In this document: positions 1 through 25,100 of the stretch, piece by piece
Layout of the letters: the number at the start of each line of letters is the position of its first letter
How positions within the stretch are numbered: the stretch's first letter is position 1
Program-made: the position numbers and the translations under genes
IMG/VR virus record: IMGVR_UViG_3300036820_000627
Span: 1-25,100 of that record
Strand: one strand, 5' to 3'
DNA: 25,100 nucleotides
Origin: a virus
The notes under the pieces: generated by a model
Seen by the model: only the letters and a program-made list of their open reading frames with translations
What the model was told of the DNA's origin: nothing
Databases searched by the model: none

Positions 1-240
1 TCACCCGCGCAGGCGTTCCCGGAGCGCGTCCCTGTATTCAGCTACGACATGGGGCGGCGGCATGACGCTGCGGACCGGCATGGCCTGCGGGACGTTCCAG
101 GTGGACGCGCACTCGCAGTCATCAAGGAGCTGGCAGAACATCAGGCCGCCGCCAAGCGGGTCATTGTCGTACGGCACCAGGATGTGCGGGCTGAACGGGT
201 GGCCGCACCTGCAGATCTCATCAGCCGTCTCGGGCCCCAT
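1..240 (-). CDS. Small cysteine/histidine-rich hypothetical protein
   Basis: This is a complete 79-residue ORF from ATG at 240 to TGA at 1-3. Near the N-terminus it has a CRCGHPFSPH cluster, and C36, C42 and C44 follow, so a small zinc-binding fold is likely. I do not recognise a family. The start is supported by a TAGGGT box (252-247 on the minus strand) six bases before the ATG, with no Shine-Dalgarno, which is typical of leaderless actinobacterial genes. It lies just downstream of the end of the tRNA array, on the same strand, and appears to have its own promoter. Confidence 0.7.
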   Translation of the reverse strand: MGPETADEICRCGHPFSPHILVPYDNDPLGGGLMFCQLLDDCECASTWNVPQAMPVRSVMPPPHVVAEYRDALRERLRG

Positions 241-252
241 CGCGGTACCCTA
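241..252 (-). promoter_or_regulatory. Leaderless-type -10 box for the 1-240 gene
   Basis: TAGGGT at 252-247 followed by six bases and then the ATG at 240. No -35 is evident. Confidence 0.5.
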
Positions 253-279
253 GCACGCCCATAGCGTGAGCACCCTGAG

Positions 280-354
280 TCGGCCCGGCGCGATTCGAAC
301 GCGCACCGTCTGACTTAGGAGGTCAGTGCCCTATCCGGGTTGGACCACAGGCCG
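280..354 (-). tRNA. tRNA-Arg(CCT)
   Basis: The cloverleaf has a 7-bp acceptor stem (281-287 with 348-354), a T arm with loop TTCGAAT, and anticodon loop CTCCTAA, giving anticodon CCT. The discriminator is A and no CCA is encoded. It is the last tRNA of the array in transcript order. Confidence 0.9.
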
Positions 355-355
355 G

Positions 356-430
356 TGGAGACGCACCCCGGAGTCGAACCGGGCCCCGGCGGTTTTGCGG
401 ACCGCCTCCCGCACCAGCGAGACGTGCGTC
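356..430 (-). tRNA. tRNA-Cys(GCA), C33, encoded CCA
   Basis: Acceptor 360-366 pairs fully with 424-430. The discriminator is U73, the Cys identity base, and CCA is encoded at 356-358. The anticodon loop is CCGCAAA, so the anticodon is GCA and position 33 is C instead of U. One base separates it from tRNA-Arg(CCT). Confidence 0.88.
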
Positions 431-431
431 G

Positions 432-505
432 CGCTCCCAGCAGGATTCGAACCTGCGATCTCTGCCTTCGGAGGGCAGTGTCCTATCCGCCTAGACCATG
501 AGAGC
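432..505 (-). tRNA. tRNA-Arg(CCG)
   Basis: Acceptor 433-439 pairs with 499-505 (one G-U). The T arm is perfect at 440-456 and the anticodon loop CTCCGAA gives CCG. The discriminator is G and CCA is not encoded. Confidence 0.92.
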
Positions 506-510
506 TTGCG

Positions 511-588
511 TGCGCCGGGGAGGACTCGAACCTCCGTGTGGGGTACCTGATTTACAGTCAGGCGCGGTCGCCACTGCGCCACCGACGC
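511..588 (-). tRNA. tRNA-Tyr(GTA)
   Basis: Acceptor 512-518 pairs with 582-588, T arm at 519-535, anticodon loop CTGTAAA giving GTA, discriminator A. The variable region is about 10 nt, intermediate between class I and the usual bacterial class II Tyr arm. Confidence 0.9.
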
Positions 589-592
589 TTGG

Positions 593-667
593 GGTGACCG
601 ACGAGACTCGCACTCGCTTTCACCAGATTCACAGTCTGGGCCCTCGACAGCTTCGGGCTCAGCCACC
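593..667 (-). tRNA. tRNA-His(GTG)
   Basis: The anticodon loop CTGTGAA gives GTG. The extra 5' G (G-1, base 667) faces C73 (base 593), the diagnostic His feature. The acceptor stem 594-600/660-666 is fully paired with wobbles. The T loop is TGCGAGT, a variant of the consensus. Confidence 0.9.
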
Positions 668-668
668 G

Positions 669-741
669 TAGCCAGCCAGGGAGTTGAACCCCGTTATCCG
701 CGGTGTGGACGCGGCGCTCTGAACCGTTGAGCTAGCCAGCC
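669..741 (-). tRNA. tRNA-Val(CAC), C33
   Basis: Acceptor 670-676 pairs with 735-741 using three G-U pairs. The D arm is canonical (GCTC...GAGC). Anticodon stem CCGCG/CGCGG closes loop TCCACAC, giving CAC with C33. The discriminator is A. Confidence 0.85.
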
Positions 742-799
742 TTGAAAAACTTCCCCGGCCGAAACTTCACGCTCCGGCCTCCTCCGGGACCTATGAGGT

Positions 800-931
800 A
801 TGGACAAAGAACTAGTCATCCGATACCTGATCGACCTGGCCCTGGCCGCCGATGACGACGGCTGGTGCCCCCGATCTTGCCGAGCGCGCTCGGAGGGACT
901 CGAACCCCCAACCCCTAGATCCGTAATCTAG
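800..931 (+). CDS. Possible 43-residue ORF reading antisense into tRNA-Arg(ACG)
   Basis: ATG at 800 opens a 43-codon frame whose first 25 residues (MDKELVIRYLIDLALAADDD onward) look protein-like. It then runs antisense through tRNA-Arg(ACG) and stops with TAG at 929-931 inside the tRNA. A purine-rich GAGGT sits directly against the start, too close for a normal ribosome binding site. It fills the longest gap in this part of the array (742-884). It resembles the arrangement of the homing endonuclease at 2965-3900, so it may be a gene remnant that acquired a tRNA-derived 3' end. No function is recognisable and it may not be expressed. Confidence 0.3.
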   Translation: MDKELVIRYLIDLALAADDDGWCPRSCRARSEGLEPPTPRSVI

Positions 932-957
932 TGCTCTGTCCGTTGAGCTACGGGCGC
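885..957 (-). tRNA. tRNA-Arg(ACG)
   Basis: The anticodon loop TTACGGA gives ACG, which would be deaminated to ICG. The D arm is of Arg type (GCTCAACGGACAGAGC). Acceptor 886-892 pairs with 951-957 with one C-A mismatch. The discriminator is G. Confidence 0.87.
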
Positions 958-958
958 A

Positions 959-1034
959 TGGTGGCCGCTGATGGTCTCGAACCATCCGCCTCCAGGTTGT
1001 CGTCCTGACGCTCTGCCAACTGAGCTAAGCGACC
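959..1034 (-). tRNA. tRNA-Val(GAC), C33, encoded CCA
   Basis: Acceptor 963-969 pairs with 1028-1034, the T arm is perfect at 970-986, the discriminator is A, and CCA is encoded at 959-961. The anticodon loop ACGACAA gives GAC with C33. One base separates it from tRNA-Arg(ACG). Confidence 0.85.
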
Positions 1035-1136
1035 GAGCATGAGGCGGCTGACCGGGGAACCCCTCATGCGTGTCCTGCTTCGTGCTCGCGGTGCAGGCAA
1101 CCGCAGGGGCGAACCCCCTCGTTTCCCGGACTAGCG

Positions 1137-1211
1137 CGGACCTGACGGGATTTGAACCCGCGACCTCCACCTTGACAGGGTGGCGAGCACTCCAGACTGC
1201 TCTACAGGACC
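1137..1211 (-). tRNA. tRNA-Asp(GTC)
   Basis: The anticodon loop CTGTCAA gives GTC and the discriminator is G73 as expected for Asp. Acceptor 1138-1144 pairs with 1205-1211 with one T-T mismatch. The T loop is TTCAAAT. The preceding spacer (1035-1136) contains GC-rich short hairpins and no gene I can support. Confidence 0.9.
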
Positions 1212-1293
1212 ATACGGCCAGCTTAGCGGATTTCGGACGGCCGTTCCCTACTTCTCCGCTAGGCACCCCCCGGTTAGGGCGCTGACCTGCCTA

Positions 1294-1329
1294 GGCCAAG
1301 CCAGCCGGTTTCTCGCTTAGCGCTTGGCC
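1294..1329. other. Inverted repeat in tRNA spacer
   Basis: A 7-bp inverted repeat (ggccaag 1294-1300, cttggcc 1323-1329) lies in the 125-base spacer between tRNA-Asn and tRNA-Asp. The rest of 1212-1336 shows nothing recognisable. It may be a processing hairpin or a weak terminator. Confidence 0.35.
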
Positions 1330-1336
1330 ACGCCTG

Positions 1337-1410
1337 CTCTCGCGGAAGGATTCGAACCTTCACCGTACTGATTAACAGTCAGCCGTCCTGCCTGGTTAGA
1401 CCACGCGAGA
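1337..1410 (-). tRNA. tRNA-Asn(GTT)
   Basis: A perfect 7-bp acceptor (1338-1344/1404-1410), a perfect T arm, anticodon loop CTGTTAA giving GTT, and discriminator G73. Confidence 0.92.
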
Positions 1411-1416
1411 TCAAGA

Positions 1417-1457
1417 TGCCGCGCTTTGCCGTCTGTTACCGGTCCTGGCGCGCGGCA
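1417..1457. other. Inverted repeat in tRNA spacer
   Basis: An 8-bp perfect inverted repeat (tgccgcgc 1417-1424 with gcgcggca 1450-1457) fills the spacer between tRNA-fMet and tRNA-Asn. It is a candidate processing stem-loop in the array transcript. Confidence 0.4.
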
Positions 1458-1465
1458 AGCCTTCG

Positions 1466-1540
1466 TGGCGGGGGCGGGATTCGAACCCGCGTTTTCCGGG
1501 TTATGGGCCCGGGCTGGTACCTAGCTCCAGTCACCCCGCA
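1466..1540 (-). tRNA. Initiator-like tRNA-fMet(CAT), C33
   Basis: The anticodon arm has the three consecutive G-C pairs typical of bacterial initiators (GGG/CCC), and position 1-72 is unpaired (T-C), the other initiator hallmark. The loop is CCCATAA, giving CAT with C33. The discriminator is A. A phage-borne initiator tRNA is uncommon. The C33 is unusual for a bacterial initiator. Confidence 0.85.
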
Positions 1541-1541
1541 G

Positions 1542-1613
1542 TAGCCCCAGACGGTTCCGACCCGTCTTCTCCTGCTTGAAAGGCAAGTGGCCTAGCCATT
1601 GGCCGATGGGGCC
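1542..1613 (-). tRNA. tRNA-Glu(TTC)
   Basis: Acceptor 1543-1549 pairs with 1607-1613. The anticodon loop CTTTCAA gives TTC. The T loop is GTCGGAA, which departs from the TTCRANY consensus at positions 54-56. One base separates it from tRNA-fMet. Confidence 0.82.
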
Positions 1614-1745
1614 TCAGGAGCGAGCCGAATACCTTGCCTAGGGGCTCGGCCCGCTCCACAGTGCCTGATATGTGCGCCGAAGGCCGGCTTCCCGCCCGCA
1701 GGCATACGGGCGGTACTCACGCACTGGGACAGGCTTGCCCGGCCG

Positions 1746-1817
1746 TAGCCCGTACGAGATTTGAACTCGTAGCCTCTGGGCTGAGAACCCAGCGATCTGC
1801 CGTTGATCTAACGGGCC
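1746..1817 (-). tRNA. tRNA-Glu(CTC)
   Basis: Acceptor 1747-1753 pairs with 1811-1817, the T arm is perfect, and anticodon loop TTCTCAG gives CTC. The spacer 1614-1745 has GC-rich hairpins (for example cgagcc/ggctcg) and no supported gene. Confidence 0.9.
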
Positions 1818-2368
1818 GTGTGGCACACTGTCTTCTGCCGGGAGCCGGCCCCGGACTCGCACCTGGGGCTGGCGGGAGTGCGAGTGGTGCGCCCGGTACG
1901 AGCGGGTCCCGCTGGAGGCGCTACCGTACCTCCTGCCGCCGGTCCAGCATCCGGAGGTACGGCGGGACCCGCTCGTTTAGCGGCTTGGCGGCGTACGCGG
2001 ACCCGATCCGCTTCCGTTTCCGGGGCGCTACGCCAGGCACCCGGCACATGCAGGCGTCCCTGCTTCATGCAAGGGGATTGCCCTGCGGGGTGTGCCGCCC
2101 CGGCGCGCCATGAGGGACTCGAACCCCCGGCCATCAGGGTAGAAACCTGTCGCTCTGTCCTCTGAGCTAATGGCGCTAGCAGGTGTTCATCACGGGACCA
2201 GTAGCGCTGGAGGCCTATCGCGCACCCCCATCCGCCATAGCGGTGCCACTGGCCGCTCCAGTAGCCGGGGATCCGGTCGAGTGCCTCATCGAGCAGCCAG
2301 ACGGCCTCGGCCCGCCACCTGAGCGGGTCGCCGCGCCAGTCCCGGTACCTGGCCAGGATGCGTCTCAT
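1808..2368 (-). CDS. Hypothetical ORF reading through tRNA-Arg(TCT), probably degraded
   Basis: The ORF opens with ATG at 2368. Its first ~64 residues look like a real protein (MRRILARYRDWRGDPLRWRA, then a Trp-rich stretch ending RYWSRDEHL). From about 2178 downward the frame enters tRNA-Arg(TCT) in sense orientation and then low-complexity Pro/Ala/Arg sequence up to 1808. This suggests that only the 2178-2368 part is an old gene and that its 3' end has been lost to tRNA insertion or rearrangement. A CATACT box lies six bases before the ATG. No family is recognised. The functional end is uncertain. Confidence 0.35.
   Translation of the reverse strand: MRRILARYRDWRGDPLRWRAEAVWLLDEALDRIPGYWSGQWHRYGGWGCAIGLQRYWSRDEHLLAPLAQRTERQVSTLMAGGSSPSWRAGAAHPAGQSPCMKQGRLHVPGAWRSAPETEADRVRVRRQAAKRAGPAVPPDAGPAAGGTVAPPAGPARTGRTTRTPASPRCESGAGSRQKTVCHTAR
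1898..1976. other. Long two-step hairpin in array spacer
   Basis: A perfect 15-bp inverted repeat (1898-1912 with 1962-1976) encloses a second nine-bp stem (1925-1933 with 1953-1961) and a 19-base loop. It sits in the 286-base tRNA-free stretch 1818-2103. It may be a structured RNA, a processing signal or a recombination site. Nothing else in that stretch is recognisable. Confidence 0.5.
2104..2176 (-). tRNA. tRNA-Arg(TCT)
   Basis: A perfect 7-bp acceptor (2105-2111/2170-2176), anticodon loop TTTCTAC giving TCT, T loop TTCGAGT, discriminator G. Confidence 0.9.
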
Positions 2369-2387
2369 GCGGCCAGTATGGCAGAGG

Positions 2388-2461
2388 TGGGCCGTCAGGG
2401 GTTCGAACCCTGGACGAACGCGGGTTAAAAGCCCGCCGCTCTACCGCTGAGCTAACGGCCC
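2388..2461 (-). tRNA. tRNA-Lys(TTT)
   Basis: A perfect acceptor (2389-2395/2455-2461), a perfect T arm, anticodon loop CTTTTAA giving TTT, and discriminator A. Confidence 0.93.
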
Positions 2462-2515
2462 CTGCGCTGTATTCGCAGGGCCTGTTTAATTCTCATCGTG
2501 TTTGCCTCTTTCCCG

Positions 2516-2590
2516 TGGGGCGGGCAGGGCTTGAACCTGCGCGTTTCCTGCTTATAAGACAGGCGCCTTTACCAGCTTGGCCACCGCCCC
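2516..2590 (-). tRNA. tRNA-Ile(TAT)
   Basis: A perfect 7-bp acceptor (2517-2523/2584-2590) and anticodon loop CTTATAA giving TAT, which reads AUA directly. Most bacteria instead read AUA with a lysidine-modified CAT tRNA, so this gene frees the phage from host TilS for this codon. The discriminator is A. Confidence 0.9.
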
Positions 2591-2591
2591 G

Positions 2592-2669
2592 TGGTAGCGA
2601 GAGCCAGCATCGAACTGGCGGCCTCTGCGTTATGAGCGCAGCGCTCTGAACCAACTGAGCTATCTCGCC
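2592..2669 (-). tRNA. tRNA-Met(CAT), encoded CCA
   Basis: Acceptor 2596-2602 pairs with 2663-2669, canonical D arm (GCTCAGTTGGTTCAGAGC), anticodon loop CTCATAA. The 5' GGCGAGA and U33 fit elongator Met rather than initiator. CCA is encoded at 2592-2594. One base from tRNA-Ile(TAT). Confidence 0.9.
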
Positions 2670-2674
2670 ATGGT

Positions 2675-2746
2675 TGGCCACCGCGGGATCGAACCGCGCA
2701 ATACCTGCGTATCAGACAGGCCCCTTCGACCAGCTGGGTCGTGGCC
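2675..2746 (-). tRNA. tRNA-Ile(GAT)
   Basis: Anticodon loop CTGATAC gives GAT, T arm perfect at 2683-2699. The acceptor pairs at six of seven positions (G-G at 7-66). The discriminator is A. Confidence 0.87.
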
Positions 2747-2748
2747 AG

Positions 2749-2834
2749 CGGATAGCGGAGGTGTTGAGCCCCAGAGCCTCGCGACTCCCGCCCGGGTTCA
2801 AGCCGGGGCCGGCCACCGGGCCGGTTCACCATCC
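2749..2834 (-). tRNA. tRNA-Ser(TGA)
   Basis: This is a class II tRNA found by folding. Acceptor 2750-2756 pairs with 2828-2834, the anticodon arm 2791-2807 has a perfect 5-bp stem with loop CTTGAAC (TGA), there is a 17-nt variable arm with a GAG/CTC stem, and the discriminator is G73 as in Ser. The T loop CTCAACA and a 4-bp T stem are degenerate, so scanners may miss it. Confidence 0.8.
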
Positions 2835-2842
2835 ATGATTTG

Positions 2843-2929
2843 CGGAGAGGGCGGGAGTCGGACCCGCAAGGGCCGGAAAGCCTCACCGGTTTTCGAAACC
2901 GGCTCCGTCGCCAATCGGATAGCCCCTCC
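2843..2929 (-). tRNA. tRNA-Ser(CGA)
   Basis: Class II. Acceptor 2844-2850/2923-2929, T arm 2851-2867, long variable arm, anticodon loop TTCGAAA giving CGA, discriminator G73. Confidence 0.92.
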
Positions 2930-2952
2930 AGGAAAATGACGGCACGTAGCGG

Positions 2953-2964
2953 TAAAATATCGAT
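2953..2964 (+). promoter_or_regulatory. Leaderless-type -10 box for the homing endonuclease
   Basis: TAAAAT at 2953-2958, then six bases, then GTG at 2965. No Shine-Dalgarno precedes the start. Confidence 0.55.
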
Positions 2965-3900
2965 GTGAGCAAACGGCTAGCACAACCGGAAAGCCGGGCA
3001 TGCGAGGACTGCTCGGCGTCGTTCATGACGAGCTGGTCGCAGCGCTTGTGCAATCCTTGCAGATACGGACGTGCCGCCCGTTCGGTCTGCAATACCTGCG
3101 GCCGGAAGACGGGACAGACCGGCCGGCGCCAGTGCGGCCCCTGCCGCTACGGCACCCCTCCCGACCTCCGCGCCATGTCACCGTCCGAACTGGCGTGGCT
3201 CGCCGGCATCATTGAAGGCGAGGGTACTTTCGGCCGGGGAAGGCGGCCCGGCGGCCAGGTGCGCGTCGTCATGACCGACCGGGACATAATCCGCCGCCCG
3301 TGGTCCCTCACCGGGTTGGGCCTTATTCATAACCGTGGACGCCGGGCCGCTCACCATAAGACGGTCTGGGAATGGGCCGTGACCCGCAGGGAAAACGTCT
3401 GCACGCTGGCAGGGGAGTTGGCGCCGCTGCTACTCCATCGACGACGGTCGGCGATCGAGGCGATCCTGCACGCTGGCGGAACCACCCTGTCGCCGCCTGT
3501 CGAATTTCAACCGGGGACCGGCGAGGCGTGGGCGTGGGCGTGGGTTGCTGGCCTCCTTGAGGGCGAAGGCTGGATCAGCCCGGCGCCAAATTCGATCCGG
3601 CAGGGAGTCGCGGTCGCCGTCGAATCGACCGACTTCGACACGATAGAACGGCTTGCCGCACTTACCCAGGTCGGCCGCATCGCGGACCTAAAGCGCCGCT
3701 CGGCCAGCCACAAGCCGAGCCGGCGATGGGGCGTGCGCAGCCACGCGGACGCCCGCTTGGTCTTGGCCGCGACCCTTCCCTGGCTTGGGGAGCGGCGAAC
3801 GATCCGCGCTCGTTACGTCCTGAACCGGATTGGTGCGGAGAGTGGGAGATTCGAACTCCCGAAGGTGTTACCCTTCCTGCTTTCCGGGCAGGTGCCATAG
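2965..3900 (+). CDS. LAGLIDADG homing endonuclease, free-standing in the tRNA array
   Basis: This 311-residue protein has two LAGLIDADG-type motifs, LAWLAGIIEGEG at residues 77-88 and WVAGLLEGEG at 193-202. It is therefore a monomeric double-motif homing endonuclease that would cut a long asymmetric site. The acidic position is E in both motifs (GEG), a known variant. Residues 13-60 carry four CxxC pairs (CEDC, CNPC, CNTC, CGPC), which look like two zinc ribbons added at the N-terminus. The GTG start is chosen because a TAAAAT box lies six bases upstream. It is on the opposite strand to all tRNAs. From residue 291 the frame is the exact antisense of tRNA-Ser(GGA) and it stops inside that tRNA, so the 3' end seems to have been acquired at insertion. 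It may promote mobility of tRNA segments between phages (inference). Confidence 0.85.
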   Translation: MSKRLAQPESRACEDCSASFMTSWSQRLCNPCRYGRAARSVCNTCGRKTGQTGRRQCGPCRYGTPPDLRAMSPSELAWLAGIIEGEGTFGRGRRPGGQVRVVMTDRDIIRRPWSLTGLGLIHNRGRRAAHHKTVWEWAVTRRENVCTLAGELAPLLLHRRRSAIEAILHAGGTTLSPPVEFQPGTGEAWAWAWVAGLLEGEGWISPAPNSIRQGVAVAVESTDFDTIERLAALTQVGRIADLKRRSASHKPSRRWGVRSHADARLVLAATLPWLGERRTIRARYVLNRIGAESGRFELPKVLPFLLSGQVP

Positions 3901-3918
3901 CCGCTAGGCGAACTCTCC
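3836..3918 (-). tRNA. tRNA-Ser(GGA), C33, overlapped by the endonuclease gene
   Basis: Class II with perfect acceptor (3837-3843/3912-3918), perfect T arm, variable arm GAAGGTGTTACCCTT read on the plus strand, anticodon loop CCGGAAA giving GGA with C33, and discriminator G73. The endonuclease CDS overlaps 65 bases of it on the other strand. Confidence 0.92.
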
Positions 3919-3923
3919 AGGGG

Positions 3924-4008
3924 CGGAAGGCGGAGCAATCGAAGCCCAAGGTGTTACCCTCGCATCGCTTAGCGGGCGAGCCCGGTGCGCCTGTCCGGTG
4001 CGCCTTCC
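3924..4008 (-). tRNA. tRNA-Ser(GCT), C33
   Basis: Class II found by folding. Acceptor 3925-3931 pairs perfectly with 4002-4008, the T loop is TTCGATT on a 4-bp stem, anticodon loop CCGCTAA gives GCT with C33 on a 4-bp stem, and the discriminator is G73. A 13-base piece of its variable arm (3948-3960) is identical to tRNA-Ser(GGA) (3862-3874), so the two probably arose by duplication. Confidence 0.8.
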
Positions 4009-4020
4009 ATCAGAGCGGTG

Positions 4021-4078
4021 GGCGGGGACAGGCGAGCCGCCCGGTACGCGCAGACCGGTACGGTCGTGATTCCCCGCC
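4021..4078. other. Inverted repeat in tRNA spacer
   Basis: An 8-bp inverted repeat (ggcgggga 4021-4028 with tccccgcc 4071-4078) spans most of the spacer between tRNA-Leu(CAG) and tRNA-Ser(GCT). Confidence 0.4.
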
Positions 4079-4086
4079 TCACTGCG

Positions 4087-4169
4087 TGCGCCGGGAGGGA
4101 GTCGAACCCTCACGCCACTAAGGACATACGGGCCTGGGCCGTACGCGGCTTCCATTACGCCACCAGCGC
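4087..4169 (-). tRNA. tRNA-Leu(CAG), C33
   Basis: Class II. Acceptor 4088-4094/4163-4169, perfect T arm, long variable arm, anticodon loop CCCAGGC giving CAG with C33, discriminator A as expected for Leu. Confidence 0.9.
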
Positions 4170-4170
4170 A

Positions 4171-4235
4171 TGATGCTCGCGTAGCTGAGCTACTTGTCCG
4201 CCTGCCGGGGACGGAATCGGGCCGGCGAGCGCGGC
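4171..4235 (-). tRNA. Degenerate tRNA-like element
   Basis: On the minus strand a T-arm-like hairpin (4208-4224, loop CCCGATT) lies upstream of a canonical D-arm sequence (TAGCTC, eight bases, GAGC). No anticodon arm can be placed, and the D-arm part runs straight into the 5' end of tRNA-Leu(CAG). GCTCGC/GCGAGC (4225-4230 with 4175-4180) also pair. This could be a decayed tRNA or a second, less intact permuted tRNA. I do not assign an amino acid. Confidence 0.3.
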
Positions 4236-4238
4236 CAT

Positions 4239-4326
4239 GAGAAATGCGGGCAGCTTCCCTCCGGAGGGTGACACCGCCAAAGCGCTGCCCAGCACCAGGA
4301 CCTACGGCCCATGACCCGCATTTCTC
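4239..4326. ncRNA. Candidate structured RNA of unknown family
   Basis: A perfect 12-bp outer stem (4239-4250 with 4315-4326) encloses a 7-bp stem (4248-4254 with 4284-4290, sharing three bases with the outer stem) and a perfect 12-base palindrome (4257-4268). Total span is 88 bases, tRNA-sized, but there is no T-loop or anticodon arm. It ends three bases from tRNA-Gly(GCC). Strand and function are unknown. Confidence 0.45.
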
Positions 4327-4328
4327 CG

Positions 4329-4402
4329 AGCGGCTAGCGGGATTCGAACCCGCGACCCTCACCTTGGCAAGGTGATGCTCTAAACCCCTGAGCTACAACC
4401 GC
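4329..4402 (-). tRNA. tRNA-Gly(GCC)
   Basis: Acceptor 4330-4336/4396-4402 with wobbles, perfect T arm, anticodon loop TTGCCAA giving GCC, discriminator U73 as in Gly. Confidence 0.92.
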
Positions 4403-4406
4403 ATGG

Positions 4407-4484
4407 TCACCGTTAGCCCCGGCATTACCCGGGTACTGGACGGCACCCGGCTGGCCAGCCGGGTGCCGCAGCGAGTCACGGTGA
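4407..4484. other. Palindrome-containing hairpin in tRNA spacer
   Basis: A perfect 28-base palindrome (4441-4468) is nested in a 7-bp outer repeat (4407-4413 with 4478-4484). It fills the 97-base spacer between tRNA-Gly(CCC) and tRNA-Gly(GCC). A perfect 14-bp stem with no loop would extrude readily in DNA and is a plausible recombination or cleavage site. Confidence 0.5.
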
Positions 4485-4499
4485 ACAACATCGCTAGCG

Positions 4500-4571
4500 A
4501 GCGGACGACGGGGATCGAACCCGCCTCTTCACCTTGGGAGGGTGACGCGCTGCCGTCTGCGCCACGTCCGC
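4500..4571 (-). tRNA. tRNA-Gly(CCC)
   Basis: A perfect 7-bp acceptor (4501-4507/4565-4571), anticodon loop CTCCCAA giving CCC, discriminator U73. Confidence 0.92.
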
Positions 4572-4575
4572 ACTG

Positions 4576-4648
4576 AGCCCCGACCCCGGTTCGAACGGGG
4601 GACCCTCGCCTTACCATGGCGATACTCTGCCGGCTGAGCTACCGGGGC
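4576..4648 (-). tRNA. tRNA-Thr(GGT)
   Basis: Acceptor 4577-4583/4642-4648, T loop TTCGAAC, anticodon loop ATGGTAA giving GGT, discriminator U73 as in the two other Thr tRNAs here. Confidence 0.92.
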
Positions 4649-4719
4649 TGGGCAGGCTTTTCTGCCGACTCCAACGGTCAGGGGCCTGCTTGACCCTGGT
4701 GACGGTTAACCGCCGCTCG

Positions 4720-4790
4720 CTGGGCGCCAAGGACTCGAACCTCAACTAACTGGGCCAAAACCAGTCGGGCTGCCTTTACCCCACCGCCCA
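4720..4790 (-). tRNA. tRNA-Gln(TTG)
   Basis: Acceptor 4721-4727 pairs with 4784-4790 except G-G at the base. The U1-A72 pair and G73 fit Gln. Anticodon loop TTTTGGC gives TTG. Confidence 0.9.
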
Positions 4791-4794
4791 TCAG

Positions 4795-4867
4795 AGCCGC
4801 CTACCGGCCTCGAACCGATCGCCTGCCCTTTACAAGAGGGCCGCTCTGCCAGATGAGCTAAGGCGGC
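4795..4867 (-). tRNA. tRNA-Thr(TGT)
   Basis: A perfect acceptor (4796-4802/4861-4867), anticodon loop CTTGTAA giving TGT, T loop TTCGAGG, discriminator U. Confidence 0.92.
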
Positions 4868-4873
4868 ATTGAG

Positions 4874-4959
4874 TGCGCCCGACAGGATTTGAACCTGCGT
4901 AGCCCTCGCGGACCACATGGACCTCGACCATGCGCGTATCCCTATTCCGCCACGGGCGC
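4874..4959 (-). tRNA. tRNA-Leu(GAG), C33
   Basis: Class II. Perfect acceptor (4875-4881/4953-4959), long variable arm, anticodon stem CATGG/CCATG with loop TCGAGGT giving GAG and C33, discriminator A. Confidence 0.9.
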
Positions 4960-4960
4960 G

Positions 4961-5036
4961 TGGAGCCTCCGGGCCGACTTGAACGGCCTGCCTGTTCCTT
5001 ACGAGGGAACCGCTCTGCCAGGTGAGCTACAGAGGC
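4961..5036 (-). tRNA. tRNA-Thr(CGT), encoded CCA
   Basis: Acceptor 4965-4971/5030-5036, perfect T arm, anticodon loop CTCGTAA giving CGT, discriminator U, CCA encoded at 4961-4963. One base from tRNA-Leu(GAG). Confidence 0.92.
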
Positions 5037-5040
5037 ATGG

Positions 5041-5112
5041 CTCCCGCTCAAGGACTCGAACCTCAAACCCCCTGGACCAGAACCAGGTGCTCTGCCATTG
5101 AGCTAAGCGGGA
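5041..5112 (-). tRNA. tRNA-Gln(CTG)
   Basis: A perfect acceptor with U1-A72 (5042-5048/5106-5112), anticodon loop TTCTGGT giving CTG, G73. The T arm is identical to that of tRNA-Gln(TTG). Confidence 0.92.
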
Positions 5113-5125
5113 TCATTGTCTTTCG

Positions 5126-5200
5126 TAGGCGGCCCCGGACTCGAACCGGGAAACGGCGCATTTTGAGTGCGCCAGCTTTACCGATTAGCGTTAGCCACCC
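5126..5200 (-). tRNA. tRNA with Leu anticodon CAA but a class I variable loop
   Basis: Acceptor 5127-5133 pairs with 5194-5200, perfect T arm 5134-5150, anticodon stem GCGCA/TGCGC with loop CTCAAAA giving CAA, discriminator A. The variable region is only five bases (5151-5155), whereas bacterial Leu tRNAs have a long arm, as the two other Leu genes here do. The D stem is only about three pairs. Either an atypical Leu tRNA or a tRNA charged with another amino acid. Confidence 0.75.
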
Positions 5201-5201
5201 G

Positions 5202-5273
5202 TGCGCCACGAGGGACTTGAACCCCCAGCCAAAAGATTAAGAGTCTTCTGCTCTGCCATTGAGCTAGCGGCGC
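5202..5273 (-). tRNA. tRNA-Lys(CTT)
   Basis: Acceptor 5203-5209/5267-5273, anticodon loop CTCTTAA giving CTT, discriminator A. One base from the previous tRNA. Confidence 0.9.
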
Positions 5274-5305
5274 AAGATTAGAACTGCGCGGACCACTGGG
5301 CGACG

Positions 5306-5485
5306 TTATAGGTGGACGCACACCAGCATCGCGTCCGCCAGGTGCCCCGGTACGGCCTGGCTGGTGTCGATGAACACCGGCTCGGAGCATCGCGAGCATT
5401 CCCTGACCGCGAGTTCTTCATATTCGGGGACCTGCATGTCCGCGACGCGCCACACCAGCCGCACGCCGCGCTCAGTGTGGGACAT
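5306..5485 (-). CDS. Small CxxC hypothetical protein inside the tRNA array
   Basis: This 59-residue ORF runs from ATG at 5485 to TAA at 5306-5308. The sequence begins MSHTERGVRLVWRVADMQVP and includes CSRC with a preceding acidic stretch and a later cysteine near the C-terminus, so metal binding is possible. The start is supported by TAGACT seven bases upstream, a leaderless-type promoter. It fills the 234-base gap between tRNA-Gly(TCC) and tRNA-Lys(CTT) and lies on the same strand as the tRNAs. No family is recognised. Confidence 0.65.
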   Translation of the reverse strand: MSHTERGVRLVWRVADMQVPEYEELAVRECSRCSEPVFIDTSQAVPGHLADAMLVCVHL

Positions 5486-5498
5486 GGTGCCCAGTCTA
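5486..5498 (-). promoter_or_regulatory. Leaderless-type -10 box for the 5306-5485 gene
   Basis: On the minus strand TAGACT followed by seven bases precedes ATG at 5485. Confidence 0.5.
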
Positions 5499-5507
5499 AG
5501 CCTAAAG

Positions 5508-5578
5508 AGCGGATGAGGAGAATCGGACTCCTGTCCTTAGTTTGGAAGACTACTGCTCTGCCATTGAGCTACATCCGC
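5508..5578 (-). tRNA. tRNA-Gly(TCC)
   Basis: A perfect acceptor (5509-5515/5572-5578), perfect T arm with loop TCCGATT, anticodon loop CTTCCAA giving TCC on a 4-bp stem, U73. Completes the Gly set. Confidence 0.88.
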
Positions 5579-5583
5579 ATGGG

Positions 5584-5655
5584 TAGGTCCCGCAGGTATC
5601 GAGCCTGCCTACGCCGGGCTTCAACCGGCTGCTAATCCGTCTCAGCTAGAGACCC
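5584..5655 (-). tRNA. tRNA-Phe(GAA)
   Basis: Acceptor 5585-5591/5649-5655 with wobbles, perfect T stem (loop CTCGATA), anticodon loop TTGAAGC giving GAA, A73. Confidence 0.9.
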
Positions 5656-5659
5656 ATGG

Positions 5660-5731
5660 TCGGGAACCTCAGAGTCGAACTGAGTTTGCCCTGCTCCCAA
5701 AGCAGGCGGGTTGCCGTCTCCCTCGCTCCCG
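5660..5731 (-). tRNA. tRNA-Pro(TGG)
   Basis: Acceptor 5661-5667/5725-5731 with the C1-G72 pair typical of bacterial Pro, anticodon loop TTTGGGA giving TGG, A73. Confidence 0.92.
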
Positions 5732-5732
5732 G

Positions 5733-5808
5733 TCGGGCTGGCCGGATTCGAACCGGCGGCCTCCTCGCCCCCAGCGAGGCGCGCTGAGCCAAACTGCGCT
5801 ACAGCCCG
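5733..5808 (-). tRNA. tRNA-Pro(GGG)
   Basis: A perfect acceptor with C1-G72 (5734-5740/5802-5808), perfect T arm, anticodon loop CTGGGGG giving GGG. It follows the permuted tRNA directly. Confidence 0.92.
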
Positions 5809-5810
5809 TT

Positions 5811-5907
5811 AACGGGGAGTACTCTATCCGCTGAGCTACCAGGGGCCAGGACCGGAGTCCCTTATTTTGCCCCCGGGCGGGATTCGAACCCGCGACCTCT
5901 CCCCTCG
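5811..5907 (-). tRNA. Circularly permuted tRNA-Arg, probable anticodon TCG
   Basis: On the minus strand the 3' half comes first (5907-5869). It starts CGAGGGGAG, then a 5-base variable loop, a perfect T arm (5877-5893, loop TTCGAAT) and the 3' acceptor strand CCGGGGG. After a 22-base linker (5868-5847) comes the 5' half (5846-5811): acceptor CCCCTGG, TA, D arm GCTC...GAGT and anticodon 5' stem CTCCC. The halves pair at all seven acceptor positions (plus G-1:C73) and all five anticodon-stem positions. Joining at the nick gives loop CGTCGAG, so anticodon TCG, the one Arg codon-box reader missing from the array; position 33 would be G. The Arg-type D loop agrees. The linker holds a GGAC-TCCG-GTCC hairpin of UNCG type. 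Confidence 0.6.
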
Positions 5908-5980
5908 TCGGGACCCCCGGAGCCGAACCGGGTATCTCCTGTTCCCGAAACAGGCGGATTAACCGTCTTCCTCGGTCCCG
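5908..5980 (-). tRNA. tRNA-Pro(CGG)
   Basis: A perfect acceptor with C1-G72 (5909-5915/5974-5980), perfect T stem, anticodon loop TTCGGGA giving CGG, A73. Its 3' end (5908) abuts the permuted 3' half with no spacer. Confidence 0.92.
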
Positions 5981-6076
5981 AACGGTGCCAGGAGCACGGG
6001 TACCTCGCGCCCTGGCCACCTACACACTTCTGCCGCTCGGCTTCGCCTCCGTGTGCTAGGGATGCGCCTGGCGTAC

Positions 6077-6152
6077 TGGCACCCCGGCGAGTCCGAATTG
6101 AACGGACGACAGGTCTTGGGGACCTGCTGTGATGCCTGCGCCTACCCAGGGC
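6077..6152 (-). tRNA. Aberrant tRNA with anticodon CCA (Trp-like), encoded CCA
   Basis: The T arm is perfect (6091-6107, loop TTCAATT). The anticodon stem CAGGT/ACCTG closes loop CCCCAAG (CCA, C33). Acceptor GCCCTGG pairs with 3' CCGGGGT, followed by G73 and encoded CCA (6077-6079). There are three extra bases between T arm and acceptor, only two variable-loop bases, and no recognisable D arm. A canonical tRNA-Trp lies at 6434-6505, so this is a second, degenerate or specialised one. Confidence 0.55.
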
Positions 6153-6164
6153 CGTATACCAGAG

Positions 6165-6236
6165 TGGAGAAGCCGGGAATCGAACCCGGTGCGGCGACGC
6201 TTGCGGGGCGTGCCCGGTACCTTACCTGTCATCCCC
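6165..6236 (-). tRNA. tRNA-Ala(CGC), C33
   Basis: Acceptor 6166-6172 pairs at six of seven positions with 6230-6236, perfect T arm, anticodon loop CCCGCAA giving CGC with C33 on a 4-bp stem, A73. The D arm is weak (GGT/ACC). Confidence 0.75.
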
Positions 6237-6240
6237 ATTG

Positions 6241-6314
6241 TGGAGCCTAGGGGATTCGAACCCCTGACCTTTTGCATGCCATGCAAGCGCTCTACCAAGC
6301 TGAGCTAAGGCCCC
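6241..6314 (-). tRNA. tRNA-Ala(GGC)
   Basis: Acceptor 6242-6248/6308-6314, perfect T arm, anticodon loop ATGGCAT giving GGC, A73. Confidence 0.9.
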
Positions 6315-6317
6315 ACG

Positions 6318-6369
6318 GCCGACGCGGGCAATGCCGCGGCGGCACGTCGGCAGGCATGGCGGCCTGCCG
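6318..6369. other. Two adjacent hairpins in tRNA spacer
   Basis: Two overlapping 7-bp inverted repeats (6318-6324 with 6345-6351, and 6348-6354 with 6363-6369) lie between tRNA-Trp and tRNA-Ala(GGC). The rest of 6315-6433 shows nothing else I can support. Confidence 0.35.
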
Positions 6370-6433
6370 TATTGTGCTCACGCTATGGACATATCAAGTG
6401 GTACCCAGCACGTTCACCCTCAGGTGGTGCTCG

Positions 6434-6505
6434 CAGGGACGGAGAGACTCGAACTCCCGACACGCAGTTTTGGAGGCTGCTGTTCTGCCACTGAACTACG
6501 TCCCT
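6434..6505 (-). tRNA. tRNA-Trp(CCA)
   Basis: A perfect acceptor (6435-6441/6499-6505), anticodon loop CTCCAAA giving CCA, G73 as in Trp. It is the first tRNA of the array in transcript order. Confidence 0.92.
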
Positions 6506-6513
6506 ATGTAAAT

Positions 6514-6551
6514 GAAAACCGCCCCTTCCGGGGGCTTTCCCCTGGGGCGGT
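6514..6551 (-). terminator. Intrinsic terminator between the phosphatase operon and tRNA array
   Basis: An 8-bp stem (6518-6525 with 6544-6551) is followed on the minus strand by TTTTCATTT. On the plus strand an alternative gcccc-ttcc-ggggc hairpin is followed by TTTCCCC, so it may act in both directions. Confidence 0.55.
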
Positions 6552-6573
6552 CGCTTCGTGCTCCTCCTCGGGG

Positions 6574-6687
6574 CTACATCGCGACCACTCCGCCGGTCCT
6601 GGGCTGGCTGTCTTCGCGCAGGATGGCAGCGAAAGACCGCGAGCACGGGTTCCCGTGTCGCGTTGCCTCGGCCTGCCAGAACATCAT
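6574..6687 (-). CDS. 37-residue hypothetical protein
   Basis: The ORF runs from ATG at 6687 (a second ATG follows at once) to TAG at 6574-6576 and begins MMFWQAEATRHGNP. A TATCAT box six bases before the start marks it as leaderless, and a hairpin terminator follows about 20 bases after the stop. It stands alone between two terminators on the minus strand. No family is recognised, and short length limits confidence. Confidence 0.5.
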   Translation of the reverse strand: MMFWQAEATRHGNPCSRSFAAILREDSQPRTGGVVAM

Positions 6688-6699
6688 GTCCTCATGATA
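6688..6699 (-). promoter_or_regulatory. Leaderless-type -10 box for the 6574-6687 gene
   Basis: TATCAT on the minus strand, six bases, then ATG at 6687. Confidence 0.5.
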
Positions 6700-6732
6700 G
6701 GGCCTGCGCCGGGTGTGGCGCAACGGTATTTG

Positions 6733-6774
6733 CGGAGCCCGGCCGTGCCAGCGAACCGGCGCGGCCGGGCTCCG
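6733..6774 (-). terminator. Strong GC-rich hairpin after the phosphatase operon
   Basis: A perfect 13-bp stem (6733-6745 with 6762-6774) with a 16-base loop lies 150 bases after the stop of the phosphatase gene. No clear U-tract follows on the minus strand (GCAAATACC), so it may be an actinobacterial I-shaped terminator. The stretch 6775-6923 shows no supported gene. Confidence 0.5.
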
Positions 6775-6923
6775 TTAAAGCCGGCCCTATGTCCGGCACC
6801 GTGACGGGGAGACAGGGAGCCACATCTCAGCCGTGGCCGCTGGCCAGCACTGCCGCCCGGAGGCGGGGGCTGAACATCCCACCCCTCAGCGTCTCCCCTG
6901 CGGGAATTCCCGAGATCAGGCTA

Positions 6924-7346
6924 CTAGAAATCGCCCGGCGCAACCTGAAGGCAGGTCAGGCCGAGATCCTCGCGCCACATTCTGACCACTTTTGCCCGGT
7001 CATCAAGCACGCCCTCGACTTCGTAGATCCCCAGGACTTCCCGGTCGTAGAGCTCCCGCTTCGCGATCTGGTCGGGCCGCATGTCGCCGTCCTTGCGCAT
7101 CAGCAGCGGGAACCCGCACATGCGCAGGCCCGGCTCGCAGCCGAAGTCGTGCAGCCACCCTGTGGTCGCCTCGCGGCACTGCTCCATCCGGCCGGACATG
7201 TAGATCAGGCCAGACCGGGCCGCCAGGGCGCGGGCGACGGTGATGACCGGCCCGTTCGGGGCGTCCTCGCCGACGCGGGACCAGTCGTAGGGGGAGCGGT
7301 CGCCGGCGAGCGCGAGGGTACCGTCGATGTCGACGATCCAGGTCAT
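6924..7346 (-). CDS. HAD-family polynucleotide 3'-phosphatase (T4 Pnkp phosphatase-like)
   Basis: This 140-residue protein matches the phosphatase half of phage polynucleotide kinase/phosphatase. It has the HAD nucleophile motif DIDGT (D6, D8) followed by the family's RSPYDWSRVGED segment, SGR at 51-53 (motif II), RKDGDMRPD at 84-92 and the metal-binding DDR at 115-117. It would remove 3'-phosphates or 2',3'-cyclic phosphates from nicked nucleic acid, preparing ends for ligation. No N-terminal kinase domain is present. It is the last gene of a three-gene overlapping chain (ATGA with the 7343 gene) and lies just upstream of the tRNA array on the same strand. A role in tRNA end repair is suggested by context. 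Another HAD phosphatase role is possible. Confidence 0.82.
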   Translation of the reverse strand: MTWIVDIDGTLALAGDRSPYDWSRVGEDAPNGPVITVARALAARSGLIYMSGRMEQCREATTGWLHDFGCEPGLRMCGFPLLMRKDGDMRPDQIAKRELYDREVLGIYEVEGVLDDRAKVVRMWREDLGLTCLQVAPGDF

Positions 7347-7693
7347 GGCAGCGCGACGATCCTGGATTCCGGTACGGAGTAGACCTCGGCCGTATCGGAA
7401 TCCGCGCCGTCCGTGACCTTGACCACGGAGCGCGTGACGGGGTTCACCAGCTCAAGCGGGCCAGGCGGCAGGACCATGACCTTGCCCCGCCAGGCGGGGT
7501 CGCCAGCCAGGCCACTGAGGGCGGCCTGCATCTCCCTGATCTGGGCCGGGGAGATGGGGCTGGACTCGGAGCCGGTGAAATCGCCGCGCAGTTCCTCGTA
7601 GCTGGCGTCCGTCAGGCTGAGTGCCCGAACGTCGCCGCGGGACTCTTGACCCCACTCGCGGTCGCAGAGGTCGTAGAACTGGCTCAGCTTCAC
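7343..7693 (-). CDS. Small protein sharing a segment with the portal
   Basis: A 116-residue protein starting at GTG 7693, which overlaps the stop of the upstream gene (GTGA), and ending by ATGA overlap with the phosphatase gene. Residues 47-77 (SPAQIREMQAALSGLAGDPA onward to VLPPG) closely resemble portal residues 373-403 (TPSQIRELQDALNAIAGDQA onward to VLPGG). The rest (VVKVTDGADSDTAEVYSVPE) is unfamiliar. It may be a domesticated portal fragment or a protein that binds the same partner as that portal segment. No function is known. Confidence 0.75.
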   Translation of the reverse strand: MKLSQFYDLCDREWGQESRGDVRALSLTDASYEELRGDFTGSESSPISPAQIREMQAALSGLAGDPAWRGKVMVLPPGPLELVNPVTRSVVKVTDGADSDTAEVYSVPESRIVALP

Positions 7694-8013
7694 TGTGCGT
7701 CGGCCTCCAGTGCCAGTTCTTCCTTCAGGTCGTGGACCTGATTCGGGGTCGCGTTCCGGTCGATCTTCCGGGTGGCATCAGCCTGGCGCATGTAGGCGAC
7801 GGCCGCGGCCTGCGCCTGGAAGACGATCTTGCCGTCGGCGGTCCAGAGGGAGACGTTCGCCGGCTCGTCCGCCCACCTGATCGTGGCCGTGCTGGCCGAT
7901 GTCGCGCCGCGATGATAGTCCGGGTAGGCGGCGTAGACCAGAAGCTCCTCGTCCCGTCCGGCGATGCCGATGTACCAGTGGGTGTTGACGGAATTCTTGC
8001 CGTTTTCGGGCAT
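7690..8013 (-). CDS. Hypothetical protein, first gene of the phosphatase operon
   Basis: A 107-residue protein. The frame is open further upstream, but I place the start at ATG 8013 because AAGGAGGAG lies seven bases before it and the upstream codons look non-coding. It begins MPENGKNSVNTHWYIGIAGR and ends with a charged helix (HDLKEELALEADAQ). No domain is recognised. It overlaps the next gene by four bases and is divergent from the leaderless gene at 8087. Confidence 0.75.
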   Translation of the reverse strand: MPENGKNSVNTHWYIGIAGRDEELLVYAAYPDYHRGATSASTATIRWADEPANVSLWTADGKIVFQAQAAAVAYMRQADATRKIDRNATPNQVHDLKEELALEADAQ

Positions 8014-8073
8014 GCAGGGTCTCCTCCTTGGGTTTGATTTGCCGGGCGCGCGGCCATCCGGGCAGAACGGCCC

Positions 8074-8086
8074 TAAGCTTGCGCCT
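8074..8086 (+). promoter_or_regulatory. Leaderless-type -10 box for the 8087 gene
   Basis: TAAGCT at 8074-8079, seven bases, then GTG at 8087. No -35 or Shine-Dalgarno. Confidence 0.5.
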
Positions 8087-8491
8087 GTGCCTCTTGTCGC
8101 CCACGTCGTCCGCAGCAGTGACGGGCACGCCATCTGGATCACGGATACCCGGCTGCGGCACCTGCTCGCCGAGTGGTTTTTCGATGAGGTGTTCCCCGTG
8201 GCGACGCTGCACCTGACCTGCTGCCGGATCCCGGACTGGCTGTACCTCGTCGGCTTCGGCCGCGACAAGGATCCCGGGGAGTACAGCCTCCCGCGGCGGT
8301 GGTCTCTCGGTCACGCCCTGTTCTGGGTCGGTCAGCGGACCGCGGCCATCGGCTACCGCAACGGGAAGCGGGTGGCGGAGATCCCCGTGTCCGACGAGTT
8401 CGTGCTCGAGCATTTCCCGGACCTGCACGTGGACCTCTGGGGCGATGAGATGCGTAGCAAGCCGGACGATTCCGGGGAGGTGCGGCCCTGA
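8087..8491 (+). CDS. Hypothetical protein, leaderless
   Basis: A 134-residue protein starting at GTG 8087, preferred over upstream in-frame ATGs because it follows a TAAGCT box by seven bases and the upstream codons lie inside the divergent gene. It has the sequence VRSSDGHAIWITDTRLRHLL near the start and is rich in aromatic residues (LFWVGQRTAAIGYRNGKRVA). No domain is recognised. It interrupts the run of minus-strand genes. Confidence 0.7.
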   Translation: MPLVAHVVRSSDGHAIWITDTRLRHLLAEWFFDEVFPVATLHLTCCRIPDWLYLVGFGRDKDPGEYSLPRRWSLGHALFWVGQRTAAIGYRNGKRVAEIPVSDEFVLEHFPDLHVDLWGDEMRSKPDDSGEVRP

Positions 8492-8549
8492 CTCGGAGGT
8501 GATGTCCGCGAAGCGCTGGCACGCTGCTCGTCCCGCAGCGGCCAGCCGG

Positions 8550-8762
8550 TCACAGCGTCATGCCGGTTCGCATGACGCCCGTTGGCACCGGTTCCGTCTC
8601 GCCGGATGCCAGTACTGCGCCGGTTTCCGGATCGCGGTTCAGGAAGATGACGGGATGCCCGTCGTCGTGCACGAACACGATCCAGGACTTACCGTCTGGC
8701 TCCACGTAGCCCTGCCAGCCTGTCGTCCCGGGCGCATACCTGGTAACGGTGATGTTCTCCAC
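8550..8762 (-). CDS. Small hypothetical protein downstream of the portal gene
   Basis: A 70-residue protein. I choose GTG 8762 because AGGAGG lies eight bases upstream; GTG 8771 would overlap that ribosome binding site. The sequence (NITVTRYAPGTTGWQGYVEP, then WIVFVHDDGHPVIFLNRDPE) suggests a small beta-rich fold. It follows the portal gene by 15 bases on the same strand, so it is probably co-transcribed with it. Function unknown. Confidence 0.72.
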   Translation of the reverse strand: MENITVTRYAPGTTGWQGYVEPDGKSWIVFVHDDGHPVIFLNRDPETGAVLASGETEPVPTGVMRTGMTL

Positions 8763-8777
8763 GGCTCTCACCTCCTC

Positions 8778-11700
8778 TCATCTGTCATGACTTGCGCGCA
8801 GCGCCTCCCATTCGTTCATGGCGCGCTGCGCCGCCTGCCGAACCTCTTCGGTTACCTTGACCTTCCCGCCAAAGGCAGTGCCGCGCGACCATTCGCGTAC
8901 GGCATTCACGGCGGTGGCTATGGCTTGCTGCTCGCCCATGCCCTGGTCGCGCATGAGGGCCCGCGCGGTGTTCTGGAAATAGGCGGGAAGCTGCTGGACA
9001 GTCCCGACGTGCTTGTCCGGGGTATGCCATAGCCCTTCGGTCCCGAGTGGATGGTGCACGGTGCTGACGATAGGTGTCTGTGCCGATTTCCCGGCCGCAG
9101 GGAGTGCCGGGGGAGTACCGGGGGCGATTATGCACCTGCACGCAGGATGGGCTAGCGGAGAAAGGGACCCGTTGGGAAATTTCGCCATTATCGGAATCGG
9201 GCCAGCCGCCTGGTTCTTTTTGCAAATGCCACAGACCCTGTCGTCGTTGCGCGTGACCCATTTCTTGTACGTTATGCCCGCTTTGATGTACGCGGCCAGT
9301 GTCGCCTGCCCGATCGCCCACGTGGTCTCCGACTGGGTGATCAGCAGGGCCGCGGTAAGAGAATCGAGCAGGTCCGTGATCTGCCGGGCCAGCTCGTCCT
9401 CGCCCGCCCCGTTCCGGAGCGCCTTCAGCAGCAGCTTCTCCAGCCGCTTCAGCAGGGTCCGCAGGATCCACCCGGCCCGCGTGTCCTTCCCCTCCCTGAG
9501 CATCGCGCCCAGGGCCGTGACGTCCTCGCCGATCTCGCCCCGCCCGGTGACCGCGGAGGCCGACGCCCAGCCGATCGCCCACGCCGCCCCCCACAGCGCG
9601 GACAGCACGGTGATCAGGGCAGCGGTCAGCGCAGCGGCGACCCCGGCTGCAGCAAGGAACTGGCGTGGCGCGGGCTGTGCGGATTGCTGCTGCGTCGGCG
9701 GCTGCTGCGCTTTCTGTGCCGGCCAGGCGAGCGGCGCGGGCCGGACGGCCTGCCGGTCCTTCCCCCGCCGCGCCGGGACCACGTCCGCGGGCGGCCTGCG
9801 GTGCGCGGCGTTGAGGGCAAGCCAGTCCCGCGCGAGGTTCCCGGCGTTAACTGCCGCAGCCAGCGACGCGGTGAGCGTGCGGGCATACTCGGCGGCGAGC
9901 TGGCTGTCGGAAAACCACCCCGGCCACGCCTGCCCGCCTGTACCATCGTCCCGATGGGAACCCCCGGCCCCGCGACTCGCGTCCGGGCCGGGGACCGCCG
10001 CTAGCGGGAGCCCGGGGCCAGCCGTGTTACCCCGGCTCCCGCTAGCGTGCCCCGGTCCTTTTGGGCCAGCACCACCCGCCTTGTTCGCCCGGCTGGCGCC
10101 CTGGTGGACCTGGAAGGAGTGCGTCTCCCGCCACCGGTGGTCGCCTTCCGGGACGAACCCCACATAGGCCTTCACCGGGCGGCCCAGCTTCGCGTAGGCG
10201 AGGGTGCGGTGGTGGCCGTCGACCACGTCGGCCTTACCCTCGCCGGGCTCCTGGACCATGACGACCGGGTGGGTGTGGCCAGATCCGTGCTTTATCGCCG
10301 ACGCGAACCGCTTCACCGCCCCCGGCTCGTGCGACGCCGCCCAGGAATCCTTCCCGGCGAAGTTGACCCGGTCCTGGGGCACCTCGACGGGCCCGATCCA
10401 CGTCGCGCCGGCGATCCAGCCGATGGCCTTCTCCGGGTAGTTGGCGCGCATCTGGTTGGCGACGTGCTCGGCCTCGACGGGGTTCGGGTCCGACAGGTCG
10501 GCCGCGTCCTTTGCCACCGGGCCGACGCCCAGCGGGAACCGCTCCACGTCGTCGCCGCGATGGACCGACAGGTGAGTGAACGTCACCATGGTCGCCGGGA
10601 CGGGCTCGGGGAGGTCTTCTCCCGGCTCTATGTACGCCAGGGTGACGTGCGGTGCCCATGTGGCGTGCTCGCTGGCCGACAGGTCTTCCAGGGTCCCGCG
10701 GAGCTGGCTGGCATCAGGCAGCATGACCCCGGCCCACGCCGGGACGAGCCCGTCGCTGCTGTCCGACGGGGGGAACGAGCCGATGCCCGAGACCATGCCG
10801 GACATCGGGCCCGGTGCTGACGCGGCAGCTTCCCGTGCCCGAGTGCAGGCATAGGCCCACTGCTCGTCGTCCACGTCCGGCCCGAGGTAGACGATCGTGA
10901 TGTGGTGATCGTCGACTCCGCCGGGGACGGGCTGGATAGTGCCTTCGGGCAGGTCGAGGGAAATCATGCCCGAGCGCGAGCTCAGGCTGTACCCGGCGGC
11001 TTTCCGGGCGCCTGCGCCGAGCATCCCGGCGGCGACATCGCAGGCCTCGTCGGGCGACAGGCCCTTGGTGATGTCCTCGGTGATCATCGCCAGGATGGTC
11101 CCGCTGAGCGCGCGCCGCTCCCACCCGCCCAGCTCGGCGCCCTTGCGGAGGTGGCTGCGGAGCAGGCCCAGCTCGCGTTCCGCGGCCTTGCGGGTACTCC
11201 CGTCCCGCCGCGTATTCGCGTGCGCGGCGGCCGCGCCGGAATGGGCCGGGGTCTGGCCGGCGGGCAGGGCGCGGGCGGTGCCGACCCGGGAGGCGTGGTC
11301 GGCGCGCTGGCCGTGGCCCATCGCGTTCCGCGGTCTCGTCGTCATCCCCGTGGGCGGAAGCTCGCCGGGCATCTCGCCGGTGCGGGCTCCTGGGCCCGAC
11401 GGGGACGGCATCTCCGTCGGCCGGGACGGCTTCTGGCCCTGGCCGGGCATCTGGCCGCCCGCCGTCGTCGGGTCCAGGGCGGTGAGCGGCTGGAAGCCCC
11501 CGTACTGGGTGGCCCAGCCGGGGTCCTGGGTCATCGGCAGGCCCCACGGCTCCCGGCCGAGCTCCATCCGGGCCTCGTCGATGCTGGCCAGCCCGGCGCC
11601 CACCTGCTCGACGAGCAGGCCGGTCAGCGCCTCCTCGTCCTCGTTCTCCTCCAGGCCCTCCCAGCGCCACTCCATGTCTTCCTGGTGCAGGACGTCCTGG

Positions 11701-13154
11701 ACGATGATGTCGAAGATGGCCGACTTCAGCCATTCCAGCAGGGGTACGGTCGACTTGCGCTGGTGAATGGCCTGGACGGCCTTGTTCATCATGGTCACGG
11801 TGGAGGGCGTCGTGGTGGCCGAAACGGTCGGGAGAATGCCCAGTTCCATGGGCATCACATCGAAGCTCATGCACACTTGAAGCATTACGATCTGGTCAAA
11901 CGCGTCCGCCAGAGCGGCCGGTTTCTGGGGGTCGACTTTCGAGCCGCCCGGCAGTACGATAATCTTATGCTTCCACGCCTGATCGCCCGCGATGGCGTTA
12001 AGTGCGTCCTGAAGTTCCCTTATCTGAGAAGGCGTCATATTCGCGTCGCCAGGCGACACGAAAAGGCCAGGAATTGTCCCCTCCGAAAAATAGTTCAAAG
12101 AGTACTTTTGCTTTGCAATTCCCGTCATAATGGGAATAATGGCGCGTTCTACGGCCGTGAAACCGTAAACTGTCCAAGTGCGCGGATGGCTCGGGAGATA
12201 CATAATCTGGTCGGCGCGGTATTCTGCCGCCAGCCCCTCGGCGTCGGGGAGGTCGTCGCCGAGGACCATCGTCATCAGGTCAACGCGGGGAACGCCATAC
12301 AAAAATTGCTGGAAACCTGGGTTTGGCGGCTGCGGGGTTGACCCGCGGATGTCCACGAGGGGTTTTATGAGACTTCCGTCAATCAAGTCCAGTGAGGCCA
12401 GGTTGCTGCCCAGGACTCCCTTCTGCTTGACCCGTGAGGGGTGCGGAAAGAGGCAGAGCGCGTCGGTGACGAAAATCTCCTCGGCCGCCGCGTCCATCCA
12501 GGACGAGAAGTCCCGGTACTGTGGGTCGGGCCGCCGGAAGAATTTCGTGACCTTCGCCTGCCGCTCAGCGAAATCCTTCATGGCGGCGTGATCGCCGCGC
12601 ATCGCCTTCGCGGCGTTCTTGGTGGACGCGATCTCCCAGCGGATGCCGCGGAGCTCGGCCTTGCGTAGCTCTATGCAAGCACGCGCTACCGAATAGTAAT
12701 CAGCTATGGTCCGGAGCGTGTCGAAGCTGGCCAGCTTGCCGGGGCCCTCCGTTCCCGGCATCCCCATGGGCATATTTTGAGAGATCTGGTACTGAAAACG
12801 TCTCGGCTCGGGCCGGTCTTCGCCCGGCCGGGGAGTGTCGACGGGCATAGGCTGGATCGGGGCGAGCGGCCCGAACATGCCCGAGAGGAACGTCTGCCAG
12901 TCCCGCGGCAGGGATGCCGAGCCTCCGTCATAGGCGCGGCCGGCGGTCCACTCGTTGTAAGAGGCGACCAGGGGTGACGGGCCTGGGCCTAGCGACGGAG
13001 GCGTGACGGTACTGAATCCGCCGCCGACCCCCGGCCTGGATGACGTCGCCTTGAGGGCGCGCAGGATCGCCCGCCGAGAGGGTGCAGTCAGGTGCCTCCA
13101 GGGGGGCGCGGAGATTGCCGCCCCGCTGAAGCGGAACGGCTCGGATGTGGGCAA
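8778..13154 (-). CDS. Giant portal / 2H phosphoesterase / ParB-like / MuF fusion head protein
   Basis: A 1458-residue protein, about three times the length of a normal portal. Residues ~100-540 are a phage portal (DNA-entry ring of the capsid). Residues 560-650 are a Pro/Gly-rich linker. Residues ~725-880 carry the paired 2H-phosphoesterase motifs HHIT (750) and HVTL (836), as in LigT/2'-5' RNA ligase-like cyclic phosphodiesterases. Residues ~925-1000 are a ParB/sulfiredoxin-like domain with VDGHHR at 978-983. After a low-complexity stretch, residues ~1205-1345 form a MuF-type head morphogenesis domain with CGIC (1308) and HPACRC (1336). A helical tail (1385-1455) resembles the end of other phage head proteins. 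The start is TTG 13154 with no clear ribosome binding site. The extra domains may be carried in the capsid (inference). Confidence 0.88.
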   Translation of the reverse strand: MPTSEPFRFSGAAISAPPWRHLTAPSRRAILRALKATSSRPGVGGGFSTVTPPSLGPGPSPLVASYNEWTAGRAYDGGSASLPRDWQTFLSGMFGPLAPIQPMPVDTPRPGEDRPEPRRFQYQISQNMPMGMPGTEGPGKLASFDTLRTIADYYSVARACIELRKAELRGIRWEIASTKNAAKAMRGDHAAMKDFAERQAKVTKFFRRPDPQYRDFSSWMDAAAEEIFVTDALCLFPHPSRVKQKGVLGSNLASLDLIDGSLIKPLVDIRGSTPQPPNPGFQQFLYGVPRVDLMTMVLGDDLPDAEGLAAEYRADQIMYLPSHPRTWTVYGFTAVERAIIPIMTGIAKQKYSLNYFSEGTIPGLFVSPGDANMTPSQIRELQDALNAIAGDQAWKHKIIVLPGGSKVDPQKPAALADAFDQIVMLQVCMSFDVMPMELGILPTVSATTTPSTVTMMNKAVQAIHQRKSTVPLLEWLKSAIFDIIVQDVLHQEDMEWRWEGLEENEDEEALTGLLVEQVGAGLASIDEARMELGREPWGLPMTQDPGWATQYGGFQPLTALDPTTAGGQMPGQGQKPSRPTEMPSPSGPGARTGEMPGELPPTGMTTRPRNAMGHGQRADHASRVGTARALPAGQTPAHSGAAAAHANTRRDGSTRKAAERELGLLRSHLRKGAELGGWERRALSGTILAMITEDITKGLSPDEACDVAAGMLGAGARKAAGYSLSSRSGMISLDLPEGTIQPVPGGVDDHHITIVYLGPDVDDEQWAYACTRAREAAASAPGPMSGMVSGIGSFPPSDSSDGLVPAWAGVMLPDASQLRGTLEDLSASEHATWAPHVTLAYIEPGEDLPEPVPATMVTFTHLSVHRGDDVERFPLGVGPVAKDAADLSDPNPVEAEHVANQMRANYPEKAIGWIAGATWIGPVEVPQDRVNFAGKDSWAASHEPGAVKRFASAIKHGSGHTHPVVMVQEPGEGKADVVDGHHRTLAYAKLGRPVKAYVGFVPEGDHRWRETHSFQVHQGASRANKAGGAGPKGPGHASGSRGNTAGPGLPLAAVPGPDASRGAGGSHRDDGTGGQAWPGWFSDSQLAAEYARTLTASLAAAVNAGNLARDWLALNAAHRRPPADVVPARRGKDRQAVRPAPLAWPAQKAQQPPTQQQSAQPAPRQFLAAAGVAAALTAALITVLSALWGAAWAIGWASASAVTGRGEIGEDVTALGAMLREGKDTRAGWILRTLLKRLEKLLLKALRNGAGEDELARQITDLLDSLTAALLITQSETTWAIGQATLAAYIKAGITYKKWVTRNDDRVCGICKKNQAAGPIPIMAKFPNGSLSPLAHPACRCIIAPGTPPALPAAGKSAQTPIVSTVHHPLGTEGLWHTPDKHVGTVQQLPAYFQNTARALMRDQGMGEQQAIATAVNAVREWSRGTAFGGKVKVTEEVRQAAQRAMNEWEALRASHDR

Positions 13155-13173
13155 TTGCGACGTTGGCCTGCGT

Positions 13174-13186
13174 TAGCATGGGGAGC
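13174..13186 (+). promoter_or_regulatory. Leaderless-type -10 box for the 13187 gene
   Basis: TAGCAT at 13174-13179, seven bases, then ATG at 13187. Confidence 0.5.
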
Positions 13187-13558
13187 ATGCCCGTCCTGCC
13201 TGGTACTCCGCCGCGAGGTATGAAGGTAAGCGACTGCAAGTCCTGCGTGGGGCCCGGGTGGGGACCTCTGCTAGACGAACTGCACGCGGAACTCCAGGTG
13301 GCCTATCCGGACTATGAGGCCGAGCAGGTAAAGGAGAAGTTCGGCATCCTGCGGGTGTATGTCACCCCGTCAGAGGCGGACGGCATCGTAGTCCGCTACG
13401 AGAACAGGTCCGGGCACATCTGCGAGGAGTGCGGGCGGCCCGGAAGGCTCCGCAAGGGCGGCTGGCTGCGGACTCTCTGCGACGAGTGCCGAGTGGCCAG
13501 GGGCGAGCGGGATCTCGTCGGCGAACTGGAGCAGATCATCGTGGAGACGGATCGCTAA
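13187..13558 (+). CDS. Zinc-ribbon protein of a common actinophage family
   Basis: A 123-residue protein. The start ATG 13187 follows a TAGCAT box by seven bases; ATG 13178 and ATG 13220 are alternatives. The core VKEKFGILRVYVTPSEADGI followed by CEECGRPGRLRKGGWLRTLC and DEC matches a small family widespread in actinobacteriophages, with four cysteines for zinc. The biochemical role of the family is unknown to me. Its stop overlaps the stop of the convergent 13555 gene by three bases. Confidence 0.75.
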   Translation: MPVLPGTPPRGMKVSDCKSCVGPGWGPLLDELHAELQVAYPDYEAEQVKEKFGILRVYVTPSEADGIVVRYENRSGHICEECGRPGRLRKGGWLRTLCDECRVARGERDLVGELEQIIVETDR

Positions 13559-13827
13559 ACCTCGGGCGGCTCTCCCGGGATGTCCTCAGGCCACAAGATT
13601 CCCTCGTCGCTCCACTGGCTGCGCCGCCAGAAGCTCACTGACTTCAAGCGTCCATTTTCATGGAACTTGAGCTTCCGCACCCGCGGGCAGGCTCGTGCGT
13701 GTGCTCCCAGGCAATGATCACATTTGCGCCTTTTGTACTGATTCCACAGCTCGGCAGTCTCTTCGGGCGTCAGCTCGGGCTCGGGCTCGGGCTCGGCCTG
13801 ACCGCTCGCGCTAGCATCTAGGCCCAT
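13555..13827 (-). CDS. Small CxxC/H protein with EP repeat
   Basis: A 90-residue protein from ATG 13827 to TAG 13555. After an EPEPEPE stretch it has CDHCLGAHARACPRVRKLKF, a motif I associate with actinophage hypothetical proteins, probably a zinc knuckle, followed by FWRRSQWSDEGILWPEDIPG. The start codon overlaps the divergent ATG at 13826 within the palindrome CATG. ATG 13842 is an alternative start. The frame is open far upstream but that part is antisense to other genes. Function unknown. Confidence 0.7.
   Translation of the reverse strand: MGLDASASGQAEPEPEPELTPEETAELWNQYKRRKCDHCLGAHARACPRVRKLKFHENGRLKSVSFWRRSQWSDEGILWPEDIPGEPPEV
13812..13825 (+). promoter_or_regulatory. Leaderless-type -10 box for the 13826 gene
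   Basis: TAGCAT at 13812-13817, eight bases, then ATG at 13826. Confidence 0.45.
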
Positions 13828-14149
13828 GCCGACTGTTCCCATCCGCTTGCAGTTCGGCACCGATGTGTCGGTGCTCATCACGCCCGGCCCGCGCTCATGC
13901 ACCGTGGTCATCTCGCTGGGCGATCCGGATGGCGATCCGCCCGCCCGGGAGCCGGCCATCGCCGGGGACGGGCACCGCACGGCCTGCCCCGCCGACGATC
14001 GGGCGGCGGTAGCCGCGTACCGGCTCAGCGTGAAGGCGGGCAGCGCGCTCTCCGAGCGCCGGCTCGCGGAGATGTTCGGGCGCACCTCGCGCCGCTGGGC
14101 GCGGGCCAGGATTGCCGATGCGTGCCGGGAAGACGGCGCGGCCGGGTGA
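13826..14149 (+). CDS. Protein with C-terminal helix-turn-helix-like domain
   Basis: A 107-residue protein. The C-terminal ~45 residues (AVAAYRLSVKAGSALSERRL then AEMFGRTSRRWARARI) match a DNA-binding segment seen at the end of several actinobacterial mobile-element proteins. The N-terminal half is beta-like and unassigned. It is leaderless and overlaps the next gene by GTGA, so the two probably form a regulator pair. Confidence 0.72.
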   Translation: MPTVPIRLQFGTDVSVLITPGPRSCTVVISLGDPDGDPPAREPAIAGDGHRTACPADDRAAVAAYRLSVKAGSALSERRLAEMFGRTSRRWARARIADACREDGAAG

Positions 14150-14364
14150 GGCAGGATCCTCCCGGTGAGGCGCCCCGGGTCCACACGCCGGCCGAGGCTG
14201 CGGAGATCCTGAAAATCCGCGAGTCGTGGCTCCGTCACAAGGCTGCGGCCCGCGCGATTCCGTGCACGTTCATCGGCAAGCACCTGCGGTTCAGTGACGC
14301 CGACATCGCGCAGATCATCGCGGACGGGGCGCGGGAGCCCGTGGTCCGCAGGCGCAGGCGCTAG
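14146..14364 (+). CDS. Excisionase-type helix-turn-helix protein
   Basis: A 72-residue protein from GTG 14146, which overlaps the previous stop. HTPAEAAEILKIRESWLRHK followed by a basic wing (CTFIGKHLRFSDADIAQIIA) is the classic layout of the MerR/excisionase winged helix-turn-helix (HTH_17). It may be a recombination directionality factor or a small repressor. Its stop shares the palindrome CTAG (14361-14364) with the stop of the convergent gene. Confidence 0.78.
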   Translation: MRQDPPGEAPRVHTPAEAAEILKIRESWLRHKAAARAIPCTFIGKHLRFSDADIAQIIADGAREPVVRRRRR

Positions 14365-15041
14365 CCCAGCCGGTACCACAGGCTCGTGCCGCCGTCCCAG
14401 ATGAACGCGCGGGCGGTGTCCCCGTCGATCACGTCGAAGGTGCCGTCGGCGACGTTCGAGGTGCCTGCCGCGGCGAAGATGACGCTGTTCCCCGACTCGT
14501 TGACGACGACCGCCATCTGGCCCGGCGCCGTCCCCGCCTCCAGGATGACGCCGGTCACCATGCCGGGCGGGGCAACCCTGACCGAGATGGCGGCGCTCGT
14601 GGCGATCACGGCTCCGCTGGCGATGGCCAGCGCGGACGCGGACATGGTGCCGGGGCCGAGCATCCCGCTGACCGACCCGGACAGGCCGTTGACGGAGATC
14701 ACGTAGGTCCCGGAGGGGGAGGGGATCCCGCCGGCCGGCTCGAGCGCGGACAGGTCGACCGTCGAGCCCAGCGTGTGCGGCAGGTACACGGTGACCGTCT
14801 GCACGGCGCCCGGGACGGCGGAGGCGACAGTCCACGTCCAGCCCTGGGGGAACAGGGTCGCGTTGTCGGTGCACGCCAGGGTGGCCGGTGTCATCTCCCC
14901 GGTGGCGCTGGATACGGTGGCGACGATCGCGGTCTGAGCGATTATGATCTCACCCGCGGGGCCGGTGAGCTCGGTCGAGGGCGTGAACGTAACGGACCCG
15001 CCGAGGGGGTTGCCGGAGCCGTCGGTGAAGGTTCCGGTCAC
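14361..15041 (-). CDS. Putative phage surface or tail-associated structural protein
   Basis: A 226-residue, Ser/Thr/Gly/Ala-rich beta protein. The N-terminus TGTFTDGSGNPLGGSVTFTP resembles carboxypeptidase-regulatory or Ig-like modules found in phage tail proteins. The C-terminus (AAAGTSNVADGTFDVIDGDT then AFIWDGGTSLWYRLG) resembles the end of tail-fibre-type repeats. I use GTG 15041, but the frame continues upstream to a CTG at 15074 with a GAAGGG ribosome binding site, which would add the coherent peptide ALPDGVTTIT. No catalytic residues are evident. Confidence 0.65.
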   Translation of the reverse strand: MTGTFTDGSGNPLGGSVTFTPSTELTGPAGEIIIAQTAIVATVSSATGEMTPATLACTDNATLFPQGWTWTVASAVPGAVQTVTVYLPHTLGSTVDLSALEPAGGIPSPSGTYVISVNGLSGSVSGMLGPGTMSASALAIASGAVIATSAAISVRVAPPGMVTGVILEAGTAPGQMAVVVNESGNSVIFAAAGTSNVADGTFDVIDGDTARAFIWDGGTSLWYRLG

Positions 15042-15093
15042 GGTGATGGTCGTGACACCGTCCGGTAGCGCCAGAAGCCGCCCTTCGGTTAGC

Positions 15094-15105
15094 TAGGATG
15101 CGGCT
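15094..15105 (+). promoter_or_regulatory. Leaderless-type -10 box for the 15106 gene
   Basis: TAGGAT at 15094-15099, six bases, then GTG at 15106. Confidence 0.5.
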
Positions 15106-15474
15106 GTGCCGCGCGACTGGGGGGTGATCCTGTTCGCCTTCGCGTGGCCGCCCGCCTGGGCTGTGCTATGGCAGCTGACGGTTTCCCGCTTGACGGGAAA
15201 CCGGCCGTCGGCTGGGCGCGTTTGCGCCCTGTGGTGCTTCTCGGGGGTCGTGCTTGCAGTCATCGACCTTGCCATCCCGCTCTGGACCGCCAGTATCGCC
15301 GGGCTTGCCAGCGCGATCCTGGCGGTGCTGTGGTGGTGGTGGCGCCGCAAGCGTCGGCGTCTGCTCTCGCTGCTCACCGGAAAGTACCGGTACATCAGGG
15401 ACGCGATGGTCCGGACGATGCGGGAACGGGCACGGCACCGTCCGGTCCTGCGGCCGGTACCCGGTTCCCCCTGA
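15106..15474 (+). CDS. Small membrane protein
   Basis: A 122-residue protein with three hydrophobic segments: residues ~5-24 (WGVILFAFAWPPAWAVLWQL), ~41-60 (CALWCFSGVVLAVIDLAIPL) and ~62-78, followed by a WWWWRRKRRR positive cluster and a basic cytoplasmic tail. Positive-inside reasoning places the C-terminus in the cytoplasm. The leaderless GTG start follows TAGGAT by six bases. Function unknown; the size and topology would allow a holin-like or exclusion role but nothing specific supports it. Confidence 0.72.
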   Translation: MPRDWGVILFAFAWPPAWAVLWQLTVSRLTGNRPSAGRVCALWCFSGVVLAVIDLAIPLWTASIAGLASAILAVLWWWWRRKRRRLLSLLTGKYRYIRDAMVRTMRERARHRPVLRPVPGSP

Positions 15475-15504
15475 AATGTCGGACCTGCGGGGCATCATGC
15501 GGGC

Positions 15505-15681
15505 ATGGACGAGACGCACTGGACGCCGCGGCCGGAACCGCCGGGCGGCATCCCCCGATGCGGGGCTTGCGGATCGCGGGCGTTCCAGGACCTGACGCCG
15601 CCAGCGGCGATAGCCGGGGTGCTCCTGAAGTGCCTCCGGTGCAAGTGCCTGCTGATCCTGGCGGGCAGGATAGCCCTGTGA
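15505..15681 (+). CDS. 58-residue zinc-ribbon protein
   Basis: ATG 15505 to TGA 15681. Two cysteine pairs, CGAC (residues 19-22) and CLRC with a third nearby cysteine (residues 43-47), are spaced as in a zinc ribbon. A hydrophobic C-terminus follows (LLILAGRIAL). It overlaps the next gene by GTGA, which supports both. No family is assigned. Confidence 0.6.
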   Translation: MDETHWTPRPEPPGGIPRCGACGSRAFQDLTPPAAIAGVLLKCLRCKCLLILAGRIAL

Positions 15682-15890
15682 ACCGCACAAGCCCGCAGGG
15701 CGGGCATCAGCCGACCGGTACCGAGACAGTGATCGCCAGGGCCGTCGTCGACGTGCTCCTCCTGCGCCAGGAGATGGGCAGGCACGACATCGGGCCCGCG
15801 AGCCTGCGGGAAGCCCTGATGGCCGCCGCGCTGCCCGCCTTCATCGCCATGGAGGCGGAGCGGCTGACTACGGACCGCGGGCCCTGGTAA
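15678..15890 (+). CDS. 70-residue hypothetical helical protein
   Basis: GTG 15678 overlaps the previous stop. The sequence is mostly helical (VIARAVVDVLLLRQEMGRHD, then REALMAAALPAFIAMEAERL). The longer upstream frame is a shadow of the two preceding genes. No family is recognised. Confidence 0.65.
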   Translation: MNRTSPQGGHQPTGTETVIARAVVDVLLLRQEMGRHDIGPASLREALMAAALPAFIAMEAERLTTDRGPW

Positions 15891-15902
15891 CTTCACCGGC
15901 GA

Positions 15903-15914
15903 TAAGGTTGGCTC
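15903..15914 (+). promoter_or_regulatory. Leaderless-type -10 box for the 15915 gene
   Basis: TAAGGT at 15903-15908, six bases, then ATG at 15915. Confidence 0.5.
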
Positions 15915-16187
15915 ATGGCTTACGCCGAGAAGCACGGGCGCGGGTGGCGTGCCCGGTGGCGTGACGCCGACGGTTCCCTGAGATCTGCATCGGGGTTCGC
16001 GTCCCGCGGGGCCGCTGAGGGCTACGGCAGGGACCGGGAGGCCGGACTGCGCGTCTACTCGTTCACCCGCAGTCAGCTGATTGGGGCACTGTCGCGCTCT
16101 GGCTACCGCAGGTCCATCCCGGCCGGGCCGATGGCCGACGCCATCATCGAGGCCCTTGACGGCGAGACGAGGGCGGCGGGTGGCTGA
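15915..16187 (+). CDS. Integrase N-terminal (AP2-like) domain protein without catalytic domain
   Basis: A 90-residue protein whose first ~45 residues (MAYAEKHGRGWRARWRDADG then ASGFASRGAAEGYGRDREA) are typical of the N-terminal arm-type DNA-binding domain of actinobacterial tyrosine integrases. The core-binding and catalytic domains are absent. The remaining ~45 residues are unrelated and lack the RHRY catalytic residues. It could be a truncated integrase or a stand-alone DNA-binding protein built from the same domain. The leaderless start and an 8-base overlap with the next gene suggest it is expressed. Confidence 0.7.
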   Translation: MAYAEKHGRGWRARWRDADGSLRSASGFASRGAAEGYGRDREAGLRVYSFTRSQLIGALSRSGYRRSIPAGPMADAIIEALDGETRAAGG

Positions 16188-16731
16188 CTCCCCAGATTCC
16201 GTGGAGCTATGGAAGCAGGCAGGGGGCGGCACTCCCGCTTTTGACGTGGAGCGTTACCGGAACCTGATCCGCGAGCGCATCCTCGGGAGGGGCTCCGAGT
16301 TCCCCGATCCGGCCGACGTGAACTGGGAACTGCTCAGGGAGCTCGCCGGCAAGCCGCACCCGCTCCTTCGTGACATCGACACCAGCGGTCTCCATTACGG
16401 GATCATTGAGGTGCTGCACGAGGCCAAGGTGGTCCATCACCTGCTCGACCTTGCCGACGTTCCGCGCGGGTACAGCATGGACACGCGGGACATAGACTCC
16501 CGGACCCTGCTCGCCGTGCGGGGGATGATGACGCTGCGCGAGCGGCTGGCCCGGATCTCGGACTGGCACGCCCGCGAGACCGGGCCGGCGGGAACGGTGG
16601 GCGACTACTGCACGGAGTGCGGGCAGAGATGGCCGTGCGACACGCGCCGCATGGCCGACGGGGTTTACACCGAGGAAGAGGAAGAGGCCCGGACCGTTAA
16701 CTTCACTGACGACCCGCACGCCGCGCAGTAG
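16180..16731 (+). CDS. Hypothetical protein with C-terminal cysteine motif
   Basis: A 183-residue protein from GTG 16180 (8-base overlap with the previous gene). The helical middle contains VERYRNLIRERILGRGSEFP and an HEAKVVHHLLDLADVPRGYS segment. Near the C-terminus CTECGQRWPCDTRRMA is a motif common in small actinobacterial and phage proteins and likely binds zinc, followed by an acidic run (EEEEEA). Its last 67 bases overlap the convergent 16665 gene. Function unknown. Confidence 0.7.
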   Translation: MADSPDSVELWKQAGGGTPAFDVERYRNLIRERILGRGSEFPDPADVNWELLRELAGKPHPLLRDIDTSGLHYGIIEVLHEAKVVHHLLDLADVPRGYSMDTRDIDSRTLLAVRGMMTLRERLARISDWHARETGPAGTVGDYCTECGQRWPCDTRRMADGVYTEEEEEARTVNFTDDPHAAQ

Positions 16732-17030
16732 TCCCCGAGGCGCCGGTTCACCGGGTGATGGCATTTCGCCGCCGCGGCCTCGCGGGCCTTCTGCGGCGGC
16801 CTGTTCGCCGGGGACAGGATTGCGCGCCGGCTCCCGGCGGGAAGCACCTGCGCAGCCGCCAGGGCGGCGTCGCGGAGCCATTCCGACCGGCTGATGTTAC
16901 CGCGGGCCACGTCGATCAGGCGCGCCTCGGCGGGGGAGAACTTCGCCGCCAGCGTGACCCGGCGTCCGCCGGCGGCCGCGTCGGGAAGCGGAGGGGCCTC
17001 GCGGAGCCTGTTCCGCCGGGCGGGGCTCAT
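16665..17030 (-). CDS. Ribbon-helix-helix-like protein with C-terminal cysteines, last gene of the terminase operon
   Basis: A 121-residue protein from ATG 17030, overlapping the previous stop (ATGA). VTLAAKFSPAEARLIDVARG followed by NISRSEWLRDAALAAA fits a CopG/Arc-type ribbon-helix-helix fold, suggesting DNA binding. The C-terminal KCHHPVNRRLGDYCAACG looks zinc-binding. It is the last gene of the minus-strand chain and overlaps the end of the convergent gene by 67 bases. Confidence 0.65.
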   Translation of the reverse strand: MSPARRNRLREAPPLPDAAAGGRRVTLAAKFSPAEARLIDVARGNISRSEWLRDAALAAAQVLPAGSRRAILSPANRPPQKAREAAAAKCHHPVNRRLGDYCAACGSSVKLTVRASSSSSV

Positions 17031-17068
17031 CGGGGCAGCTCTTTGCGGAACGGCGCGAACGGGTGCAG
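17026..17068. repeat. Imperfect direct repeat, copy 1
   Basis: About 35 of 43 bases match 17250-17292. Each copy encodes the end of a different gene with the peptide PFAPFRK-LPR. See the paired entry. Confidence 0.6.
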
Positions 17069-17239
17069 CGTACACGGTGTCCCGAACGTGACCTCTTTGC
17101 ATATGTGCGGCTGGTTCCAGGGCGTCACGATGTCCAGGCGCGCCTTGCAGTGGCCGCAGCGGGGGATGCTGTCATCCGGAACCGGCGGGGTGTACCGGCG
17201 CTCACTGCGCCTGACATAGCCGCCGACCGCCTTGCTCAC
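17027..17239 (-). CDS. Small CxxC protein ending PFAPFRKELPR
   Basis: A 70-residue protein from GTG 17239 (GTGA overlap with the previous stop). It contains CGHCKARLDIVTPWNQPHIC, a plausible zinc knuckle, and ends HPFAPFRKELPR, which nearly repeats the end of the next gene upstream. The longer upstream frame is a shadow. Function unknown. Confidence 0.65.
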   Translation of the reverse strand: MSKAVGGYVRRSERRYTPPVPDDSIPRCGHCKARLDIVTPWNQPHICKEVTFGTPCTLHPFAPFRKELPR

Positions 17240-17613
17240 TGGCGGGCACCCCATCGGGGCAACGGCTTGCGGAATGGCGCGAACGGCTGCGGCACATGCC
17301 TCGGCGCGGTGCCGATCCGGTCGCCGGGCACCGAGTCCCACGTGCGCCGCATGGTCCCGGTACCCTGGCCGCATTCGCCGCAGGTCTCCTCTTCCTCGCG
17401 CGCCGTCCAGGCGGTGCCGCAGTCGGGGCACTCCCAGGACTGGCCGGTGTCCAGATCGGGGCGCCTGGTGCAGCGGTGCCGGGTGATCACCTCGTCGCAG
17501 GCCGTGCAGCCCGTCAGGACTCCCGGCCACAGGCGGAGGCTCTTGGCCCGGCCGCATTCCTCGCAGTGGAATCCGGTGGCCAGGTCGTAGGGGATGAGGC
17601 CGTGCTCGCTCAC
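17236..17613 (-). CDS. Multi-CxxC zinc-ribbon protein ending PFAPFRKPLPRWGARQ
   Basis: A 125-residue protein from GTG 17613. It has four CxxC pairs (CEEC, CTAC, CPDC, CGEC) spread evenly, which suggests two zinc ribbons, one of rubredoxin-like spacing (ECPDCGTAWTAREEEETCGE). The C-terminus repeats that of the following gene, pointing to a local duplication. Overlaps both neighbours by four bases. Function unknown. Confidence 0.72.
   Translation of the reverse strand: MSEHGLIPYDLATGFHCEECGRAKSLRLWPGVLTGCTACDEVITRHRCTRRPDLDTGQSWECPDCGTAWTAREEEETCGECGQGTGTMRRTWDSVPGDRIGTAPRHVPQPFAPFRKPLPRWGARQ
17250..17292. repeat. Imperfect direct repeat, copy 2
   Basis: Second copy of the repeat at 17026-17068, at the 3' end of the 17236 gene. 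The two are 224 bases apart. Confidence 0.6.
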
Positions 17614-17894
17614 GGCGCGCCTCCTGTATCGGGATAGATCTCGCCGAGGTAGACGGCCGCCATTGCCTGCCTGCGCTCAGCGATCTGCGCGTCGGTGATC
17701 GCGGCGTCTTCCAGCACGTACGTCTCATCGCCGTTTACGTGGGCGATTACCTCGGTCACCCTCATCTCGGCGCTGGACCAGTCGCCATGGGTGATCGCGA
17801 CCCGGTCGCCGGGCAGGAGGCGTTCCCACGGGGAGTCCCGCCAGCGGGTGATCATTCCCTCTGCGGGCATGAAGGGCGCCCGGCTCCCGGTCAC
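17610..17894 (-). CDS. Hypothetical protein
   Basis: A 94-residue protein from GTG 17894 (GTGA overlap). It has a beta-like core, ERLLPGDRVAITHGDWSSAE then VTEVIAHVNGDETYVLEDAA, and a helical end. The core resembles small SH3-like barrels, but I cannot assign a family. It sits in the middle of the terminase-operon chain. Confidence 0.65.
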   Translation of the reverse strand: MTGSRAPFMPAEGMITRWRDSPWERLLPGDRVAITHGDWSSAEMRVTEVIAHVNGDETYVLEDAAITDAQIAERRQAMAAVYLGEIYPDTGGAP

Positions 17895-18136
17895 GCAGCC
17901 TCCTGGCACGTCCCGCAGACCTCGGGCTGCTGCTGCTGCCACTCCGCGGCCTTGGCGTCGAGCGCGGCGAGAATCTCCTGCCGCGTCCTCGGCTGCCCCC
18001 GGGCGTTCCTGTTCCACGGGTTGAGCGTCATCTCGAAAGTCCGCTGGCGCCTGAGCCGCTTGCCGCACCCGGTGCACCTGACGGTCTTGGAGACGGTCAG
18101 CGGCACGCGCTCGAAGCGGATGGTCTCGGTGATCAC
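17891..18136 (-). CDS. Small CxxC protein
   Basis: An 81-residue protein from GTG 18136 (GTGA overlap). RCTGCGKRLRRQRTFEMTLN and a C-terminal PEVCGTCQEAA supply two cysteine pairs separated by a helical QQQQ-containing segment, consistent with one zinc site. Function unknown. Confidence 0.68.
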   Translation of the reverse strand: MITETIRFERVPLTVSKTVRCTGCGKRLRRQRTFEMTLNPWNRNARGQPRTRQEILAALDAKAAEWQQQQPEVCGTCQEAA

Positions 18137-18420
18137 GTAATCGCGCCGCCGGTGCCGTACGTGGTCGGGCCGCCTACGGCCTGATAGGTCGTGCCGGTAG
18201 TGACCGTGAAGTTGTTCGGGTAATACGGGTAGTAGTAGTGCCAGCACGAGTGGTGGCAGCAGCCGTGGCCCTGGATCGCGAGATGCTGCCTGAGGCTGTC
18301 GACGGCCTCGCGGAGGCTGGCGATCTCCGCGCTCACCTGCGCGGCCGGATCCGGGTCGAGCTTCCTGGCCAGCGCGGCCATCTCGGCCAGGATCTCCTCG
18401 CGCTCGCTATCGTCAGGCAT
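18133..18420 (-). CDS. Coiled-coil protein with Cys/His/Tyr-rich tail
   Basis: A 95-residue protein from ATG 18420 (8-base overlap). Residues 1-50 form an acidic amphipathic helix likely to be a coiled coil. The tail is unusual: GCCHHSCWHYYYPYYPNNFT followed by Gly/Thr-rich sequence ending GGPTTYGTGGAIT. The tail could bind metal and looks like a structural or adhesive segment. No family is recognised. Confidence 0.66.
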   Translation of the reverse strand: MPDDSEREEILAEMAALARKLDPDPAAQVSAEIASLREAVDSLRQHLAIQGHGCCHHSCWHYYYPYYPNNFTVTTGTTYQAVGGPTTYGTGGAIT

Positions 18421-18745
18421 TGCGCACTCTCATTTCCGTCACAAGAAAGGTGTAGACATCCGTGGCCATCTCGCCGTCCGGGTTTATGTATGCGCCGGAT
18501 GGCCAGACGGCATCGTTGAGAATGGGGTTGCCGGCCTCGTCGCAGAACAGTGTCAGGTCCGCTGTTATGCGGCGGTAGATGCCCGCGTGAACGATGACAT
18601 CGGCATGCAGGGCTGTCGTGATCTGATCTCCGGTAACGGCGTCGTAAATGCCGACAAGAAGGTCCTGCGTAATACCGGGAGAGATGCCGGGGCGCCATTC
18701 GATGATTATGGAGCCCTCGAAGTCGGGCTTGCCGGGGACGCTCAC
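18413..18745 (-). CDS. Hypothetical beta-rich protein
   Basis: A 110-residue protein. I place the start at GTG 18745, which overlaps the previous stop (GTGA), although the frame is open to 18787. The sequence (FEGSIIIEWRPGISPGITQD, then LLVGIYDAVTGDQITTAL) suggests a beta sandwich. Function unknown. Confidence 0.68.
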   Translation of the reverse strand: MSVPGKPDFEGSIIIEWRPGISPGITQDLLVGIYDAVTGDQITTALHADVIVHAGIYRRITADLTLFCDEAGNPILNDAVWPSGAYINPDGEMATDVYTFLVTEMRVRNA

Positions 18746-19215
18746 CGGGGCGCCCATTCCGGATCGTACTCCGGATGATCGCTCCATATAGAGGCGACAC
18801 GGCGCATGGTGCGGCAGTATCCGTATCCGTGAACCCCGCCATAGCTTGCATAGTGGCAGGTAACGCAGCCACGGTCCCCCGGGGGAAACGGAGGAGAAAT
18901 TATGCTGAACTGCTCGTACGATTCGTTCCTGTCGCCGACGGTGAGGCTGTAGTGCTCGGCGAGGATCTCCCGCATGGCCGCGACCTCACGGAGCGCGCGG
19001 GCCGGGTCGTAACGGGCGATGTGCAGCGCCTGCCCGCGGACTGGCGAGCCCTCGTCGTAGACGACAACCCCGCCGTACTGGTCCCTGATCAGGCCCGCGC
19101 GCCGCACCGGATCGTCCTCGTGCCACACGTCACCGCCTGGTGCATCGCTCGCCGCCCGGACCGCTGCCTCGTCCTCGTCCAGCCGGGCATTCACGAAGGC
19201 CACCAGGTCGCTCAC
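18742..19215 (-). CDS. DUF6221-like protein
   Basis: A 157-residue protein from GTG 19215. The start MSDLVAFVNARLDEDEAAVR and the later RYDPARALREVAAMREILAE segment match DUF6221, a family common in actinobacteria and their phages with no known function. The C-terminal CVTCHYASYGGVHGYGYC is a cysteine-rich extension. Overlaps both neighbours by four bases. Confidence 0.78.
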   Translation of the reverse strand: MSDLVAFVNARLDEDEAAVRAASDAPGGDVWHEDDPVRRAGLIRDQYGGVVVYDEGSPVRGQALHIARYDPARALREVAAMREILAEHYSLTVGDRNESYEQFSIISPPFPPGDRGCVTCHYASYGGVHGYGYCRTMRRVASIWSDHPEYDPEWAPR

Positions 19216-19424
19216 GGCCCCCGCCGCTCGTCACGCCGCTTGCTCCACCGGTAGCCGGCCTCGCCGATGAACCGCGCCAGGAACCCCCACGCCAGCAGCG
19301 CGATAACGATGATCCCCGCCTTCCGCCACGGCGCGAACCAGATGGCGGCAGCGGAGGCCAGCGCGATCACCACAGTGGCCGCAGTGTACGGATAGCGGTA
19401 GCGGATGAGCCGGGCCAGTCTCAA
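19212..19424 (-). CDS. Small two-pass membrane protein
   Basis: A 70-residue protein. TTG 19424 overlaps the previous stop (TTGA), the operon's pattern, so I prefer it to the longer frame. Two hydrophobic helices, about residues 13-30 (TAATVVIALASAAAIWF) and 35-50 (AGIIVIALLAWGFLARF), are flanked by basic residues. Function unknown. Confidence 0.65.
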   Translation of the reverse strand: MRLARLIRYRYPYTAATVVIALASAAAIWFAPWRKAGIIVIALLAWGFLARFIGEAGYRWSKRRDERRGP

Positions 19425-19825
19425 GTCATCTCCACGGTCTCGCTGTAGCGCCATCCTGCGGCAGTGGCGCATTCCGGCCGGTGCCCGCGCTCCAGGGCGC
19501 AGAACTGAAGCTCGCCGTCGTCGTCGCGCCACATCTGGGCGCACGTGTCGCGGGGCGCGTCATCGCAGGATCCGGCCGCCCTTTCCCGTTTCCAGTCCGG
19601 CACGAAGGCCAGCGCGATCGGATATGTGCCGTCTTCGGGGATCGGCGAACAGCAGTAGGGGCACGGCATTCCCGCGCCGCGGCAGGTCTCCCCGTCGTGA
19701 CCCTCGACCTTGACCGCCCACGGGTAGTCCGGGTGGTCCTCGCAGACGTGCCCCTCATCCAGGCAGTGGGGACACCGCGCGGCGGTCTCGTCAGGCTGCA
19801 CCGGACTGAACGACCGCCAGTTCAT
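19421..19825 (-). CDS. Cysteine-rich hypothetical protein
   Basis: A 134-residue protein from ATG 19825. CPHCLDEGHVCEDHPDYPWA, CRGAGMPCPYCCSPIPEDGT and later single cysteines resemble small zinc proteins found in many actinobacteriophages. It overlaps the previous gene by 35 bases. Function unknown. Confidence 0.7.
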   Translation of the reverse strand: MNWRSFSPVQPDETAARCPHCLDEGHVCEDHPDYPWAVKVEGHDGETCRGAGMPCPYCCSPIPEDGTYPIALAFVPDWKRERAAGSCDDAPRDTCAQMWRDDDGELQFCALERGHRPECATAAGWRYSETVEMT

Positions 19826-20303
19826 CGCCTATGACGGCCAGCACCCTGAAGGAGATCCGGCCGCTCTCGTGCTCGCGGTCCATCCACTCCTGGACCTCGC
19901 AGACCTGCATGGGCGTCCAGTCGCGGCCGCGGATCACGAGCGTCTCGTCCGGCTTCACGACGGTGACGCACTCGCGGAGGAGGTAGCGGACCTGCTCGGG
20001 CGTGAGAAGGGGCGGCTGCTCAACGATGCGGTAGGTGTAAGTCCCCTGCCGCATCGTCTCATCAAAGAGGCGCTTGAATTCGGCGGCCTGCTCCTCGGTC
20101 ATGGGCACGTCGGCAGGGATGACCATCTGTGCGGCTATCTGCTCGGCCATCTGGACGGGATCGGTCGCGCGCTCCTCGCAACGGTCTAGCGCAACCTGGA
20201 GGTCTCGTATCCTGAGAGTCGCCAGGTCGTACCGGTGTTCCATCTCGGCTGCTCGCGTTTCGGCCGCTTTCAGCGCGGCTGCGCGCTCCTCAAGGTCAGG
20301 CAT
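19791..20303 (-). CDS. Hypothetical protein with N-terminal coiled coil
   Basis: A 170-residue protein from ATG 20303 (8-base overlap). Residues 1-50 (MPDLEERAAALKAAETRAAE onward) are strongly coiled-coil. The rest includes VPMTEEQAAEFKRLFDETMR and a DETLVIRGRDWTPMQVCEVQ segment of mixed fold. No family assigned. Confidence 0.68.
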   Translation of the reverse strand: MPDLEERAAALKAAETRAAEMEHRYDLATLRIRDLQVALDRCEERATDPVQMAEQIAAQMVIPADVPMTEEQAAEFKRLFDETMRQGTYTYRIVEQPPLLTPEQVRYLLRECVTVVKPDETLVIRGRDWTPMQVCEVQEWMDREHESGRISFRVLAVIGDELAVVQSGAA

Positions 20304-20574
20304 CGCAGTTCTCCTCGAATGCGATCCGCAGGCCCGACTCCAGCAGGCGCGCCGGCGCGCCCGTCTCATCACTGACCCACGTCCCCGGCTCGGCGAGCAC
20401 CCGCCGGGAGGCGTCTGCGGCCAGGCCGCCGCACTTGCGGCATATCACCGTCTGGCGGGCCTCGATTACGAGCAGGCACAGCAGGTCATGCTCGCAGCCG
20501 ACCGCGAGGGGCGGCTGCTCAAGCCACAGTTCATCGCGGGCCATCTGCATCGCCGCGGCAGTCATCAGTGCCAT
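20296..20574 (-). CDS. Small hypothetical protein with CxxC
   Basis: A 92-residue protein from ATG 20574 (10-base overlap with the preceding small membrane gene). A central ARQTVICRKCGGLAADAS segment is a half zinc knuckle, with further cysteines at CEHDLLCLL. Function unknown. Confidence 0.66.
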   Translation of the reverse strand: MALMTAAAMQMARDELWLEQPPLAVGCEHDLLCLLVIEARQTVICRKCGGLAADASRRVLAEPGTWVSDETGAPARLLESGLRIAFEENCDA

Positions 20575-20651
20575 TGGATATGCGGGGCTATCAGCAGGGC
20601 CAGCAGAACCGCCAGGAAAACCAGCACGAACCCGGTCGCATTATCTCGCAT
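20565..20651 (-). CDS. 28-residue single-pass membrane peptide
   Basis: ATG 20651 to TGA 20565. The peptide starts MRDNATGF and continues as one uninterrupted hydrophobic helix of about 17 residues (VLVFLAVLLALLIAP), ending HIQWH. It is wedged between two operon genes with overlap on one side and two bases on the other. Short, but position and composition support a real gene. Confidence 0.5.
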   Translation of the reverse strand: MRDNATGFVLVFLAVLLALLIAPHIQWH

Positions 20652-20653
20652 TT

Positions 20654-20713
20654 TCACGCCGCCTCTTTCGGGGGTTCTTTACAGGGGAAAGGGGGCTTCT
20701 CGGGATCGATCAC
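20654..20713 (-). CDS. Possible 19-residue ORF
   Basis: GTG 20713 overlaps the previous stop (GTGA) and the frame ends at TGA 20654. The Pro/Lys-rich peptide (PEKPPFPCKEPPKE) may be a translated leader coupling the operon, or chance. Confidence 0.25.
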   Translation of the reverse strand: MIDPEKPPFPCKEPPKEAA

Positions 20714-21039
20714 CGGGGCGGCAGCCCGAGCTTCGCGGCGAGGTCGGCGGACATCTCGAACGGGATCGCCGGGCGCTCGTTCAGCATCTTGACCACTTCG
20801 GCCTCGCACCGCATCCGCTCCTCGGCGGCGCCTGGAGACGGGGAGCCGTACAGCACGCAGCGGATCACCCGCTCGGCCGTCTCGCGCGGTACGCCCTCGT
20901 CCTCGAGGATGACCTCCAGCCGGCTGAGCATGTCCCGCAGGACTGTCCATTCGTACTGATAGGCGGCGTCGAGCCCAGTGTCGCGCGGCGCTCCGGTGCG
21001 GCCCAGGTAGCGGCGGACGGCTTCAGTGGCGTAGCTCAT
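20710..21039 (-). CDS. Hypothetical helical protein next to the terminase
   Basis: A 109-residue protein from ATG 21039 with AGGAAAGG upstream. It is largely helical (YEWTVLRDMLSRLEVILEDE, then AEERMRCEAEVVKMLNERPA). It directly follows the terminase (19-base gap). The position suggests a packaging accessory protein, but no sequence evidence supports that. Confidence 0.68.
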   Translation of the reverse strand: MSYATEAVRRYLGRTGAPRDTGLDAAYQYEWTVLRDMLSRLEVILEDEGVPRETAERVIRCVLYGSPSPGAAEERMRCEAEVVKMLNERPAIPFEMSADLAAKLGLPPR

Positions 21040-21058
21040 TACTGAACCTTTCCTGCGG

Positions 21059-22687
21059 TCACGCCGCCTCTTCTTCTACCGCCGCTTTGCAATGCGGACA
21101 CGCTTTGCGATCTGCCTTGGCGAATACGCGCTCGCACGATTCGCACCGGATAAGCCCGTACGCGTCCAGCCACGACACGCCGGAAATCCAGTAGGCCTGG
21201 ACCACGGCGTCCCCTTTGTCCGTACTCCGGCCGATTCGTGACCGAATGTCGTCTTTGCTCTCGACCTGGATCTTCCCGCCAGAGAGGACCCGCGAGTGGG
21301 GCGCCGTGAGATCGCCGGTGAGATCATCATCGGGAGGCAGCGCGATCTCCGGGTTCGTCGAGGGATCGAGGATCTCGCGCAGATTCTGCCACGCCGCACT
21401 GCGCAAATTCGAAAACCCCAGCTCATTTGTGCTATCCCGCCGGCTCGTTCTCCCCGAGGCGGTGAACGGCTCGACGCGGGCTTTCTGCTCCCGCAGCCGG
21501 TCGACGACGCCCGCGCCGAGGCCGATCACGTCAACGATTGCCGTCGCCTCCGGGTCTGCGGCCAGGACGCCCATCACCCGGCCCGTCGTGGCCATCGTGT
21601 CCTCGCGGGCCGTTTCCCTGATCTCGGTGATCACGTGCGCATGCCGGATCGCGATAACCGTTTTGTCCATCCCGGACCTGGCGACGTCCACGCCGATGAC
21701 GTGCGGCTCTCCGAGATCCGGCCGGCCGGCCTCGTCCCAGGCCCGCCACCGGTCGTTCGCCGCCTCAATCCAGCCGAGGGGAATGACCGAGTCCTCGTCC
21801 GAGGAGTGGAACTCGCCGAGCACCCTGTTGACGTAGACGGCGGACCCGGTGCCCCACTGCCGGGCGCGCTGGTCGGCCCACTGCCGGGACACCCGGCCCG
21901 CGGCGATCGCCTCGTCCAGGGTGACGTGCCGGGCCCACCAGTCCTCCAGGCCGGGAGCGCGCGCGTGGATCTGGTAGAACCGCCCGGCCGGCTCGCCGGG
22001 CGTCGACATGGCCAGGGCCATCGCCTCGAGGCGGCCGTCGTCGGCGGCCCCGGAGAACGCGCCCTCCGCCGCGTCGAACGTCTGCGGGATGATCGCCTTG
22101 GACTCGTCGAAGATGTACAGGACGCTGTCGGCGTGCGCGCCCTCGATCAGCTCGGGCTTGTCGGAGGCGGCCGCGAACGCCTCTCCGTGCCGGAGCCGCA
22201 TCTTCAGGGCGAGCAGCTCGGTCCGCTCGTCGAGGATCCGGCGGCCCATCGCCTCCCAGCGGAGCCTGCGGGCCCACTTGCGGATCTCCGGCCACAGGTA
22301 GTGCTCCAGCTGCCGCCAGCCGCCTGCGGTGGTGACGCACTTCCAGTCGCGGCCTGCGGCCTCGCGGGTCAGGGCAAACCAGAGAACGGACAAGGAGGAG
22401 AGGCTCGTCTTTCCTAGACCATGTGGCCCTCTGACGGACACGCGGTGCTTAACGGGCAAGGCGGCCAGAATCTCCCGCTGGTAGTCCGTCAGGCCGTCGC
22501 TGATTCCCGCGAAGTCGACGAAGGTGTCCACGAAGCCCAGCGGGTCGTCGATGAAATTGGCCAGGCCCCCTGACATCTGGTCAGCCTGCTCGCGCAGGAT
22601 CCGGAGTTCCTCCAGGAGGCGGAACTTCTCCTCGGCGAGGTTCCGTGCCCGGTCGCGGGGACCACGGTGCGGACTGTCGTCCGTCAT
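21059..22687 (-). CDS. Terminase large subunit with C-terminal zinc ribbon
   Basis: A 542-residue packaging motor. The ATPase has Walker A GPHGLGKTS at residues 87-95 and Walker B VLYIFDE at 189-195 with the catalytic E. The RNase H-type nuclease has GVDVA (D333), IVDVIGLG (D386) and KGDAVV (D493) as likely metal ligands. An N-terminal coiled coil precedes the ATPase. The last ~30 residues hold CESC and CPHC (515-518, 530-533), a zinc ribbon not usual in terminases. The start is ATG 22687 (GGGGGTGAAGG upstream); the longer frame is antisense to the divergent gene. It heads the long minus-strand operon. No small-subunit gene is recognisable nearby. Confidence 0.9.
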   Translation of the reverse strand: MTDDSPHRGPRDRARNLAEEKFRLLEELRILREQADQMSGGLANFIDDPLGFVDTFVDFAGISDGLTDYQREILAALPVKHRVSVRGPHGLGKTSLSSLSVLWFALTREAAGRDWKCVTTAGGWRQLEHYLWPEIRKWARRLRWEAMGRRILDERTELLALKMRLRHGEAFAAASDKPELIEGAHADSVLYIFDESKAIIPQTFDAAEGAFSGAADDGRLEAMALAMSTPGEPAGRFYQIHARAPGLEDWWARHVTLDEAIAAGRVSRQWADQRARQWGTGSAVYVNRVLGEFHSSDEDSVIPLGWIEAANDRWRAWDEAGRPDLGEPHVIGVDVARSGMDKTVIAIRHAHVITEIRETAREDTMATTGRVMGVLAADPEATAIVDVIGLGAGVVDRLREQKARVEPFTASGRTSRRDSTNELGFSNLRSAAWQNLREILDPSTNPEIALPPDDDLTGDLTAPHSRVLSGGKIQVESKDDIRSRIGRSTDKGDAVVQAYWISGVSWLDAYGLIRCESCERVFAKADRKACPHCKAAVEEEAA

Positions 22688-22718
22688 GCCTTCACCCCCG
22701 TTCCGGGCTCGTGAAAGG

Positions 22719-22730
22719 TACGATCGGCGC
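22719..22730 (+). promoter_or_regulatory. Leaderless-type -10 box for the 22731 operon
   Basis: TACGAT at 22719-22724, six bases, then ATG at 22731. Drives the three-gene set 22731-23499. Confidence 0.5.
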
Positions 22731-22994
22731 ATGAGCGAAGCGGACGAAGATCCGGCCTGGGATGAGGCCGTCGCGTCATTCGCGACTGCCAAACCCGTCG
22801 AGCTGGTGCGCGGGCCCCGGACGGTTACCGTCACCGTGACCCGCGATGGTGCCGAGCGGATCGGCACGAGCGAGCAGCTAGACGGGTTCCGGGTCAGTGC
22901 AGGGAGCCGGGAGGCTGTCTGGCTGGCGGCGAAAAAGGCCCTCGACGGGTGGCTCGACCCTGCCGTGGCACTGGAATTCGTGGAGGCGTTCTGA
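22731..22994 (+). CDS. Hypothetical protein
   Basis: An 87-residue leaderless gene, divergent from the terminase (43 bases apart). It has an acidic start (MSEADEDPAWDEAV), a beta segment RTVTVTVTRDGAERIGTSEQ and an Ala/Leu helix near the end. No family is recognised. Confidence 0.7.
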   Translation: MSEADEDPAWDEAVASFATAKPVELVRGPRTVTVTVTRDGAERIGTSEQLDGFRVSAGSREAVWLAAKKALDGWLDPAVALEFVEAF

Positions 22995-23278
22995 TGCCAG
23001 CCGGATCAGTGACCGTGACCTACGTGCTGCCGCTCTCCGGCGACGGCAAGGTTGAGCTGCATATCAACGCGCCGCTCGACCTTGAGGATAAAGACCGGGA
23101 GTTCATCCTCTCCGTAATGAAGTCCGTCGGCGAATTCGCCGAGCTGGCCTCGCCGGGGGCAAAGAAGCCCGAGACCCACCCGCCGGGGGGTGTCTACCTT
23201 GACGCCGGCGAGCCCGTCCGCCATAGCTGCGAGCATCAGGCGTCCAATTTCACGCCATGCGGAACGTGCGGCAAATGA
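22994..23278 (+). CDS. Hypothetical protein with C-terminal cysteine motif
   Basis: A 94-residue protein whose ATG overlaps the previous stop by one base (TGATG). The N-terminal half is beta-like (SVTVTYVLPLSGDGKVELHI). The C-terminus HSCEHQASNFTPCGTCGK is a likely metal site. Function unknown. Confidence 0.7.
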   Translation: MPAGSVTVTYVLPLSGDGKVELHINAPLDLEDKDREFILSVMKSVGEFAELASPGAKKPETHPPGGVYLDAGEPVRHSCEHQASNFTPCGTCGK

Positions 23279-23499
23279 GGCGGCGCCGGCTTGCCGTGTG
23301 GCGGGCACTTGACCGCACGGCCCACTGGCTGCACATTCCGCAGCACCGTCTCTGCCGTCGCCATGCGCGGGCGATGGACATCCTGGCCGGGCCCGTGCTT
23401 GACGAGGCGCGCTACAGGTACTACCTGATCCCTGCCCACCGGGAGTCGGCCGGCCCGGCTGTGAAGCCTCGCCATCGGCGGGACTCTGATGCGGCTTGA
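23275..23499 (+). CDS. Basic hypothetical protein
   Basis: A 74-residue Arg-rich protein starting at ATG 23275, overlapping the previous stop (ATGA); an upstream ATG in frame is rejected for that reason. The peptide begins MRRRRLAVWRALDRTAHWLH and is about 20 percent Arg. Function unknown; nucleic-acid binding is possible. Confidence 0.62.
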   Translation: MRRRRLAVWRALDRTAHWLHIPQHRLCRRHARAMDILAGPVLDEARYRYYLIPAHRESAGPAVKPRHRRDSDAA

Positions 23500-23530
23500 C
23501 GCAACCATTAAGGATCGTTAAGATTCATTT
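23496..23530 (+). promoter_or_regulatory. Sigma70-type promoter for the 23531 operon
   Basis: TTGACG at 23496-23501, 17-base spacer, TAAGAT at 23519-23524, then six bases to ATG 23531. Transcription should start at or next to the start codon, giving a leaderless message. Confidence 0.75.
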
Positions 23531-23650
23531 ATGATTCATACTGCGTGCGGGACATACGGGCACGACTTCGAGCGCTGCGCTTCCTGCGGGATGCGGTGGT
23601 GCTGGCGATGCCGCGTGTGGTTCGCCCCGCCCGCGAAGGCCCGGTCGTGA
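23531..23650 (+). CDS. 39-residue zinc-finger-like peptide
   Basis: ATG 23531 to TGA 23650. It begins MIHTACGTYGHDFERCASCG and continues with MRWCWRCRVW, giving five cysteines as three CxxC-type sites. The start lies six bases after a strong -10 box, and the stop overlaps the next start (GTGA). It may autoregulate the following antitoxin-like gene (inference). Confidence 0.62.
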   Translation: MIHTACGTYGHDFERCASCGMRWCWRCRVWFAPPAKARS

Positions 23651-23976
23651 CCGAGCGCCGGATCGGGATGGACAAGGCCCGGTCGATCCTCGGCGATCTC
23701 GCCGCAGACGCATCCCGGGGCGAGATCGCGATCCTGACATCGCACGGGCACGACATCGCACGGATCGTCCCGCTGCAGACGGAAGACGGTGGCACATGGA
23801 CCGGCAGGGTACCCGAGAATGTGCTGGATGACCTGGAAGTCGTCACCGTGATGGCGGCCCGCATCGCTCACGGTCATCCTCAGTCCGTCTCGCGGCCGGA
23901 CCGGGAAGCATGGGAAAGGATCCGGGACGCATTCGAGGGAGAGCGGGCGGACAGGGAAGACCGCGCACATGGCTGA
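23647..23976 (+). CDS. Phd/YefM-type antitoxin-like protein
   Basis: A 109-residue protein from GTG 23647 (GTGA overlap; the longer frame is a shadow). MDKARSILGDLAADASRGEI followed by AILTSHGHDIARIVPLQ matches the N-terminal DNA-binding fold of prevent-host-death antitoxins. The C-terminal half (helical, DREAWERIRDAFEGERADRE) would be the toxin-contact region. No toxin gene (PIN, Doc or RelE type) follows; the next gene is a small tryptophan-rich protein. It may be an orphan antitoxin countering a host toxin. Confidence 0.7.
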   Translation: MTERRIGMDKARSILGDLAADASRGEIAILTSHGHDIARIVPLQTEDGGTWTGRVPENVLDDLEVVTVMAARIAHGHPQSVSRPDREAWERIRDAFEGERADREDRAHG

Positions 23977-24214
23977 CGGCCCCTGGTTCCCGCGCTGGTT
24001 CCCCGAATACGGCAGCCGGGAGACCGCCCATGCCCTGCGGCGCGACGGCACCGGGCAGGCGGCATGCGACGACCGCATCTGGATGGACGCGTGGACGCAT
24101 CCCGGCTTCTCGCTCTACGGGCTGCCTGCTTACGCCACGCCGTGCGCTAAGTGCGTCCTGCGGCTGCCAGCGGAGTCCCGCGAGCCCCTGCTCAGGCTGA
24201 GGATGGCACGGTGA
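23969..24214 (+). CDS. Small hypothetical protein with CxxC
   Basis: An 81-residue protein from ATG 23969 (8-base overlap). MADGPWFPRWFPEYGSRETA and a C-terminal YATPCAKCVLRLPAESREPL give an aromatic N-terminus and one CxxC. The position next to an antitoxin-like gene would suit a toxin, but no toxin motif is visible. Function unknown. Confidence 0.65.
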   Translation: MADGPWFPRWFPEYGSRETAHALRRDGTGQAACDDRIWMDAWTHPGFSLYGLPAYATPCAKCVLRLPAESREPLLRLRMAR

Positions 24215-24462
24215 GCCGCCACGGGAGGCGGAAGCCGGCCCGCGAGCCGCACGCCGAGCGGCAGCCGATCGCGACGTGCCCGGCGTGCGGCAAGCGCGCA
24301 TTCGTGTCGAAGCGGGTGGCAAAGCTCGCCGCCCGGACGCGGTTCCCCGGGGAGAGGATGCGCTTCTACAGGTGTCCCGATCCGGATGTGGCGTGGTGGC
24401 ACATGACATCGCAGGATGCGGAGCGCTCTGCGGCGATGCGGCGCCGCCACAGCTTGACATGA
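24211..24462 (+). CDS. Basic zinc-ribbon protein
   Basis: An 83-residue protein from GTG 24211 (GTGA overlap). CPACGKRAFVSKRVAKLAAR followed by a RMRFYRCPDPDVAWWHM segment fits a small treble-clef or zinc ribbon. Very Arg/Lys rich. Last gene of the 23531 operon. Function unknown. Confidence 0.66.
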   Translation: MSRHGRRKPAREPHAERQPIATCPACGKRAFVSKRVAKLAARTRFPGERMRFYRCPDPDVAWWHMTSQDAERSAAMRRRHSLT

Positions 24463-24483
24463 CCGTTCACGGCCATCTAGCGT
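24454..24483 (+). promoter_or_regulatory. Sigma70-type promoter for the HTH gene
   Basis: TTGACA at 24454-24459, 18-base spacer, TAGCGT at 24478-24483. The transcript would have a leader of about 35-40 bases with GGGGGA near the GTG at 24528. The -35 lies inside the end of the preceding gene. Confidence 0.7.
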
Positions 24484-24527
24484 GAGTACACACTGACAGC
24501 AATGTTCACGACAGGTCGGGGGACGAG

Positions 24528-24914
24528 GTGTTTGCCGGCGACGGGAGCGTGCTCGGAGAACTGGCGCAGATCGCGCAGGCCATGGGTACGAGCACGGAAG
24601 ATATCCTGGACCGGCTGCGCTCTGATGCGGCCGAGGCGCAGGCGCTCGCGAAGAGGCACCAGCGGCTCCAGGCGCTGCCCGTCTTCTACGGCCCGTCGGC
24701 CGTCGCGCGATGGTGCGGCGTCGGCCGGGCCGCCGTGAGCAACTGGCTGCAGCGCTACGACGACTTCCCCGAGCCTGCCGGGGTGGTGCGCGGCGCCGCC
24801 CGGGACGCCTTCTTCTGGCGGGGGGACCAGCGCGAGGACTGGATCCGCTGGGCGCATGGTCCCGAGCCCGTCCGCGACACGGTACCGGGAAAGCTCGTCG
24901 ACTGGCCGGAATGA
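24528..24914 (+). CDS. Helix-turn-helix DNA-binding protein
   Basis: A 128-residue protein from GTG 24528 with GGGGGA upstream. Residues ~50-80 (VFYGPSAVARWCGVGRAAVS then NWLQRYDDFPEPAGVV) form a winged helix-turn-helix of the excisionase/AlpA kind, with the basic wing around FFWRGDQREDWIRW. The N-terminal 45 residues are a helical extension. Likely a transcriptional regulator or recombination accessory factor. Has its own promoter and is followed by a HigA-like gene. Confidence 0.75.
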   Translation: MFAGDGSVLGELAQIAQAMGTSTEDILDRLRSDAAEAQALAKRHQRLQALPVFYGPSAVARWCGVGRAAVSNWLQRYDDFPEPAGVVRGAARDAFFWRGDQREDWIRWAHGPEPVRDTVPGKLVDWPE

Positions 24915-24935
24915 TCAGATGCCAAGGAAGAGAAC

Positions 24936-25100
24936 ATGGATACCGACATGAGCGACGCGCCGTATAAGCCGTTCGAGCCGGACTGGACCGTCTCGCCGGG
25001 GGAGATGCTCGCGGAAACGCTCGAGGACCGCGGCATCAGCCCCTTCGGGCTGGCCGGGGGACCGGGTTCCGTCGAGGACTCGTTCGGGGAAAGCTCGGCA
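24936..25100 (+). CDS. HigA-family antitoxin-like protein (partial, runs off the window)
   Basis: ATG 24936 follows GGAAG by a normal distance. The first 55 residues are visible. KPFEPDWTVSPGEMLAETLE followed by DRGIS is the N-terminal signature of HigA/VapI-type XRE antitoxins. The following GLAGGPGSVEDSFGESSA departs from the usual helix-turn-helix consensus, so it may be a diverged or degraded copy. No HigB-like gene is seen upstream. Confidence 0.6.
   Translation, partial: MDTDMSDAPYKPFEPDWTVSPGEMLAETLEDRGISPFGLAGGPGSVEDSFGESSA

Follow-up and report, generated by a model that had tools for sequence, protein, structure and literature searches.

The minus strand of a 25,100-nucleotide viral stretch (IMG/VR record IMGVR_UViG_3300036820_000627, positions 1 to 25,100; hereafter, the window) encodes, at positions 5809–5907, a complete tRNA elbow in circularly permuted order. 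We read this unit, with a probability of roughly 0.6, as a tRNA mimic of the Y-RNA type placed within a phage tRNA array; it would not decode, and its putative function lies in its elbow. The unit resembles Y RNAs more than a working tRNA, and the permuted tRNA fold known from bacterial Y RNAs also occurs, without a Ro-binding stem, inside phage tRNA arrays.

The unit extends from the base after A73 of its upstream neighbour, tRNA-Pro(CGG) (5907–5980, minus strand), to the base preceding its downstream neighbour, tRNA-Pro(GGG) (5731–5808, minus strand); the gap between the two is 98 bases. Both belong to an array of 37 ARAGORN-called tRNA genes on the minus strand (279–6505), syntenic in related phages. 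Read along the minus strand, the unit opens with CGA and the 3′ strand of a basal, anticodon-type stem (GGGGAG, 5899–5904), followed by a variable loop (AGGTC, 5894–5898, with C48 at 5894), a T arm (GCGGG-TTCGAAT-CCCGC, 5877–5893), and the acceptor 3′ strand CCGGGGG with C73 (5869–5876). A 22-nt linker (5847–5868), carrying the hairpin GGGAC-UCCG-GUCCU at 5848–5861, joins the acceptor ends. Next come G-1 and the acceptor 5′ strand CCCCTGG (5839–5846), T8-A9 with a D arm (GCTC-AGCGGATA-GAGT, 5821–5838, including G15 and G18-G19), a single A, the 5′ strand of the basal stem (CTCCCC, 5814–5819), and a terminal GTTAA.

All stems pair: the acceptor strands match at 7/7 positions (one U-G) and, with G-1:C73, form an 8-bp helix, while the basal stem pairs at 5/5 positions, or over 6 bp counting an extra C-G. 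The MFE structure of 5809–5907, in which the T arm and both strands of the acceptor and basal stems are recovered, is exactly the permuted one (−46.2 kcal/mol, z = −2.5, with 3/200 shuffles equally good), and it is unchanged when both tRNA-Pro neighbours are included in the computation. Pairing and fold agree with the first-pass annotation that this is a single permuted tRNA-like RNA and not two unrelated fragments; on re-reading, its coordinates and base-pair counts (acceptor 7 bp plus G-1:C73, anticodon stem 5 bp), its UNCG-type linker hairpin, and the tight placement between the two tRNA-Pro genes were also right. Neither ARAGORN nor the Rfam tRNA model called a tRNA for the unit, and compact permuted units in arrays are generally missed by tRNA finders. 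At the junction, the outer pairing consists of the CCCG/CGGG strands of the two tRNA-Pro acceptors around a 4 × 5 internal loop, and the MFE structure places these strands inside the flanking tRNAs; no bulge-helix-bulge or other splicing junction was found at the unit, and splicing of the bulge-helix-bulge type was rejected.

The permuted unit is not a chance arrangement and is unlikely to be a relic. T arms followed by D arms were collected outside intact tRNAs, ignoring acceptor and basal pairing in the selection, and the halves of each candidate were compared with swapped halves. Acceptor pairing reached 7/7 in 54% of own-half candidates versus 2% of swapped halves, and the basal stem reached 5/5 in 18% versus 2.6%; for neither stem did any of 5000 permutations equal the observed pairing. 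The window unit scores 7/7 and 5/5 in this comparison.

Searches with the portal protein, with DNA patterns, and with whole records gathered related contigs, which place the unit in a recurrent setting. The tRNA order Trp-Ala-Ala-Pro-Pro-Phe-Gly-Lys-Leu-Gln… is common to the window and to contigs G001, G002, G004, G005, and L113, and the gaps of five syntenic arrays hold 11 compact permuted units (one in the window, three each in G001, G002, and L113, and one in G004), a count in which one G002 unit (about 5525–5596) was assigned by eye and two G001 units pair fully only with a shifted T stem. Their ends lie within 0–8 nt of tRNA ends, and overhang lengths and loop letters vary among sister units. 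In the window, G001, and L113 alike, a permuted unit occupies the slot that separates Pro(CGG) from the next Pro. Although the three sequences differ, the stems persist: each comparison shows 6–10 base pairs in which both partners have changed, as the first-pass annotation had proposed to look for in related phages; the G001 and L113 units carry a few acceptor mismatches (L113 acceptor, 5/7). Similarly, G002 and L113 differ by 10 both-sided changes in the slot after Ala(GGC), eight of them within the linker hairpin. In these counts, slot homology is taken from synteny. Acceptor strands covary across permuted units, as does the Levitt pair 15–48 (8 G-C, 10 A-U, and 1 A-C among classifiable units; Fisher p = 1e-4). 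Stems maintained through both-sided changes, together with the covariation of 15–48, amount to selection for the elbow of a single molecule whose parts are encoded in permuted order. A Y-type unit at 1701–1774 (minus strand) of L107 carries T-A at 15–48, not the usual R-Y pair, and is still complementary.

Outside the compact class, many phage contigs carry permuted units of the Y type, whose basal stems are extended and whose flanks recur (TTACTTC…TAA upstream; CGTAA.TATCCG downstream). A permuted-order pattern brought in a further 38 contigs, and our own detector identified a Y-type unit in 21, one of them being the G002 contig already in the set. Genes for Rsr (TROVE) were detected in G002, G008, G009, G018, and G019, and Y-type units adjoin Ro60/Rsr genes in the first three of these. 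Unannotated Y-type units were also found in the cultured phages Blueeyedbeauty (L060, 2452–2522), Cece (L061, 10774–10847), and Zooman (L062, 9367–9439 and 9631–9701), all of which have Ro-like protein genes; in Cece and Zooman the units lie near genes annotated as ‘Ro-like RNA binding protein’, the Cece unit ~150 bases upstream of the gene. This survey points to Y-type RNAs as a common and unannotated feature of tRNA-rich phages, among them cultured phages of Streptomyces and Microbacterium. PMC12282133 cites a report of Y RNAs in mycobacteriophages (Chen et al. 2014). The 131-kb phage contig G009 has two Rsr-type genes (31950–33512 and 106949–108505), the second match containing an internal TGA.

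The first-pass annotation had named precedents only in algae and archaea, missing a bacterial family of exactly this permuted layout, YrlA, which structure comparison has described as circularly permuted relative to tRNA (PMC11472068). YrlA (RF02553; Salmonella structure, PDB 6CU1) and the unit follow one permuted order of T arm, capped acceptor stem, and D arm; both have a full elbow (T-loop and D-loop G-G), and neither has an anticodon loop. YrlA is also the best Rfam match of the unit (31.9 bits, E = 1e-5), covering only the tRNA-like module (model positions 23–85) and falling below the gathering cut-off of 69 bits; clear phage Y-type units tested likewise, including those of cultured phages, also fall under this cut-off. 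Nearly all matches of the YrlA model to ordinary tRNA junctions in the five related arrays score ≤25 bits, whereas Y-type units score ~33–50; the Y unit of G001 matches the full model at 37.9 bits. The window unit and the G001 Y-type unit share an identical 26-nt T-arm/acceptor stretch and a 19-nt acceptor/D stretch, 45 bases that include tRNA consensus. Local alignment separates Y units from tRNAs little because the linker breaks the alignment: the gapped score of the window unit to Y-type units (29) is slightly above that of the best tRNA match (25), and the Y units of L027 and L047 rank at the top, barely above ordinary tRNAs. Compact and Y-type units are related in layout and may share descent.

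Unlike YrlA, the window unit lies inside a tRNA array, with tRNA ends as its boundaries; its score falls short of the family cut-off, and it lacks the Ro-binding basal stem, for which it offers no space. Phage Y-RNA flank motifs are likewise absent, the flanks being tRNA-Pro genes. No Rsr match was found in the 25-kb window record, nor in G001, G003, G004, and G005. The window phage may carry an Rsr gene beyond the end of the record, since the record stops 278 bases past its last tRNA, Arg(CCT), short of the position corresponding to the G002 Y unit, which lies ~360 bases after Arg(CCT) and is followed by an Rsr gene.

Two other classes of permuted RNA invite comparison. In the permuted tRNA genes of Cyanidioschyzon merolae and some archaea (PMC3978253), as in the unit, the 3′ half comes first and a linker joins the acceptor ends. 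Unlike them, the unit has no bulge-helix-bulge and no sensible anticodon loop, its linker pairing is conserved, and its context is a bacterial-type phage. The two-piece (permuted) tmRNA of alphaproteobacteria and cyanobacteria is likewise bacterial; its gene joins the native ends of the RNA, which is used as two pieces without religation (PMC3978253). The unit differs from it in having a full D arm and an anticodon-type stem and in lacking a tag reading frame and pseudoknots, for which reason tmRNA was rejected; the tmRNA model matches the T arm only (18 bases, 14 bits).

Several readings of the unit compete with a Y-RNA-type mimic. The first-pass annotation saw a permuted tRNA-Arg gene, of which the permuted layout stands; the Arg identity is not supported because U33 is missing on the 5-bp stem, the discriminator is C73, and the array holds a full Arg set. 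A standard tRNA requires U33 within a 7-nt loop. Every join of the unit’s ends that gives a 7-nt loop on the 5-bp stem lacks U33, the TCG join proposed earlier carrying G33; U33 arises only with a 6-bp stem, where the anticodons are not Arg. C73 together with G-1 is a tRNA-His signature, not an Arg one, and the Arg genes called by ARAGORN (ACG, CCG, CCT, and TCT) suffice for all Arg codons by wobble rules. More generally, the unit could be a true permuted tRNA gene from which RNase P and tRNase Z excise the linker, after which CCA is added and an RNA-repair ligase seals the nicked anticodon loop to yield a decoding tRNA. The complete cloverleaf with all four stems intact, the 8-nt loop with U33 on a 6-bp stem produced by the natural ends (GTTAACGA), and sister-unit loops that would measure about 5–11 nt by our own count agree with this route, as does the presence near the array of an ORF with a PNKP-type 3′-phosphatase domain. 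By our reading, however, sister units in L027 (AACATCG, GGAAACAA) and L113 (GACGCAA) also lack U33. RtcB, T4 Rnl1, Rnl2-type ligases, and a Streptomyces-phage RNA ligase gave no match in the records searched, the Rnl1 and phage-protein searches being run without a positive control. Moreover, as judged from sequence, the linker is probably retained in the RNA, because the pairing of its hairpin is conserved in one orthologous pair, the long-linker units in the Ala slot of G002 and L113, which is unexpected for an excised spacer. Taken with the missing U33 and a C73 unfit for Arg, these points make a decoding tRNA very improbable.

It is unlikely that the unit is a non-functional leftover of array rearrangement, such as a tandem tRNA duplication stripped of its outer halves. 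tRNA arrays rearrange often, and some sister units are imperfect, as in the L113 Pro slot, but the window unit has no broken pair, conservation of the slot extends to three phages, among which base pairs have changed on both sides, and a tertiary pair covaries across permuted units. We give little credence, too, to a processing spacer whose permuted elbow merely recruits RNase P, tRNase Z, or RNase E to cut the neighbouring tRNAs: the ends of compact units do lie next to tRNA ends, yet most array gaps have no permuted unit although the tRNAs are equally close there, and the likeness to Ro-associated Y RNAs would go unexplained.

As a Y-RNA-type mimic, the unit would be transcribed together with the tRNA array and its ends would be set by the processing of its neighbours, with tRNase Z cutting after A73 of tRNA-Pro(CGG) and RNase P before tRNA-Pro(GGG). 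These ends would fall in the open ‘anticodon’ end, while the linker hairpin would stay in place and cap the acceptor stem. The released RNA would be a capped permuted elbow and acceptor arm, as in the YrlA effector domain, with no decoding capacity, and would most likely engage elbow-recognizing proteins such as PNPase, TruB or Dus enzymes, or processing enzymes, serving as a decoy or scaffold during infection. In reviews of YrlA, Rsr is said to bind the basal stem and PNPase the tRNA-like domain, which DusA and TruB modify (PMC8394870); competitive inhibition of an anticodon nuclease by the tRNA-like domain has also been suggested (PMC7790460). By extension, we tentatively entertain the possibility that large phages hold a class of Ro-independent permuted tRNA mimics in their tRNA arrays, freed by ordinary tRNA processing and countering host enzymes or defences directed at tRNA, in the role of elbow decoys or scaffolds. 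The question raised is what a phage gains from RNAs that are tRNA-like to every elbow-reading enzyme and yet do not decode.

The distribution of compact units was also explored in other directions. A degenerate pattern of the unit had no match in the bacterial genome contigs scanned, and BLASTN searches of cultured phages with the array and the G001 Y region returned single-tRNA matches only, or none. In the PNKP relatives L057 and L059, which have tRNA arrays and Rsr genes, the detector used found no permuted unit. Matches to group II introns were at chance level (E = 0.17) and were rejected.

Other features of the window deserve mention. The PNKP-type ORF (6924–7346, minus strand; PF25109, 150 bits) lies ~0.4 kb upstream of the tRNA array and is a probable RNA-repair gene; its presence fits a tRNA-repairing phage and proves nothing about the permuted unit. 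A 1458-aa ORF (8778–13154, minus strand) combines phage portal and Mu F-like domains with a weak 2H (2′-5′ RNA ligase-like) domain that has HxT-type motifs and falls below the cut-off (E = 0.0016). Two stretches of the array missed by ARAGORN look tRNA-like by eye: 589–667 (minus strand), between Val and Tyr, is a likely tRNA-His(GTG), and the Ala-Pro gap at 5981–6239 (minus strand) holds two atypical tRNA-like sequences whose loops carry C33. On the opposite strand, a LAGLIDADG-type ORF (2965–3900, plus strand) separates tRNA-Ser(cga) from tRNA-Ser(gga) and overlaps the latter with its end.
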